Origin: Synergistes jonesii
Lineage (GTDB): Bacteria; Synergistota; Synergistia; Synergistales; Synergistaceae
NCBI RefSeq assembly: GCF_000712295.1
Contig: NZ_JMKI01000021.1
Location: 1 to 64,000, forward strand
DNA: 64,000 nt
Direction of reading: 5' to 3'
In this document: piece by piece, positions 1-64,000 of the stretch
Position numbering within the stretch: the stretch's first letter is position 1
Layout of the letters: every line of letters starts with the position of its first letter
Translations under genes and position numbers: made by a program
Notes under the pieces: generated by a model
Seen by the model: only the letters and a program-made list of their open reading frames with translations
Database searches by the model: none
Told to the model about the DNA's origin: nothing

Positions 1-878
1 TTATGTGGCAGACCGATGCAAGCAGACACAAGTGGTTTGGTGAAGAACACGGATATGCAACTTTGCACGCATATATAGACGATGCGACAGGGGTCGTTAC
101 AGGGGCGTTCTTTACTGAAACTGAATGTATGCGCGGCTATGCCGCGGCGCTGGAACAAGGGATGCTTGCATATGGATTGCCTCTGTCCATATACAGCGAC
201 CGCCATACTATATTCCGTTCGCCCAAGGAGTTGACCGACGATGAGATTTTGAGCGGAACGGAGCTGCCGCTGTCAAACTTTGGCAAGGCGCTGTATGAGC
301 TTGGTATAAAGCAGATAACGGCGCACAGCCCTCAGGCCAAGGGACGTATAGAAAGGCTCTGGAATACATTTCAGGACAGGCTCATCGCCGAATTGAGGTT
401 TTCATCCATCACAAACATCGCTGACGCTAATAAGATGATAGCGGAAGGTTTTATCAGCGACTATAACCGCAGGTTTGCAGTGCTGCCGCATGAGGACGGT
501 AGCGCCTGCATGCCTTTTGACAGAAGCATCGATCTCGGACTTGTTTTCTCCATAAGGGACACGAGAAGGGCCGGCGGGGGGAATACCATATCATACAAAG
601 GGGAGATATATACTCCAGAGGATGAAAAGAGCCCCGTATTTGTTCGTGGAAGAATACTGGAAGTCAGGGAAACCTTTGACGGGGCCGTTTACGTCATACA
701 AAACGGCATGCCAGTCCTAATGAAGAAGGTGTTTAGGGCGCAAAAAGCGATCGATGTAGGCGTGAAAAAGAAAGCAGGCGCTGTGTCACCACACAAGCCT
801 GCTTCGGACCACCCCTGGCGGGGTGGATTTAAAATCAAACCTGCTATATATAATAACACACAAACAGGGAGGGAGTGA
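1..878 (+). CDS. IS transposase, DDE integrase type (ISNCY/IS1202-like), 5' end cut by window
   Basis: The C-terminal 291 or more residues of a DDE transposase are present; the reading frame is open to the window edge, so the true start lies upstream. The catalytic triad is visible as D in QTDAS at the start, D in IYSDRH about 60 residues later, and E in KGRIERLW about 50 residues after that, followed by a C-terminal beta-rich region. The arrangement fits the integrase-core transposases of the ISNCY/IS1202 group. The family assignment is from memory of motif style and is less sure than the DDE call. The stop codon lies inside the first copy of a repeated end motif, so the gene runs right up to the element's end. 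Confidence 0.85.
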   Translation, partial: MWQTDASRHKWFGEEHGYATLHAYIDDATGVVTGAFFTETECMRGYAAALEQGMLAYGLPLSIYSDRHTIFRSPKELTDDEILSGTELPLSNFGKALYELGIKQITAHSPQAKGRIERLWNTFQDRLIAELRFSSITNIADANKMIAEGFISDYNRRFAVLPHEDGSACMPFDRSIDLGLVFSIRDTRRAGGGNTISYKGEIYTPEDEKSPVFVRGRILEVRETFDGAVYVIQNGMPVLMKKVFRAQKAIDVGVKKKAGAVSPHKPASDHPWRGGFKIKPAIYNNTQTGRE

Positions 879-926
879 CATTTTCTCAGAACAATTAGGG
901 TGACATTTTCTCTGGTTATTGACACC
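875..926 (+). repeat. Right end of the IS: tandem subterminal repeats
   Basis: GTGACATTTTCTC occurs at 875-887 and again at 900-912, 25 bp apart. It is followed by TGGTTATTGACACCCC. Two phased copies immediately after the transposase stop are what transposase-binding end repeats look like. The exact outer boundary and target duplication cannot be set without the left end, which is outside the window. Confidence 0.6.
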
Positions 927-1128
927 CCAAAAATTTTTGAACTTTTTGGCTGATTGCAAAACTAACTCCGACCTTTTTAGAACCCGACGCCGCCCCCAGA
1001 GCCTCAGGATTTTTGCTTTTAGATAAATTTCCCTGCTTTTGATATCCGTTTTTTTATATTCGTTATCCTATTTTGCGCCGCTTCGTCCTTAACATCGCAA
1101 ACATTTCCGCCGCCGTCGCGCGCCGTCC

Positions 1129-2304
1129 TCAGAAGGCCTTGACTTTTGTTTTCCCTTCGCTGCTTATGTTCTTCAGCACAAAAGCGGCCCACAGTTCGAA
1201 CGCGTCTTTGAAGTTCCACGGATTTTTACCGGTCAGCGCGCGTATTTTCTTTAAACGGTACTGCAGGCTGTTCCTGTGCATCGCGAGCTTCTCCGCGACT
1301 TCGCCGCTCGCGAACGGGGACTCGCACCAACCGAGGAACGTGTCGCGCATCTCCTCGTAGTCGTTGCGCGCGGTAAGCGCAGCTAGAGTCCTCTCCGCAA
1401 ACTCTTCGCGCTTGCCTACCGGCAGGAGGTCGAGCAGCGCTTCACCGGTAAGGTTCCTCGCCGAAAACACTCCGCTGAGGCCGAGCTGTCCGGCGAGGCG
1501 CATCGCGTCTCTTGCGGAGCGCAGCGACATCGCAAGGCTGTTGAGGTCGCTTGCCGGAAATCCGACGGCTATGTCGGCGGTTATCCCTTTGTTTTTCAGC
1601 ACTTCGATGAACTTTTTCGCGGTCTCCTCCACGTTCTGAGTTATTTCTTCGTTCGAGCCCTGCCTGTTCGGCGTGACGAAGACCGTCACGCGCCTGTTGC
1701 GCTGCGGGCATATCACATTGCGCGGATGGGAGAACGCCGAGCGCAGTTCCCGCACCATTATCTGGTAGGCGTTCTCGCTTGATTCGTCTTTCCAGCCTTT
1801 CATCTCAAGCACGACGGCCATGCGGCAGCGCGAAAGGGTCACGCCGAGTTCGCGCGCCTGCAGATTTATCAGGTCCCCCATCCCCTGCGAGCCGTCGTAG
1901 GAGGCGATGTTTTCGAAAAGGTCGCGCAGCGCGCGTTCGCGTACGAGGTTCGACTCAAGGAAGGCCTGTTCGCGCAGCATTATCTCCGCCTGTTTCTGCA
2001 CGAGCAGGCCGTAGCGCTCTACCTCCTCCGGGCTGCCCGTTATCGAGACGGAGCCTATGACCTTGTCGAAAAAGTGTATGGGAAGGGTCACGCCGGGATA
2101 GACGCCGACTTTTTTAGCCTCGTCGCTTTGAGTGATGAAGGTCTTGTTCTCTCTCATGACCTTAAGCGAGGGCTCGTGAAACGTACCTATCCTTTTCTTT
2201 ACGCTGCAGCCGATTATGACGGCGTTTTCATCGGTGACCAGCACGTTGTGTCCTATTACCTCGCAGGTGCTTTCCGCTATGTTCTGCGCCATTTTCTTGA
2301 ACAT
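1129..2304 (-). CDS. CdaR/PucR-family transcriptional regulator
   Basis: About 391 residues. The N-terminal part matches the sugar-diacid-recognition (CdaR) domain (AQNIAEST, GCSVKKRIGTFHEPS, YPGVTLPIHFFDKVIGSVSITG). A GGDEF-like middle follows, and a C-terminal PucR helix-turn-helix (LAMHRNSLQYRLKKIRALTG). The start is set at the ATG (MFKKMAQ), 5-6 nt after GAGGTGA; an upstream GTG would overlap that ribosome-binding site. It is divergent from the glycine reductase genes across about 190 bp, so it is the natural candidate regulator of them. The ligand is unknown, and diacids are known only for relatives. Confidence 0.8.
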   Translation of the reverse strand: MFKKMAQNIAESTCEVIGHNVLVTDENAVIIGCSVKKRIGTFHEPSLKVMRENKTFITQSDEAKKVGVYPGVTLPIHFFDKVIGSVSITGSPEEVERYGLLVQKQAEIMLREQAFLESNLVRERALRDLFENIASYDGSQGMGDLINLQARELGVTLSRCRMAVVLEMKGWKDESSENAYQIMVRELRSAFSHPRNVICPQRNRRVTVFVTPNRQGSNEEITQNVEETAKKFIEVLKNKGITADIAVGFPASDLNSLAMSLRSARDAMRLAGQLGLSGVFSARNLTGEALLDLLPVGKREEFAERTLAALTARNDYEEMRDTFLGWCESPFASGEVAEKLAMHRNSLQYRLKKIRALTGKNPWNFKDAFELWAAFVLKNISSEGKTKVKAF

Positions 2305-2497
2305 TCGAATCACCTCAGTTTTTATTCACAAGCATAGTTTAGCGCATATAATATATCATAATTATGTTCTTTTGGATAATGTTTTTTCAAAGTCCCCTGT
2401 TTAAAATTATGAATGAAAAGGCGATCAGATAAAAAAGTTATTCGAATGACGCTGCGTTTGTTTAAGCAAAAACAGCAATCTGAAGGAGGAATGCAAA

Positions 2498-3787
2498 ATG
2501 CGTTTGGAGTTGCACAAGGTCCACATCAAAGGGCTGGAATTTGCGGACGAAACTCGTGTGAAAGACGGCGTGCTTTATGTGAATAAGGCCGAAGCGGAGG
2601 CTCTCATCGCAGAGGACAGGAATTTCACAAAGGTAAGCGTCGACTTTGCACGTCCGGGAGAGAAAACGCGCATTATTCCGGTAAAGGACGCGGTGGAACC
2701 GCGCGTAAAGATGGGAAAGGGGAATTATTTCCCAGGCTTCGCCGCCCCTATGGGAAAGGCCGGGGAAGGGCGGACGCTCGTCCTTGACGGCGCGGCCGTC
2801 GTCACCTGCGGTCCGATCGTCGCGTTCCAGGAGGGCTTCATCGATATGAGCGGCCCGGCCGCCCCGTACACGCCATTCTCCGCCACTTACAACATCGTGC
2901 TTTCGGTGGAACCGGTAGCCGACCTGGAGAAGCACCTTTACGAGACGTCGCTGCGCGAAGCCGGGCTGAAGCTCGCGGTGTATCTCGCGCGCTGCGCGGA
3001 CGAACATGGCGCGAAGGCCGACGAGGTCGCGGTATTTGAAAAGGGAGACACGTTTGAAGAAAGCAAGAAGTATCCCGACCTCCCGAAGGTCGTTTACGTC
3101 TGCATGAACATCACGCAGGGGCTGTTGCACGACACTTATCTGTACGCGTGCGACCTGCGCCCGTCGATGCCGACTCTTATTCACCCGAACGAAGTCCTCG
3201 ACGGCGCGATGGTCTCCGGCAACTGCGTCTCCGCCTGCGACAAGAACACGACTTGGCACCACTGCCATAACCCGATAGTTCAGACCCTCTACGCACACCA
3301 CGGCAAGGACATCAACTTCCTCGGCGTGATTCCCACTCAAGAGAGCACCGTGCTTGCCGGAAAGATCCGCGCGTCGCAGATGAACCTCTCGATAGCGCAG
3401 CAGTTAGGCGCCGACGGCGTCATCGTATCCGAAGAAGGATACGGCAACCCCGACACCGACCTCTGCCTCAACGCGAAGAACTTCGAAAACGCCGGAATCA
3501 AGGCCGTCCTCGTCTCCGACGAATCGGCCGGTACGGACGGCGCAAGCCAGAGCCTCGCGGACGCTACGCCTGAGCTCACGGGCTTCATTTCGACAGGCAA
3601 CGTCAACGAAATGATCGAAGTCCCGGCAATGGACAAGGTCATCGGATACCCGGAATCGATCGCCGTGCTCTCCGGCGGCGCGGCGGAAAGCCTGCGCCCC
3701 GACGGCTCGATGTACGTCGAACTCCAGTCCATCATAGCCTCGACTGCCGAGATAGGCTTCAACAAGCTCGGCTGCGAATGGATATAG
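2498..3787 (+). CDS. grdE: Glycine reductase component B proprotein (alpha/beta subunits)
   Basis: 429 residues, the usual GrdE length. GrdE is the proprotein of the substrate-specific component B. It is cleaved before a cysteine that becomes the carbonyl (pyruvoyl-type) group binding the glycine amino group. The expected Asn-Cys is present at N242-C243 (MVSGNCVSAC), which would split it into about 26 and 20 kDa pieces. The conserved EEGYGNPDTD and DESAGTDGASQ segments follow. A strong AAGGAGG lies 8-9 nt before ATG. grdB starts 13 nt downstream, so the two are co-translated. A divergent paralogue at 20850-22157 lacks the NC site. Confidence 0.92.
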   Translation: MRLELHKVHIKGLEFADETRVKDGVLYVNKAEAEALIAEDRNFTKVSVDFARPGEKTRIIPVKDAVEPRVKMGKGNYFPGFAAPMGKAGEGRTLVLDGAAVVTCGPIVAFQEGFIDMSGPAAPYTPFSATYNIVLSVEPVADLEKHLYETSLREAGLKLAVYLARCADEHGAKADEVAVFEKGDTFEESKKYPDLPKVVYVCMNITQGLLHDTYLYACDLRPSMPTLIHPNEVLDGAMVSGNCVSACDKNTTWHHCHNPIVQTLYAHHGKDINFLGVIPTQESTVLAGKIRASQMNLSIAQQLGADGVIVSEEGYGNPDTDLCLNAKNFENAGIKAVLVSDESAGTDGASQSLADATPELTGFISTGNVNEMIEVPAMDKVIGYPESIAVLSGGAAESLRPDGSMYVELQSIIASTAEIGFNKLGCEWI

Positions 3788-3800
3788 GGAGGTAATGACA

Positions 3801-5114
3801 ATGACGATCAAAGTTGTCCACTATATCAACCAGTTCTACGCCGGCATAGGCGGAGAAGAAAAAGCCGACCATCAGCCCGAGGCGCGCAGCGGCGCGGCAG
3901 GCCCTGGACTCGGCCTTAAAGGCGCTCTCGGAGCCGAAGCCGAAATAGTCGCCACCGTGATCTGCGGCGACGGTTTCTACGGCGAGCACACCGACGAAGC
4001 GCGTGCGGAATGCCTGGAAATGATCAAGGAGCAGAAGCCCGACCTCTTCATAGCCGGCCCGGCTTTCAACGCGGGACGCTACGGCTTCGCCTGCGGCGAC
4101 ATTTCGGCCGCGGTAGCCGCAGAGCTGGGGATCCCGACGGTAACGGCGATGTACCCGGAGAACCCCGGCGTCGAGCTCTATTCGAAGAAGACTTACATAG
4201 TGCCCTGCGCCGACTCCGCCCGAGGCATGGGCAAGGCGCTCCCCGTGATGGCAAAGCTCGGGCTCAAGCTCGCAAAGAAAGAAGAGATGGGGCCGGCCCG
4301 CGTCGAGGGTTATATTCCGCGCGGAATCCGTAAATCTTTCTTCCACGAGAAGAGCGGCGCCGAGCGTGCGGTCGATATGCTGCTGAAAAAGCTCCGCGGC
4401 GAAGAGTTCCAGACGGAATACGAGATGCCGACCTTCAAAAAGATTCCGCCGGCAGCGCCGGTCAAAGACCTGAAGCACGCGACGATAGCGCTCGTAACTT
4501 CGGGCGGCATCGTGCCGGAGGGCAACCCCGACAAGATACGCGTCTCGTCCGCTGAAAGCTTCGGCGAATACGACATCTCCGCGCTGACGGACCTGACTCC
4601 TGAAAATTACGAATCGATCCACGGCGGCTACGACCGTCAGTGGGCTAATCTCGACCCGGACGTAGTAGTCCCTCTCGACATCATGCGCGAATTCGAAAAA
4701 GAGGGCGTATTCGGCAAGCTGCACGACAAGTTCTACGCAACGACCGGCACAGGAACTGCAGTCGCCTTCGCGGAGAAGTTCGGTCAGGAGATCGGCAAAA
4801 AACTAAAGGAAGCAAATGTTGACGCCGTGATACTCACCTCCACCTGAGGAACTTGCACTCGGTGCGGTGCATCGATGACAAGAGAAATAGAAAACACGGC
4901 GGGCATCCCGGTAGTTCAGATAGCGACAATAGTTCCCATCATGCTCACGGTTGGAGCGAACAGAATAGTCCCCGGCATTGCGATCCCTCATCCCGTAGGA
5001 AAGCCGGAGCTGGGAGAAGAAGTCGACAAAGCCGCGCGCAGAGAGGTAGTCATGCGCGCTTTCAAGGCCATGACGACTCCGATAACCGAACAGACCATTT
5101 TCGAGAAGAATTAA
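3801..5114 (+). CDS. grdB: Glycine reductase component B gamma subunit, selenoprotein (UGA = Sec)
   Basis: 437 residues when the in-frame TGA at 4845-4847 is read as selenocysteine (Sec349). The motif across it is TSTUGTCTRCGA, and the frame stays open on both sides, with canonical sequence after it (IENTAGIPVVQI to the C-terminus). GrdB is the catalytic selenoprotein that attacks the C-N bond of glycine, passing a carboxymethyl-selenoether to GrdA. The start is placed at the second ATG (MTIKVVHYINQF), 7 nt from GGGAGGT; the ATG at 3795 is only 1 nt from it. A naive gene caller would report a truncated gene plus a separate 79-residue fragment. Confidence 0.93.
4845..4871 (+). promoter_or_regulatory. 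Sec codon and candidate SECIS hairpin of grdB
   Basis: The UGA is at 4845-4847. Six nt downstream, TGCAC (4854-4858) can pair with GTGCA (4867-4871) around an 8-nt loop, TCGGTGCG. The same stem and nearly the same loop follow the UGA of the grdH-like gene (19770-19787). The placement fits a bacterial SECIS; the fold is drawn by eye. Confidence 0.6.
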
Positions 5115-5123
5115 CGCAGTCAG

Positions 5124-5158
5124 CGGCGGACGGAGAGTTCCCTCCGCCGTTTTCTATT
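5124..5158 (+). terminator. Intrinsic terminator after grdB
   Basis: CGGCGGA (5124-5130) pairs with TCCGCCG (5143-5149), followed by TTTTCTATTT. It separates grdE-grdB from grdX-trxA-grdA, so the second group probably has its own promoter or depends on read-through. Confidence 0.75.
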
Positions 5159-5290
5159 TAGCCTGCTTCTTTTTTGTAAAATATTGTCTAAAATACCTCT
5201 TTTGAGACATTTTTAGTGCTCTGCACAAATATTTGCTTTGCTTTTTGCTGTAGAATAGCATATCATACAAAAGGCGGCAGAGGTGATGAT

Positions 5291-5689
5291 ATGGAAGGAA
5301 GCAAATACCGTATTGTTACAAACAACGAATGGATAAAGGGCGACGCCTCTCTGCCGCAGGATATCGTCTTTGCCGAGGGCACGCCGATAGACGTGCTGGA
5401 CAAGGCGGAAGAACTGCTCCAGCAGGGCTGGAAGTTGGTATCCGCCCCTCTGCCGCCGAACGTTCCTATAATGCGCGGCCCCTATCGCTCGCTGGTGCTG
5501 GAAAAGAACGACCGCCTGTATGACCGAGACGGGATTTTGGAGATCGAAAAGGCAAGGACGCGCTATAATTTTGAGCGGAAAGACAGAAAACCGCCTCGCC
5601 CGTCTAAGGATTTCGGCGTCATAGACAGAGAGATGCTTATTAGGACGCTGCGCGACGCAGCTCTCGTCGAAGAGGGAAAAAACATTTGA
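5291..5689 (+). CDS. grdX: GrdX family protein
   Basis: 132 residues from ATG (MEGSKYRIVTNN) with AGAGGTG 5 nt upstream. The N-terminal (Y)RIVTNN and the middle segment VLDKAEELLQQGWKLVSAP are like GrdX, the small protein of unknown function conserved in glycine reductase operons. No membrane segment, signal peptide or metal motif is visible. It sits between grdB and the thioredoxin, the neighbourhood expected for GrdX. Its role is unknown; association with the reductase complex is inferred from context only. Confidence 0.78.
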   Translation: MEGSKYRIVTNNEWIKGDASLPQDIVFAEGTPIDVLDKAEELLQQGWKLVSAPLPPNVPIMRGPYRSLVLEKNDRLYDRDGILEIEKARTRYNFERKDRKPPRPSKDFGVIDREMLIRTLRDAALVEEGKNI

Positions 5690-5757
5690 CAGCATCTGCT
5701 GCTTCGCCGGCTTTGCTATACAAGTGAAAAATTATATAAATCACAGGAGGAGATATA

Positions 5758-6090
5758 ATGATAGCGCTTACAAAAGAGAATTGCGACGCCGAAGTTCGCG
5801 AGGAAAAGAATCTGCCCGTAGTAGTCGATTTCTGGGGGCCACAGTGCGTGCCTTGCATGGGGCTTATGCCGCACTATCATGAGATGGAAAAGGAGTTCGA
5901 GGGCAAGGTTAAGTTCACCTCCGTCGACTGCTCTTCAAATAAAAGGGTCGCGATGGGCTTCCGCGTAATGGGACTGCCGACCTTCCTCTTCTGGAAGGAC
6001 GGAGTAGAGGTGAAGCGCCTTTCAAAGGATGAGTGCACGGTAGAATCGATCAGAGCGGAGATAGAGAAGCTCGCTCAGGGTAAGCAATAA
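5758..6090 (+). CDS. trxA: Thioredoxin of the glycine reductase system
   Basis: 110 residues, a complete thioredoxin fold ([18 protein letters not shown], then [27 protein letters not shown] with the cis-proline). The active site reads C-V-P-C instead of the usual C-G-P-C, and Trp before the first Cys is replaced by Gln. CVPC-like sites are known in thioredoxins that feed electrons to glycine reductase. It has a strong AGGAGG ribosome-binding site. Thioredoxin reductase, which normally accompanies it, is not in this window. Confidence 0.9.
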
Positions 6091-6151
6091 GCAGGGCTGC
6101 GGTCGGGGAAACCCGATTGAGCATAAATCACAATTAGGAGGTATCTTGTCC

Positions 6152-6628
6152 ATGGGCAAATTAAATGGTAAGAAACTTCTCCTGCTTGGTGAAAGAGACG
6201 GCGTGCCGGGGCCCGCGATGGAGGCGTGCCTCAAAGATTCCGGAGCTGAGATAGTTTTCTCCGCAACGGAATGCTTTGTCTGAACAGCAGCAGGAGCAAT
6301 GGACTTGCAGAATCAGCAGCGCATCAAAGACGCCGCTGAGAAGTACGGAGCCGAGAACTGCGTAGTGGTGCTTGGTTCTTCCGACGCCGAAGGCGCGGAG
6401 ATCTACGCCGAAACAGTTACTAACGGCGATCCGACGTTTGCAGGTCCACTTGCAGGAGTCCCGTTGGGACTTCCCGTTTACCACGTTTTTGATGAAGCCA
6501 TCCGCGAAGAGTGTGACCCAGCACAGTGGGAAGAGCAGATTTCCATGATGGAAATGGTCCTCGACCCGCCGGCGCTTGCGGCAGCCGTAAAAGGTATGCG
6601 CGACGAGTACAGCAAGTTCACACTGTAA
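6152..6628 (+). CDS. grdA: Glycine reductase complex protein A, selenoprotein (UGA = Sec)
   Basis: 158 residues with in-frame TGA at 6281-6283 read as Sec44. The diagnostic motif [12 protein letters not shown] surrounds it and matches the GrdA family, which is 150-160 residues long. GrdA accepts the carboxymethyl group from component B as a selenoether and, after reduction by thioredoxin, hands a ketene-level group to component C, which makes acetyl phosphate. The start ATG at 6152 is preceded by AGGAGG (6136-6141); an in-frame TTG at 6146 is a less likely alternative. Without UGA decoding only the C-terminal 110 residues would be seen. Components grdC and grdD do not follow. Confidence 0.94.
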
Positions 6629-6658
6629 CCTTCCGGAAAGGACAGAGGATTGTGACAG

Positions 6659-6696
6659 AAAGAGAGCTGAGCGTCAACGGCTCTCTTTGCTGTTTT
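6659..6696 (+). terminator. Intrinsic terminator after grdA
   Basis: AAAGAGAGC (6659-6667) and GCTCTCTTT (6680-6688) form a perfect 9-bp stem, followed by GCTGTTTTT. The T-run is only on the plus-strand side, so it ends the grd unit and not the converging minus-strand genes. Confidence 0.8.
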
Positions 6697-6704
6697 TAAA
6701 GAAT

Positions 6705-7331
6705 CTATTTTTGGGAGGAATCTCCGGCCGCTCGGGCCAGGCTCTCCCTCTGTCCGCTCTTTTGCAGCAGAGCAAGAGCCACGCTTAAGATGTGGGCGTT
6801 GTCGGTCCAGAGGAAGGAGGCGCTTGTCAGAAGCTTTTCTTCGGCTTCGGCGGAGGTAAAGACGAGATTGCCGTTAACTATCCCCCACTTTAGATCGCTC
6901 CAGCGGTACTTCTCCTGCTCGGAGCTCTTGAAGAGCCCTCTGCGCGTGATCGTTATGCCGCCGTCGCTGACGGAAAAATCCCCGAAGCCGTAGCTCCGCC
7001 CCTTGCGCAAGCCCGCGAACATTTCCGCAAGCATCCTCTTTCCCGCCGCGGCCCAGAAGCGCTGGGTCAGGTGCTCGTAAAAATCCTTCTGCCTCGTCTT
7101 TATCACGAATTCACGAGTCTCGGTGCCGAAGGCGGCATAGTACGAATATTTCGGGAAAGGGCCGCCTCGCTTCTGATCGACCCCCCAGCGGAGGCGCGTG
7201 ATCGTCTTCAGCGGGAAGAGCTCGCCGCAGTACAGAAAGCCGGCGGGCGTTATGTCGAGGCTCTTTTTGAACGGCCATACCCCGAAAGTACAGTGAAAAT
7301 CTATTTCCCTCTGCCACGATTTATTTTCCAT
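6705..7331 (-). CDS. Hypothetical protein, 208 aa
   Basis: I do not recognise this family. It has two similar-looking beta-rich segments (DITPAGFLYCGELFPLKTITRLRW and SVSDGGITITRRGLF...YRWSDLKWG). Each has the pattern 'strand, turn, glycine-rich strand, W' that suggests a duplicated PH-like or bacterial PH domain; this is inference. No signal peptide or transmembrane segment is visible. It starts 13 nt after the pseudopilin gene and is probably the last gene of that transcript. Confidence 0.6.
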   Translation of the reverse strand: MENKSWQREIDFHCTFGVWPFKKSLDITPAGFLYCGELFPLKTITRLRWGVDQKRGGPFPKYSYYAAFGTETREFVIKTRQKDFYEHLTQRFWAAAGKRMLAEMFAGLRKGRSYGFGDFSVSDGGITITRRGLFKSSEQEKYRWSDLKWGIVNGNLVFTSAEAEEKLLTSASFLWTDNAHILSVALALLQKSGQRESLARAAGDSSQK

Positions 7332-7344
7332 GACAAGCTGTCTC

Positions 7345-7818
7345 CTACGGTTTATCTTTCACGCGCGCATAACCTGCCGCGGAAACGGTAACGAAAAATC
7401 TTATATCCCTCTTCCTCTTTGATTTTACTATAAAAGTGGCGGCCGGGGTCAAAGTAAACCATCGCGACGAAAAATATAATTCCCTCGCGCCTTCGTAAGC
7501 GAGCGCCGCGTCGCTGAAGGAATAAGTTTCGTTCTTCAGCCTGCCGCCGGCGAGCCATATCGCCCTTATCGCATAGCCCTCCGCGCCGTCGGTGAGAAGA
7601 AATTTAAAATCCTCGCCCTCGCGGGCCGCCTTAGCCATCCTGTACTTTATCCACGCGCAGAAATCGCGCGCCTCGTTGCGGATCAGGCGCCGCTCGCGCG
7701 CGTCCGAATCCTGCGCCGTCAAAGCAAGCGTCGTCGCCGCGATTGCTACGATGACGAGCACGCACAGTATTTCGATGAGAGTAAAAGCTTCGCGTTTAAG
7801 TTTGCGGCTCCCTTTCAT
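7345..7818 (-). CDS. Prepilin-like protein with type IV pilin/pseudopilin N-terminus
   Basis: 157 residues. The class III signal is REA|FTLIEILCVLVIVAIAA: a basic leader, cleavage before Phe12, Glu at +5, then a hydrophobic helix. The residue before the cut is Ala rather than the usual Gly. The rest resembles a minor pseudopilin (GspH/FimT size). No assembly ATPase, platform protein or prepilin peptidase is nearby, so it must use a machinery encoded elsewhere. Its start overlaps the end of the upstream thioesterase gene by 23 bp. Confidence 0.75.
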   Translation of the reverse strand: MKGSRKLKREAFTLIEILCVLVIVAIAATTLALTAQDSDARERRLIRNEARDFCAWIKYRMAKAAREGEDFKFLLTDGAEGYAIRAIWLAGGRLKNETYSFSDAALAYEGARELYFSSRWFTLTPAATFIVKSKRKRDIRFFVTVSAAGYARVKDKP

Positions 7819-8233
7819 CGTCGATCACCGAGAGGAGCCATTTATAGAACGGATGTTCTACCCTGTAAAGCCTTCCTTCCGCGTCGGTGCAGCCGTGCCG
7901 CGTCCAACCCGTCGCCAGCAGCTTGCCGTCGGACTCGCGCGCGATCCTGTATTCGAACTTTATGCTGTAGACCTTCAGATCGGCGACGCGCCCCCACAGC
8001 TCGACGATGTCGTCGTAGCGCGCGGAGTTCTTGTAGCGGCAGTAAGCCTCGACGACCGGCAGCATGAGCCCTTCGGCCTCCCACTCTTTATAGTCTTTTC
8101 CCCATCCGCGGCAGAGCTCGGTGCGCGTCACCTCGAACCAGTCTAGGTAGTTCGCGTTGTAGACGATTCCCATCTTGTCGGTCTCGCTGTAGCGCACCCT
8201 TATCTTTGCCGCAAGCGCGTAATTATCTTCCAT
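7796..8233 (-). CDS. Acyl-CoA thioesterase, YbgC/4HBT hot-dog family
   Basis: 145 residues, a single hot-dog domain. The family pattern RVRYSETDKMGIVYNANYLDWFEVTR includes the catalytic Asp region and the YxxYL substrate-tunnel residues of the 4-hydroxybenzoyl-CoA thioesterase/YbgC group. The substrate cannot be told from the sequence. It has a purine-rich ribosome-binding site (TAGGGAGA) 8-9 nt before ATG. It overlaps the downstream pseudopilin gene, suggesting coupled translation. Confidence 0.85.
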   Translation of the reverse strand: MEDNYALAAKIRVRYSETDKMGIVYNANYLDWFEVTRTELCRGWGKDYKEWEAEGLMLPVVEAYCRYKNSARYDDIVELWGRVADLKVYSIKFEYRIARESDGKLLATGWTRHGCTDAEGRLYRVEHPFYKWLLSVIDDEREPQT

Positions 8234-8285
8234 TTTTTATTTTCTCCCTACGCTCTAAGAGCCTCCGTTTATAAAGCATATATTT

Positions 8286-8395
8286 CGCGCGGTCGAGGGA
8301 CGAAACGCCGCAGCGGAACATCCGCTCGGTAAGCGTCGTTTTGCCGGCATCGACGCGGGCAAAGACGCCTATCGTAAGCGAAAACCCCTCTAAAG
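8286..8395 (-). pseudogene. Relic of a Tet(M)/EF-G-like translational GTPase (P-loop only)
   Basis: The minus strand encodes LTIGVFARVDAGKTTLTERM, the N-terminal G1 region of ribosome-protection/EF-G-type GTPases (canonical IGVxAHVDAGKTTLTE). His of AHVDAGK is Arg here. Similarity fades after about 30 codons and the frame runs into a stop before the thioesterase start. No start codon with a ribosome-binding site precedes it, and it overlaps the 3' end of the nitroreductase gene. The rest of the expected 600-residue protein is absent. I read it as a deletion remnant. Confidence 0.55.
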
Positions 8396-9211
8396 CCAAT
8401 TTATTTCGGCTTTCCTGCGCGCCGGATACTGTCTGACGGGGCGCAGCTGCGGAAGCCCCATCATCTGCGCGCCGCATATATATTCCTCCTCTTTTATGCC
8501 GAGGAAGTCGCGCAGCGGCGCGAAATTCCTCGCCGCCGTCGTAAAGTAGCCTCCCCAGCAGCAGCCTACTCCGAGCGCGTGAGCGGCGAGCTCGAGGTAG
8601 GTCAGCGCGATCGTTCCGTCCTCAGGCCAGCGGTGCTCCTTCGGCACGACCGCGGCTGCGACGTGCGGCGCGCCGCGCAGAAGCCCGTCCTCCCCGGACT
8701 TCGCTTTCGCGATCATCGCGGCGCCGAGAAGCGCCGCGCGTGACGTCGGATTTTTGAAAATCAGCTCTCTGAACCAGCAGAGGATCAGATTCGCCACTTC
8801 TTTAGTCTTTTCCGGCGTTTCCGTCACGATCCAGCGGACGGGCTGAAGGTTGACGGCGCTCGGGGCCTGGCTCACCGCGTCGAAAATTTTATCGAATATC
8901 CCGCGCGGCAGGGGCTCGTCTTTGAATCTCCTGACGCTGCGCCGCGTCTTTAAAAAATTCAGCGCCGCATCCGGCGACGGCGTTTCGATGTCGGCTGCGC
9001 TGACGACTTTTTCAGCGTCCATGAAGGAGAGCATATCCGCGCCGGCCGGGCAGAAGACGACGCACTGCCCGCACTCTATACAGCGCTCCCTGCGCCTCTC
9101 GGATATCTGCGGGAAGCCGAAGTCATCCGGCTCGATGGCGTCCGCAGGACACACCTTTGCGCATAATCCGCACTTCGTGCATTTACTTTCGTCGACGGAA
9201 AGCCCGCCCAT
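8390..9211 (-). CDS. Nitroreductase-family protein with N-terminal 2x[4Fe-4S] ferredoxin domain
   Basis: 273 residues from the ATG of MGGLSVDES, which has GGAG 9 nt upstream; an ATG 33 nt earlier has a weaker site. The N-terminal domain carries CTKCGLCAKVCP and CIECGQCVVFCP. It is followed by an FMN-binding nitroreductase domain (TRRSVRRFKDEPLP, then AAHALGVGCCWGGYF). This ferredoxin-nitroreductase fusion is common in anaerobes, where ferredoxin probably donates electrons directly to the flavin. The physiological substrate is unknown. Confidence 0.88.
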   Translation of the reverse strand: MGGLSVDESKCTKCGLCAKVCPADAIEPDDFGFPQISERRRERCIECGQCVVFCPAGADMLSFMDAEKVVSAADIETPSPDAALNFLKTRRSVRRFKDEPLPRGIFDKIFDAVSQAPSAVNLQPVRWIVTETPEKTKEVANLILCWFRELIFKNPTSRAALLGAAMIAKAKSGEDGLLRGAPHVAAAVVPKEHRWPEDGTIALTYLELAAHALGVGCCWGGYFTTAARNFAPLRDFLGIKEEEYICGAQMMGLPQLRPVRQYPARRKAEINWL

Positions 9212-9364
9212 GAGAATCACGCTCCGTTCGATACGTTTAAACATTTCAATTCTATCACTACGCCGCTCTTTTCAGCGCGCTTTTAAGCCGCACGTTCGCG
9301 CTCTTTTCGATTATGGTCTATAATTTAGCTTCAGGCAAATATGATTTGCTGGAGGTAATGCACG

Positions 9365-10900
9365 ATGAAAAAATTAACCGCCCTTGCGGCTGCGCTGTTT
9401 CTTTCGATATGCGCCACCGCGTTTGCCGAGACCGCGGCGCTGATACCGCCCTTTCACTGGACCTATCACTCGCTTTCAAGCCTGCACGCTGCCGGACTGA
9501 TAAACGAAGAGATCGTGCCGGGAAAGAGCGCCTTCACGCCGGAGCAGGTCTGCTCGCTCGTCGTAATGGCGCTGAAGCGCGCGGAAAACGACCCTTCGAA
9601 GCTCGGCGACGCCGAGCTCTCCGCGATGCGCCAGCTCACCAGCGCGTACCGCGATCACTTCAAGCTCGCCGGCTATCAGTACGAGGTTATACGCAACGAT
9701 ATCGAAATCGCCGCGCTTAACGCTGGGCTCACGGCGATGGAGACGAACGGCGCCGCGCACGAAGCGCGGACACTTTCATCGGAGGCCGCACGCTCCGTGA
9801 ACAAGTTCACCTTCGGCCTCTATAGGCAGGCCGCGCTGTCGGGCGGGAATAACAGTTTCTTCATTTCGCCCTACAGCGTGTCGACGGCTCTAGCAATGAC
9901 CTACGCGGGCGCGCGCGGAGCGACGGAGCGTGAAATGGAGGAGGCCCTCTTCTTCTCGCCGGAGATACATAAAAGCATGGGCGCGCTGATAAGCGAGATA
10001 AACAACGTGCCGCAGGACGTCGCTCAAGTGAGCTGCGCCAACGCGCTGTGGCCGGCGAAGAACGAAAAGATTCTACCGGATTTCGCTCATACGGTCCGCG
10101 AATATTACGGCGCGGAGCTCACACCGCTCGACTACGCCGGAGCGCCGGAGGGCTCGCGCAGGCGCGTGAACAAATGGGTCGAAAAGATGACGAAGCAGAA
10201 GATAAAAGACCTCGTCCCAGCCGGCGCGTTCACGAGGGAGACGCTGCTCACGCTGACGAACGCGGTATATTTCAAATCGTCGTGGCTTGAGGAGTTCCAG
10301 CCGGAGGACACATTGCCGCGCCCCTTCTGGCCCGACGGGGAACATTCCGTCAATGTGGTCACCATGCGCCGGCGCGGAGAGGCGCTAAACTACGCCAAGC
10401 TGCCGGAATGCGAAATCATCGAGATGCCTTACAAGGGCAGGCGCTTTTCGATGTTCGTGATCCTGCCCGACAAAAGAAACGGCTTCGACGCGGCGGAAGA
10501 GATGCTGAGCGCGGAACAGCTCACGAAATGGCGCGAAAAAATGGCGCCGCGCGCGGTAGAGATATTCATGCCGAAATTCAAGCAGGAAAGCAGCTACGAG
10601 CTCACCTCGATGCTGTCGAGGCTGGGCATATCGTCGGCATTTTCACCTTCGGCCGACTTCTCCGCCGTCACGGGGACCGGCGGCGTCCACATCGACAAGG
10701 CGCTGCACAAGACCTTCATAGACGTCGCCGAGGAGGGGACGGAGGCGGCGGCCGCGACCGCGATAATAATGAAGCGCACGTCGCTTGCAGAGCGTCCGGC
10801 GGACGTCGTGACTTTTCGCGCGGACCATCCGTTCGTCTATCTGATTACGGAAAACAACAGCGGCGCGATACTCTTTATAGGAAGGTACATGAAGCCGTAG
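9365..10900 (+). CDS. Secreted serpin with N-terminal SLH-like segment
   Basis: 511 residues. It has a signal peptide (MKKLTALAAALFLSICATAFA). An S-layer-homology-like stretch covers about residues 30-75 (HWTYHSLSSLHAAGLINEE...FTPEQVCSLVVMAL), then a full serpin domain from about 140. The reactive-centre hinge EEGTEAAAATA (456-466) has the small residues required for loop insertion, so it should be inhibitory. The loop then reads IIMKRTSLAERP, and the ending FRADHPFVYLI is classical. P1 is ambiguous because the loop is about three residues longer than in antithrombin; Lys/Arg/Thr around KRTS are candidates, suggesting a trypsin- or subtilisin-like target. An SLH segment would tether it to the envelope. 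Confidence 0.88.
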   Translation: MKKLTALAAALFLSICATAFAETAALIPPFHWTYHSLSSLHAAGLINEEIVPGKSAFTPEQVCSLVVMALKRAENDPSKLGDAELSAMRQLTSAYRDHFKLAGYQYEVIRNDIEIAALNAGLTAMETNGAAHEARTLSSEAARSVNKFTFGLYRQAALSGGNNSFFISPYSVSTALAMTYAGARGATEREMEEALFFSPEIHKSMGALISEINNVPQDVAQVSCANALWPAKNEKILPDFAHTVREYYGAELTPLDYAGAPEGSRRRVNKWVEKMTKQKIKDLVPAGAFTRETLLTLTNAVYFKSSWLEEFQPEDTLPRPFWPDGEHSVNVVTMRRRGEALNYAKLPECEIIEMPYKGRRFSMFVILPDKRNGFDAAEEMLSAEQLTKWREKMAPRAVEIFMPKFKQESSYELTSMLSRLGISSAFSPSADFSAVTGTGGVHIDKALHKTFIDVAEEGTEAAAATAIIMKRTSLAERPADVVTFRADHPFVYLITENNSGAILFIGRYMKP

Positions 10901-10908
10901 AAAATTCC

Positions 10909-10953
10909 GCGGGTGCGCAGAAGGGCGGCAAGCTTTTACGCGCCCGCGCTTTT
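10909..10953 (+). terminator. Probable terminator after the serpin gene
   Basis: GCGGGTGCG (10909-10917) can pair with CGCGCCCGC (10939-10947), allowing one mismatch, followed by GCTTTT. The loop is long and the T-run short, so strength is uncertain. Confidence 0.45.
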
Positions 10954-10981
10954 AGCGAAAATGGAGCCGCCGTCGCCGCGG

Positions 10982-11458
10982 TTACTTCAACGGTAAACTT
11001 TTCATGAGCCGCAGCGATGGGTGCTGGCTCAATAAGCGATATTCTCTTGATGTCTTTGGAATGTTCATTTTATCCGAAGCAAGCCAGTACAGTTTGCCGT
11101 CGGGCCCCTTCATCTCCCATAGTTCAGTCGCGCGGGACACGGCCCATTCCTTTAAGAACTTGGCCTTTGCGATAATCCTGCTTACTTCTTTGGACGTCGC
11201 CGAATGTATTTCTATAAAATAAACTTTCTCCGACGCGCCTTGTAAATGGCCTACCACATAATCCCATCTGTTGTCGTTGGGATATTTGGCTGCAAGGTCG
11301 CCGTCGATGTCAATGCTTCCGCTCACAGAGCCGTCTTCGACCGTGATCTTCGGTCGGTATTTTTTCGGCAGGGCGTCAAGCGAGTTTTTTACGTTCAAAC
11401 GGTCCTGGGAAAGCGACGCGGCTTTTGCCAGCGTCAGCGGATTCTTATTTGCCGGCAT
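10982..11458 (-). CDS. Small hypothetical protein partnered with an AAA ATPase
   Basis: 158 residues, family not identified with certainty. The core reads RWDYVVGHLQGASEKVYFIEIH then SATSKEVSRIIAKAKFLKEW. That is an Asp-containing strand, a strand with ExH, and a helix carrying lysines, with a loose resemblance to a PD-(D/E)XK nuclease fold; this is inference only. No signal peptide or membrane segment is visible. Its first 14 nt overlap the end of the ATPase gene, so the two are translationally coupled and probably work as a pair. Confidence 0.6.
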   Translation of the reverse strand: MPANKNPLTLAKAASLSQDRLNVKNSLDALPKKYRPKITVEDGSVSGSIDIDGDLAAKYPNDNRWDYVVGHLQGASEKVYFIEIHSATSKEVSRIIAKAKFLKEWAVSRATELWEMKGPDGKLYWLASDKMNIPKTSREYRLLSQHPSLRLMKSLPLK

Positions 11459-12650
11459 TTTCCGATCTTTCCACGGCGTCCGCGACTACATCCGCCGCAT
11501 GTCCGCTGAAGCCGGAGAGTCCGCCCCAACCGGATATTTTCTCGTCATCGTCGCCCGGGTCGAGAATCGATATGTCTTTCGTCTTCACGAAAGCGTTCTC
11601 AGCGTTATCATAATAAAAGTAATATGTGCTGAACGATTTTTCCAGCAGGGACACAAGCATATCATACGTTCCACCCGAAGACTGCTGCCGCAGAAAGAAA
11701 AGTTTTTGCAGCAGCGCCGTTTTCTCCGGAGTACTAAGTTTTTTCTGCGCCTTTATCGTCCTAACGGCCCAGACTATGTCGAGCACGCTCGGCGAATGGG
11801 TCGAGAGTATTACTTTATACCCCCTGGAGAGCAGGTCAGCCGTCAGCGTCATGACAGCAAAAATCGCCTTTGGGTGAAGCCCCATCTCCGGTTCTTCGAT
11901 CACAACGCAGTCGAAACGCTCATCTTTTGTACTTTTTCCGCCCGGGAGCAGTTCGTAGCAGCCGAGCAAAAGCGGGAAAAATTCTCTCTGCCCGGCGGAC
12001 CACGCCATATACGATATACCCGGCGAATCTTCTTCGCCACCTCTGATCCTCAAGCGCAGTTCCTTTTGTCCCGCGGCGGAAATCTGCGATACCGACGCGT
12101 CATGGAATATAGCTTCGTTCAACGCGTCTTTAACGGGCTGCTTCAGTTTGCCGGAAAGAGGAAAGAGCGTTTCTCTGTTTTTAGCGTTTTTATCGATATA
12201 AAGGCGAAGATGTTCGCTGAAATTTTTTACCGCGAACGGAGTCCCGCTGTCATAAGCCCTGAAGGGTTCCGGCCTGCCGTAAGGCATCGTCAGCGCTCTC
12301 TGGGCCGGGATATAGTACACCGATTCCGCCGCTGCTCTTTTGCCGCCGCTCTGCATACGCGCGGAAAACTTCCTGTCGGGGGGAGTTATCCGGACGTTGC
12401 TGCCGCTTCTCCACAGCTGTTTCGTGCCGCTTCCCATATATACGGAAATGAGATCGGCGTTATCATTCTGATTCCAGTCTTGCCCAAAATCAGCCATAGT
12501 ATTTTTTATATATTCCTGATCTTTGCATAGCTTGAAAAGCTGCAAAAATATGCTCTTGCCGCTTCCCTGAGCGCCGACAAGCACTGTGAGGTCTCCGAAT
12601 TTTACTTTGGCTTCCGCGATCTGCCCGACATTTTTCACGCTGAAAAGCAT
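11445..12650 (-). CDS. AAA/ABC-type ATPase (AAA_15/AAA_21 class)
   Basis: About 401 residues from the ATG of MLFSVKNVGQIAEAK, which has GAGGTGAG just upstream; a longer frame lacks a site. Walker A is GAQGSGKS near residue 26, the ABC-like signature is WSAGQREFFPLLLG, Walker B is IEEPEMGLHP, and the H-loop is STHSP. This is the SMC/OLD-like standalone ATPase architecture seen in many two-gene defence or DNA-repair modules. No TOPRIM or nuclease domain is fused; the coupled 158-residue partner may supply the effector. The function is not established. Confidence 0.8.
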   Translation of the reverse strand: MLFSVKNVGQIAEAKVKFGDLTVLVGAQGSGKSIFLQLFKLCKDQEYIKNTMADFGQDWNQNDNADLISVYMGSGTKQLWRSGSNVRITPPDRKFSARMQSGGKRAAAESVYYIPAQRALTMPYGRPEPFRAYDSGTPFAVKNFSEHLRLYIDKNAKNRETLFPLSGKLKQPVKDALNEAIFHDASVSQISAAGQKELRLRIRGGEEDSPGISYMAWSAGQREFFPLLLGCYELLPGGKSTKDERFDCVVIEEPEMGLHPKAIFAVMTLTADLLSRGYKVILSTHSPSVLDIVWAVRTIKAQKKLSTPEKTALLQKLFFLRQQSSGGTYDMLVSLLEKSFSTYYFYYDNAENAFVKTKDISILDPGDDDEKISGWGGLSGFSGHAADVVADAVERSENAGK

Positions 12651-12777
12651 TTTCTCACCTCGTTCAGTAGCAACGGCGCCGATTTTCATCATTATAACAT
12701 ACGCCCGCCGACGTCATTGTCTCAGGCAAAAAATACCAGCACCGGCTGGACGATGTCCTGATATCGGAGACCGCGCG

Positions 12778-14211
12778 CTATTCGTAGTCCTTTGCCGCCG
12801 GTTGCGTTTCTTCCTCTTCGGCCATCTCTTCCCCGGCCGGCAGCCGCTGGACGTCCGTCAGCGCGCGTTTGATGGCTTTCGTGCGGGTCCCGGCCTTGTC
12901 GAGCTCTTTGGCCGCGTCGTCTATTTTTTTCCTCGTCTTATCCAATATGTCTCCGAATTTTTCAAACTCGCTCTTGACCTTGCCGAGAAGCTCCCAAACC
13001 TCGCTCGAACGCTTTTCTATAGCGAGCGTGCGGAAACCCATCTGCAGACTGTTCAGCAGCGCACAGACCGTCGCCGGCCCGGCGGGGACGACGCGGAAGT
13101 CGCGAGACATCTGCTCGCAGAGGCCGTCGATGCGCAGCACCTCGGCGTAAAGCCCCTCTATCGGCAGATAGAGAATGCCGAAGTCCGTCGTGTAAGGCGG
13201 CTCGATATATTTCGCGTGTATCTCCTTCGCCTCTTCGAGCACGCGCGCGCGCAGAGCCTTGCGCGCTTCGGCGACCGCCGCGGCGTCGCCCTCTTCGGAG
13301 GCCGAAACGAGGCGCCTGTAATCCTCTATCGGGAATTTCGAGTCTATCGGCAGGTAGACGCTGCCGGAGCCCTCCGAGCCGGGCAGGATTATCGCGAATT
13401 CGACCCTTTCGGAGCTTCCGGGGCGCGTCGCCACGTTCTCCGCGTACTGCTCATTCGTCAGCACCTGCGCGAGAAGCGCGTGAAGCTGCATCTCCCCCCA
13501 CGTGCCGCGCACCTTGACGTTAGAGAGGACCTTTCTCAGGTCGCCTACGTCGGTGGTCAGCGCGCGCATCTCGCCGAGTCCCTTGTGCACGAGCTCGAGG
13601 CGCTCGGATACAGTAGCGAAGGCCTCTCCGAGGCGCCTTTCAAGCGTGGAATGTAGCTGTTCGTCGACGGTGGCGCGCATCTTTTCGAGCTTTTCCTCGT
13701 TGCTCTTGCTGATCTCGATCAGACGCTGCTCGACGACCGAGCGAAGCGCCTCGAGCTTTTCCTCGTTGAGCCTGCTGATGTTCGCGAGTTGCTGGGAAAA
13801 TGCCGAGAGACTCTCGCTCTGGCTGTCGCCCATTTCCTTGACGCGCGCCGCCTGGGCGTCGCCGAGCCCCGTGATCTGCTGAGAGAAGGCCGTAAAGTTC
13901 TCGCGCTGCGCGTCTCCTATCTCCTTTATGCGCTTCGCCTGTGTGTCCCCAAAGCTTTCGATCGCGCGCGACTGTTCGCTGCGCGCGTCGAGCGCGGCCT
14001 CGCGCTGTTCCTTGCGCATCGACGCGAAGCCGTCGTCTATGCGCTGCTCCGCGTCGCCGAGGCGTTCCTCGGCCTTCTGAAGGCGCGAAAGCACTTCGCG
14101 CGCGGTCTGTTCCATCGCCCCGGCGCTTTCGCGGAAGCGGGAGAGGGACATTACGATATAAATTCCTGCGAGCACGGCGATAGCCGCCGCACCGATAAGT
14201 ATCTGCGGCAT
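12778..14211 (-). CDS. rmuC: DNA recombination protein RmuC
   Basis: 477 residues. An N-terminal membrane helix (ILIGAAAIAVLAGIYIVMSL) precedes a long coiled coil over about residues 25-200, which contains near-repeats (FGDTQAKRIKEIGDAQ, GLGDAQAARVKEMGDSQ). The RmuC nuclease-like domain follows (GTWGEMQLHALLAQVLTNEQY, LPIDSKFPIEDYRRL, ILYLPIEGLYAEVLR). RmuC limits inversions at short inverted repeats in E. coli; its biochemical activity is not firmly known. It lies 38 nt downstream of the response regulator and could share its transcript. Confidence 0.9.
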   Translation of the reverse strand: MPQILIGAAAIAVLAGIYIVMSLSRFRESAGAMEQTAREVLSRLQKAEERLGDAEQRIDDGFASMRKEQREAALDARSEQSRAIESFGDTQAKRIKEIGDAQRENFTAFSQQITGLGDAQAARVKEMGDSQSESLSAFSQQLANISRLNEEKLEALRSVVEQRLIEISKSNEEKLEKMRATVDEQLHSTLERRLGEAFATVSERLELVHKGLGEMRALTTDVGDLRKVLSNVKVRGTWGEMQLHALLAQVLTNEQYAENVATRPGSSERVEFAIILPGSEGSGSVYLPIDSKFPIEDYRRLVSASEEGDAAAVAEARKALRARVLEEAKEIHAKYIEPPYTTDFGILYLPIEGLYAEVLRIDGLCEQMSRDFRVVPAGPATVCALLNSLQMGFRTLAIEKRSSEVWELLGKVKSEFEKFGDILDKTRKKIDDAAKELDKAGTRTKAIKRALTDVQRLPAGEEMAEEEETQPAAKDYE

Positions 14212-14249
14212 TTAGAAACACGCTCCTCGGCAACAATTATATACTATCG

Positions 14250-14897
14250 CTAATCGAGCGCCAAAAATCCCTCGCGTATCGCGTATTTCGTCAGCTCGGC
14301 CGTGCTGTTGCAGCCGAGCTTGTCCATAATACGGCGGCGGTGTGTGTCCACAGTGTTTTTGCTTATGCAGAGGGTGTCCGCGATCTGCTTGCCGGTGCGT
14401 CCCTTGACGAGCAGGCGCAGCACCTCTATCTCACGTTCGGATAGGGGCGAATCGCTTTTGACGCTTTCGTTTAAAAGCAGCCGCAGGTAATCTTCGACAA
14501 GCACGTTGCAGGCCTTGGACGAAAGGTAAATGTCGCCGCGGCTCACCGTGCGCACGGCTTCAAGCATCGTCTCCGGCGAGCTCTCCTTCAAAATATAACC
14601 GCGCGCGCCGGCCTTCAGCGCCTCGGCGATGAAGCGCCTGTCGTTGTGCATAGAAAGCACGAGCACGCATATCTCAGGGTGTTCGGCGCAGATCGCGCCG
14701 GTGGCCGAAATGCCGTTCATGTTCGGCATAGTGACGTCCATAAGGACTACGTCGGGCAGTATCTTCCGCACCGCCTCGACGGCCTCCGCGCCGTCAGAGG
14801 CCGTGCCGGCTATTTCGATATCCTCTTCTCCGTTGAGTAGGCTCTTCAGCCCCTCACGGAAGAGCTCGTGGTCGTCGGCAATAAAAAGTCTTATCAT
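14250..14897 (-). CDS. NarL/LuxR-type response regulator
   Basis: 215 residues. The receiver domain has the acidic pair DD (8-9), the phosphoacceptor D54 (DVVLMDVTMPNMNG) and the conserved Lys in ILKESSPETM. The C-terminal LuxR helix-turn-helix is SEREIEVLRLLVKGRTGKQIADTL...TVDTHRRRIMDKLG. It is the partner of the histidine kinase two nucleotides upstream. Its targets are not apparent; no obvious secretion or nitrate genes adjoin. Confidence 0.92.
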   Translation of the reverse strand: MIRLFIADDHELFREGLKSLLNGEEDIEIAGTASDGAEAVEAVRKILPDVVLMDVTMPNMNGISATGAICAEHPEICVLVLSMHNDRRFIAEALKAGARGYILKESSPETMLEAVRTVSRGDIYLSSKACNVLVEDYLRLLLNESVKSDSPLSEREIEVLRLLVKGRTGKQIADTLCISKNTVDTHRRRIMDKLGCNSTAELTKYAIREGFLALD

Positions 14898-14899
14898 TC

Positions 14900-16012
14900 T
14901 TATATCTCACCGTTTTTTTCGTTTTCTATCTTGAGCGGCGCGAGCAGCGAGACTATCGTACCGTCCTTGTTCGACACTATCCGCATGTCTCCGCCGATAT
15001 GCAGCAGCCGTTCCCTGATGCTGAAGAGCCCAAGCCCGGACTTGCGTCCGCCCGCTGTATATTTTTTCTTCATCCCGACTCCGTCGTCCTCTATCACGAC
15101 CTGTATCTTGTTCGGGCCTCTGTTTACGCTGATGTGCACAGCGGATGCCTGCGCGTGCTTGATGACGTTTATCAGAAGCTCGCGCGACATCCTGTAGAGG
15201 ATTATGCAGACAGCGTCGTCGGCGGAAAAATCTTTTTCGCAGCCGCCGCGCGTCGCGACGTACCATTTTATCCCTCTGGGCGTCAGCAGCTTGTCGGCGA
15301 GGGCTTCGAGCGCCGGAGTGATGCCGACCTCAAGAAGTATCGGCGGGCTTAGCTCGAATATCAGCTCGCGGCTTTCGGCGATCATTTTTTCCGTCGATTC
15401 GATCGCGCCGGATAAAATTTTATCCGCCTCTTCGCCGCTGCCGAAATTTTTTTCTTTCAGCTTACGCAGGTCGAGCAGCAGCGAGAGCAGCGAATGTCCT
15501 ATGCTGTCGTGCAGGTCGGTCGCGATCTCGCGTCTCGTCGTCTCTTCGCTTATCGTCAGCTTAGTCGCCAGTTCGCGCAGCATAGAGCGGTAGCCGAGAA
15601 GCTTCTTCTGGCTTTCCTCAAGCTCCATCTCGGATTTTTTCAGCTCGGTCCTGTCGAGAAATATCGTCGCGGCCATGTTGTTCGACAGCGGGAAGGCAAT
15701 CGCCTCAAGATATTTTCCCGTGACGGAGCTCTCGCTTTCGCAGTGCACCGCGCGATTCTCGCCGACGCATTCTTCTATTATCTGATGCCAGCAGGGCTCC
15801 GCGTCGGGCCATACCTGCGCGAAGCTTTTACCTATCACCTCCTCGCGCTTCACCTTGTTGACCTTTTCATAAGCGTCGTTGACATCAACGTAGACGAGGG
15901 CGGCGGCTCCGCACTCGGCGATATCCGGCAATACCCTGTAGAGCGCTATCGGATTGAACGTCTGCTCGAAGAAGAATTTTTCAAAAAAATTGTTTTCCTT
16001 TAACCCGGCCAC
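14900..16012 (-). CDS. Cytoplasmic sensor histidine kinase, PAS + HisKA_3 + HATPase
   Basis: 370 residues from a GTG (VAGLKENN) with AAAGGGAG 7 nt upstream; a longer TTG start exists but has a poor site. It has an N-terminal PAS domain (PIALYRVLP...VYVDVNDAYEKVNKVKREEVIGKSFAQVWP). The HisKA_3 dimerisation helix holds the phospho-His in ATDLHDSIGHSLLSLLLDL, and the ATPase domain shows RELLINVIKHAQAS and IEDDGVGM. No transmembrane segment is visible, so the signal is cytoplasmic. It pairs with the NarL-type regulator downstream. Confidence 0.88.
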   Translation of the reverse strand: MAGLKENNFFEKFFFEQTFNPIALYRVLPDIAECGAAALVYVDVNDAYEKVNKVKREEVIGKSFAQVWPDAEPCWHQIIEECVGENRAVHCESESSVTGKYLEAIAFPLSNNMAATIFLDRTELKKSEMELEESQKKLLGYRSMLRELATKLTISEETTRREIATDLHDSIGHSLLSLLLDLRKLKEKNFGSGEEADKILSGAIESTEKMIAESRELIFELSPPILLEVGITPALEALADKLLTPRGIKWYVATRGGCEKDFSADDAVCIILYRMSRELLINVIKHAQASAVHISVNRGPNKIQVVIEDDGVGMKKKYTAGGRKSGLGLFSIRERLLHIGGDMRIVSNKDGTIVSLLAPLKIENEKNGEI

Positions 16013-16097
16013 TCCCGCACTCCCTTTAAATAAAGAAACGCCAAAGGGCGGCAAAGACCTTTAGCAAAGTTTCGCGAAATTTGCGCGCGCGGAAAAA

Positions 16098-16853
16098 TTA
16101 TCTCCCCCAAGGGCAGGCCGCGAGGCAGAGCCCGCAGCTTCCCAGCCCGTAGACTTTGCCCATGTCATCCCAGAAGTTGAAGCATTTCATCGCGTCGAAG
16201 CGCGCCGAAAGCTCCTCGCTCGGGTCAAAGGCCCTTCCGCGCAGCGCCTCAACAGGGCAGGCATTTTTGCACAGCTCGCAACTTCCGCAGAGATTCGGGA
16301 CCGCTCCGTCGCCCTCCAGGGGCGCGTCCGTCAAAATCGTCCCGAGCCTCATGCGTGGGCCGACCTGTTTGTTGACGATGCTGCAGCTCTTGCCTACCCA
16401 GCCGAGCCCGGCCTTCGCCGCCGCGATTCTGTGGCTGTATATCCCTATCACGTCGAGCTTCATCTTCGGGAGCGAAGATGGGTCGCCTGCTTCGGCGACC
16501 CTCCAGTGCAGTCTTTCAGCGCCGGGCTGCGGGCGGTAGTCCGACGCAGGAACGGGATAGGAACGGAAGCCCGCGCTTTGGAGCCTGTTGGCCGTCAAGG
16601 CCGCGATCCTGTCGATCTCGCGGTTCAACGTGCCGTAGACCGTGATGTAATTGCGCGTGGGGCCGCCTATCTGCTCCTGCACGACCTCTTTTGGGAAAAA
16701 TATCGCGAAGGAGACGGCGGTGGGGAATTCTGCAAAGTAATCTCCGTAGGTCTTTTTTATATAACCGCTCTCGTTCCTCATGTCGGCGATGCCGCAGAGA
16801 TCCGCTCCCTGCGCCTTCACGAACGACGTTATTTCTTCCTTCGAGATACTCAT
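16098..16853 (-). CDS. QueG-like (epoxyqueuosine reductase-related) 4Fe-4S protein
   Basis: 251 residues from ATG MSISKEEI. The N-terminal half resembles the corrinoid-binding region of QueG and reductive dehalogenase relatives (GIYSHRIAAAKAGLGWVGKS). The C-terminal half carries two cluster motifs, CGSCELCKNACP and CGLCLAACPWG. It is shorter than true QueG (about 370 residues, with HEAT repeats), so it is more likely one of the short paralogues of unknown substrate found in anaerobes. It follows the hypothetical gene downstream of the BCCT transporter by 58 nt. Confidence 0.75.
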   Translation of the reverse strand: MSISKEEITSFVKAQGADLCGIADMRNESGYIKKTYGDYFAEFPTAVSFAIFFPKEVVQEQIGGPTRNYITVYGTLNREIDRIAALTANRLQSAGFRSYPVPASDYRPQPGAERLHWRVAEAGDPSSLPKMKLDVIGIYSHRIAAAKAGLGWVGKSCSIVNKQVGPRMRLGTILTDAPLEGDGAVPNLCGSCELCKNACPVEALRGRAFDPSEELSARFDAMKCFNFWDDMGKVYGLGSCGLCLAACPWGR

Positions 16854-16911
16854 GCAAGCGACGCCTCCAGTCAACTCATTATTTCAACGGTACCACTATT
16901 TTACTATAAAA

Positions 16912-17955
16912 TCAGACATCGGGCCTCACTATATGCACGCTTCTGTCGCAGAACCAGTCGTAGATCGTATCCTCCGGCTCCTCCTGCCTGCGCAGGCGCT
17001 CCATGCTCGTCCCTATTATAAAAAGCGGGACCGCCGGCTCGATTAGGTTTTTCCCGTCGCGCGCAAGACGCTCAGCAACGCTTTCGAGCTCCCTTTCGCT
17101 CTCCGCCGCGACGACGAACATCGTCCAGTTCTCCTGCTCGTGCGCGTCGATATCCGCGTAGCCCGGAATATAGACGCGGCGCTGGTCGAGCATGAAGATA
17201 TGCAGCCTGCCTATCGCGTCGTATATCTCGTCGTAGCGGCCCTCCTTCGCGCGGAAGAAGAAGAGTCTGTCGGCGTCCTTCATGCGGAAGACATCCTCGG
17301 GCAGAGGCGCCTCTTTGCGGTAAAGCTCAAAGTCGTAGCGGCTTCTCAGCAGCAGGTTGAAGCGCAGCTCGCCGATCGACGCACCTGCCTCCTTCACCCA
17401 CTTGATCATGCTTTCCCTGCCGGGCGAAGCGAATTTCCTCGCGGCGACGCCCCATCTCGGAAAGGTGGCGAGTAAAGAGCGGACGAGAGGCGCCTCCCGC
17501 CAGATATACTTCACGCGTCCGTCCTCTATCTTCCAGAGCTCTTCCCTCTTCAGCTCCGGCGCGAAGGAAAGGGGTTCGTTCACGGAATACTCCTTTATCC
17601 CGAACTGCCCGACGAACGCGCGATCCATCAGTAGGTATAGGCGGTTGTTCCAGAGAGCTTCTTCGGCGTCGAAATCTCCGGTCTGTCTCGCCGGCAGCCC
17701 GAGCCTTTCGGAGCATTCGGCGTGCACGCGTACACCCTCGTCCGTGAGCACATAGCCGCGCCCCACTTCGGCGAGCAGCCCTATCTCGCAGAGCTTCTTC
17801 AGAGTCGTGAAATCTTCTCCGGCGAGAGCGAAGGTCTCCTCGTCCCAACAAGGGAATTCCTCGTCGAAAAGCAGCAGCGCGCGTTCGATCTTGTCGCCGC
17901 ACACGGGATTCATATCATCGAGCATCCTTACCAGGGCCTCCTCCGCGCATGTCAT
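16912..17955 (-). CDS. Hypothetical protein, 347 aa, coupled to BCCT transporter
   Basis: Family not recognised. The N-terminal 75 residues look like a winged-helix unit (FTTLKKLCEIGLLAEVGRGYVLTDEGVRVH). The remainder is mixed alpha/beta with no metal motif. There is no signal peptide or membrane segment. Its ATG overlaps the stop of the BCCT gene (ATGA), so it is translated from the same message as the betaine-type genes. It could be a regulator or accessory factor for that operon; this rests on context only. Confidence 0.6.
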   Translation of the reverse strand: MTCAEEALVRMLDDMNPVCGDKIERALLLFDEEFPCWDEETFALAGEDFTTLKKLCEIGLLAEVGRGYVLTDEGVRVHAECSERLGLPARQTGDFDAEEALWNNRLYLLMDRAFVGQFGIKEYSVNEPLSFAPELKREELWKIEDGRVKYIWREAPLVRSLLATFPRWGVAARKFASPGRESMIKWVKEAGASIGELRFNLLLRSRYDFELYRKEAPLPEDVFRMKDADRLFFFRAKEGRYDEIYDAIGRLHIFMLDQRRVYIPGYADIDAHEQENWTMFVVAAESERELESVAERLARDGKNLIEPAVPLFIIGTSMERLRRQEEPEDTIYDWFCDRSVHIVRPDV

Positions 17956-19460
17956 CTCTTATCAGCCTCTTTTACCAGCGCCCTCACGAAAGAAACGCAG
18001 GCACACACCATAACCACAGAGAACGGAGCCGCCGCAGCGAGCGAGACCGTCTGAAGGTTCTGCAGTCCGCCGCTTAGGAGAAGGACGACCGCAAGCGCCG
18101 CCATCAATATCCCCCACACAGCCATCTTGCCCTTCGACGGATTCAGAGCGCCGTGCTCCGAGAGCATCGAGAGGACGAAGGTACCCGAATTCGCCGACGT
18201 CACGAAGAAAGTCACGATCAGCACGAGCATCACTACGGACATCGCGTAACCGAGCGGATAATATTTATACATCTCAAATATTCCGACGGAAACGTCCTTG
18301 AGGACGCTCGCGGAGATATCGAGCTTTCTGACGAGCTCAAGATGCAGCGCCGACGTTCCGAATATCGAGAACCACGTGAAGCTGCCGAGCGCAGGAACGA
18401 TTAGGACTCCGGCGACAAATTCCCTTATCGTGCGTCCACGCGAAATTCTCGCGACGAACGAGCCGACGAAAGGAGCCCACGAGATCCACCACGCCCAATA
18501 GTAAAGAGTCCAGCCGTCGAGGAATTTCTGATATTCGCCGCCGTACGGCGCGAGCGTGAAGCTCTCGCTCACGAGCCCGCTGATGTAATCGCCTACCCCG
18601 GTCATCAGCGAATTTATCATCGCGAGCGACGGCCCTACGATGAAGAGGCCGAGCATGAGCGTGAGGCAGACCCACAGGTTGAAATCCGCGACCTTTTTGA
18701 TTCCCCTCTCTATGCCGAGCGCCGCCGAGCCGGTGTAGAGGACGGCGAGCGCAGCGATGACAGCTACCTGTATGAAGGCACTTTTCGGAACGGAAAAAAT
18801 TTCATTCAGCCCGCTGTTGAGCTGAAGCGTGCCGAGACCGAGAGACGTCGTGATTCCGGCCAGTGTTGCGAAGATCGCGAGGATGTCGACCGTTTTACCG
18901 AACGCGCCGCCGACCTTTTCCTCGCCGACGAGAGGGATGAAGATAGAGCTTATCAGCCCCGGGGTGTTGTGCCTGAACTGGTAGTAGGAAAGAGGCATCG
19001 CGATCACCGCATAGCCGGCCCACGGATGAAGCCCCCAATGGAAGAAAGATATGCGTATCGCGTCGCGCGCCGCCTGGGTAGAACCGGGCGCGGCGCCGAA
19101 GGGCAGCGAGCCGAAATGAAAGAGAGGCTCAGCCGCGCCGTAAAAGACAAGGCCGACCCCCATGCCGGCCGAGAAGAGCATCGCAAACCACGACATGTTG
19201 CTGTACTCCGGGCGCGAATCCTCCGGGCCGAGACGCGCCGAGCCGAAACGGCTGAACGCTATGCCGATGCAGAAGACGACGAATATGTTCATCGTGAGCA
19301 TGTAGCCCCAGCCGTAATATTTTGTCAGCCCTCCGTTCAGCATACCCGCGAACGCTCCGAAGGACTGCGGAGAGACGAGCCCCCACAAAACTATCGCTAT
19401 CGTTATCGCTATCGAAATTATATATACGCCTCCGCCTTCCGGCGATTTATTCATTTTCAT
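17952..19460 (-). CDS. BCCT-family transporter (betaine/carnitine/choline)
   Basis: 502 residues with about 12 hydrophobic segments and the BCCT signature in WTLYYWAWWISWAPFVGSFVA followed by ARISRGRTIREF. The short hydrophilic termini lack the long C-terminal osmosensing tail of BetP-like carriers, which fits a nutrient-uptake role. It lies directly downstream of the grdI/grdH-like pair on the same strand, 72 nt after grdH. Substrate betaine (or another quaternary amine) is inferred from the family and that neighbourhood. Confidence 0.9.
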   Translation of the reverse strand: MKMNKSPEGGGVYIISIAITIAIVLWGLVSPQSFGAFAGMLNGGLTKYYGWGYMLTMNIFVVFCIGIAFSRFGSARLGPEDSRPEYSNMSWFAMLFSAGMGVGLVFYGAAEPLFHFGSLPFGAAPGSTQAARDAIRISFFHWGLHPWAGYAVIAMPLSYYQFRHNTPGLISSIFIPLVGEEKVGGAFGKTVDILAIFATLAGITTSLGLGTLQLNSGLNEIFSVPKSAFIQVAVIAALAVLYTGSAALGIERGIKKVADFNLWVCLTLMLGLFIVGPSLAMINSLMTGVGDYISGLVSESFTLAPYGGEYQKFLDGWTLYYWAWWISWAPFVGSFVARISRGRTIREFVAGVLIVPALGSFTWFSIFGTSALHLELVRKLDISASVLKDVSVGIFEMYKYYPLGYAMSVVMLVLIVTFFVTSANSGTFVLSMLSEHGALNPSKGKMAVWGILMAALAVVLLLSGGLQNLQTVSLAAAAPFSVVMVCACVSFVRALVKEADKR

Positions 19461-19532
19461 GATACCGCTGGCTCCTTTCGCAGTAGAAAAGCCGGAGAAC
19501 GCCGACTTGCGGCGTGCCCCGGCTCATATCCG

Positions 19533-20837
19533 TCAGACTCTGTATACCTTCGCCTCTTTGATATCGTCGGCTAAAGCGTCAAGCGCCACGCCCACCCTGT
19601 GGTAGCGGAGGGCCCACTCCTCTTCTTTTGAGAGAGTCGGGTCGCCGAGCGGATAAGGCACCGAGACTGTCGGCACTATTTTGTTCGAGCCCACGGTTTT
19701 CGCAACGTCTATCAGGTTGCACATCACTACGATCGGAATCCCCGCGCGTTCAATTTCTTTTGCCATCGTTGCACCGCAACGAGTGCATGTTCCTCAGGTC
19801 GCGGTGAGTATCACGGCGTCGACCTTCGCCTCTTTCAGCTCGGCCGCGATCTCCCTTCCGAACTTCGCCGCGTAGTTCTGCGTCGTGCCGGTCCCCACCG
19901 TTACGTAGTAGTAATCGTAGAGCTTGGCGAACTTGCCCTCCCTCTCGTAGGCGCGCATGGCGTCGAGCGGAATGCCGCGATCCGGCACCGCGCACATCGC
20001 TTCGGGGTCGAAGCCGGCGTGTATCGTCTTGAACTCTCCGGCGGGCAGGCAGTCTCTGCCGGCGATGTCGTATTTGCCCCACTTCTGCGCCGACGCGCTC
20101 TGAATCCTATCGGGGTTGTCCGAGGGAACGACGCCGCTTGACGATACGAGCGCTATCGTGCACTTCGAAAGGTCCTTGACCGGTGCCGCCGGCGGGATCT
20201 TGTCGGTCTTGGGGATGATGAGCTCTGTCTGGAAGGGCTCGCCCCTCAGCTTCTTGAGCAGCATATCGATGACGCGCTCCGCCGCCGTTTCGCCGTTCTT
20301 CGCAGGAATCTCGCTGCGGATGCCGCGGGGGAAATATCCCTCTTCGGCGGCCGGCAGGAGCTCTTCGCCCTTGGCTATCTTCTCGGCGAACGCCGCCATC
20401 GCCGTAAGGTCGTCCTTCATAAACGTCGCCTTGCGTCCGCCCCTGAAAATATAGCAGGCGCCCCTGTACTCGGCGACGCCGGGGTTCTCCTCGTTCATCG
20501 AAGTGACGACGGGAACTTTGTAACGCTCAGAAACGGCTTTGCAGACGATGCCGCAGCCGACGCCGTAGCGCCCGGCCATGAACGCCGGACCGGCGAAGAA
20601 GATGTCGAATTTTTTCCCGTCGAGGTATGCGAAAATTTCTTTCAACGCTTCGTCCGTGTGGTTCGTGATGTAGTTGTCGCCGCAAACCACCGTATCGGTG
20701 ACCTCGATATCCGGCAGCATTTTGTCGAGCATCATCGAGCAGCCGATCGGCTTGTCGTGGAATATCGGCTTCGAGTCGGCCGCGTCCTCGCCGCCCACCT
20801 GCCCGAAGAACTGGTTGATGTAATGTATGGCCTTCAT
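19533..20837 (-). CDS. grdH: Betaine/sarcosine reductase component B selenoprotein, GrdH/GrdF-like (UGA = Sec)
   Basis: 434 residues with in-frame TGA at 19794-19796 read as Sec348; the motif is TATUGTCTRCGA, the same as in grdB of this window. It starts MKAIHYINQFFGQVGGEDAAD and is clearly diverged from the glycine-type GrdB at 3801-5114. Component B paralogues set substrate specificity: GrdB for glycine, GrdF sarcosine, GrdH betaine. The BCCT transporter next door makes betaine the best guess, but GrdF cannot be excluded from sequence alone. It would pass its carboxymethyl group to the shared GrdA. Confidence 0.85.
19770..19796 (-). promoter_or_regulatory. Sec codon and candidate SECIS hairpin of the grdH-like gene
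   Basis: On the minus strand the UGA is followed after six nt by TGCAC-(TCGTTGCG)-GTGCA, a 5-bp stem with an 8-nt loop. It differs from the grdB element at one loop base, while flanking positions differ more. Confidence 0.6.
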
Positions 20838-20849
20838 TGCTCCCGCCTC

Positions 20850-22157
20850 CTAAAAATCAGAGCAGCTTCTGCGCGAGTAGCCGCTGATATGGTTCGCGCA
20901 GAACATCCCGTTATTTTCCATCACGCAGCTTCCGTCGGGGTTGATGCAGCCCTCCCAGCCGCCGGAGTTTCCGTCGCGCGCGAGGGCCTCGAGCTCGCCG
21001 ATCACCTTCATCGCCGGCATCTTGTAGAACTGCGAAACGTTGCCGGTCGTGACGAGGGCGTCCGTCGCGGGGTTCATCGAAACGAGGGGCTGAGACGCGC
21101 CGTCCCTCCCCGTCGACTCGTCGGAGATACCGACCGTCTTGATGCCGAGACGTTCGAGCTCCACAAGCATCGCAGTGTAGTCGACGTCGGGGTTGCCGTA
21201 GCCCTCTTCGGCGACGACGGCAGCCTGGGCCCCGATCGCTACCGCGATCTGTCCGGCTATCTGCACGCAGCGCGCTTTCTCCTCCATCTTCGGGTTAAGG
21301 GTCGAAAGAATCACTCCGAGGAAGTTTATCGTCCTGCCGTGCTGTTCGTAAAGCTTTTTGATCATCGGATTCGTCGAGAACTCATAGGTGGAAATCTTCG
21401 ACGAGCTCGGCATGAAGCTGCCGGAAACGAGGCATCCGTCAAGAAGCTCGTTCGGGTGCATCAGCGTCGGCAGCATCCTGTTGCCGTCCCAGCCATAGAC
21501 GAGCGTATTGTAGCCGAGGGCTTCCATCTGCGTCTGAGGCTGGAGCACGTAAACTACTCCGGGAAGCGCTTTCGTCTTTTCGTCGCGCGCCGCGAGAGGC
21601 GGGAGTTCGTAAACGTCCGTCTCCTCTGGCTCCATATCGCGCACGCACTGCGCTATATGCTCAGCGAGGCGCAGGGCTCCCCACCTTATCGCGTGGTTCT
21701 TCTTCTGCTGTTCATGCCGTTCCTCTGCCTCCGATGTGTCGGCGACGAGCACGAGGTTCGGCATATCGCCCCATATCGTGTAATGCTGATACTCTCCGCC
21801 CATATCGAGCAGACCGTCCTGGAAGCCGCCCCAGTGCTTCCCCACCGCAAGCAGCGAGACGCCGTCAAGAACGTTGGTCCTGCCCATTCCCGCCTGTCCG
21901 AGCGGGCTCGTGACGCCGGGGTAAGCTCCTTCTCCCCCCTCGACCTTGCAGCGGAATTCGACCGAGTCCTTGATCGGGCAGAGCCTCACCATATCGCCGG
22001 GATGAACGATCTCAAGCTCCGCGTCGGTGATATACTTATCTTCGCGCACGACCTTCAGAGCGTCCTCTCTGTCTACCGTGAGGATCCCGTCCGCGTAGGA
22101 GGTTTCGCCTCCGAAGACTATATCCTTCACCTTGAATTTGCCTATTTCAAGCCTCAT
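20850..22157 (-). CDS. grdI: GrdI/GrdG-like component B proprotein homologue
   Basis: 435 residues, homologous to GrdE along its length (HPNELLDGCLVSG, EEGYGNPDVDY, DESTGRDGASQ). At the position of the Asn-Cys cleavage site of GrdE it reads SGSFMPSSSK, with Gly246-Ser247-Phe248 in place of Gly-Asn-Cys. Self-cleavage to a cysteine-derived carbonyl therefore cannot happen at that site. Betaine has no free amino group to form a Schiff base, so loss would make chemical sense; that is inference. It precedes the selenoprotein by 12 nt and has a strong AAAGGAGG site. Confidence 0.82.
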   Translation of the reverse strand: MRLEIGKFKVKDIVFGGETSYADGILTVDREDALKVVREDKYITDAELEIVHPGDMVRLCPIKDSVEFRCKVEGGEGAYPGVTSPLGQAGMGRTNVLDGVSLLAVGKHWGGFQDGLLDMGGEYQHYTIWGDMPNLVLVADTSEAEERHEQQKKNHAIRWGALRLAEHIAQCVRDMEPEETDVYELPPLAARDEKTKALPGVVYVLQPQTQMEALGYNTLVYGWDGNRMLPTLMHPNELLDGCLVSGSFMPSSSKISTYEFSTNPMIKKLYEQHGRTINFLGVILSTLNPKMEEKARCVQIAGQIAVAIGAQAAVVAEEGYGNPDVDYTAMLVELERLGIKTVGISDESTGRDGASQPLVSMNPATDALVTTGNVSQFYKMPAMKVIGELEALARDGNSGGWEGCINPDGSCVMENNGMFCANHISGYSRRSCSDF

Positions 22158-22622
22158 GTTTATCCTCCTTTGTTATATTTTTTTGCCGCTACTCCAACGT
22201 ACGATAAGTAATTCATCCCTTCAAAGTCAATTACGAAAAACATTAAAAACCGTGCCACGCTGCGCGTTACAGGGGGTTAACGCTATCTCGGCAAAAATAT
22301 CCGAGCTTCCCGGAAATGGCGGCGCAGGGCGCCGGACGGCGGCATGACGGTCCGGTAACAGAAAATGCTACGCCGATATATTTTTTTACTATAGCGGCAG
22401 CGACGCGTGCGGAAGAACGAAGGAATCGGAAACTGCTCCGGGCTCGGCGCGGATCTCACGACGAGCTTCCACGACAGCGCGTTCGATTTCGGCAAATGGG
22501 GGTTTTGCGTGCGGCGCTGAGCGCTCTGTATTGCCGCTGGAAACAGGCCGGACGTCCGCCTATGTTATAATAACGGCGGCTATGCGGATTGTTATCGTTA
22601 TCATTCAGGAGGGGGATTTCAA
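22158..22622. other. Divergent intergenic region between grdI-like gene and pgm
   Basis: 465 bp without a convincing gene. A perfect 6-bp-stem hairpin CCGGAC/GTCCGG lies at 22331-22354. A good -10 hexamer TATAAT lies at 22566-22571, about 50 nt before pgm, but no convincing -35 accompanies it. Short frames in the middle do not resemble a known protein. Promoters for both flanking genes must lie here. Confidence 0.4.
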
Positions 22623-24230
22623 ATGTCAGAAAGGCCTGATATAAATATACCGAGGCTCGTCGCGGCTTATTACAGCGAAGGACCCGACGCCGGCGACAAG
22701 GGGCAGCGCGTTTCGTTCGGGACGTCGGGGCACCGCGGCTCGTCGCTGAAGGGCAGCTTCAACGACGCCCACATCGCGGCGATCTCCCAGGCGATATGCG
22801 AATACCGCGCATCGGAAAATATAACCGGACCGCTTTACATGGGCATGGACACTCACGCGCTGTCGGAAGCGGCGCTGCGCACCGCGGCCGAGGTCTTCGC
22901 CGCGAACGGCGTCGAGCTGCGCATGCAGCGTGGCTTCACCTATACGCCGACGCCCGTCGTCTCCCACGCGATACTCGAGTGGAACAACGGAAAGGGCGGT
23001 GCTGCGGCCGACGGCGTCGTCATCACTCCGTCGCACAACCCGCCGCAGGACGGCGGCTTCAAATACAACCCTCCGAGCGGAGGCCCGGCCGGGACTGAGA
23101 TAACAAAAATCATCGAGACGCGCGCGAACGAGATAATCGAAAGCAAGCTCGCCGGCGTCAAGCGTCTCCCCTTCAAAAAAGCCGTCGCAAAGGAAAACGT
23201 CAAGTTCGTCGACTTCGTCGAGCAATATACTTCGGGGCTCGCGGAGGTTATCGACGTCGAGGCGATAGCGCAGTCCGGCCTCAGGATAGGCGCCGATCCG
23301 CTCGGCGGCTCGGGGATCTATTTTTGGGAGCCGATAGCCGAGAAGTACGGGCTGAACATCGAGGTCGTCAACAAGAGAGTCGATCCGACCTTCTCCTTCA
23401 TGCCTCTCGACCACGACGGCAAGGTGCGCATGGACTGCTCTTCGCCGTGGGCGATGACGAAGCTCGTCGCACTGAAGGACAGATACGACATAGCTTTCGG
23501 CAACGACCCGGACTACGACCGCCACGGCATCGTCACGGCGGAGGGGCTGATGCAGCCGAACGCTTACCTCGCGGTATCGATAAACTATCTCTTCACGCAC
23601 CGCGGCGGCTGGAGTAAGAGCGCGGCGGTCGGCAAGACGCTCGTCTCGAGCTCGATGATCGACCGAGTCGCGGCCTCGCTCGGCCGCAGGCTCTGCGAAG
23701 TGCCTGTGGGATTCAAATGGTTCGTCGACGGTCTGCTCTCGGGCGAGCTCGGCTTCGGAGGAGAGGAGAGCGCCGGCGCGTCTTTCCTGCGCAAAGACGG
23801 GCGCCCGTGGAGCACCGACAAGGACGGCTTCATAATGAGCCTGCTCGCCGCCGAGATAACGGCGGTGACGGGCAAATCGCCGTCGGAGCACTACAAAGAG
23901 CTGACGAAAAAATTCGGCGTCCCCTATTACTCGCGCAAAGACGCTCCGGCCTCGCGCGAAGAAAAAGAAAAGCTCAAAAAACTCTCTCCGGCCGACGTCT
24001 CGGCCGAGAAGCTCGCCGGCGAAAAGATAACGGCGAAGCTCACGTCGGCGCCCGGCAACGGAGCCGCGATCGGCGGGCTGAAGATCGCGTCGGAAAATGG
24101 CTGGTTCGCCGCGCGTCCGTCGGGCACCGAGGACATTTATAAAATTTACGCGGAGAGCTTCGTCGGCGAGGAGCACCTCGCCGCGATAAACGAAGAGGCG
24201 GCGCGCATCGTCGCCAAAGCGATAGCATAA
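22623..24230 (+). CDS. pgm: Phosphoglucomutase, alpha-D-glucose-phosphate specific
   Basis: 535 residues. It interconverts glucose 1-phosphate and glucose 6-phosphate. The signature residues are all present: phosphoserine S137 in ITPSHNPP, the Mg-binding loop NDPDYDRHG, the sugar-binding GGEESAG and the phosphate-binding [15 protein letters not shown]. The length fits the bacterial Pgm family. It supplies or drains the glycogen pathway encoded at 38.3-43.0 kb, although it is not in that cluster. Confidence 0.93.
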
Positions 24231-24328
24231 ACGACGGGCGCACGCTACCGCTTGAATTTGCGCGGGAGCGCGCGTTGGATGTACAATAGACCGTTGTAAA
24301 TATGCTTCTGCAAAGGGAGTTTTGCTTA

Positions 24329-25510
24329 ATGCGCTACGTCGGAACAGCTTCAAAAGGGATACGCCTCCCCGTCGTCACCAGAGGGGCTGACGTCATAAGA
24401 ATAATTTCGGAGAGCATAATCAACGCCTCCGAATCCGAGAGAGACGGCTTCACGATCAGGGACCGCGACATCGTGGGCGTCACCGAATCCCTCGTGGCTC
24501 GCTCGCAGGGCAATTACGTGACTCTCACGGACATTTCCGACGACGTAGCGGAGAAATTTCCCTCGGGGGACGTGGCGGTGATCGCGCCGATACTTTCGCG
24601 CAACCGCTTCCATCAGCTGCTGCGCGGAATGGCGAAGGGCATAAAGGGGCGCGTTCATATAATGCTGACGTATCCCTCCGACGAAGTGGGCAACCAGTTG
24701 ATCGAGCCGATGAACTACTATCTCAATTCCTCGAAGCTCTCCGGCGAATGTTTCGACGAAAAAGAATTCTACGAAATCTTCGGCGAATACAAACATCCCT
24801 TTACCGGCGTCGATTACATCCAACTCTACAAGAGCACGGACCCGCAGCGCATCTCGGTGCATTTTTCCAACAATCCGCTTTCGGCGCTCAAATTCACGAA
24901 GCAGGCGCTCGTCGCCAGCATCCACGCGCGCAGGATACACCGCGACATACTTGAAAGGGGCGGGGCCGAAAAGGTCGTGACTATGGATCAGATATGCAGC
25001 TCGCCGGCAAGAGAGGGCGCGGGCTTCAACCCCGATTACGGGCTCCTCGGCTCAAACTACACGAACGACGAGTCGGTCAAATTATTCCCGCGCGGCTGCG
25101 GCGAATTCGTCAAAAAGCTTCAGCGCGAGCTGCTCTCTCGCACCGGCAAAAAACTCGAGGTGCTCGTATACGGCGACGGCGCCTTCAAGGACCCGGCCTG
25201 CGGCATATGGGAGCTCGCCGACCCGGTCGTCTCGCCGGGCTACACCGACGGGCTGAACGGTATGCCGAAGGAAATCAAATTCAAATACGTCGCGGACAAC
25301 GCCGGCGAGATAGACGCCGCGAAGGCCGTCGAAGAAGCGATACGCGCGAAGGACAGCCTCGGAAGGTTTGAACATTCGACGCTCGGCACGACGCCGCGCC
25401 GCCTGACGGATCTCATCGGCTCTCTATGCGACCTCACCTCCGGCTCCGGCGACAAGGGAACGCCCGTGGTATACATCCAGGGCTATTTCGACAACTACCT
25501 CGATGACTGA
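24329..25510 (+). CDS. F420-0:gamma-glutamyl ligase-like protein (CofE superfamily)
   Basis: About 393 residues from ATG MRYVGTASKG, which has AAAGGGAG 9 nt upstream. The N-terminal GIRLPVVTRGADVIRIISES, then DRDIVGVTESLVARSQGNYV, resemble the CofE/FbiB N-terminal domain. The rest (VLVYGDGAFKDPACGIWELADP, DLTSGSGDKGTPVVYIQGYFDN) is the longer form found in many anaerobes that do not make F420. Its real substrate is unknown. The stop overlaps the start of the next gene by 8 nt. Confidence 0.7.
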   Translation: MRYVGTASKGIRLPVVTRGADVIRIISESIINASESERDGFTIRDRDIVGVTESLVARSQGNYVTLTDISDDVAEKFPSGDVAVIAPILSRNRFHQLLRGMAKGIKGRVHIMLTYPSDEVGNQLIEPMNYYLNSSKLSGECFDEKEFYEIFGEYKHPFTGVDYIQLYKSTDPQRISVHFSNNPLSALKFTKQALVASIHARRIHRDILERGGAEKVVTMDQICSSPAREGAGFNPDYGLLGSNYTNDESVKLFPRGCGEFVKKLQRELLSRTGKKLEVLVYGDGAFKDPACGIWELADPVVSPGYTDGLNGMPKEIKFKYVADNAGEIDAAKAVEEAIRAKDSLGRFEHSTLGTTPRRLTDLIGSLCDLTSGSGDKGTPVVYIQGYFDNYLDD

Positions 25511-26237
25511 GCTCGAAAATTCGATTCCCTTCAGCGGCATCGACCCGCGCGGGCGCGTCAAGTTCTCCGTGCTCCTTGAGATGTTTCAGGAGATGGCGGA
25601 CGTCGACGCGTCAAAATTCGGGCTTTCCGTCTCCCAGACGATGGAGCGGGGCATCTCCTGGGTGCTGCGCAAATACCGCGTCGAGCTCGAAAAATACCCT
25701 ACTAAGGAAAGCGGAGCCCTAACGATAAAGACTTACGCCGAGCCTTACAGAAATCTTTTTTCGCTGAGGAGCTTCAAGCTCCGCGACGCGCACGGCGCCT
25801 TCGTCGGCTCCGCTTATACGTGGTGGGTGCTCGTCGATTTCGCGAAGATGCGCCCGCTCCGCCTCGACAGATGCGAGCTGATGAAGCCCTTCATGACGCC
25901 TCTCACCGACGAGCTGCCGGAGGACGTGAAAATCCCGGCCGTCGAAGCGCCGTCGATAGAAGAGCTCTGGAAGGTGCGCTGGAACGACCTCGACGTCAAC
26001 GATCACACGAACCACACGGTATATTTCAGCTGGGCGCTCGACAGCGTGCCCGACGAGGTGCCGGAGAAAATGTCGCCGCTCTTCGTCGAAGGAGAATTCC
26101 TTCATCCCATCCCGCGCACGAGAGTGCGCTGTCTGACTCAGGAGCTCCCGGCAGGCGGGGGTAGATCGTTCCTTCATTCGCTGCGGCACGGCGGGGACGA
26201 CACCGAATACGCAAGGATATTCTCGCGCTGGAAATAA
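25503..26237 (+). CDS. Acyl-ACP thioesterase (FatA/FatB family)
   Basis: 244 residues, two hot-dog halves. The N-terminal half has GRVKFSVLLEMFQEMADVDA and GISWVLRKYRVELEKYP. The C-terminal half has the catalytic-type VRWNDLDVNDHTNHTVYFSWALD (Asn/His pair). It releases free fatty acids from acyl-ACP in bacteria of this kind. It overlaps the upstream CofE-like gene by 8 nt, so they share a transcript. Confidence 0.88.
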   Translation: MTELENSIPFSGIDPRGRVKFSVLLEMFQEMADVDASKFGLSVSQTMERGISWVLRKYRVELEKYPTKESGALTIKTYAEPYRNLFSLRSFKLRDAHGAFVGSAYTWWVLVDFAKMRPLRLDRCELMKPFMTPLTDELPEDVKIPAVEAPSIEELWKVRWNDLDVNDHTNHTVYFSWALDSVPDEVPEKMSPLFVEGEFLHPIPRTRVRCLTQELPAGGGRSFLHSLRHGGDDTEYARIFSRWK

Positions 26238-26251
26238 GCGTAACGAAGCTG

Positions 26252-26286
26252 AGAACGCTGATGAATTAAGACTTCGTCGGCGTTCT
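26252..26286 (+). terminator. Hairpin after the acyl-ACP thioesterase gene
   Basis: AGAACGCTGA (26252-26261) pairs with TCGGCGTTCT (26277-26286), 10 bp with one G-T. Only a weak T tract follows (TAATAATGG), so it is a terminator or a 3' stabilising stem. Confidence 0.5.
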
Positions 26287-26431
26287 TAATAATGGTAGAT
26301 AATAATAAAAATAGCGCCGATCCATGAATAAATTTGAAAAGACAACGGAAAATAAAATTTACAAGCGTATCGGCGACACAAAACCTTAGCGTACAGCGAA
26401 CTAAGCGAATAACTGGCGGGAGGGCGGAAGA

Positions 26432-26680
26432 TTGACCAAAATCGTGATCTGTGTGGGAAGTTCATGCCACCTCAAGGGCGCTCGCCGCGTCGTCGAGGGG
26501 CTTGTGAAAATCGTCGAAGCGCGCGGCCTCAAGGGTGAGATAGAGCTCTCGGGCTCCTTCTGTATGGGGCGCTGCTCCGAGAAGGGCGTGTCCGCGTCGG
26601 TGGACGGCAAAATCTGCTTCATCGATCCCGACCGTCTGGAAGAATTTATCGACGGCGTCTTCGGCGGGGGCGGACGATAA
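26432..26680 (+). CDS. [2Fe-2S] thioredoxin-like ferredoxin
   Basis: 82 residues, TTG start with GGGAGGGCGG upstream. The four ligands are in CVGSSCHLKG and GSFCMGRCSEKG, the pattern of the NuoE/HymA-type [2Fe-2S] fold reduced to a single domain. It ends where the sensory hydrogenase starts (stop overlapping ATG region). It is probably the electron carrier of the sensory hydrogenase module. Confidence 0.85.
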   Translation: MTKIVICVGSSCHLKGARRVVEGLVKIVEARGLKGEIELSGSFCMGRCSEKGVSASVDGKICFIDPDRLEEFIDGVFGGGGR

Positions 26681-28416
26681 TGAAATACATACATGTGGCG
26701 CAGGCCAACTGCAAAAATTGCTATAAGTGCCTGAAGGTCTGTCCCGTCAAGTCGATAAGGTACAAAGACAATCACGTCGAAGTGCTGGATGAAGAATGCA
26801 TACTCTGCGGCCGCTGCATCCGCAATTGCCCGCAGCACGCGAAGTCGCTCACTAACGACATCAGCGCGATCAGGGGCGCGCTGCGCGCCGGCGGGCGGGC
26901 GCGCGTCGCGGCGCTTGCGCCCTCTTATATCGCGTCGTTCGGCGCGGATAATCGTTTCAAGCTCGCAGGAGCGCTGCGGCGGCTCGGCTTCGACGCCGTC
27001 GAAGAGACGGCCGTCGGCGCGCACGCCGTTACGCGCGAGTACGCGCGCATCCTTGAAAGCGGCAAGATGGACAACATGATAACGACCTGCTGCTCTTCGC
27101 TCGTCTTTCTCGTGCAGAAATATTTCCCGCGGCTGACGCCCCAGCTCGCCCCTGTGCTCTCGCCGATGGAAGCCCACGGCGCGTGGCTGCGGAAGAAGTA
27201 CGGCGCGGACGCGCTCATAGTCTTCTTCGCCCCCTGCATCTCGAAGATAGAGGAGGCGCGCACTTCACCGGCGCACAATATCAGCGGCGTCGTGACATTC
27301 AAACAGCTGTCTGAATGGTTAGAAGAGGAAGACATCTCCATCTCCTCAGCTCCGGAGGGCTTTTTCGGCAGCGACCCAAGCGCATCGGCGATATATCCTG
27401 TCTTCGAGGGCATCACCGAGGACGTGCGCGCAAATCTGCCGCCGGATTCCCCGGTCTTCGACCGTTATTCATTCCTCAGCCTACAGGGCGCTAAGGATGT
27501 CGTCGAAATGCTGGAAGAGATGCAGGCCGGGCGGCTGCACGACTGCTTCATCGAAGCCGGGATCTGTTACGGCAGCTGCGTCAACGGCCCCGAGAAGCCG
27601 GACAGCGGCTATATGCCGATCAGCACCGCCCTCGAGCTGAGGCGCTATCTGAAAAAGGAAGAGAAGAACGCGCGCGAGATGGACCTTTCTTCAGTGGAGC
27701 TGGCGCGCGTCATAGAGCCGACCCCGGTGCGGATGGAAATTCCGGATGAAAAGACGATACGCTCGATACTCGCCCAGATAGGCAAGACCGATCCCTCGCA
27801 CGAGCTCAACTGCGGCAGCTGCGGCTACCGCACTTGCCGCGAGAAGGCGATCGCCGTCTACCAGAAGAAGGCTGAGCTCTACATGTGCATGCCTTATATG
27901 AGCCAAATATCCGAGACGCTCGCAAATGTGACGCTATCAGTCAGCCCAGATTACATCATCGCCGTCGACGACGCCTTGCTCGTCAGGGAATGCAACCTCG
28001 CCGCGCAGCACCTCTTCCGATTGACGCGCGACAAAATCGTCGGACGCCGCATCGACGACTTCCTCGACCCGTACGATTTCGCGATCTCGATCGGAGAACG
28101 GAAGGATATACCGCTGCACAAGGTGCGCTATAAAAAGCGCGGCATCACGGTCAATCAGACGGTCGTCTACATAAAGGAGCAGGGGCTGGCCATCGCCTTC
28201 CTGCACGACATTACGAAAGAAGAGGAAGAGGCCGAGGAGCTCGGCAGATTAAAGCTGGATACGATGGAGATGGCGCAGAACGTCATAGACAAACAGATGA
28301 CCGTCGCTCAGGAAATAGCGAGCCTGCTCGGCGAGACGACCGCAGAGACGAAGGTAACTCTGACGAAATTGAAGAACCTCATCATCTACGACGGGAAGAA
28401 CGAAGGCAATGGATAG
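26680..28416 (+). CDS. Sensory [FeFe]-hydrogenase (HydS-like) with PAS domain
   Basis: 578 residues. Order: two [4Fe-4S] motifs (C11-C21 and C40-C50). Next is an H-cluster domain with motif L1 TTCCSS (C137, C138), L2 FAPCISKIEEA (C186) and L3 EAGICYGSC (C296, C300). Then comes a further Fe-S motif NCGSCGYRTC with C403, and a PAS domain (about 415-510) ending in a short helix. All four H-cluster cysteines and the proton-relay Cys are present, but the flanks differ from catalytic enzymes (TSCCP, MPC, GCxxGGG). This matches the group C sensory hydrogenases. It overlaps a PP2C phosphatase gene, its likely output. Confidence 0.88.
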   Translation: MKYIHVAQANCKNCYKCLKVCPVKSIRYKDNHVEVLDEECILCGRCIRNCPQHAKSLTNDISAIRGALRAGGRARVAALAPSYIASFGADNRFKLAGALRRLGFDAVEETAVGAHAVTREYARILESGKMDNMITTCCSSLVFLVQKYFPRLTPQLAPVLSPMEAHGAWLRKKYGADALIVFFAPCISKIEEARTSPAHNISGVVTFKQLSEWLEEEDISISSAPEGFFGSDPSASAIYPVFEGITEDVRANLPPDSPVFDRYSFLSLQGAKDVVEMLEEMQAGRLHDCFIEAGICYGSCVNGPEKPDSGYMPISTALELRRYLKKEEKNAREMDLSSVELARVIEPTPVRMEIPDEKTIRSILAQIGKTDPSHELNCGSCGYRTCREKAIAVYQKKAELYMCMPYMSQISETLANVTLSVSPDYIIAVDDALLVRECNLAAQHLFRLTRDKIVGRRIDDFLDPYDFAISIGERKDIPLHKVRYKKRGITVNQTVVYIKEQGLAIAFLHDITKEEEEAEELGRLKLDTMEMAQNVIDKQMTVAQEIASLLGETTAETKVTLTKLKNLIIYDGKNEGNG

Positions 28417-29584
28417 TCTCTGCATAGACGCCTGCTACAGCAGCCTCAACAAGAAAGACGAAGAACTCTGCGGCGACCGCGTCCTGATTACCAGCTCCGC
28501 CGGCGGCACGCTGCTGGTGCTCTCCGACGGACTCGGCAGCGGCGTTAAAGCCAACATCCTTTCGACTCTGACCTCGAAGATCATCTCCACGATGATAAAC
28601 CGCGGCGCGACGATAGAGGACACTGTTGATACTATTGCGCACACGCTGCCGGTATGCAAAGAGCGCGGCATCGCCTACTCCACCTTTATGATACTGCAGA
28701 TCGAAAAGGACGGCCGCGGCTATCTGGCGGAGTACGACAACCCCCCCTGCATGCTCATACGCGGAGGCGTCCACGTGCCTTTCGCATACAAAGAAAAGAC
28801 CATCGGCGGCAAGCTTGTGCGTGAATCCCGCTTCACGGCGCAGCGCGGCGATTATTTCGTCATTGTCAGCGACGGCGTGACGCAGGCCGGCATGGGCGAA
28901 ACGCTCTCCTTCGGCTGGGGTGAAAAGGAAGTGGCGGACTTTCTCTGCGCCCCCTGCTCTCAGAAGCTTTCCGCGCCGCGCGTCATCGGCAGCGTGCTGG
29001 AAGTCGCAAGGGAGCTCTACCTCGGCAGGCCGGGCGATGACACGACGGTCTCGATAGCCCACATCCTGCCGGAGCAACAGGTCTGCCTCTTCTCCGGGCC
29101 GCCGCGCCATCCCGCGGACGACGCGCGCCTCGTCCGCGAGTACATGGAGACGGGCGGGATGCACATCGTAAGCGGCGGCACCAGCTCGGAGATCCTGGCG
29201 CGCGAGCTCGGCAGGAAGCTTGAAGTCAGCATAGACTACGCGGACAGCGACATTCCGCCGACGGCCGCCATCGCGGGCATCGATCTCGTCACGGAAGGGG
29301 TCATGACGCTGAAGCGCGCCATCGAGATCATCGAAACGTACACGAGGTTTCCCGCCGCCGCGGAGACCACCGCGGCGCTCGACAGGCCCGACGGCGCCGC
29401 GAAGCTCGCGAAGATACTTATCGAACGCTGCACTCATCTGAAGCTCTTCATAGGCAAGAGCGTGAACCCGGCGCATCAAAACCCAGACTTCCCCACCGAG
29501 CTGCGCGTCAAGTCGCGTCTCATGGACGACCTCGGCAACGCCATGGCGCGCCTCGGACGCGCCGTAGACAAAAAATATTATTAG
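28409..29584 (+). CDS. SpoIIE/PP2C-type Ser/Thr protein phosphatase
   Basis: 391 residues. The PP2C catalytic core shows LLVLSDGLGSGVKAN, VIVSDGVTQAGMGE and GRPGDDTTVSIAHI, with the metal-binding aspartates. An extra C-terminal domain of about 170 residues follows (MHIVSGGTSSEILARELGRK, MTLKRAIEIIETY). Its ATG overlaps the hydrogenase gene by 8 nt. PP2C phosphatases follow group C sensory hydrogenases in other anaerobes, so dephosphorylation in response to H2 or redox is the inferred role. The target protein is not identifiable here. Confidence 0.85.
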   Translation: MDSLCIDACYSSLNKKDEELCGDRVLITSSAGGTLLVLSDGLGSGVKANILSTLTSKIISTMINRGATIEDTVDTIAHTLPVCKERGIAYSTFMILQIEKDGRGYLAEYDNPPCMLIRGGVHVPFAYKEKTIGGKLVRESRFTAQRGDYFVIVSDGVTQAGMGETLSFGWGEKEVADFLCAPCSQKLSAPRVIGSVLEVARELYLGRPGDDTTVSIAHILPEQQVCLFSGPPRHPADDARLVREYMETGGMHIVSGGTSSEILARELGRKLEVSIDYADSDIPPTAAIAGIDLVTEGVMTLKRAIEIIETYTRFPAAAETTAALDRPDGAAKLAKILIERCTHLKLFIGKSVNPAHQNPDFPTELRVKSRLMDDLGNAMARLGRAVDKKYY

Positions 29585-29609
29585 CGTCCAAAAGAGGGAA
29601 ACGTCCGCT

Positions 29610-30308
29610 TTGCGCGTAAAGAACATCGGAGAGATCGGAAATGTCGTCACGAGCCCCGAACGTCTCGCGGAACTCGTCGAGGCGGCCGGATTTCTGCCGC
29701 TGCTGCGCAGCGGTATACCCGGCTTTTCCGTCGAGGAGCATACGCCGCCCCGCCTCTGGTTCACTGACGGCCTCCCCGGCCCGTGGGAATGGAAGGGCCC
29801 CGTCATCAGACAGATCCGCTGCGCCTACGGCAGGTTGTTCGGCGGCGGCAGGGCTGGATTCGTCAGCGGAGAGTGGTATCCAGAGCTTGCGAACTACCGC
29901 CGCAGCGGCTATGATTTCGACGCGCGCTACGAAGAGGGACTCGCGAAGCGCCGCGACAGGGAGATTTTTGAACTTCTCGAAGGACGCGGCAGCCTGCTTT
30001 CGAAGGAGCTGAAGCGCCTGGGGAATTTCCGTAAGGGCGGCAACAGGGGCTTTGAGACGGCAATGACGTGCATGCAGATGCAGTGCTACGTCACGATAAT
30101 CGATTTCGAATACCAGCTCGACAATTCCGGGACCCCCTACGGCTGGGGGGTGGCGCGCTTCGCGCTGCCGGAAAAGTATTTCGGAGGCTCTTTCAGGGAG
30201 CGCGTCTACAGCCGCAGGCCGGAGCAGTCGAAGGAGAAAATCCTTGCACATCTGCGCGGACTGCTGCCGGACGCGGAGGAGGGGGAAATCATCAAAGCCG
30301 CGGGGTAG
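29610..30308 (+). CDS. AlkZ-related conserved hypothetical protein
   Basis: 232 residues, TTG start with AGAGGGA upstream. The recognisable core is GPWEWKGPVIRQIRCAYGRLF followed by FVSGEWYPELANYRR and GYDFDARYEEGL, the pattern of proteins usually named AlkZ-related. The DNA glycosylase AlkZ proper is larger; catalytic equivalence is not shown. It lies 25 nt after the phosphatase and may be in that transcript. Confidence 0.6.
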   Translation: MRVKNIGEIGNVVTSPERLAELVEAAGFLPLLRSGIPGFSVEEHTPPRLWFTDGLPGPWEWKGPVIRQIRCAYGRLFGGGRAGFVSGEWYPELANYRRSGYDFDARYEEGLAKRRDREIFELLEGRGSLLSKELKRLGNFRKGGNRGFETAMTCMQMQCYVTIIDFEYQLDNSGTPYGWGVARFALPEKYFGGSFRERVYSRRPEQSKEKILAHLRGLLPDAEEGEIIKAAG

Positions 30309-30336
30309 GGATAAAACTCCGTCGGCGCCGCAACAA

Positions 30337-30383
30337 TTTACATCCCCGCCGAGCTTTGCTATAATTTCATTCAATCGGTTGCA
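30337..30383 (+). promoter_or_regulatory. Promoter and LacI-type operator of the peptide-transport operon
   Basis: A -35 TTTACA (30337-30342) and -10 TATAAT (30360-30365) are separated by exactly 17 bp. Downstream, TTCAATCGGTTGCA (30370-30383) matches the LacI-family operator form with central CG and AA/TT flanks. It sits at the expected transcription start, so binding would block initiation. The first gene of the operon encodes the LacI-like protein, which implies autorepression. Confidence 0.75.
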
Positions 30384-30398
30384 TAAGAGGTGTTCGCT

Positions 30399-30992
30399 AT
30401 GAAGGTTACGATGCAGGACGTTGCAAATCACGCCGGAGTCGACAAGGCTACGGTCAGCCGGGTCCTGCGCGGCGATCACCGCATTTCGGAGAAAACGAAG
30501 ATCAAAGTGATGGAGAGCATCCGGGCTCTCGATTATAAAATCGATCGAAACGCCAGGAGCCTCTCGACAAATTCGAGCGGGCTCGTCGGCGTCGTTGTGC
30601 ATGCGCTCGGCGTGCCGTGGCTGGGCGCTTTCCTCGCCGGCATCGACCGCGCCTTTTCAAATTCCGAATATGAGATACTGCTGAAGGCCACGGAGGCAAA
30701 CGAGACGCGCGCACGCCGGATCGTCGGAGCGCTCGGAGAACGGCACGTCGAAGGGCTCATATGGTGCGACGCGGAAAATCCGCCGCGCGCCGCCGGCATC
30801 CCCATCCTGTGCGTCGGCTTCGCCAAGGAGGGCGAATATTCCGTCACCGCGGAGGGCGGAGGTGACCCGACCTTCGAAACGGGCGCGATGGTCGGGCGCA
30901 TGATGCTGAAGATTTTAGCCGGCAGGCCCCTGCCGGGACGCGATATAAGGATCGTCTCGCCGGAGACGGGCGACAGAGAAAGTCTGGCCTAA
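30399..30992 (+). CDS. Shortened LacI-family repressor (most of C-subdomain missing)
   Basis: 197 residues from ATG with AAGAGG 8 nt upstream; LacI proteins are usually about 330. The DNA-binding part is complete: TMQDVANHAGVDKATVSRVL, then the hinge helix NARSLSTNSSGLVG. The N-subdomain follows to IPILCVGFAKEG. It then jumps to sequence that normally ends the protein (ETGAMVGRMMLKILAGRPLP, IRIVSPETGDRES). About 110-130 residues forming the C-subdomain are absent without any frameshift. Dimerisation and ligand binding should be altered. It stops 6 nt before the binding-protein gene. Confidence 0.82.
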   Translation: MKVTMQDVANHAGVDKATVSRVLRGDHRISEKTKIKVMESIRALDYKIDRNARSLSTNSSGLVGVVVHALGVPWLGAFLAGIDRAFSNSEYEILLKATEANETRARRIVGALGERHVEGLIWCDAENPPRAAGIPILCVGFAKEGEYSVTAEGGGDPTFETGAMVGRMMLKILAGRPLPGRDIRIVSPETGDRESLA

Positions 30993-30998
30993 CGCTCT

Positions 30999-32675
30999 AT
31001 GTCGATCTCTCAGAAATTTTTCTGCGCGCTTCTGCTGCTCGCCCTTTCGATCTCGCCGGCCGCCGCCCTCACGGATAAAAAGATCGACATATCGAAGCTT
31101 CGGGGCCCTAAAATATCCGAGCTCTCGATGCTGATCATCTCGAACCCCGACGCGCAGATAATGGCCGCGGAGGCCGGAGAGCTCGACATAATCGGCGACA
31201 TAGCGCGGCCGTCGGATATCGACAGGCTCGCGAAGAACAAGAATCTGCAGATGTCCATAGCACGCGGCTTTCACGCTTTCTTCCTGCTGCTGAACAATAA
31301 AAAAAGTCCGTGGGACGACGCGGCTCTGCGCCGCGCGGCCGCGATGTCCATCGACAGGAGCGGCATCGTGAGGATGATTTTCAGCGGCTACTGCGAGCCG
31401 ATAAATTCATGGCTCCCGCCGGTATCGCCATGGGCGCCGGCAGGCGGCGCCCAAGACATTTACAACCCGCAGGCTGCGCGCGCGCTGCTCAAAAAGAGGG
31501 GCTATTCGTGGAACATGGCGGGAAGGCTCGTCGCGCCGGACGGCAAGGAGATGCCGGCGATGAAGCTGCTGACTCCTCTCGCGCGCGTCTCGCCGACGAC
31601 GGCGGAGCTTGCGCAGACGATAGCGGATTCGCTTTCCTCGGCGGGCTTCCCCGTCGAAACGGAACCGATGGACTTTTCGACGATGATCAACCGCCTCGAC
31701 CGCAAGGATTATTCAATGGCGGTGCTCGCGTGGAGCATGGGAAGGAATCCCGACTCGCTTTATTCGTTCTACCACAGCTCGATGGACTTCGACGGCGGCT
31801 ATAACATGACCGGCACGTGCGACGCGCGCCTCGACAGGTCGCTGGAGGCGCTGCGCGGCGCGCCGGACGAAGCGTCGGCGCGGAAGGCAGCGCGCGAAGC
31901 CCAGCGCGCGCTGCTTGAACTTATGCCCTCCATTCCTATTTACAGCCGCTTCTCCGTAACCGCCGTCTCGAAAAAGTGGAAAAATATTTTTACGACGGAG
32001 AGCAGCACGGCCGACAATATGTGGACTCTGCTCGCGGCCGAGCCCCGCGGCGGCGTAGGGCGCCCTCTGACGATGCTGCTTCCCGAGGAGCCGCGCAACC
32101 TGAATCCCTTCACCGCTTCGTCGGCCTATTCGTGGCAGGCGCTCGGCGTGATTTACGAATCTCTGCTGACGACTGATCCCTATACCTTAGAAAATATGGA
32201 CGCGATAGCCTCGTCGTGGAAGGTCGCGGTGGCGGGAAGCGGGCGCGCGCGCCACACGGAGCTCACCTTCAAAATAAAGCGCGGACTGCGCTGGAACGAC
32301 GGCTCGCCGCTGACCGCGCGCGATATAAAGGCGACCGTTGATTTTCTGCGCAGAAATAAGATTCCGCGCTTCTTCGACGCGGTGAAAAACATAAAAAGGA
32401 TCGAGACGCCGGACGATCATACGCTGCGCGTCGTGATGGAGGACGTCAGCTACTGGTATCTCGACAACGTAGCCGGGCTTCCGGCGATGCCCGCAAAGGT
32501 CGTAAACGCCGTGCGCGACTGGCAGAACTGGGACCCTCTCGCCGGCGGGGGCGAAGCTGGTCCCGCCGGACTCATCGGAAGCGGCCCCTTCATGCTTAAG
32601 GGCTACAGAGCCGGAGAGTATCTGCTGTTTGAGAGAAATCCGCATTACAGGCTGCTGGAGGGCGCGGTGAAATGA
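30999..32675 (+). CDS. Peptide ABC transporter solute-binding protein, halves in permuted order
   Basis: 558 residues with a signal peptide (MSISQKFFCALLLLALSISP, cut near AAA-L). It is a SBP_bac_5 (DppA/OppA) protein, but the order is swapped. Residues about 36-345 match the latter part of the family (GPKISELSMLIISNPDAQIM, AMSIDRSGIVRMIFSGYCEP, SWLPPVSPW). Residues about 355-550 match the opening part (TMLLPEEPRNLNPFTASSAY, RWNDGSPLTARDIKATVDF, GSGPFMLKGYRAGEYLLFER, NPHY). The natural family order would join NPHY to GPKISEL. The frame is continuous and the operon intact, so it should be made. It is probably periplasmic and feeds the DppBCDF-like genes that follow. Confidence 0.88.
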   Translation: MSISQKFFCALLLLALSISPAAALTDKKIDISKLRGPKISELSMLIISNPDAQIMAAEAGELDIIGDIARPSDIDRLAKNKNLQMSIARGFHAFFLLLNNKKSPWDDAALRRAAAMSIDRSGIVRMIFSGYCEPINSWLPPVSPWAPAGGAQDIYNPQAARALLKKRGYSWNMAGRLVAPDGKEMPAMKLLTPLARVSPTTAELAQTIADSLSSAGFPVETEPMDFSTMINRLDRKDYSMAVLAWSMGRNPDSLYSFYHSSMDFDGGYNMTGTCDARLDRSLEALRGAPDEASARKAAREAQRALLELMPSIPIYSRFSVTAVSKKWKNIFTTESSTADNMWTLLAAEPRGGVGRPLTMLLPEEPRNLNPFTASSAYSWQALGVIYESLLTTDPYTLENMDAIASSWKVAVAGSGRARHTELTFKIKRGLRWNDGSPLTARDIKATVDFLRRNKIPRFFDAVKNIKRIETPDDHTLRVVMEDVSYWYLDNVAGLPAMPAKVVNAVRDWQNWDPLAGGGEAGPAGLIGSGPFMLKGYRAGEYLLFERNPHYRLLEGAVK

Positions 32676-33637
32676 ACGCCGGATGGTTCGCAAAGCGCCT
32701 TCTTTCGTCGCTCTTCGTGCTCGCGGCGGTGATAGCGCTGAACTTCATACTATTCCGCATGATGCCGGGCGACGCGGTGAGCACTATAATCGACCCCTCC
32801 TTCTCGCCGGAGGCGAAGGAGAATCTCCGCGCGATCTACGGCCTCGACAGGCCGCTGGCGGAGCAGTTCATGATCTACGTCAAGCGGATGCTGACGTTCA
32901 GCTTCGGGCTCTCCTTCATCAGCAGAAAGCCCGTCTGGGAAGAGTTGCTGTCGCGGCTGCCGGCGACGCTCGCGCTGACGTCGGCCTCGATGGCCCTTTC
33001 GGCGGCTTTCGGCATCTGGCTCGGCATAAAGGCGGCGCTCTGCCGCGGACGCCTCGCCGAAAAGATAGTCCTTGGCGCGAGCGCCGTGACGGCCTCCTTT
33101 CCGGGCTTTTTCGTCCAGCTCGTGCTGCTGATGCTCTTCGCGCGAGCGCTGCCGATTTTCCCGCTGCGCGGCACGCTCTCGGCGCCGCCTCCCTCCGGGA
33201 CGATGAATCTATTTTTTGATTACGTCCGGCATATGGCGCTGCCGGTGATATCCCTTTCGCTGATAGGCTTCGGAGGCTGGGCGCTCTACGTGCGCAACCT
33301 GATGGTGCGCGCGCTCGGCGAGGATTTCGCGCTGATGGCGCGTGCCCGCGGCCTGCCGCGAGGGCGGGTCGTCTGGCACGCCTTCCGCACCATACTGCCG
33401 CCGATAATAACTATTTTCCTGATGTCCGTCCCCGGGCTCGTCTCCGGCGCGGTGATCACGGAATCCGTCTTCTCTCTGCACGGCGTCGGCACGTTCCTGC
33501 TCGAAGCCGTCTCCGGGCACGACTACCCCGCCGCCGGCGCCGCCTTCTATCTTCTCGCGCTGATCACGGTATCCTGCAATTTAGCGGCCGACGTCAGCTA
33601 CGGCTTCGCGGACCCGCGCGTAAGATATCGAAGGTAA
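32672..33637 (+). CDS. Peptide ABC transporter permease, DppB type
   Basis: 321 residues with six hydrophobic segments. The N-terminal WFAKRLLSSLFVLAAVIALN leads into the DppB-type periplasmic segment MMPGDAVSTIIDPSFSPEAK. The EAA-type cytoplasmic loop is DFALMARARGLPRGRVVWHAF and the ending is the usual VSYGFADPRVRY. It overlaps the binding-protein stop by 4 nt (ATGA). Confidence 0.92.
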   Translation: MNAGWFAKRLLSSLFVLAAVIALNFILFRMMPGDAVSTIIDPSFSPEAKENLRAIYGLDRPLAEQFMIYVKRMLTFSFGLSFISRKPVWEELLSRLPATLALTSASMALSAAFGIWLGIKAALCRGRLAEKIVLGASAVTASFPGFFVQLVLLMLFARALPIFPLRGTLSAPPPSGTMNLFFDYVRHMALPVISLSLIGFGGWALYVRNLMVRALGEDFALMARARGLPRGRVVWHAFRTILPPIITIFLMSVPGLVSGAVITESVFSLHGVGTFLLEAVSGHDYPAAGAAFYLLALITVSCNLAADVSYGFADPRVRYRR

Positions 33638-33643
33638 AAAAGA

Positions 33644-34813
33644 ATGAAGGCACTCTTTCTGCGCAAGAGCGCGATAGCCCTCGCAGCGATCGCGCTCGTC
33701 GGAATCTTCGCGCCTCTCTTCGCCTCCGCTCCGCCGCAGGAGATAGTGGGAGCGCCTTTCGCGCGCCCCATCTGGTGGAAGAGCGGCAAACTTCCAGCCG
33801 CAAAGTCTTTCGACGTAAAGATCGACGGGATTGAATTCGAATGGGAGGACGAGCCTCCGGCGATCTTTTCACTTTACGGGCGCGTCACGGCCGACGCCTC
33901 TTCCGAGGTCCGCGTGATATGGCGCACGCCGCGGAAGGAATACCTACTCGAAAGGCTGAGCGGCTCCGAACTCTACTGGATCAACAGCGACGGGCGCGAC
34001 ATGATCTTCAAGCAGGCTCTCGGGCTTCCGCTCGTCAGCAGGAGCGTCGATCACCTCTTCCCGTCGCGCGGAAAATATTCGCTATCCGTCGAGGGCGCTA
34101 AGGGCGCGGAACTCCGTCTCCTCCTGCCCGGCGAGAGGCAGGGGCTGCTGGGCACTGACCAGCGCGGAAGGGACGTCTTCACTCTCTTCCTCTACGGCAT
34201 AAGGACCTCTCTGATCATCGGCACCGCGGCGACCCTCGTCGCAAGTCTATTAGGCGTGTCGCTCGGCCTCGCGGCCGGATACGCCGGCGGCCTGTGCGAC
34301 GCGCTGATCATGCGCGCGGTCGACGTGCTGCTTTCGATACCGACCCTGCCGATCCTGATGGCGCTCGCCGCAGTCTGGGGAAAGGGGCTCTGGCAGCTCG
34401 TGCTGATTCTTTCTATGTTTTCGTGGATGGGCACCGCGCGTTCGGTACGCTCGCTCGTGCTGACGCTGCGCGAAAGCGCGTGGGTCGAATCGCTGCGCGC
34501 GCTGGGCGCGTCGCGCGGCTACATCCTGCGGCGGCACCTGCTGCCCGAGACTGCCCCGATACTGCTCGCGAATGTCGCGCTCGGCGTGCCGGGAGCTATT
34601 CTTTCGGAGGCAGGTCTGGCCTTCCTCGGCCTATCGGATCCACGCCTCATCTCGTGGGGCAGAATGCTTCACGAGGCGCACTCCTTCGGCGCCTTCACGC
34701 AGGGCGCCTGGTGGCTGCTGCTGCCCCCGGGGCTCGGCATCGTAGCGGTCTGCCTGATATTCCTCGACATGGGGAAGTTCCTCGAAGAAAAGATAGACCC
34801 GAGGCTCGGATAA
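33644..34813 (+). CDS. Peptide ABC transporter permease, DppC type, with periplasmic insertion
   Basis: 389 residues, longer than the usual 280-300. The extra length is a beta-rich periplasmic region of about 130 residues after the first membrane helix (roughly 30-165: DVKIDGIEFEWEDEPPAIFS, then RVIWRTPRKEYLLERLSG). It precedes the family hallmark LLGTDQRGRDVFTLFLYGIR. The EAA loop is WVESLRALGASRGYILRRHLLPE. The insertion may contact the unusual binding protein; that is speculation. Confidence 0.9.
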   Translation: MKALFLRKSAIALAAIALVGIFAPLFASAPPQEIVGAPFARPIWWKSGKLPAAKSFDVKIDGIEFEWEDEPPAIFSLYGRVTADASSEVRVIWRTPRKEYLLERLSGSELYWINSDGRDMIFKQALGLPLVSRSVDHLFPSRGKYSLSVEGAKGAELRLLLPGERQGLLGTDQRGRDVFTLFLYGIRTSLIIGTAATLVASLLGVSLGLAAGYAGGLCDALIMRAVDVLLSIPTLPILMALAAVWGKGLWQLVLILSMFSWMGTARSVRSLVLTLRESAWVESLRALGASRGYILRRHLLPETAPILLANVALGVPGAILSEAGLAFLGLSDPRLISWGRMLHEAHSFGAFTQGAWWLLLPPGLGIVAVCLIFLDMGKFLEEKIDPRLG

Positions 34814-35596
34814 ATGATAATCGAAGTAAAGCATCTAAGCGTGACCTACAACGCGCGGTCGAAATCCGCCGCAAATGCGGTGAAGGATATTTCTTTCGCG
34901 CTGCGCGAAAATTCCTTCTGCGGGCTCATCGGCGAATCGGGCAGCGGCAAAAGCAGTGTGGTGATGACGATGCTCGGGCTTATGCCGAACGGGGGCGAGG
35001 CGCGCGGCAGCATTTTATACCGCGGCCACGAGATACTCGGCGCGCCGGAGAAGGAGATGCTGGCGCTGCGCCAGCGCCGCCTCTCGCTTATACCGCAGGG
35101 CGCGATGAACTCCTTCACTCCGGTCATGACGATAGGAAGACAGATGCGCGAGGTTATAATGCTGCATATGGGAGCCACGGCGTCGGAGGCGGAGAGGAAA
35201 AGCGCCGAACTTCTCGAAGAGGCCGAGCTTCCGGCGTCGGCGGCGGCGCGCTATCCTCACGAGCTTTCCGGCGGGCAGAAGCAGCGCGCCGCGATAGCGA
35301 TGGCCCTCTCCTGTTCTCCTGAAGCCCTGCTCGCCGACGAGCCGACGACGGCGCTCGACGTCGTGACGCAAGCTGCGATCATACGCCTGCTGGAAAGGCT
35401 GCGGCGCGAAAAAAATCTTACGGTGCTGCTCGTCACGCACGACCTGCCGATGGCGGCGTCGGCCTGCGAAGAGCTCTTAGTGATGAAGGATGGCGAGATC
35501 GTCGAGCGCGGAGAGTCGAAGCGGCTGATTTCGTCTCCCGAGAATGAGCACACCAAAGCGCTCGTCGCCGCGATGCTGAGGAATGAAAGGCCATGA
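34814..35596 (+). CDS. Peptide ABC transporter ATPase, DppD type
   Basis: 260 residues. Walker A is GESGSGKSS, signature LSGGQKQRAAIAMAL, Walker B ALLADEPTTALD, H-loop VTHD. It begins immediately after the DppC stop and overlaps the next ATPase by 4 nt. It lacks the C-terminal Fe-S cysteines seen in some Dpp ATPases. Confidence 0.92.
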   Translation: MIIEVKHLSVTYNARSKSAANAVKDISFALRENSFCGLIGESGSGKSSVVMTMLGLMPNGGEARGSILYRGHEILGAPEKEMLALRQRRLSLIPQGAMNSFTPVMTIGRQMREVIMLHMGATASEAERKSAELLEEAELPASAAARYPHELSGGQKQRAAIAMALSCSPEALLADEPTTALDVVTQAAIIRLLERLRREKNLTVLLVTHDLPMAASACEELLVMKDGEIVERGESKRLISSPENEHTKALVAAMLRNERP

Positions 35597-36372
35597 CGGA
35601 AAACATTCTCGAGACAAAAGAGCTTGCCGTTGAATTCAGCCCGCGCGGTAAAAAGCGCGTCCGCGCGCTCGGCGGCGTCTCGCTGTCGCTCTCGCGCGGA
35701 GAAACGCTCTCCGTAGTCGGCGAATCCGGCAGCGGTAAGAGCACTCTGCTGCGGGCCGCTATGGCGCTGATTCCCACCTCCTCCGGCGGCGTGCTGCTCT
35801 TCGGCAGGGACGTTTCAAAGCTTTCGCCCGCGGAGTTGAAGGCGCTGCGCCGCCGTTGCGGTTACGTGCCGCAGGACCCTTACGGCGCAATCCCCCCAGC
35901 CCTCAGCGCGATAGAGGCAGTCGCGGAGCCATATATCATCGCCGGCGTAAAAAGCTCCGGAGAGGAGCGCCGCGAACGCGCGGAAAAAATCCTTTACAGC
36001 CTTGGGCTGAGCGGAGAAAGGATATTGAACGCCCGCGCCGCCGGGCTCTCAGGAGGACAGCGCCAGCGCGTGGAGATAGCGCGCGCCCTTATGCTCGGGC
36101 CCGAGCTGCTGCTCTGCGACGAACCGACCTCGATGCAGGACGCCTCGACTCGCGGCGAGATAATCGACGCGCTCGCAAAGCGCGTGAAAGCCGGCATGTC
36201 GATGCTCTTCGTGACGCACGACCTGCTGCTCGCGGCACACGCGTCGCAAAAGATGATAGTCCTGAAAGACGGGAAAATATGCGAAAGGGGCGCGGCGCGG
36301 GAGATTCTATCTTCGCCGAAGCACCCCTACACGAGAGCGCTGATCGAAGCGCTGCCGAAGCTAAAATTTTGA
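35593..36372 (+). CDS. Peptide ABC transporter ATPase, DppF type
   Basis: 259 residues. Walker A is GESGSGKSTLL, signature LSGGQRQRVEIARAL, Walker B LLLCDEPTSMQD, H-loop VTHD. In place of the usual SALD after Walker B it reads SMQDAST, mild divergence of the D-loop. It is the last gene of the 30.3-36.4 kb operon. Confidence 0.9.
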   Translation: MTENILETKELAVEFSPRGKKRVRALGGVSLSLSRGETLSVVGESGSGKSTLLRAAMALIPTSSGGVLLFGRDVSKLSPAELKALRRRCGYVPQDPYGAIPPALSAIEAVAEPYIIAGVKSSGEERRERAEKILYSLGLSGERILNARAAGLSGGQRQRVEIARALMLGPELLLCDEPTSMQDASTRGEIIDALAKRVKAGMSMLFVTHDLLLAAHASQKMIVLKDGKICERGAAREILSSPKHPYTRALIEALPKLKF

Positions 36373-36398
36373 TTTTTAAGCGAGGAGCCCGGCGTAAT

Positions 36399-36731
36399 TT
36401 ACAGACGGTTTTTTTCGCCCCACTCGCACATGCTGTCGAGAATAGGGATAAGCGACGCGCCGCGCGGCGTGAGGCTGTACTCCACCTTCGGCGGAATCTG
36501 TGGGTACTCCTCCCTGTGCACGAGCCCGTCCTTTTCCAGCTCCTTCAGCGTCGCGCTCAAAGTCTTGTACGATATGCCGTCGATATATTTTTTCATCTCG
36601 TTGAAGCGCACCACCTTGAAGAGCATCAGAACGTATAAAACCATCATTTTGTACTTCCCCTGAATCAGCGACATAGTATATGAAAAGCCGGTATCTTCAA
36701 GCTTCGAATTGAGAATACACTCTCCTGTCAT
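36399..36731 (-). CDS. HxlR-family winged-helix regulator
   Basis: 110 residues. The HxlR pattern is complete: ECILNSKLEDTGFSYTMSLI, GKYKMMVLYVLM, FNEMKKYIDGISYKTLSATL, EKDGLVHREEYPQIPPKVEY and SLTPRG. It is divergent from a flavin reductase gene, a very common pairing in which HxlR proteins respond to electrophiles or redox stress. The N-terminal Cys5 could be a redox sensor. Confidence 0.9.
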   Translation of the reverse strand: MTGECILNSKLEDTGFSYTMSLIQGKYKMMVLYVLMLFKVVRFNEMKKYIDGISYKTLSATLKELEKDGLVHREEYPQIPPKVEYSLTPRGASLIPILDSMCEWGEKNRL

Positions 36732-36766
36732 GTTACACTCTCCTTAACGTCAGTATAAAACTTATA

Positions 36767-36832
36767 TTATAGTATCGAACTTAAATGTGCGTACTTGCGC
36801 CTTGGTAAATTCTAAATATAGTTATAGTATCG
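36767..36832. promoter_or_regulatory. Paired direct repeats in the HxlR/flavin reductase intergenic region
   Basis: TTATAGTATCG occurs at 36767-36777 and 36822-36832 in the 197-bp divergent spacer. Identical 11-mers 55 bp apart in an AT-rich regulatory region are good candidate HxlR operators. Confidence 0.5.
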
Positions 36833-36928
36833 TCCAGTGAAAAAGTCAACGGACGCGGCAAAGAGCGGAATAGGGGATCACCCTTTTTCCGCATGGGAGA
36901 ATAAATCAGCGACACGGAGGTCTTTGAA

Positions 36929-37504
36929 ATGAAAAAAGATTTGAAAATCCAGCCCTATCTCTTTCCTATGCCTATGCTTATGATAGCGACCTACAACGAG
37001 GACGGCAGCGTGGACGACATGCCTATGGCGTGGGGCGGCATCAGCAGCGAGAAGACGGTCTCGCTGAACCTCGGCGCCGGACACAAGACCTGCGAGAATC
37101 TGAAAAAGCGCAAAGCCTTCACTATAAGCGTCGCCGACGTGCCGCATCTTGAGGAGGCCGATTTCTTCGGCATCGCGTCGGGCAACGACACGCCGGACAA
37201 ATTCGCGCGCAGCGGCCTGCACGCCGTCAAAAGCGCTAAGGTCGACGCGCCGGTCGTCGAAGAATTTCCTCTGACGCTCGAATGCAAAGTTATTGACATA
37301 AAGGAAGAAACGCCCGGCGACCTACACATACTTGGTGAGATCGTCGGAGTACTCGCGGAAGAAAGCGTGCTCGACGAAAAGGGGCGCGTCATCCCGTCGA
37401 AGCTGAACGCTTTCATATTCGATCAGTTCCAGTCCGGCTACTACGCGATCGGCGAAAAGGTCGGGCAGGCGTGGAAGAGCGGCGCAAAATTGATGAAAAA
37501 ATAA
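36929..37504 (+). CDS. Flavin reductase-like, FMN-binding split-barrel protein
   Basis: 191 residues. The family pattern includes LFPMPMLMIATYNEDGSVDD and NLGAGHKTCENLKKRKAFTI, then SGLHAVKSAKVDAPVVEEFP. It binds FMN and usually reduces flavin or an unidentified acceptor. CACGGAGG lies before ATG. It is divergent from hxlR and likely controlled by it. Confidence 0.88.
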   Translation: MKKDLKIQPYLFPMPMLMIATYNEDGSVDDMPMAWGGISSEKTVSLNLGAGHKTCENLKKRKAFTISVADVPHLEEADFFGIASGNDTPDKFARSGLHAVKSAKVDAPVVEEFPLTLECKVIDIKEETPGDLHILGEIVGVLAEESVLDEKGRVIPSKLNAFIFDQFQSGYYAIGEKVGQAWKSGAKLMKK

Positions 37505-37516
37505 CTCCCCAGCGAA

Positions 37517-37539
37517 GGCGGGCGGCTCGCCCGTCCGCC
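37517..37539. terminator. GC-rich hairpin between convergent genes
   Basis: A 9-bp stem (GGCGGGCGG with CCGTCCGCC-type partner, one G-T) lies 13 nt after the flavin reductase stop. It lacks a T-run, so its role as a terminator is uncertain. Confidence 0.4.
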
Positions 37540-37603
37540 GTTAAAAGCGCGCGAAACGCGGCCGACGAGAAAACCGTCCGCGCTTTTATCTTATTAATAC
37601 GGC

Positions 37604-38164
37604 TCAGCACGGCTGCGCCCTCAGCGCGGCAAGCTCTTCGCAGAGGCTGTCGCGCAGCCACATGCCGACATCGGGCGTCGCGAGCATATCTCTGTCGCCG
37701 TCGAGCGCTTCGACTATCTCGTCTGTGTCGAGCAGGTACTCTTTACCGTTGACCACGTGGCGGTACTTCCAGTGGACGCGCGGCGAGCCCATCACGAGCG
37801 TCATTATCGTCGACGGCATATCGCCGAGCGGCGGTCTGTCGACGTTCGAATAGCGAAAGGTCGCAGTCACCGTCGTGCCGACGCCCACGGCAGAGTCGAT
37901 TACGAGGGCGCCGCCGCAGAGTTCGGCCGACTGGCGCAGGAAGGGCAGCCCCATGCCGACGCGCCGCGTCGTCCTCGTCGTCGTGAAGGGATCGGTCACC
38001 TTAGCTACGAACTCCGGCGTCATTCCCCTGCCGTTGTCCTTTACCGAAAAGGAGAGCCAGTCGTTTTTCTCGTCCTCGTTTATCGTAATCTCCACGCTGT
38101 CGGCTCCGGCCCTCGTGCTGTTCTCCGAGATGTCCAGCACCGTCGCGGAAAGATCTTCAAGCAT
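37604..38164 (-). CDS. Small HATPase-domain protein (histidine-kinase-like ATPase)
   Basis: 186 residues. A GHKL ATPase domain shows SENSTRAGADSVEITI (N box), VKDNGRGMTPEFV (G1) and VGMGLPFLRQSAELCGG (G2), followed by a 70-residue tail. It has no dimerisation/phosphoacceptor helix. Such proteins are often found beside NADH/ferredoxin hydrogenase genes in anaerobes, but none adjoins here. Phosphotransfer or anti-sigma-like function is possible but unproven. Confidence 0.75.
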   Translation of the reverse strand: MLEDLSATVLDISENSTRAGADSVEITINEDEKNDWLSFSVKDNGRGMTPEFVAKVTDPFTTTRTTRRVGMGLPFLRQSAELCGGALVIDSAVGVGTTVTATFRYSNVDRPPLGDMPSTIMTLVMGSPRVHWKYRHVVNGKEYLLDTDEIVEALDGDRDMLATPDVGMWLRDSLCEELAALRAQPC

Positions 38165-38311
38165 CGTCCTTCCTCCCTCTGCGCCGCGCCCTACGCAAAA
38201 ACATCGCAGCGACGTTACGATCGGTTATGACGCAAGCGCGCGATTAATAGTATAATCATATCACGGCGTGCCCTTGTGGCAATTCTTGTTTTTTGTGGGG
38301 AGAATCGTTTT

Positions 38312-41300
38312 TTGATAAATATCGCAATTCACGGACATTTCTACCAGCCGCCGCGCGAAGACCCGATAAGCGGGGCCGTGCCGCGCGACGATGCCGCCGC
38401 ACCCTCTCACGATTGGAACGAGAGGGTCGCGTCCGAATGCTACATACCGAACAGCTGCGCTAGGATACTCGGCGCGGACGGCCGCATAATCGCCGAAAAA
38501 AATAATTACGAGAAGCTTTCCTTCGACTTCGGCCCTACGCTGCACAAGTGGATAGAGGGCAGCGCGCCGGCCCTCGACGCGGCGATCACGCAGAACGGCG
38601 CGCGCGCGATCGCTCAGGCCTACAACCACATGATCCTGCCGCTCGCCAACGAGCGGGACAAGCGGACTCAAGTGCTGTGGGGCATCGGGGATTTTGCATA
38701 CCGCTTCGGGCGGAAGCCTAAAGGCATGTGGCTGCCGGAGTGCGCGGTGAACGCCGAGACCCTCGAGGCGCTCGCTTCCTGCGGCATAACCTTTACGATT
38801 CTCTCGCCGCGGCAGTGCGCCGCCGTGACCACGGAAGAGGGGACGAGGAACGTCGCCGACGGCTTGGGGCTCGACGTCACGCGCCCCTACCGCTGCGAGC
38901 TGCCGTCGGGACGCTCGCTCACGATCGTCTTTTATCACGCCGGCATCGCGCAGGGCATAGCATTCGGCGGCATGTTGGACAACGGCGACCGCTTCGCAGA
39001 GGCTTTGCTCAACGCCGCCTCCGACGGCCCCGACCGCCTTCTGATCACCGCGACGGACGGAGAGAGCTACGGGCATCACCACAAGTTCGGAGAGATGGCG
39101 CTCGCGCGCTGCTTCGACATTCTGGAGCGCGACAAAAGGGCGGCGCTGCCCTCGATAGAGGAATTCCTCGAAACGCACCGCCCGACGGCGAGCTGCGTGA
39201 TAAAGGAGAACAGCTCTTGGTCCTGCGCGCACGGCGTCGAGCGCTGGCGCAGCGACTGCGGCTGCCATACCGGCGGCGAAAAGGGCTGGAATCAAAAATG
39301 GCGAGCTCCGCTGCGCTCGGCTTTCGACAATCTCGCGAATAGCGTCGACGAGCTTTTCGAGGAGAAGCTGAGCGGGTACTGCGACCCGTGGCGGCTGCGC
39401 GACGACGCGATAGAACTTTACAAAAGCGGCAGAAGGCGCAGCGCCGAGGAGACGGGGGCGGAAAGGCGCGCGTTCTTCGCCGAGCGAATCGAAGGCGCCC
39501 CCGACGAAGTCTACGGCACGGCGGCCGCGCTCATCGAAATGCAGCGCATGAGGATGTTCATGTACACCTCCTGTGCCTGGTTCTTCAACGACATTTCCGG
39601 CGTAGAGACAAAACAGTCCATAGCCTACGCGCTGCGCGCCGCGCAGATCGCGGAGGAAATTTTCGGCAGAGACTTCACGATGCCGCTGCTCGCAGAGCTG
39701 AGAGAGACCCGCGGCAACACCTCCGCGTGCCCGGACGCAGGGACGATCGCGGAGCGCGACATACTGCCGCTCCTGAAACGGGGCGCAAAAAACGGCGAAA
39801 AAGCCCCCGAGCAAAAAACGGACGGATGGGAGAGGATAAAAAATATGAATCATAAAACGAACCTTGCCAACTCGCTCCTCACGACGCTGGAAACAGATCC
39901 GGCGTTCAAAAGCATAGCGTACTTCTCGATGGAAATGGCGCTCAAGCCGGAGATTCCGACATACTCCGGCGGCCTCGGAGTCTTAGCCGGAGACATCCTT
40001 AAGAGCGCCGCGGACCTCGGCGTGCCGATGGTGGGCATAACGCTGCTATACAGGCGCGGCTACTTCGCCCAGAAGATCGACAAGGACGGGCGCCAGCGGG
40101 AATACCCCGTCAACTGGAACCCGCGCGAATTTTTGACGCAGCTGCCGAACCGCGTATCTGTGACGATGAGCGGCCGAGATGTCAAGATCGGCGTCTGGTG
40201 CTTCACGCTGACCGGCATCGACGGCCATTCTCTGCCGATATACTTCCTCGACACCGACCTGCCGGAAAACAGCGCGGAAGACAGAGAGATCACCGCGGAG
40301 CTCTACGGCGGCGACAACAAATGCCGCCTCTGCCAGGAACTCGTCTTAGGCATCGGCGGGCTGCGCCTGCTCCGCGACATGGGCTACCGCAACATCACGA
40401 CCTTCCACCTCAACGAGGGGCACGCGGGCTTCCTGACCCTCGAGCTGCTGCGCGAGCAGGGCTACAACGATATAGAAAAGGTGAAAAATCAGGTGATCTT
40501 CACGACTCACACGCCGGTAGTAGCGGGGCACGATTTCTTCTCTTACGACCTAATCAACCAGGTGATCGACGGCGGCGTCTCGCAGATTCTGCGCACCCAC
40601 ATCGGGGGCAGCGGCCTTTCGATGACGGACCTCGCGCTGAAGCTTTCCCGCTACGTCAACGGCGTCTCTCACAAGCACGCGCTCGTCAGCCGCGCGATGT
40701 TCAACGACGAATCGATAGACTGGGTCACGAACGGAGTCCACTCGACGACATGGACCTGCCCGAGCTTCGCGAAGCTCTACGACGCGCATATACCGGGCTG
40801 GCGCAACGACCCGTCGCGGCTGATGCAGGCGCTACGCATACCTGACGAAGAGATATGGCGCGCGCACCAGGCTGCGAAGATGAAGCTGCTGGCCTTCGTC
40901 CTCGAAGAGACGGGGCTGCAGCTCGACTCCGACATCCTGACTATCGGCTTCGCGCGCCGCGCCGCGACCTACAAGCGCGCCGACCTTATATTCACCGACC
41001 TAAAGCGCCTCGTCGAGATAGCCAAAGGAAAGGTCCAGTTCATCTTCTCGGGCAAAGCCCACCCGCACGACGAACCCGGCAAGGACATAATACAGAGGAT
41101 AAACAGGATATCGGAGGAGCTCGGTATGGAGCTGCCGGTAGTCTTCATAGAAAACTACAACATGGGACCGGCGAAGTTCATCGTCTCAGGCGTGGATCTA
41201 TGGCTCAACACGCCGATACGTCCACGCGAGGCCTCCGGCACGAGCGGAATGAAATGCGTGCACAACGGGGTCATGAACTTTTCGGTGCTCGACGGCTGGT

Positions 41301-41572
41301 GGATCGAGGGCTGTATCGAAGACATGACGGGCTGGGCCATAGGCCCCGAGCCGACGGAGAACGCGCTCGTCGAATACGACGAGGCGGAGGATGCGACCGA
41401 CCTCTACGGCAAGCTCGAACAGAAAATAATCCCGACCTACTACCACGACCGCAGAAAATGGATCAACATGATGAAGGCGGCGATAGCGATAAACGCGAGT
41501 TACTTCAACACGCACCGCGTCGTCCGCGAATACTGCGAGAAAGCTTACGGGACTCTGTTCCGCGGCCACTAA
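38312..41572 (+). CDS. glgP: GH57 (DUF3536-type) - alpha-glucan phosphorylase fusion
   Basis: 1086 residues from TTG with GGGGAG 9 nt upstream. Residues 1-520 are a GH57-type domain: IAIHGHFYQPPREDP, KGMWLPECAVNAETLEAL and ATDGESYGHHHKFGEMA. After a short linker (about 500-525), residues 530-1086 form a complete short-type alpha-glucan phosphorylase. It shows AYFSMEMALKPEIPTYSGGL, HLNEGHAGF and EASGTSGMKCVHNG; K981 is the PLP lysine. Phosphorolysis gives glucose 1-phosphate. The fused GH57 domain probably acts on alpha-glucan branches or oligomers; its exact reaction is not certain. Confidence 0.9.
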   Translation: MINIAIHGHFYQPPREDPISGAVPRDDAAAPSHDWNERVASECYIPNSCARILGADGRIIAEKNNYEKLSFDFGPTLHKWIEGSAPALDAAITQNGARAIAQAYNHMILPLANERDKRTQVLWGIGDFAYRFGRKPKGMWLPECAVNAETLEALASCGITFTILSPRQCAAVTTEEGTRNVADGLGLDVTRPYRCELPSGRSLTIVFYHAGIAQGIAFGGMLDNGDRFAEALLNAASDGPDRLLITATDGESYGHHHKFGEMALARCFDILERDKRAALPSIEEFLETHRPTASCVIKENSSWSCAHGVERWRSDCGCHTGGEKGWNQKWRAPLRSAFDNLANSVDELFEEKLSGYCDPWRLRDDAIELYKSGRRRSAEETGAERRAFFAERIEGAPDEVYGTAAALIEMQRMRMFMYTSCAWFFNDISGVETKQSIAYALRAAQIAEEIFGRDFTMPLLAELRETRGNTSACPDAGTIAERDILPLLKRGAKNGEKAPEQKTDGWERIKNMNHKTNLANSLLTTLETDPAFKSIAYFSMEMALKPEIPTYSGGLGVLAGDILKSAADLGVPMVGITLLYRRGYFAQKIDKDGRQREYPVNWNPREFLTQLPNRVSVTMSGRDVKIGVWCFTLTGIDGHSLPIYFLDTDLPENSAEDREITAELYGGDNKCRLCQELVLGIGGLRLLRDMGYRNITTFHLNEGHAGFLTLELLREQGYNDIEKVKNQVIFTTHTPVVAGHDFFSYDLINQVIDGGVSQILRTHIGGSGLSMTDLALKLSRYVNGVSHKHALVSRAMFNDESIDWVTNGVHSTTWTCPSFAKLYDAHIPGWRNDPSRLMQALRIPDEEIWRAHQAAKMKLLAFVLEETGLQLDSDILTIGFARRAATYKRADLIFTDLKRLVEIAKGKVQFIFSGKAHPHDEPGKDIIQRINRISEELGMELPVVFIENYNMGPAKFIVSGVDLWLNTPIRPREASGTSGMKCVHNGVMNFSVLDGWWIEGCIEDMTGWAIGPEPTENALVEYDEAEDATDLYGKLEQKIIPTYYHDRRKWINMMKAAIAINASYFNTHRVVREYCEKAYGTLFRGH

Positions 41573-41573
41573 A

Positions 41574-43046
41574 ATGGAAAAAAGCGTGATGAAGATACTG
41601 CACGTTTCGCCGGAATGCGCGCCTCTCGCGAAAAAGGGCGGCCTGGGCGACGTCGCCTACGCCCTGCCGAAGGCGCTGCGCAAAAACGGCGTGGACGCCC
41701 GCGTTCTGATGCCAGCGTGGCCCGGCGTGCTCGACGCGGCAAGAGATTTAGGCGCGCTGCGCTCGCGCCCGTTCGCGACGATCAGCGCCGCGCTCGACTG
41801 GCGCGTGCTCTCCGCGAAGCTGTGGCGCGCGACGATAGACGAACTCCCGATTTACATCCTTGAGAACGACAGGCTCTTCTCGAACACGGACATATATCCC
41901 GAAGAGACGAACGCCGAGAGCGCGGAGCCGATGATATTCCTTTCCTACGCGGCCTTCGAGCTGGCCGCCGCGGCTCACTGGAAGCCGCTGATACTGCACG
42001 CTCACGACTGGCCGGCCGCGATGATTCCCAGCGCGCTGCGCCATCACCGCCACTATTCTTCGATGGCTGGAGATTACGACACCGTCTACACGATTCACAA
42101 CATGGCGCACCAGGGGCTCTTCTCGCCGGAATGTCTCGACGGCTGGGGGATCAAGCCGGAATCCTTCGTGCCCATGTCGGTCGGCTCTCTCGAATTTTAC
42201 GGGCGCGTCAACCTGATGAAGGGCGCGATAGACAACGCCGAGGCGATCACCACGGTCAGCCCGCGCTACTCTTGGGACATCCAGACGAAGGAGGGAGGCT
42301 TCGGCCTCGACGGCGTGATGTCCGAAAACAAGCGCAAGCTTCGCGGCATACTGAACGGCATAGACTGCGACGTCTGGAACCCGAAGAGGGACAGGCTGCT
42401 TCCGGCGAATTTCGACGCGTCGGAGCTCGAAGGCAAAAAGATCTGCCGCGCCGCGGTGATGCAAAGATTCGCATGGGAGGACGACGGGCGTCCTCTGCTG
42501 GTATTCGTAGGACGTCTCACCGAACAGAAGGGCGTCGACATAATGCTCGGCGCTTTGTCCGAGCTCCCTAAGGAAAGCGTTTATGTTCTGATCATCGGTT
42601 CGGGCAGCGAATACTACGGCGGCAGGGTCGCCGAATTCGCCGCGGCTCACGCGGAGAACGTGAGGACCGTTACAGGTTTCAGTGAAGAAAAGGCCCACCT
42701 CGCCTACGCGGCCGGAGACCTCCTGCTGATGCCTTCCCTCTTCGAGCCGTGCGGGCTTTCGCAGCTCATCGCCTTAGCTTACGGCACGATACCGGTGGCA
42801 CGCGCCACCGGCGGCCTCTGCGACACCGTGATCGACGCTGACGGGACGGAGGAGGGCAACGGCTTCCTCTTCGCCGATTACAGCGCAGAAGAGCTGAGAG
42901 GCGCGATAAGGCGCGCTGCCGAGGCGATGAGGGACGCTGCGCGCTGGAAGAGGATAATCAAAAACGCCATGTCGCGGGATTCTTCGTGGAACATTCCGGC
43001 AAAGGAATACGCCGCGCTCTACCAAGAGATCGTGGAATCCGAATAA
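41574..43046 (+). CDS. glgA: Glycogen synthase, GT5
   Basis: 490 residues. It has the ADP-glucose-binding KKGGLGDVAYALPKAL at the N-terminus, HDWPAAMIP, IHNMAHQG, and the C-terminal FVGRLTEQKGVDIM and FEPCGLSQLIAL of GT5 synthases. It starts one base after the upstream stop, suggesting termination-reinitiation; an internal ATG at 41589 (MKILHVSPEC) is the family-typical alternative. Together with the phosphorylase fusion it covers glycogen making and breaking. glgC is not in the window. Confidence 0.93.
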   Translation: MEKSVMKILHVSPECAPLAKKGGLGDVAYALPKALRKNGVDARVLMPAWPGVLDAARDLGALRSRPFATISAALDWRVLSAKLWRATIDELPIYILENDRLFSNTDIYPEETNAESAEPMIFLSYAAFELAAAAHWKPLILHAHDWPAAMIPSALRHHRHYSSMAGDYDTVYTIHNMAHQGLFSPECLDGWGIKPESFVPMSVGSLEFYGRVNLMKGAIDNAEAITTVSPRYSWDIQTKEGGFGLDGVMSENKRKLRGILNGIDCDVWNPKRDRLLPANFDASELEGKKICRAAVMQRFAWEDDGRPLLVFVGRLTEQKGVDIMLGALSELPKESVYVLIIGSGSEYYGGRVAEFAAAHAENVRTVTGFSEEKAHLAYAAGDLLLMPSLFEPCGLSQLIALAYGTIPVARATGGLCDTVIDADGTEEGNGFLFADYSAEELRGAIRRAAEAMRDAARWKRIIKNAMSRDSSWNIPAKEYAALYQEIVESE

Positions 43047-43093
43047 AAACACGGGATATTTTACAAAAAGTCAGCGATGGTCAAAATTTAACA

Positions 43094-43123
43094 TTGACAA
43101 ACGCGGCGCATCGGTAATATTAT
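43094..43123 (+). promoter_or_regulatory. Promoter of the T-box-controlled operon
   Basis: TTGACA (43094-43099) and TATTAT (43118-43123) are 18 bp apart. Transcription would begin near 43130, just before a strong 11-bp hairpin and the T-box stem I. Confidence 0.6.
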
Positions 43124-43129
43124 TAAAAA

Positions 43130-43435
43130 ATACAGCTGAGATTTATATATCTCGGCTGTGAAATGTAAATATAGATGAAACGCTATGACGGAGTTACGTT
43201 CACCGCAGATAAGTTTACAGAGAGCCGGCGCGCAGGTGAGAGCCGGAACCGAAGGGCGGCGATACGGTCTCGCTCCAGAGCGGAACCCCCTAAAGCTTCC
43301 GCTGTTAAGGGGTTACGGCTTGCGCCGCGTCAGAGGCGCCAATGAGGGGCCGCTTTTTGCGGCAATCAGGGTGGTACCGCGGTTAGTTTCAGTTTATTCG
43401 TCCCTGGGGCATGCTATATGCCCCAGGGATTTTTT
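43130..43435 (+). ncRNA. T-box leader, candidate leucine specifier (CUC)
   Basis: The T-box sequence AGGGTGGTACCGCGG is at 43368-43382, followed by the terminator at 43401-43435. Upstream is stem I with AGAGAGCCGG...GGTGAGAGCCGG. Pairing of GGAG (5' strand) with CTCC (43273-43276), with ATGA/AGAG elements below, places the specifier loop around 43266-43272, where CTC (43269-43271) sits in the specifier position one base before the stem. CUC is Leu, and the UGGU bulge predicts discriminator base A, as in tRNA-Leu. The downstream gene is LeuA-like, in agreement. A perfect 5' hairpin (43132-43159) precedes stem I. Confidence 0.88.
43401..43435 (+). terminator. T-box terminator
   Basis: TCCCTGGGGCAT pairs with ATGCCCCAGGGA around GCTAT, 12 bp, followed by TTTTTT. 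Its 5' half contains the sequence that pairs with the T-box to make the alternative antiterminator. Confidence 0.9.
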
Positions 43436-43462
43436 AATAACGCAACAAAGGAGTGCAGGACG

Positions 43463-44884
43463 ATGAAGAGAATAAGGTTGACGGATATCACGCTTCGCGA
43501 AGCGTCGCGCGAGGGAGGGGGCGCCCTCTCTTTCAAAGAGATAATAGAGATGTCGAAGATTCTCGACAGGTTGAACGTCGACGTGATAAGCCTCGCACCG
43601 ATTGTAAACGAAAAAATAGATTCTCTGCTCGTTCGGACGATCGCGGCGGCCGTTAAAAAGAGCTCGCTTTCGCTTCCCGTCGGGCTCGCCGGCGAAGGTG
43701 TGAGGGGCGCGTGGGAGGCGATCTCCGAGGCCGTCAGCCCGCGCCTTTACGTCGAGGCGCCGCTCTCCACCGTGCAGATGGAATTCATATGCGGCAAAAA
43801 GCCCGACGCCGTTATGGAGATGATCGGGGAGCTCGTCCGCAAGAGCCGCGAACTCTGCGCCGACGTCGAATTCGCGGCGGCCGACGCCACGCGCGCCGAA
43901 GGCGAATTCCTCTACCAAGCCCTGCGCTGCGCTGTCGAAGCGGGAGCCGCGACCGTGACGATCTGCGACTCGGCCGGTCAGATGATGCCGTACGAATTCG
44001 GCTCATTTATCCGCGACGTTTATGAGAACGTGCCGGAGCTTCACGACGTGACGCTCTCGGTCAAATGCTCCGACAGCCTCGCGATGGCCGCGGCCGACGC
44101 GGTTTCGGCGGTGGCGGCCGGCGCTTCCGAGGTGGCCGTCTCCGTCGGCGGGGGCTGCGCGCCGTCGCTCGAAACGGTCGCCTCGATAATACGCGCACGC
44201 GGCGAGGAGCACGGCTACTACAGCAATATCAAATACACCGAGCTTCACCGCTCGATCGCGCAGATGAACTGGATATCGCGCGCGGAGCGCAGCGGCACGA
44301 GCGCCTTTGAGACCGGAATGTCGATCGGCGGGCCGACGGACGTCAAGCTCGACGCGAACGACGACATCGCGGCCGTGAACAAGGCGGCGCTGCACCTCGG
44401 CTACGAGCTCTCGGAAGAAGATATCGTGAAGGTCTACGACACCTTCAAGAACGTCGCGGCGAAAAAATCCGTCGGCGCCAAGGAACTGGAGGCGATCATC
44501 GCGACGAGCGCGCTGCAGGTGCCGCCCGCCTACGAGCTCGAAAGCTTCGTCATCAACAGCGGCAACATCATAAACGCGACGGCGAACATCCGCTGCCGCC
44601 ACAACGGCGAAGAGCGCTTCGGGCTTGCGGCCGGCGACGGTCCTATCGACGCCGCCTTCCTGGCGATCGAGCAGATAACGGGGCGCCACTACGAGCTCGA
44701 CGACTTCCAGATACAGGCCGTCACCGAAGGACGCGAGGCCATGGGCTCGACGCTCGTCAAGCTGCGCTCGAACGGCAAGCTCTACTCGGGCAACGGCATC
44801 TCGACGGACATCATAGGCTCGAGTATCAGGGCGTATCTCAACGCGCTTAACAAGATTTCCTACGAGGAGAACAACGCACAATGA
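43463..44884 (+). CDS. LeuA/HMGL-like TIM-barrel protein lacking the HxH metal site
   Basis: 473 residues, with AAAGGAG 9 nt before ATG. It is a 2-isopropylmalate synthase-type protein: an N-terminal barrel (LTDITLREASREGGGALSF, D8 kept) and a C-terminal LeuA-dimer-like domain (about 355-465: YELESFVINSGN, QAVTEGREAMGSTLVKL). Where LeuA has HxHND it reads SVKCSDSLAMA (K201, S203), and GERxGN is replaced by GGGCAPSLE. Two or three of the four metal ligands are thus gone. It may catalyse a different reaction or be regulatory. It is the first gene after the T-box and overlaps the next by 4 nt. Confidence 0.82.
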   Translation: MKRIRLTDITLREASREGGGALSFKEIIEMSKILDRLNVDVISLAPIVNEKIDSLLVRTIAAAVKKSSLSLPVGLAGEGVRGAWEAISEAVSPRLYVEAPLSTVQMEFICGKKPDAVMEMIGELVRKSRELCADVEFAAADATRAEGEFLYQALRCAVEAGAATVTICDSAGQMMPYEFGSFIRDVYENVPELHDVTLSVKCSDSLAMAAADAVSAVAAGASEVAVSVGGGCAPSLETVASIIRARGEEHGYYSNIKYTELHRSIAQMNWISRAERSGTSAFETGMSIGGPTDVKLDANDDIAAVNKAALHLGYELSEEDIVKVYDTFKNVAAKKSVGAKELEAIIATSALQVPPAYELESFVINSGNIINATANIRCRHNGEERFGLAAGDGPIDAAFLAIEQITGRHYELDDFQIQAVTEGREAMGSTLVKLRSNGKLYSGNGISTDIIGSSIRAYLNALNKISYEENNAQ

Positions 44885-47418
44885 AACTTTCCTTTTCTAC
44901 ATTCGGCTGGCACGACCGGAGCTGGGAGGATTTCCGCACGGTGGCCGAGGACTGCGGCTTCGCCGGCATAGAAGTCCACAACATACGCGCGCCGAAATTC
45001 CTTGAGAAAAACAGCGTCTTCGACGCGGCGCGCGCGAACGCGGTGCATCGCGAGCTCGCCGAAGCGGGGCTTTCGATTCCCTGCATCGACGCTTGGCACA
45101 ACATAGCGGACGCGGCGGCGTTCGAAGAGAACTGCGCCGAGATATCCGATTACATAAAGACGGCCAAGAGCCTGCGTATCCCCTACGTGCGCGTCGGCGC
45201 GAAGAAAACGGACGGTTCCGACGAAGAGGAGCGCGCCGCCGTCTTCGCGGTGATCGAAAGGATGCTGCCCGAGGCGCGTGAAGCAGGAGTGACGCTGCTG
45301 ATCGAGACGATAGGAATATACTCCGACACGGACAAGCTCTGCGGCGTGCTGAACTCCTTCGCCTGCGACAACCTCTCGGCGCTGTGGGACGTGCAGCACA
45401 CCTTCCGCGACGCGGGCGAAGCGCCGGAAAAGACCGTCCGGAACCTCGGCGCGCATATCAAGCACGTACACCTGAAAGACTCGGCGGTAAACGAAGATGG
45501 GAAGATGGAATACCGCCTCGTCTGCGAGGGCACGCTGCCGATCGGCGATATGATGCGCGCGCTCTACTCCCTAAACTACGACGGCTTCATATCGATGGAA
45601 TGGAACCCCGAGTGGATGCCGGAGATCGAAGAGCTCGAGCTAATCTCTCTGCACTTCGTAAACACGATGAACCGCTTCGACAACCCGGCGCGCATGGTCA
45701 AGAAGCACAGGCTCTACGAGAACAGGCGCGGTACCGGGCTCTTCCCCTGGCAGAAAGACAGGCTGATAGAAAAGACCTTCGGGCAGCTGCTCGACCGCAT
45801 CGTCGAGGAATTCCCCGACCAGTACGCCTTCAAATACACGACGCTGAACTACACGCGAACCTATTCTGAATTTCGCGACGACGTCGACGAATTCGCGCGC
45901 GCGCTGATTTCGCTCGGCGTCAAGGCCGGCAGCCACATCGCGATATGGGCGACGAATCTGCCGCAGTGGTACATAACCTTCTGGGCGGCTGCGAAGATCG
46001 GCGCCGTGCTCGTCACGGTGAACACCGCCTATAAGATTCACGAGGCGGAATATCTGCTGCGCCAGTCCGACGCTCATACGCTCGTAACGATCGAGGGCTA
46101 CCGAGATTCAAAGTACGACGAAATAATAAAGGAGCTCTGCCCCGAACTCGGATACACCGAGCCTGGCAGGCCGCTCGCCTGCCGCCGCCTGCCTTTCCTG
46201 CGCAACGTGATAACCGTCGGCTTCAGTATGAAGGGCTGCCTGACGTGGGAGGAGGCCGTGGCACGCGCGCATCTGACGCCGGCGGAGGAGGTCGCCCGCC
46301 TGGCTGCCGCCGTCGATGTCCACGACGTCTGCAACATGCAGTACACCAGCGGCACCACGGGCTTCCCGAAGGGCGTCATGCTGACACACTACAACGTCGT
46401 CAACAATGGCAAATGCATCGGCGACAGGATGGACCTTTCGACGGCCGACAGAATGATGATACAGGTCCCTATGTTCCACTGCTTCGGCATGGTGCTGGCG
46501 ATGACCGCCGCGATGACTCACGCAGCGACTCTCTCGCCGCTGCCCTACTTCTCGACGAAGGCCTCGCTCGCCTGCATAAACCAGGAGAGGATAACCTGCT
46601 TCCACGGCGTGCCGACGATGTTCATAGCGATGATGGAGCACGAAGACTTCCAGAAGACGGACTTCTCGTACATGCGCACCGGCATCATGGCGGGAAGCCC
46701 CTGCCCGATATCGAAGATGCGCGACGTCGTCGAAAAAATGAATATGAAGGAAATAGTCATAGTCTACGGGCAGACGGAGGCTTCGCCGGGCTGCACGATG
46801 AGCGACACCGGAGACTCGCTCGAAGTGCGCGTCGAAACGGTCGGACACGCGCTGCCGGAGGTCGAGTGCCGCATAATCCACCCGGAAAGCGGCGAAGAGC
46901 TGCCGGACGAGACGCCCGGGGAATTCGTCGCACGCGGCTACAACATAATGAAAGGCTACTACAAAATGCCCGAGGCTACCGCCGCCGCAATAGACGCCGA
47001 CGGCTGGCTGCACACCGGCGACATAGCCTGCCGCACCGCGGAAGGAAACTACAAAATCACCGGGCGCCTTAAGGATATGATAATACGCGGCGGAGAAAAC
47101 ATTTATCCGAAGGAGCTCGAAGAATTCCTCTACACCCATCCCAAGGTGAAGGACGTGCAGGTGATAGGCGTCCCCGACGAGGGGTTGGGCGAGGAGATAA
47201 TGGCCTGCGTAGTTCTGAAGGAGGGCGAAAGCGCGACGGAGGATGAGTTGAAAAAATACTGCCTCTCGAATATGGCGCGCCACAAATGCCCTCGTTACTT
47301 CGACTTCGTCGAAGAATTTCCGATGAACGCGGCGGGAAAGATCCTGAAATACAAGATGCGCGAAGAGGCGGTAAAGAAGCTCGGCCTGCAGGAGGCGGCT
47401 TCGATAAAGACCGCTTAG
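44881..47418 (+). CDS. TIM-barrel (sugar-phosphate isomerase/epimerase-like) - acyl-CoA ligase fusion
   Basis: 845 residues. Residues 1-275 are an AP-endonuclease-2/xylose-isomerase-like barrel with putative metal ligands E142, D170, H195/H197 and E240 (LLIETIGIYSD, ALWDVQHTF, HIKHVHLKD, ISMEWNPEW). Residues about 285-840 are a complete AMP-forming acyl-CoA synthetase of the FadD type (YTSGTTGFPKGVMLTH, YGQTEASPG, GWLHTGDIA, KITGRLKDMIIRGGENIYP, NAAGKILK with the catalytic Lys). The substrate is unknown. Coupled to the LeuA-like gene by ATGA, it is in the same T-box regulon. Confidence 0.88.
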   Translation: MKLSFSTFGWHDRSWEDFRTVAEDCGFAGIEVHNIRAPKFLEKNSVFDAARANAVHRELAEAGLSIPCIDAWHNIADAAAFEENCAEISDYIKTAKSLRIPYVRVGAKKTDGSDEEERAAVFAVIERMLPEAREAGVTLLIETIGIYSDTDKLCGVLNSFACDNLSALWDVQHTFRDAGEAPEKTVRNLGAHIKHVHLKDSAVNEDGKMEYRLVCEGTLPIGDMMRALYSLNYDGFISMEWNPEWMPEIEELELISLHFVNTMNRFDNPARMVKKHRLYENRRGTGLFPWQKDRLIEKTFGQLLDRIVEEFPDQYAFKYTTLNYTRTYSEFRDDVDEFARALISLGVKAGSHIAIWATNLPQWYITFWAAAKIGAVLVTVNTAYKIHEAEYLLRQSDAHTLVTIEGYRDSKYDEIIKELCPELGYTEPGRPLACRRLPFLRNVITVGFSMKGCLTWEEAVARAHLTPAEEVARLAAAVDVHDVCNMQYTSGTTGFPKGVMLTHYNVVNNGKCIGDRMDLSTADRMMIQVPMFHCFGMVLAMTAAMTHAATLSPLPYFSTKASLACINQERITCFHGVPTMFIAMMEHEDFQKTDFSYMRTGIMAGSPCPISKMRDVVEKMNMKEIVIVYGQTEASPGCTMSDTGDSLEVRVETVGHALPEVECRIIHPESGEELPDETPGEFVARGYNIMKGYYKMPEATAAAIDADGWLHTGDIACRTAEGNYKITGRLKDMIIRGGENIYPKELEEFLYTHPKVKDVQVIGVPDEGLGEEIMACVVLKEGESATEDELKKYCLSNMARHKCPRYFDFVEEFPMNAAGKILKYKMREEAVKKLGLQEAASIKTA

Positions 47419-47519
47419 CCGGCGAAGGCGAAAATCCCGCCGCGCTGCGCGTGTGATTCGACAAAGACAGATAAAAAAACGGAATATTCTTTGAAATATC
47501 CGAAAAGGAGAAGCTTTCA

Positions 47520-51023
<3,504 letters not shown>

Positions 51024-51096
51024 GAGCAATAAAGTAAATCATAATCGCAGGCAGAGCCGCGGACACGGCGCCGCCTGCTTTTGCCCGGCCGGTTCG

Positions 51097-51936
51097 TCAG
51101 TAATAGGTATCCATTTCTTTCCAGATATCCTCCAGCTCTTCCAAACGGTGGAGCGTTTTGGGGCCGAGATGTTCAGCTACCTCTATAAGAAGAGCGTTTA
51201 TCAGCCCGATTGGGATCAATAAAGAATCTATATGCGCTATGTGTGAACACGGCGCGGTAACATAAATGTCAGCTTCTTTCAGCAGCGGACTACGCATAGA
51301 ATCTGTGATCGCAGCTGTTTTGAAGCCGCTGCTTTTAGCAAAGGCAAGGCATTCCACAGTCTGTCTTGTATAACGCGGAAAGCTTATACCGATAATCAAA
51401 CTGCTCTTAGGGGCCGCTGTAATATAATTGCCGAAATTATCGTACGAGGGAATGAAAATCTTAGGGAAAAACCACGAAAGATAATATTCCATATAAAACA
51501 CAAGACAGCGCGCGCTTCTTAGTCCGATCAAATAGACGGCGTCCGCTTCGCATATCTCCGCAGCCATCCTTTTGATTGCCACATCATTGCCGTTGTCGAC
51601 GGACAAAGCGTTTTTTGTAAGTTCAAGGTCGCGGGCGATTATGTTGGCGACATAGCCGCCTTTGTAAGGTATCAGCTTATGATGCTGCAGTCGTTCCATC
51701 GTTGTCAACTGCTCCTGGGCTTCCAGCTGCAGCGATTTAATGAAATCGGGAAAATTCGCGTATCCGAGCGTGGTCGCCAGACGGATCGCTGAGGCTTCGC
51801 TGGAGCCGGAGTTATGCCCAAGCTCCGCCGCAGTCATGAAGATAGATTTCTCTTTGTTCATCAACATATAGGAGGCCACATTTTTCTGCGCCGAGGGTAG
51901 ATTGTCCAGATTTTCGTTAATTTTCTGCCAACTCAA
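51097..51936 (-). CDS. MurR/RpiR-family transcriptional regulator
   Basis: 279 residues, TTG start with CAGGTGA 7 nt upstream. The N-terminal helix-turn-helix is MTAAELGHNSGSSEASAIRL. The C-terminal SIS domain (VYLIGLRSARCLVFYMEYYL, LIIGISFPRYTRQTVE, KTAAITDSMRSPLLKEADI) usually binds a phosphosugar, but in some relatives binds other small molecules. It is divergent from the aminotransferase/TRAP/thiolase operon and is the obvious owner of the two palindromes in that spacer. Confidence 0.9.
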   Translation of the reverse strand: MSWQKINENLDNLPSAQKNVASYMLMNKEKSIFMTAAELGHNSGSSEASAIRLATTLGYANFPDFIKSLQLEAQEQLTTMERLQHHKLIPYKGGYVANIIARDLELTKNALSVDNGNDVAIKRMAAEICEADAVYLIGLRSARCLVFYMEYYLSWFFPKIFIPSYDNFGNYITAAPKSSLIIGISFPRYTRQTVECLAFAKSSGFKTAAITDSMRSPLLKEADIYVTAPCSHIAHIDSLLIPIGLINALLIEVAEHLGPKTLHRLEELEDIWKEMDTYY

Positions 51937-52076
51937 TTAATTCACCTGCCACAAGGAATCATTTTGTAATTTTACACATATTTCCATTATTATGCCATGT
52001 TTAAAATTCCCATATATCAATCTTCTGAAAAAATGGCGTTGCAGGTGTATACAGTGAATAGTCGGCTAAAATGCAC

Positions 52077-52105
52077 TTGACAAAATTGACAAATGCGTTT
52101 ATATA
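52077..52105 (+). promoter_or_regulatory. Promoter of the aminotransferase-TRAP-thiolase operon
   Basis: TTGACA (52077-52082) and TATATA (52100-52105) with a 17-bp spacer. A second TTGACA at 52086 lacks a matching -10. The start point would fall around 52112, inside operator 1. Confidence 0.7.
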
Positions 52106-52110
52106 TTTGC

Positions 52111-52169
52111 TGAAGGATTTCCTTCATAACACTGCAACAATATATTGAATTTATGAAGTATATCCTTCA
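52111..52169 (+). promoter_or_regulatory. Two palindromic operators, probably for the RpiR regulator
   Basis: TGAAGGATTTCCTTCA (52111-52126) is a perfect 7-bp inverted repeat with a 2-nt centre. TGAAGTATATCCTTCA (52154-52169) is a variant of it 43 bp on, about four helical turns, so both face the same side of the DNA. Their positions at and after the start site suggest repression. Confidence 0.75.
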
Positions 52170-52196
52170 ATAATCATAAAAGAGGGGGATAATCAT

Positions 52197-53537
52197 ATGC
52201 ATCAATATTTGTTTCCGCGCAGTTTTAAAACCAACTATTTAGAAGCCGACTACGGCGACGGGCTTTACATCTACGACAAAGCCGGCAAGAAATATTTGGA
52301 CGGCTGTAGCGGAGCTCTCATATCAAACCTTGGACATCGCAATAAGGACATAATTGCCGCGGTGGAAAAACAATTCGCTAAGCTGGAATTCGCACATCCT
52401 TCGCGCTGGCGCACCGATATCGCCGAGGAAGCGGCGGCAGCGGTGGCCGAGACCGCTCCCGGCGACCTTGACAACGTCTGGTTTGTCAGCGGCGGCAGCG
52501 AAGCCGTTGAAACAGCCTTAAAACTGGCGCGGCAATATTATGTTGAACGTGACGGCGAAGGCAGCGGTAAGCATGTCACTATAGGCCGGTGGAACTCCTA
52601 TCATGGCAGCACTATCGGTACTATGGCCGTAGCCGGTTCGATGGCGCGCCGAAGAATGTTTTTACCGTTGTTTAAAGAATCCCCCAAGATCCCCTCCACC
52701 TATTGCTACCGCTGCCATTTCTGTAAGCGGTATCCGCAATGCGGATTGCTCTGTGCCCACGCCCTTGAAGAAATGATCCAAATAATCGGGCCGCAGTACA
52801 TATCCTCGTTCATTGCGGAACCGATCGTCGGCTCCACGGCGGGAGCCGTCGTTCCTCCTGACGAATATTGGCCTATGCTTCGCGAAATTTGCGACAGGTA
52901 TGACATCCTTCTCATAGCGGATGAAGTGATGACCGGTTGTGGTCGTACCGGCAAGAATTTCTGTGTGGACCATTGGAACGTCGTACCGGATATAATCGCC
53001 ACCGCTAAAGGCATGGCCGCCGGCTACATGCCAACTGGCGGTATCATCGCCAGGAACCATCTAATAGAGGCGATCAAAAACGGCAGCGGAGCTTTCATGC
53101 ACGGGCACACCTATAACGGCAACCCAATGAGCGCTGCCGCCGTAGCCGCCGTATTTAGATATATGAAGGAGCATAAAGTCGTGGAGAATGCCGCGAAGAT
53201 GGGAGAGCTGCTGGGAGCAGGACTGAAAAAGATCGGCGAAGGGAGCGCCATTATCGGCGAGGTCCGCGGTAAGGGGCTGATGTGGGGATTTGAGGTGGTA
53301 AAAGACAAAGCTTCGAAGGAACCTTTCGAGAAAAAACTCGCCGCCGCGAACGTCGTGACCAGGGCCTGTATTGAAGAGGGACTTATCATCTATCCCAGCA
53401 GCGGACAGATAACCGGAACCGGCGGAGACAACTTTATGATAGGACCACCGCTGGTAATCACCGAACCCCAGGTGAAAGAGCTATTAGAAAAACTGAAAGC
53501 CGGCATCGAAAAAGCGGAAAACGCTATCGCTAAGTAA
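52197..53537 (+). CDS. Class III (PLP) aminotransferase
   Basis: 446 residues. The PLP lysine is K271 in DIIATAKGMAAGYMPTGG and the ring-N Asp is D242 in LIADEVMTGCGRTG. Class III enzymes act on omega- or beta-amino groups. A cysteine-rich insert, YCYRCHFCKRYPQCGLLC (C170, C173, C176, C182, C186), has one more Cys than the similar insert known in related enzymes and may bind a metal. It is the first gene after the RpiR operators. With a CoA transferase and thiolase downstream, transamination of a beta-amino acid to a beta-keto acid is inferred. Confidence 0.85.
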   Translation: MHQYLFPRSFKTNYLEADYGDGLYIYDKAGKKYLDGCSGALISNLGHRNKDIIAAVEKQFAKLEFAHPSRWRTDIAEEAAAAVAETAPGDLDNVWFVSGGSEAVETALKLARQYYVERDGEGSGKHVTIGRWNSYHGSTIGTMAVAGSMARRRMFLPLFKESPKIPSTYCYRCHFCKRYPQCGLLCAHALEEMIQIIGPQYISSFIAEPIVGSTAGAVVPPDEYWPMLREICDRYDILLIADEVMTGCGRTGKNFCVDHWNVVPDIIATAKGMAAGYMPTGGIIARNHLIEAIKNGSGAFMHGHTYNGNPMSAAAVAAVFRYMKEHKVVENAAKMGELLGAGLKKIGEGSAIIGEVRGKGLMWGFEVVKDKASKEPFEKKLAAANVVTRACIEEGLIIYPSSGQITGTGGDNFMIGPPLVITEPQVKELLEKLKAGIEKAENAIAK

Positions 53538-53601
53538 GTACCGTGACCATATCTCTTTAAAGACACGCAGGTAATTTTTAATCCAGAAAGGGGATTACAG
53601 C

Positions 53602-54558
53602 ATGAAGAGTAGCAGAATTCTAATAAGCATAGTTATTTCAGCGCTATTTGCTTCGGCGGCGTTTGCTACGACATTTGTGACGATCGGCTCCGGCGGGGTC
53701 GGAGGTACCTATTATCCGCTGGGCGGGGTGATGGCCGAGCTGCTCACGAAAGGAAACGTCGATATCAAGGCGACGTCGCGCTCGACGGCGGCATCAAAGG
53801 AGAACTGCCGTCTGGTAGCATCCAACAAAGCCCAGATAGGGATGACGATGGGGTCGACGCTCTATCAGGCATACACGGGGACAGAGGCATTCAAAGACGA
53901 CGGCAAGCTGCCGCTTTTGACGCTGATGCATATGTATGCCGCGCCGCAGCACCTGGTAACGACGACCAGAACGGGGATCAAGAAATTTGAGGACATTAAA
54001 GGAAAAAGGGTCTCGCTCGGCGCACAGGGCGGGGGGGATCAGCTTCTCTCCCTGATGATACTCGAAGCGGCGGGAATGGACCCTGACAAGGACCTTCGCA
54101 AACAGCAGCTTTCGCAGCCGGAAGCGGTAACTGCGCTTAAAGACGGGAATATCGACGCCGTCTTCTTCAACTTCGCGGTCCCCGGCTCCGCGGTCATGGA
54201 GATCGCGGCCGTCCGCGACGTGGTGCTCATACCCCTCCCCGATGACGTGATCGCGAAGGTCACGAAGAAGCACCCGTTCCTCATGCCCTATACGATAACC
54301 AAAGGCTCATATTCAAAGCAAGATCTGGATGTCAAGACAATCGCCGACGGTAATTTCCTCGTCGTGAACGAGAGGCTGCCGGAGAAGGCGGCATATGATA
54401 TGGTGAAGATATTCATCGAGAAAAAAGAGGATATCATGAAGGTGACACCGCAGGCAGTAGATTTTACTCCGCAAAAGTCTGGAGTCGGCATCATCCCGTT
54501 CCACAAGGGAGCGGCCAAATACTTCAAGGAAAAGGGCGTAAGCGTAGAAACGAAATAA
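53602..54558 (+). CDS. TAXI-family TRAP solute-binding protein
   Basis: 318 residues with a signal peptide (MKSSRILISIVISALFASAAFA). The TAXI pattern TTFVTIGSGGVGGTYYPLGG opens the mature part, followed by STAASKENCRLVASNKAQIG. It captures the substrate of the TRAP permease downstream; known TAXI ligands include glutamate and 2-oxoglutarate, so an amino acid is plausible. Confidence 0.92.
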   Translation: MKSSRILISIVISALFASAAFATTFVTIGSGGVGGTYYPLGGVMAELLTKGNVDIKATSRSTAASKENCRLVASNKAQIGMTMGSTLYQAYTGTEAFKDDGKLPLLTLMHMYAAPQHLVTTTRTGIKKFEDIKGKRVSLGAQGGGDQLLSLMILEAAGMDPDKDLRKQQLSQPEAVTALKDGNIDAVFFNFAVPGSAVMEIAAVRDVVLIPLPDDVIAKVTKKHPFLMPYTITKGSYSKQDLDVKTIADGNFLVVNERLPEKAAYDMVKIFIEKKEDIMKVTPQAVDFTPQKSGVGIIPFHKGAAKYFKEKGVSVETK

Positions 54559-54566
54559 TCATCAGC

Positions 54567-54608
54567 AGATGGGGCATAGGGATGTCAATATCTTCCCATG
54601 TCCCATCT
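54567..54608 (+). other. Intercistronic hairpin between TAXI binding protein and permease
   Basis: AGATGGGGCATAGGGA pairs with TCCCATGTCCCATCT (about 15 bp with a G-T and one bulge). No T-run follows, so partial termination or 3'-end protection, raising binding-protein over permease, is more likely than a full stop. Confidence 0.55.
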
Positions 54609-54701
54609 AATAAAGCTGAAATCATGCAAAGCTCTTGAAAAACATTGGTATCGCCGGATTTATCTTATTTACAGCCGACACTGATTTAGGAGGTTTGATT
54701 T

Positions 54702-56666
54702 ATGACTGACGACTCAGGCAAAAAAAGCACTCCTCGCACAGAGACCGAAAGAGTCATCGTCTTTGACCCGGAAGAGAGCAAAAAAAGGATGCTGTCCGGA
54801 TACCAGTACTATTTGGTTGCCGGGATTGCAATAATCGCTTCCATATTCCACCTTTATACGGCGGCTTTCGGACTTTTCGACGCAATGACACAGCGATCGT
54901 GGCACTGGATGTTCATGGGTTCACTCCTGTTCCTATGCTATCCAATGTCGCAGAAACGCGGCTCAAAGACTAGAATAGAGTGGCTTGACTGGATACTGGC
55001 AGGCGCGCTCGTCATCGGATGCGCCAACATTCTCTACAATTACGAGGCAATAGCTCTGCGCGAAGGGGCGGCGATACCCTCAGATATCTATATAGGCATA
55101 ATAATGGTTTTCCTTGTCATTGAAGGCACACGTCGCTCGATGGGATGGCCGCTGCCTATAATGGCCATCGTCGCTATACTCTATGGCATATTTGGTCCTT
55201 ATATGCCGGGCATTCTGGCACACGGGGGATTCAATCTAGATGAATTGGCGCCGTTTCTTTATCTGAGGACGGACGGTATTTTCGGTGTTCCTCTCGGAGT
55301 ATCCGCCTCATTCATATTCCTGTTTATTCTCTTTGGAGCGTTCCTCAGCTCGTCAGGAGCCGGGCAGTTCTTTATAGACCTTGCCGTCGCGGTCGCCGGA
55401 AGGAGTCAAGGGGGGCCCGGTAAAGCCGCCGTTGTCGCAAGCGGCCTGATGGGCACCGTATCTGGGAGCTCATGCGGAAACGCCGTCACCACCGGTGCAT
55501 TTACCATCCCTCTTATGAAACAGGCAGGATATAAATCTGAATTCGCCGGGGCCATCGTCGCCTGTGCATCAACGGGAGGACAGGTAATGCCCCCGGTCAT
55601 GGGGGCGGCGGCCTTCGTCATGGCGCAATTCCTCGGCGTATCGTATTGGGAGATCGTCGTCGCAGCGGCGATACCGGCAACCCTTTACTTCATTTCCATA
55701 ATGGCAATGGTCCATTTCCGGGCTGGGAAAAAACGTATGGCACGTCTCGATAAAGACAACTTACCCAAGGTGAGCACCGTCCTGCGTAAAGGCGCGCATC
55801 TGCTGCTGCCGATAGTGGCGCTGATAGTATTTCTCGCGACAGGCTATTCACCGACTATGGCCGTCTTCTGGTCGATCATCGCGATAATAGTTTTCTCGTG
55901 GCTCGGAGATAAGGAGCACCGCATGACTCCCAAGAAGATCGTCGCGGCGCTGATCTCCGGCGGTACGGGAGCAATAGAGGTGGCGGCCGCCTGCGCCTGC
56001 TCCGGCATCGTCATCGGGGTCATCGCCATAACAGGAGTGGGTCTGGCATTCTCTTCGTTTGTTCTCAGTCTTTCATACGGGATCCTTCCGCTTGCGCTCA
56101 TTTTGACGATGATAGGCTCGATCATACTGGGAATGGGGGTCCCTACAACGGCACAGTATATCATCACCTCGACCTTGGCTGCCCCGGCGCTCGCACAGAT
56201 GGGGGTCCCGATGATGTCGGCGCATCTTTTCTGTCTATACTTCGGAGTATTGGCAGACGTCACGCCGCCTGTGGCGCTGGCCACCTACGCGGCTTCCGGC
56301 ATTGCCAAATCCAACCCCATCAAGACCGGATTCACGGCGCTCATCACAGCAGCCGCCGGCTTCCTGGTCCCTTTCATGTTCGTCTATAATCCCTATCTGC
56401 TCTTACAGGGAGACGCGCCGCATGTACTGATCGGCTGCGTTACGGCGCTGATCGGCATTCTGGGGCTGTCGGCCGGGGTACAGGGATATCTGGTCAACGA
56501 CCTCAATATCGTCGAGCGGCTATTTCTGTTCTGCGTTCCATTTCTGATAATATATCCGACCCTGATGAGCAATCTGATCGGCGTCGCGATAATCGCGGCA
56601 ATCTATACGACGCAGCGGATCAATCTTAAGAAAAAGGACCTTGCAAGAAAAGGAGGAATCTCGTAA
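54702..56666 (+). CDS. TRAP transporter permease, fused 4TM-12TM (TAXI type)
   Basis: 654 residues, with AGGAGG before ATG. The DctQ-like N-terminal part (helices from about residue 28) is fused to the DctM-like part: FLFILFGAFLSSSGAGQFFI, ASGLMGTVSGSSCGNAVTTG, GAFTIPLMKQAGYKSEFAGA and MGVPTTAQYIITSTLAAPAL. A short charged N-terminal cytoplasmic tail precedes. It uses an ion gradient to import the ligand bound by the TAXI protein. It overlaps the CoA transferase A gene by one base. Confidence 0.92.
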   Translation: MTDDSGKKSTPRTETERVIVFDPEESKKRMLSGYQYYLVAGIAIIASIFHLYTAAFGLFDAMTQRSWHWMFMGSLLFLCYPMSQKRGSKTRIEWLDWILAGALVIGCANILYNYEAIALREGAAIPSDIYIGIIMVFLVIEGTRRSMGWPLPIMAIVAILYGIFGPYMPGILAHGGFNLDELAPFLYLRTDGIFGVPLGVSASFIFLFILFGAFLSSSGAGQFFIDLAVAVAGRSQGGPGKAAVVASGLMGTVSGSSCGNAVTTGAFTIPLMKQAGYKSEFAGAIVACASTGGQVMPPVMGAAAFVMAQFLGVSYWEIVVAAAIPATLYFISIMAMVHFRAGKKRMARLDKDNLPKVSTVLRKGAHLLLPIVALIVFLATGYSPTMAVFWSIIAIIVFSWLGDKEHRMTPKKIVAALISGGTGAIEVAAACACSGIVIGVIAITGVGLAFSSFVLSLSYGILPLALILTMIGSIILGMGVPTTAQYIITSTLAAPALAQMGVPMMSAHLFCLYFGVLADVTPPVALATYAASGIAKSNPIKTGFTALITAAAGFLVPFMFVYNPYLLLQGDAPHVLIGCVTALIGILGLSAGVQGYLVNDLNIVERLFLFCVPFLIIYPTLMSNLIGVAIIAAIYTTQRINLKKKDLARKGGIS

Positions 56667-57355
56667 TGCCTAAAAAAATCATTAAGCCTGTGCTCTCCGC
56701 ACAGGAGGCCGTGAAATGTGTAAAGAGAGGAGACTCCGTTATGGTCGGCGGCTTCAACTATGGCGGTATCCCCTACACGCTTACGGACGCACTTTACGAC
56801 CAAGGGACGGATCAACTGACGCTGATATCCAACGATACAATCTACGAATTCTGCGGACAGGGAAAACTTGTGGCCGGCGGGCGCTGCAAAAAGGTGATCG
56901 CATCCCATGTGGGGCTCAACAAGACGACAGGACGCCTCTTCCACGAGGGAAAGATGGAGCTTGAGCTCTTCCCCCAGGGGACTTATGTCGAGAAGATCAG
57001 AGCAGGCGGAGCAGGGCTTGGAGGATTTCTCACTCCTACCGGCGTCGGCACTGTGGTCGAAGATGGGAAAAAGGTGCTTGAGGTAGGCGGGAAAAAATAT
57101 ATTCTCGAGCTGCCGCTCACGGCCGACGTTGCCTTAATAAGAGCTTTCCGAGCCGATCGTATGGGGAACCTTACTTATACTGGGACGAACAAGAACTTCA
57201 ATCCAACGATGGCAACTGCGGCAAAGATCGTGATCGCCGAAGTGGATGAAGTTGTGAATGTCGGTGAACTGGATCCCAACAATATAGCGACACAAGGCAT
57301 CCTTGTGGACATGCTGGTACTGAAAGGAGATTCTGTCTATGCTTCCAGAACTTGA
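56666..57355 (+). CDS. 3-oxoacid CoA-transferase subunit A
   Basis: 229 residues. The family pattern is SVMVGGFNYGGIPYTLTDAL, then GAGLGGFLTPTGVGTVVEDG and RAFRADRMGNLTYTG. With subunit B it moves CoA from an acyl-CoA donor to a 3-oxo acid (or a similar carboxylate). Its start is fused to the TRAP stop and its end overlaps subunit B by 17 nt. Confidence 0.9.
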   Translation: MPKKIIKPVLSAQEAVKCVKRGDSVMVGGFNYGGIPYTLTDALYDQGTDQLTLISNDTIYEFCGQGKLVAGGRCKKVIASHVGLNKTTGRLFHEGKMELELFPQGTYVEKIRAGGAGLGGFLTPTGVGTVVEDGKKVLEVGGKKYILELPLTADVALIRAFRADRMGNLTYTGTNKNFNPTMATAAKIVIAEVDEVVNVGELDPNNIATQGILVDMLVLKGDSVYASRT

Positions 57356-58019
57356 TGAAAAGCTTGTCAGAGAGCGCATAGCAAAGAGAATAGCTATGGA
57401 ATTCGAGGAGGGAGAGGTGGTCAACCTCGGCATCGGGATCCCAACTCTTGTAGCTGATTATATTCCGGAGGGAAAGCACATAATATTTCAAGCTGAAAAC
57501 GGAGCCATCGGAATCGGACCGCCGCCGGCCGTTCCGAATTACAAATGTATCGGGGCCGGGGGGCGCTTTATCAGCCTGCTGCCAGGAGGGAGCTTCTTCT
57601 CAAGCGATATCAGCTTTGGACTTATCAGGGGAGGGCATGTCGATGCCACCGTACTGGGGACGCTGGAAGTAGACCAGAGGGGCGACCTCGCGAACTGGTG
57701 GATTCCCGGCAAAAGCGTGCCGGGAATGGGAGGGGCGATGGATCTTGTCGTCGGAGCCCGGCGGGTCTATGTGGCGATGACCCACGTCACAAAGAAAGGC
57801 GCTCCTAAAATATTAAAAAAATGCACATTGCCGCTGACGGCGGTAGGCGTTGTGGACATGATTGTTACGGAATTCGCCGTCTTTACGATAAAGGACGGAA
57901 AGGTAACACTGATAGAGATAGCTCCTGAGGTTACGCCGGAACAGATAAGGGAGAATACGGAAGCTGACTATGAGGTAGCGGAAGAACTTGGCGTTTATCG
58001 GGGATTGGAGGTCGTATAA
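57339..58019 (+). CDS. 3-oxoacid CoA-transferase subunit B
   Basis: 226 residues. The catalytic glutamate lies in FQAENGAIGIG, and VVNLGIGIPTLVADYIPEG and GGHVDATVLGTLEVDQRGDL are typical of the AtoA/ScoB class. It is followed with no gap by the thiolase, consistent with activation of a beta-keto acid that is then thiolysed. Confidence 0.92.
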   Translation: MLPELDEKLVRERIAKRIAMEFEEGEVVNLGIGIPTLVADYIPEGKHIIFQAENGAIGIGPPPAVPNYKCIGAGGRFISLLPGGSFFSSDISFGLIRGGHVDATVLGTLEVDQRGDLANWWIPGKSVPGMGGAMDLVVGARRVYVAMTHVTKKGAPKILKKCTLPLTAVGVVDMIVTEFAVFTIKDGKVTLIEIAPEVTPEQIRENTEADYEVAEELGVYRGLEVV

Positions 58020-59210
58020 ATGGAAAAGGCTGTGATTTTAAGCGCATGCCGTACGGCTGGAGGGAAATTCGGAGGACAGTTCAAAAACTTTTCCGCTACG
58101 GATCTGGGAGCGGCCGCGCTCAAGGAAGCCGTTCTTCGCTCCAGCGCGCCGCTTGAATCGGTGGAAGAGGTCATTCTGGGCAACGGTTGGCAGGCCGGAG
58201 TGGGAGCCAATCCGGCGCGTAACGCAATGTATAAGGCCGGGATCCCCGTAAATGTTCCCGCCTTTACCGTCAATATTCGCTGCGGTTCGGGGCTGCGCAC
58301 CGTAATGCTGGCCGCCGACAGGATACGCCTCGGCGACGCGAAGGCGATTCTTGCCGGCGGCATGGAGAGCGCCACCAACACCCCCTACCTCCTGCCAAAC
58401 GCCCGCTGGGGGTTCCGAATGGGTAAACAGGAGGCGCTTGACGCATTGCACGCCGACGGTTTTCAGTGCCCGCTGGCAGGCGCGCTCATGGGAGAGATAA
58501 CAGAGGATTACGTTATACCAGAGTTTTCCATTACGCGCGAAGAGCAGGACGAATTTTCATATTACAGCCATAAAAAGGCGGCGGCGGCCATAGAGCAGAG
58601 ATTGTTTAAAGATGAAATTGTACCTGTTATCCTGAAGGATAAGAAAAAAGGCGAATTGACCCTGGATACGGACGAAATACCGCGCAGGGACATTTCGCTG
58701 GAGGCTTTGGCTAAATTGCCGACAATATTTAAAAAGGATGGAGGTACGATAACGGCTGGTTCAAGCTCAGCACTTTGCGACGCCGGAAGCGCGGTGTTCG
58801 TCGCCGGAGCCGGATGGGCAAAGGCGAACGGCCTCAAACCGATGGCCGAAATAATGAGCTACGCCGTGACGGCGACAGACCCGCAGCATTTCCCGATCGC
58901 TCCCGTGGATGCGATGCAAAAGGCGCTTGACAGGGCCGGAATGAGCATAAAAGAGATGGAGCTGATCGAACTCAACGAAGCTTTCGCGGCCCAGGTGATA
59001 GCCTGTCATCGCAAAATACCATTTGAGATGGAGCGGCTCAACATACACGGAGGAGCCATTTCGCTGGGACATCCCATCGGGGCCAGCGGTGCGAAGATAT
59101 TGACGACGCTGATATACAGCCTCATTCATCAGGACAAAGAAGTAGGCATGGCCAGCGCCTGTATCGGCGGCGGGCAAGCTGTGGCGATGGTAGTCAGGAG
59201 AATAAAATGA
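58020..59210 (+). CDS. Thiolase (acetyl-CoA acetyltransferase family)
   Basis: 396 residues. The nucleophile is C88 in VNIRCGSGLRTVMLAADRI, the His is in ISLGHPIGASGAKI, and the second Cys is in SACIGGGQAVAMVV. In this operon it most likely cleaves a beta-ketoacyl-CoA to acetyl-CoA plus an acyl-CoA. Chain-length preference cannot be read from the sequence. Confidence 0.93.
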   Translation: MEKAVILSACRTAGGKFGGQFKNFSATDLGAAALKEAVLRSSAPLESVEEVILGNGWQAGVGANPARNAMYKAGIPVNVPAFTVNIRCGSGLRTVMLAADRIRLGDAKAILAGGMESATNTPYLLPNARWGFRMGKQEALDALHADGFQCPLAGALMGEITEDYVIPEFSITREEQDEFSYYSHKKAAAAIEQRLFKDEIVPVILKDKKKGELTLDTDEIPRRDISLEALAKLPTIFKKDGGTITAGSSSALCDAGSAVFVAGAGWAKANGLKPMAEIMSYAVTATDPQHFPIAPVDAMQKALDRAGMSIKEMELIELNEAFAAQVIACHRKIPFEMERLNIHGGAISLGHPIGASGAKILTTLIYSLIHQDKEVGMASACIGGGQAVAMVVRRIK

Positions 59211-59245
59211 GCCAATAGAAGAAATAACTAACTACTCTCTCCGGC

Positions 59246-59277
59246 GGCTCCTTCCTCTATAAAGGCAGGAGGGAGCC
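59246..59277 (+). terminator. Terminator-like hairpin after the thiolase operon
   Basis: GGCTCCTTCCT (59246-59256) pairs with AGGAGGGAGCC (59267-59277), 11 bp with one G-T, followed by ATAAACGTTATTTT. A good stem with a weak T tract. Confidence 0.65.
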
Positions 59278-59625
59278 ATAAACGTTATTTTCCTTGCCGC
59301 CAACCTGCCTCTAAGTCAGCCGGCGCTACCGAAAGCAAGAAAGATGACACTGTACGTAACATGGAATACCAAAGTGACTTAAGGTTATACGTGACGGAGG
59401 TTTGTCGCAGACGCCTCTTAGCTTCCCTGTTTTTAGCAATTTTTGCCACAGCCCGGCCGGAACGAGGACGGCTTTTCGCAGCTGCTAATCCCTCTGTCAC
59501 GGTGTAAGGTCTATAAGGCAACCTTCGGCGCCGATTCGCGGCCCCGTAGGCATCCACTGCTCCTTTGGTGGAGAAGGCGGCTCTCCATCGCCCCAAGCCG
59601 AAGAGTGCCCTACGCAATGGTTTAG
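59278..59625. other. No recognisable gene; decayed or unexplained DNA
   Basis: About 350 bp. An open minus-strand frame of 110 codons (59285-59617) is rich in Arg/Lys/Ala, resembles no family I know, and has no clear ribosome-binding site, so I do not call it a gene. The stretch lies between the thiolase terminator and a TRAP permease relic and may be part of the same decayed insertion. Confidence 0.4.
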
Positions 59626-59848
59626 AATCTTTATTATCCTTTTCTCGTGCAGATGGGCAATATAACCACGCCGGTAGGCTCTAATATTTTCCTGGTGACG
59701 AGGCTTGTTGACAGGAGCATAGGCTTCATCTCAACTCAATGCCGGTGCTGCCATTTATGTGATAATCATGCTGTTTTCTTTCCTGCTGGCAATATTTCCT
59801 AATTTAATGGTGAAGCGAGGAAAAGCCCGGCGTACGCCAATTTTTTAG
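59626..59848 (+). pseudogene. Relic of a TRAP transporter large permease (DctM-type), C-terminal end
   Basis: In one frame 59626-59733 reads NLYYPFLVQMGNITTPVGSN then IFLVTRLVDRSIGFIS. It is like the C-terminal half of DctM (the GLITPPVGLNLFV motif). In the +1 frame 59735-59848 continues LNAGAAIYVIIMLFSFLLAI FPNLMVKRGK and ends at a stop, like the last membrane helix of DctM. A one-base shift near 59731-59735 separates them, and a stop lies just upstream. The remaining about 350 residues are missing. Confidence 0.6.
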
Positions 59849-59893
59849 CGAACGGGGCCGTTGTGGTTTTGCGGCATCCCGTTCGGTTTTTGG
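59849..59893 (+). terminator. Intrinsic terminator after the TRAP relic
   Basis: CGAACGGG (59849-59856) pairs with CCCGTTCG (59878-59885), with further GCCG/CGGC pairing inside, followed by GTTTTTGG. It is probably the original terminator of the lost TRAP genes. Confidence 0.65.
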
Positions 59894-60020
59894 TCTATTG
59901 CTCCGTCATGAGTACGGTTTTTACATCAATCGGCGCCGCGGCTGATGCTAACTCAAGTATAATATGATATGCTAACCTATATAGCACGACGGGACGCGTG
60001 CGTCAGGGGGATGATATTTT

Positions 60021-61322
60021 TTGAGTTCCGACATAGCCGGCAGTATTATCCTGCTCGCGGTGCTTATGGTGTTTTCGATGTATTTTTCGATGACGGAGAC
60101 ATCCATCACGGCGGCAGGCAAAGGAAAGCTTCTGGCGATGGCCGACGACTACCCGCAGAGCAGGAACGGCTTCCTGTGGCTCGCGGACAACATCGCCAAA
60201 GCGATAAACGTTACCCTCATCGGAAACAACCTTGTAAACATCGGCGCTTCCGCCGCGGCGACCTCCGTCGCGATATCCCTGTTCGGCGCCGCGGGGCCGT
60301 TCTTTGCCGTCGCGGTGATGACGGTGCTGATCGTCATCTTCTGCGAAATCCTTCCCAAAAACATCGCGATCGCCAAGAGGGAGGGCGTGCTGCTCATCTG
60401 CCTGCCCTTTCTGCGCGCGCTCAACTTCCTGCTCACTCCCGTTACCTTCCTGCTTCAGACGATTTTGAAGGCCATAGGCAAGGTAGTCGGGATGGACCTC
60501 ATATCCTACAGCTCCCTCATTTCGCGCGAGGAGATAGACCACATCGTCAGAGAGAGCGGCGCGACAGGCGGCCTCGAGGAGGGCGAGCGCAAGATGATTC
60601 ACGGCGTCATCGCCTTCGAAGACACGCGCGTCTCCGAAGTAATGGCGCCGCGTACGGACATGTTCGCGATAGAAGAGGGCGACGGGACGGAGGAAGCGGT
60701 GAAGATATTCCTCGAAAGCGGGCACTCGCGCATCCCGGTCTACAAAGAGGACCTCGACAACATCACGGGCATCCTCTACGCGAAGGACCTCCTCGCGCCC
60801 CTCGCACACGGAGACAGGGACATCACGATAGGAAAGATCATGAGGAAGCCCCTTTACGTCCCTGAGACGATGAAAACGGACGAGGCCCTCGACATCATGA
60901 AAAAATCTCGCAAGCACTTGGCGATAGTCGTAGACGAATACGGCGGGACGGCGGGAATCGTCACGCTTGAAGACCTGATCGAAGAGATAGTGGGCGATAT
61001 CCAGGACGAGTACGACAAGGAGACGCCGGAAATAATAAAGGAGGGCAGGGACGCCTACGTCGTGCAGGGACAGGTGAACCTTGAGGACCTGGCCGAAGCG
61101 CTGAATTATCCGTTCGACACGATATTCGAGGACGTGGACACGCTAGCCGGCATGATTCTTGAGATCACCGGCAACTTCCCGTCGAGCGGGCAGGTCGTAA
61201 AATACGGCCCGTGGGAGATAAAAGCGCTCAATGTGCAGAACCACCGCATACTCGAAGCAAAGATCAAATACGTCGGGGAAGAGGGAGAAGATGAGGGCGA
61301 AAGGCAGCCGGAGGGGCGCTGA
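60021..61322 (+). CDS. CNNM/CorC-type membrane protein with CBS domains (hemolysin family)
   Basis: 433 residues, TTG start with AGGGGG 10 nt upstream. It has a DUF21/CNNM membrane domain (SMYFSMTETSITAAGKGKL, then IVIFCEILPKNIAIAKREG), two CBS motifs (VMAPRTDMFAIEEGD; HLAIVVDEYGGTAGIVTLED) and a C-terminal CorC_HlyC domain (DAYVVQGQVNLEDLAEAL). The family handles divalent cations; the 'hemolysin' name is historical. A TATAAT at 59958-59963 is a possible -10, without a clear -35. Confidence 0.9.
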   Translation: MSSDIAGSIILLAVLMVFSMYFSMTETSITAAGKGKLLAMADDYPQSRNGFLWLADNIAKAINVTLIGNNLVNIGASAAATSVAISLFGAAGPFFAVAVMTVLIVIFCEILPKNIAIAKREGVLLICLPFLRALNFLLTPVTFLLQTILKAIGKVVGMDLISYSSLISREEIDHIVRESGATGGLEEGERKMIHGVIAFEDTRVSEVMAPRTDMFAIEEGDGTEEAVKIFLESGHSRIPVYKEDLDNITGILYAKDLLAPLAHGDRDITIGKIMRKPLYVPETMKTDEALDIMKKSRKHLAIVVDEYGGTAGIVTLEDLIEEIVGDIQDEYDKETPEIIKEGRDAYVVQGQVNLEDLAEALNYPFDTIFEDVDTLAGMILEITGNFPSSGQVVKYGPWEIKALNVQNHRILEAKIKYVGEEGEDEGERQPEGR

Positions 61323-61355
61323 TCCCTTCCTGCTTCCGACGCCCTTCGCAGGCTT

Positions 61356-62420
61356 ATGAAGAAACTTCTTATAGCCTTCGCCGTGCTCTTGTTCATAGCT
61401 TTAGTGATCGTCACAGCCCGCGGGCGCATATCCTTCGGCGGCAAGACGGAAGAGGCCGACGGCGAATACTTTCGCCTGGGCACGATAGTGCGGCTTCGCC
61501 TCTTCGGCAAAGATAAAAAATTTCTCGAAGGCGAGCTCGAGCGGGCCGACGCCGAGATCGCGCGCCTTGAGGCGCTCTTTTCGGCGAACGCCGCGGATTC
61601 GGAGGTGCGCCGCGCCGGCGGCGAATGGGTCAGGGTCTCCCCCGAGACATACGAGCTCCTGCGGCGCGCGCTGGAAATCGCCGAAGAAACGAACGGAGCT
61701 TTCGACCCAGCGATAGGTAGGATAACGGGCCTCTGGAAGATAGGCACGGAAGAGGCGCGCGTGCCGGGCGCGGAGGAAATCCGCGCGGCGCTGCCGCGCT
61801 GCGGGTATAGAAATATTTCCCTAAAAGAAGAAGACGGCGCGCGCTTCATAAAGCTCTCAAAGGGCGCACGCATCGACTTAGGCGCTATAGCTAAGGGACG
61901 AGCAGCGGACATTTTGGCGAAAAAGCTATGCGAAGACGGCGTAAAGAGCGCGCTTATCGATCTCGGCGGCAACCTTGCGCTGGTCGGCGCAAAGCCGGAC
62001 GGAAAAGCGTGGCGGCTGGGGATTCAAGACCCGGGCAAAGCCCGCGGCGAATATTTCGGCGTCGTAGAGACGTCGGACGGCTCGGTCGTAACCTCTGGCC
62101 CCTACGAAAGATTTTTTGAAAAGGAGGGCGTCCGTTACCACCACATCTTCGATCCGGAGACGGGGTATCCGGCAAAATCAGAATTTTCGTCCGTCACTGT
62201 GGCGGACAGAGATTCGACGAAGGCCGACGCGCTCTGCACCGCCTTCTTCGTGATGGGGCACGCGCGCGCGGAAAAATATCTTGAAAAGCACAAAGAGATC
62301 GCCGCTATATTCCTGCTGGACGGCGAAAATAGGATATTGATAACGGACGCGGCGCGCGGGCTCTTCACGCCGACCGACAAATCATTCTCCCTCGAGAGCA
62401 TCGGGAAAGGGAAGAAATGA
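61356..62420 (+). CDS. apbE: FAD:protein FMN transferase
   Basis: 354 residues. It has an N-terminal hydrophobic anchor (KLLIAFAVLLFIALVIVTA), then the ApbE pattern: NGAFDPAIGRITGLWKIG, RIDLGAIAKGRAADILAKKL, ALIDLGGNLALVG and YHHIFDPETGYPAKSEFSSV. It attaches FMN to Thr in exported flavoproteins such as Rnf/Nqr subunits. It overlaps the NusG-II gene by 4 nt, and the three following genes form the familiar ApbE/NusG-II/Gx-transporter group. Confidence 0.92.
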   Translation: MKKLLIAFAVLLFIALVIVTARGRISFGGKTEEADGEYFRLGTIVRLRLFGKDKKFLEGELERADAEIARLEALFSANAADSEVRRAGGEWVRVSPETYELLRRALEIAEETNGAFDPAIGRITGLWKIGTEEARVPGAEEIRAALPRCGYRNISLKEEDGARFIKLSKGARIDLGAIAKGRAADILAKKLCEDGVKSALIDLGGNLALVGAKPDGKAWRLGIQDPGKARGEYFGVVETSDGSVVTSGPYERFFEKEGVRYHHIFDPETGYPAKSEFSSVTVADRDSTKADALCTAFFVMGHARAEKYLEKHKEIAAIFLLDGENRILITDAARGLFTPTDKSFSLESIGKGKK

Positions 62421-62797
62421 GGCGCGGAGACAAAATCATGGCCGCCGTCACCGCCGCCGGCTCTATTATGATGATCGCGGGGGCGCTGCTTCAGCAGAGC
62501 GGCGGCAAAAGCGCGGAGGGTAGCAAGACGGCCGAGATACTCGTCAACGGCAAAAGGGAGTACGTCGTCCCGCTGAATAGGCCGCGCGAGTTGCTGATAG
62601 AGACGCCCGAGGGCTTCAATATAATAAGGATTGACCGCGGCGGCGCGGCGATAATCTCCGCGGACTGTCCGGACGGCGCGTGCATGAGGATGGGACGCAT
62701 AACGAAAGAAGGAAGCGGCGCGGTCTGCCTGCCGCACCGCGTAGTCGTGCGGATCAAGGGAGCGGGCAGGGGCAAGGTCGACAGCGTGAGCTGGTAG
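62417..62797 (+). CDS. NusG domain II-containing protein
   Basis: 126 residues. An N-terminal membrane helix (MAAVTAAGSIMMIAGALLQ) is followed by a NusG-II beta domain (AEILVNGKREYVVPL, INIIRIDRGGAAIISADCPD-like stretch, C-x(4)-C in DCPDGAC and AVCLPHRVVVRI). Small exported proteins of this type accompany apbE and Gx-transporter genes in many anaerobes; their function is not known. Confidence 0.85.
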   Translation: MRRGDKIMAAVTAAGSIMMIAGALLQQSGGKSAEGSKTAEILVNGKREYVVPLNRPRELLIETPEGFNIIRIDRGGAAIISADCPDGACMRMGRITKEGSGAVCLPHRVVVRIKGAGRGKVDSVSW

Positions 62798-62826
62798 AGC
62801 GCGGAGGCTTCGAAGGCGATGAAAGC

Positions 62827-63336
62827 TTGAACAAAACACGAAGAATCGTTTTGACGGGGCTCTTTACGGCCTGCGCCTTCGCGGTCAACATGGCGGAGAG
62901 CGCGCTGCCTATGCCGCTGCCCGGAGCCAAGCTCGGACTCGCTAACGCGGTGGCTCTCTGCGCTCTCGTGCTGCTCGGCACGAAGGAAGCCTTCTGCGTC
63001 ACCGTGCTGCGCGTCACGCTGGCGTGGCTGGCGAGCGGGAACCTCTTCTCCTTCGCGTGCAGCATCTGCGGCGCCGTGCCGGCTGTCGCGGCGATGGCTC
63101 TGCTTTATAAAAAATTCGGCGCGGAATTCTCGCTGCCGTGGATAAGCGTCGCCGGCGCGTGGACCTTCAACGCCGGACAGGTCGCCGTAGTATCATATAT
63201 AGTAGGAGACGCGAGAATCGCCTTCTACATCCTGCCGCTCTTCGCGGCCGGCACCGCCGCCGGCTGGGCGTCGGGGCTTCTCTCGCGCAGCGTATGCAGA
63301 AGAATTGGAGGAGACAAAATTGAAAATTTCCATTGA
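62827..63336 (+). CDS. Gx transporter family membrane protein
   Basis: About 169 residues from a TTG (LNKTRRIVLTG); the ribosome-binding site is weak and the start uncertain. About five hydrophobic helices are present, with the family motif PGAKLGLANAVALCALVL. The family is named heptaprenyl diphosphate synthase component I-like, or Gx transporter; substrate transport is inferred from ECF-like architecture. It overlaps the next gene by 17 nt. Confidence 0.82.
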   Translation: MNKTRRIVLTGLFTACAFAVNMAESALPMPLPGAKLGLANAVALCALVLLGTKEAFCVTVLRVTLAWLASGNLFSFACSICGAVPAVAAMALLYKKFGAEFSLPWISVAGAWTFNAGQVAVVSYIVGDARIAFYILPLFAAGTAAGWASGLLSRSVCRRIGGDKIENFH

Positions 63337-64000
63337 CAAAGATATATTTGAAAACTTTCCCGAAGCTAAGATAGGCTGGCTCCGCGCCGTGATAACGAAC
63401 GGAAAGGGCTCGCCGCGCGTTGCCGAGATGAAAAAAAATCTTAAAAGGCGTCTGGAGGAGATAGGGCTCTCCGCCGACACGGTCGCGCAGCACCCCGACA
63501 TCCGCCGCTGGCGCGAGACGTTTTCGAAGATGGGCGTTAAGCCGAGCAAATACCGTTCCTCGATCGAAGCGCTGCTGCGCAGGATATTCAAAGGCGACCT
63601 GTGGAGCGTCTCGGACGTCGTCGACTGCTACGACTGCGTATCGGCGCTGAACCTGCTTCCAATGGGGGCACACGACATGTCGAAGCTGCGCGGCGATATG
63701 ACGCTGCGCTACGCGAAGGAAGGAGAAAAATTTTATCCGCTCGGCGCCGGCGACAGCATCGTCGAATGCGGGGCGAAACAGATCGTCTACGCGGACGGTG
63801 AAAAAATCTGCTGCTGGCTCTGGAACTACCGCGACACACGCGACGCTTCGGTCGACGAGGAGACTAAGGAAGCCCTATTCATCGTCGACTGCGCTTTCGA
63901 AAACGAATGGCGCAGCGTAGAGGAGGGGCTCGCCGCTCTCGCGTCCGAGCTTACGCAGATCGGCTGCACTGTGAAAAAAAGCGGCGTCGTAAGCGCCGCA
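63320..64000 (+). CDS. B3/B4 tRNA-binding-domain protein, 3' end cut by window
   Basis: TTG start with GGAGGA 7 nt upstream; 227 codons remain open to the window edge. The B3/B4 fold found in the PheRS beta subunit and in standalone proteins is visible: RRWRETFSKMGVKPSKYRSS, VVDCYDCVSALNLLPMGAHD, GDMTLRYAKEGEKFYPLG and CCWLWNYRDTRDA. Standalone members are proposed to edit or bind mischarged aminoacyl species; the function of this one is unproven. Confidence 0.85.
   Translation, partial: MKISIDKDIFENFPEAKIGWLRAVITNGKGSPRVAEMKKNLKRRLEEIGLSADTVAQHPDIRRWRETFSKMGVKPSKYRSSIEALLRRIFKGDLWSVSDVVDCYDCVSALNLLPMGAHDMSKLRGDMTLRYAKEGEKFYPLGAGDSIVECGAKQIVYADGEKICCWLWNYRDTRDASVDEETKEALFIVDCAFENEWRSVEEGLAALASELTQIGCTVKKSGVVSAA

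Follow-up and report, generated by a model that had tools for sequence, protein, structure and literature searches.

The genome of Synergistes jonesii encodes, in the 64,000-nucleotide stretch of DNA analysed here (the window), a substrate-binding protein (SBP) of the SBP_bac_5 family. An earlier note on this DNA had proposed that the protein is circularly permuted, with the C-terminal two-thirds of the family domain placed first and the N-terminal third last. The locus poses two questions: is the exchanged order genuine, and does the gene that carries it still function? The best explanation as a whole is that the protein is a working, vertically inherited circular permutant of SBP_bac_5 (cluster C), to which we assign a probability of about 0.9.

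The family domain is present once, with its parts exchanged

The SBP reading frame is 558 residues long and open throughout, with a Sec signal peptide, and the claim that neither a frameshift nor a stop interrupts it is correct. The gene is made up of the following parts.

30999..32675, + strand: permuted SBP_bac_5 substrate-binding protein, 558 aa (Pfam, family HMM, AlphaFold model)
30999..31067, + strand: signal peptide, residues 1-23 (...ISPAAA followed by L), without a lipobox (sequence; helix 3-18 of the model has low confidence)
31104..32009, + strand: family C-terminal two-thirds, residues 36-337, corresponding to family HMM positions 212-502 (Pfam, HMM)
32031..32066, + strand: joint, residues ~345-356, where the old C-terminal strand (WTLLAAEP) runs into the old N-terminal strand
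32067..32648, + strand: family N-terminal third, residues ~357-550, corresponding to HMM positions ~34-208, with the last letters ...LLFERNPHYR

Against Pfam PF00496 the protein scored 221 bits, exceeding the gathering cut-off of 32.4. Residues 36-260 matched profile positions 145-363, and a stretch further downstream in the same frame matched positions 15-141; together the two cover essentially the whole model, and the ordinary N-to-C order is replaced by one in which the parts are exchanged. In an HMM of 511 positions made from five ordinary-order members, residues 36-337 aligned to positions 212-502 and residues 361-550 to positions 34-208. These swapped matches in Pfam and the HMM show that almost the whole family domain is present, in a single copy. 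In these alignments the boundaries given in the earlier note (36-345 and 355-550) proved right to within about 10 residues, and the signal peptide does precede the moved half, standing now before the family C-terminal part.

A re-ordering control was carried out with tblastn on 72,556 plasmids. In its natural order the query gave no record with one place covering at least 80% of its length, and after re-ordering it gave 1,046; order aside, the two queries differ in the trimming of their ends, and the E-value limit was slightly laxer in the natural-order search. The rise from 0 to 1,046 records, combined with the constant order in the 44 Synergistota loci dissected below, argues against a chance arrangement. 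The solved PDB relatives among the matches listed all have the ordinary order. With the Pfam order swapped and this result from the control, the claim of circular permutation in SBP_bac_5 is upheld.

Predicted fold and position of the chain ends

AlphaFold, supplied with permuted homologues only and without templates, returned one confident fold (pLDDT 91.4, pTM 0.85), a result that fits a permutation. Foldseek aligned ~300 columns to solved SBP5 structures with a TMq of ~0.45, in a comparison that is bound to chain order; values of this kind are what such a comparison should give for exchanged parts.

The single fold also bears on the origin of the gene. A fusion of two neighbouring SBP5 genes, one supplying its C-terminal part and the other its N-terminal part, would yield an identical gene map, and adjacent SBP genes do occur (a Phyllobacterium match lies under two adjacent features). 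The scores of the two halves over 40 ordinary members correlate weakly (rho 0.24, p 0.14, not significant), which would also fit such a fusion. Against it, both halves point to the same nearest ordinary-order protein, L141, which ranks first of 40 against the N part and second of 40 against the C part, and they jointly give one confident fold. We regard a two-gene fusion as improbable and prefer permutation of a single family member. In the S. jonesii genome, a Pfam profile search found the permuted protein as the sole SBP_bac_5 member.

In the mechanism that we propose, a short linker bridges the two former chain ends, which both lie in the N-lobe, and the new ends come from the opening of a different loop of that lobe, between the strand ...ERNPHY and the strand GPKISEL.... 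The known domain layout of OppA and DppA would place the old and new ends all in this one lobe, so that the number of hinge crossings should still be two; the effect on the hinge suggested in the earlier note was therefore overstated. The order in which the lobes pass through Sec does change, as the note had said. After export the chain would fold to the usual two-lobe flytrap.

Distribution and conservation in the Synergistota

The genome that contains the window is a draft in 60 contigs, and the order might stem from an error in its assembly or binning, or from a recent rearrangement of the locus in S. jonesii alone. We found the same order and the same cut in 108 of 188 independently assembled genomes of the phylum, spread over 46 of 63 genera and at least 10 families, and a profile search gave the same number. 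Most of these 108 genomes, single-contig ones included, give a match that is unbroken over the joint, a result that rules out an assembly artefact and leaves the artefact reading with a negligible probability. The suggestion that the same order be sought elsewhere in the Synergistota thus led to a lineage-wide trait, and an intact, true circular permutation within SBP_bac_5 is supported.

We dissected 44 distinct Synergistota loci with intact frames. In these the first part begins at HMM positions 204-213 and the last runs to positions 208-214, a constancy that points to one shared cut loop, between the strand ...RNPHY and the strand GPKISEL...; the cut described earlier at NPHY and GPKISEL lies in this same loop in all 44. 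The joint consensus MEPxxGxxRP is retained among orthologues. In a tree the permuted proteins of the Synergistota form one clade with 100% support, and some lineages of the phylum are without the system. The simplest reading is a single event early in the phylum, then vertical descent and losses. The event itself would most likely have been a tandem duplication or fusion, after which copy 1 lost its front and copy 2 its tail.

The gene could also be decaying and open by accident. In two genomes of one genus a stop or a break in the frame interrupts the SBP gene (L090:5696-7449 and L091:2-1711), and the remaining operon genes are there. Elsewhere dN/dS over the whole gene is 0.11-0.34 (five pairs), similar in both halves and relaxed in neither; dozens of columns across both halves are invariant among 43 orthologues; and the SBP-B-C-D-F gene order is retained in most Synergistota loci. 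These sequence comparisons indicate that the gene is under purifying selection and that its function is kept, in line with the earlier view that it appears functional, and they make decay very improbable.

Several genomes of one family (loci L063, L060, L062 and L073, in G132, G124, G129 and G133) have a divided or interrupted operon in which C, D or F is absent or has moved.

Operon and substrate

The genes around the SBP follow the plan of a peptide/nickel ABC importer of the Dpp/Opp/Nik type, with an SBP, two permeases and two ATPases, preceded by a regulator.

30390..30992, + strand: short LacI-family regulator, 200 aa, effector domain internally deleted
32672..33637, + strand: DppB-type permease (Pfam PF00528, PF19300; order conserved)
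33644..34813, + strand: DppC-type permease with an extra periplasmic domain (Pfam; AlphaFold pLDDT 89; Foldseek matches to E. coli DppC and M. tuberculosis OppC)
34814..35596, + strand: DppD-type ATPase (Pfam; conserved order)
35593..36372, + strand: DppF-type ATPase (Pfam; conserved order)

All five transporter genes had been said to overlap. This holds for SBP and B and for D and F, by 4 nt each, but B and C are separated by a gap of 6 nt, and C and D abut. The LacI-type gene, probably co-transcribed with the operon, has a full DNA-binding domain and an effector domain ~130 residues shorter than usual; the same truncation is conserved in the regulator that precedes the permuted SBP in nine genomes of the family. 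Further upstream, at 26680-29584 of the window, a hydrogenase-like protein with Fe-hydrogenase C-terminal, ferredoxin, FeS and PAS domains lies directly before a SpoIIE-type phosphatase, and the two resemble a sensory [FeFe]-hydrogenase pair.

In E. coli DppA the termini of the dipeptide are held by R383 (carboxylate) and D436 (amine), in precursor numbering (PMC12136057). Both are absent from the Synergistota permutants compared, where they align to A/S and G/S/T. The description of the locus as a Dpp operon is for this reason not supported where dipeptide transport is meant, and we rejected an ordinary Dpp substrate. The NCBIfam equivalog models gave 55 bits for DppA (cut-off 1005) and 99.8 bits for NikA (cut-off 393), scores well short of both cut-offs, although the swapped order itself depresses them. 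At the place of the missing DppA residues the clade has a strongly conserved motif, AWSMxRDPDSLYxFYHSSMDVxGGYN, which probably forms a different pocket. The ligand, probably no plain dipeptide, would be passed to the DppBC-type channel, with the D and F ATPases supplying the power. Judged from gene content, most Synergistota would import a nutrient using a permuted binding protein.

An extra domain in the partner permease

Between TM1 and the GTDQRGRD motif the DppC-type permease has ~130 additional residues, predicted to form a beta-rich periplasmic domain (pLDDT ~90).

33722..34138, + strand: additional periplasmic domain, rich in beta structure, at residues 27-165 of the DppC-type permease (AlphaFold)

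The domain has no match in Pfam and none in the plasmid collection. It occurs in 106 Synergistota genomes, nearly always in single copy; 105 have both the domain and the permuted SBP, three the SBP alone and one the domain alone. In the nearest ordinary relative of the clade the C permease is of ordinary length. Co-inheritance within one operon accounts for much of this association. Two genomes (G132 and G134) retain the C gene although it has moved away from the SBP gene, and this retention without linkage makes it likely that the extra domain contacts the permuted SBP. The P2 loop of MalF docks and holds the maltose-binding protein, and by analogy the DppC domain probably helps to dock or hold the SBP.

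Other permuted SBP_bac_5 proteins

The natural-order tblastn query also led to a Nitratireductor protein that matches the middle to the end of the query and then its first third. This protein belongs to a second permuted SBP5 clade, from Alphaproteobacteria and haloarchaea, which is cut at Pfam position ~285, in the C-lobe. Used in its own natural order, it matched 51 plasmid records over at least 80% of its length, and nine were dissected. Second-clade proteins include the following.

L092:5944-7542: Nitratireductor
L094:4932-6581: Halalkalicoccus
L097:4938-6623: Roseomonas
L095:4929-6539, L098:4806-6524, L099:4851-6584, L100:4944-6620 and L101:4962-6638: further second-clade proteins

Their genes often adjoin peptidase or hydantoinase genes. 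A third cut, in domain II, was seen in a single example, a lipoprotein of a Subdoligranulum variabile plasmid (L093:5599-7389) with a Ser/Ala-rich tail after it. Permutation is therefore not confined to S. jonesii or to the Synergistota. Outside the phylum either permuted type is known from plasmids alone, the genome-contig scan covering close relatives only, and a scan of viral contigs gave one weak SBP5 fragment and nothing more.

The second clade and the Synergistota proteins are alike in being natural SBP5 permutants that head permease-ATPase operons. They differ in the cut, which lies in the C-lobe in the second clade and in the N-lobe in the Synergistota, and in the C permease, which in the second clade is of ordinary length except in Nitratireductor. 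There (L092:8631-10304) ~300 extra residues with propeller-like repeats and a weak Tachylectin match lie between TM1 and TM2. A general rule that a permuted SBP goes with an insert in the C permease holds in the Synergistota and, with this unrelated insert, in Nitratireductor, and fails elsewhere, since annotated second-clade operons have a C permease of ordinary length.

Did the two clades arise from one fused tandem ancestor, trimmed at different places? A motif, WT..LxxEP, seemed common to both joints, but a strand of similar sequence closes the ordinary members, and the motif is no evidence for a shared joint. Their linkers are of similar length, a likeness that mostly reflects the ordinary family ends. 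In a first tree the two clades were sisters with 95% support, which fell to 9 with more ordinary relatives. In the tree with these added relatives both clades cluster with one ordinary protein at 96% SH-aLRT. A more careful tree groups the ordinary-order L141 with the second clade (94/72), a placement in favour of two separate events; in it, forced sisterhood of the two clades is not rejected (p-AU 0.40). We consider a shared fused ancestor unlikely. Only slightly less tentative is a broader proposal, in which SBP_bac_5 would have been permuted several times at different loops (in the N-lobe for the Synergistota, in the C-lobe for Alphaproteobacteria and haloarchaea and in domain II for Subdoligranulum) and the Synergistota SBP and permease domain would have co-evolved into a different docking arrangement.

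Comparison with known systems

Natural permutants reveal which loops of a fold tolerate chain ends without loss of function, and for one of the most abundant SBP families the answer comes here from a whole bacterial order and from a separate clade of Alphaproteobacteria and haloarchaea. Family models and annotation pipelines score permutants as split or partial matches, so that the trait is easily missed. Whether SBP topology and docking partners evolve together can be tested directly on the permease domain that accompanies the protein.

For SBP_bac_5 and cluster C we found no report of natural permutation in the open literature, most subscription papers lying outside the coverage of the search. 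The earlier statement that no such permutant had been described stands to that extent; the protein is no one-off, given the second clade and the third type. Natural permutation is apparently new for this family, and was known before in cluster B. There TpMglB-2 (Tp0684), termed 'Type Ic / Cluster Bc', is a natural permutant among the SBPs of ABC importers, with a crystal structure, and with ligand binding and closure shown (PMC4990184). It belongs to the Type I sugar-binder class, has a shorter moved segment, is lipid-anchored and has an extra hinge crossing. In contrast, the Synergistota SBP is a cluster C protein, its sequence and fold matches being to SBP5 and not to the MglB-type fold; it has ~200 residues moved, lacks a lipobox and should have no extra crossing.

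The cluster C SBPs DppA, OppA, AppA, NikA and GsiB belong by sequence to the same fold family, and the Synergistota protein shares with them a near-complete domain at the head of a B-C-D-F operon. Unlike them it has swapped parts and lacks the amine- and carboxylate-binding residues of DppA, and the nearest ordinary members found are ~24-30% identical to it. The transporter plan is that of E. coli DppABCDF and of M. tuberculosis DppABCD and OppABCD, and the core of the C permease superposes on theirs (Foldseek). The Synergistota system differs from both in its permuted SBP and in the additional domain of ~130 residues between TM1 and TM2 of the C permease.
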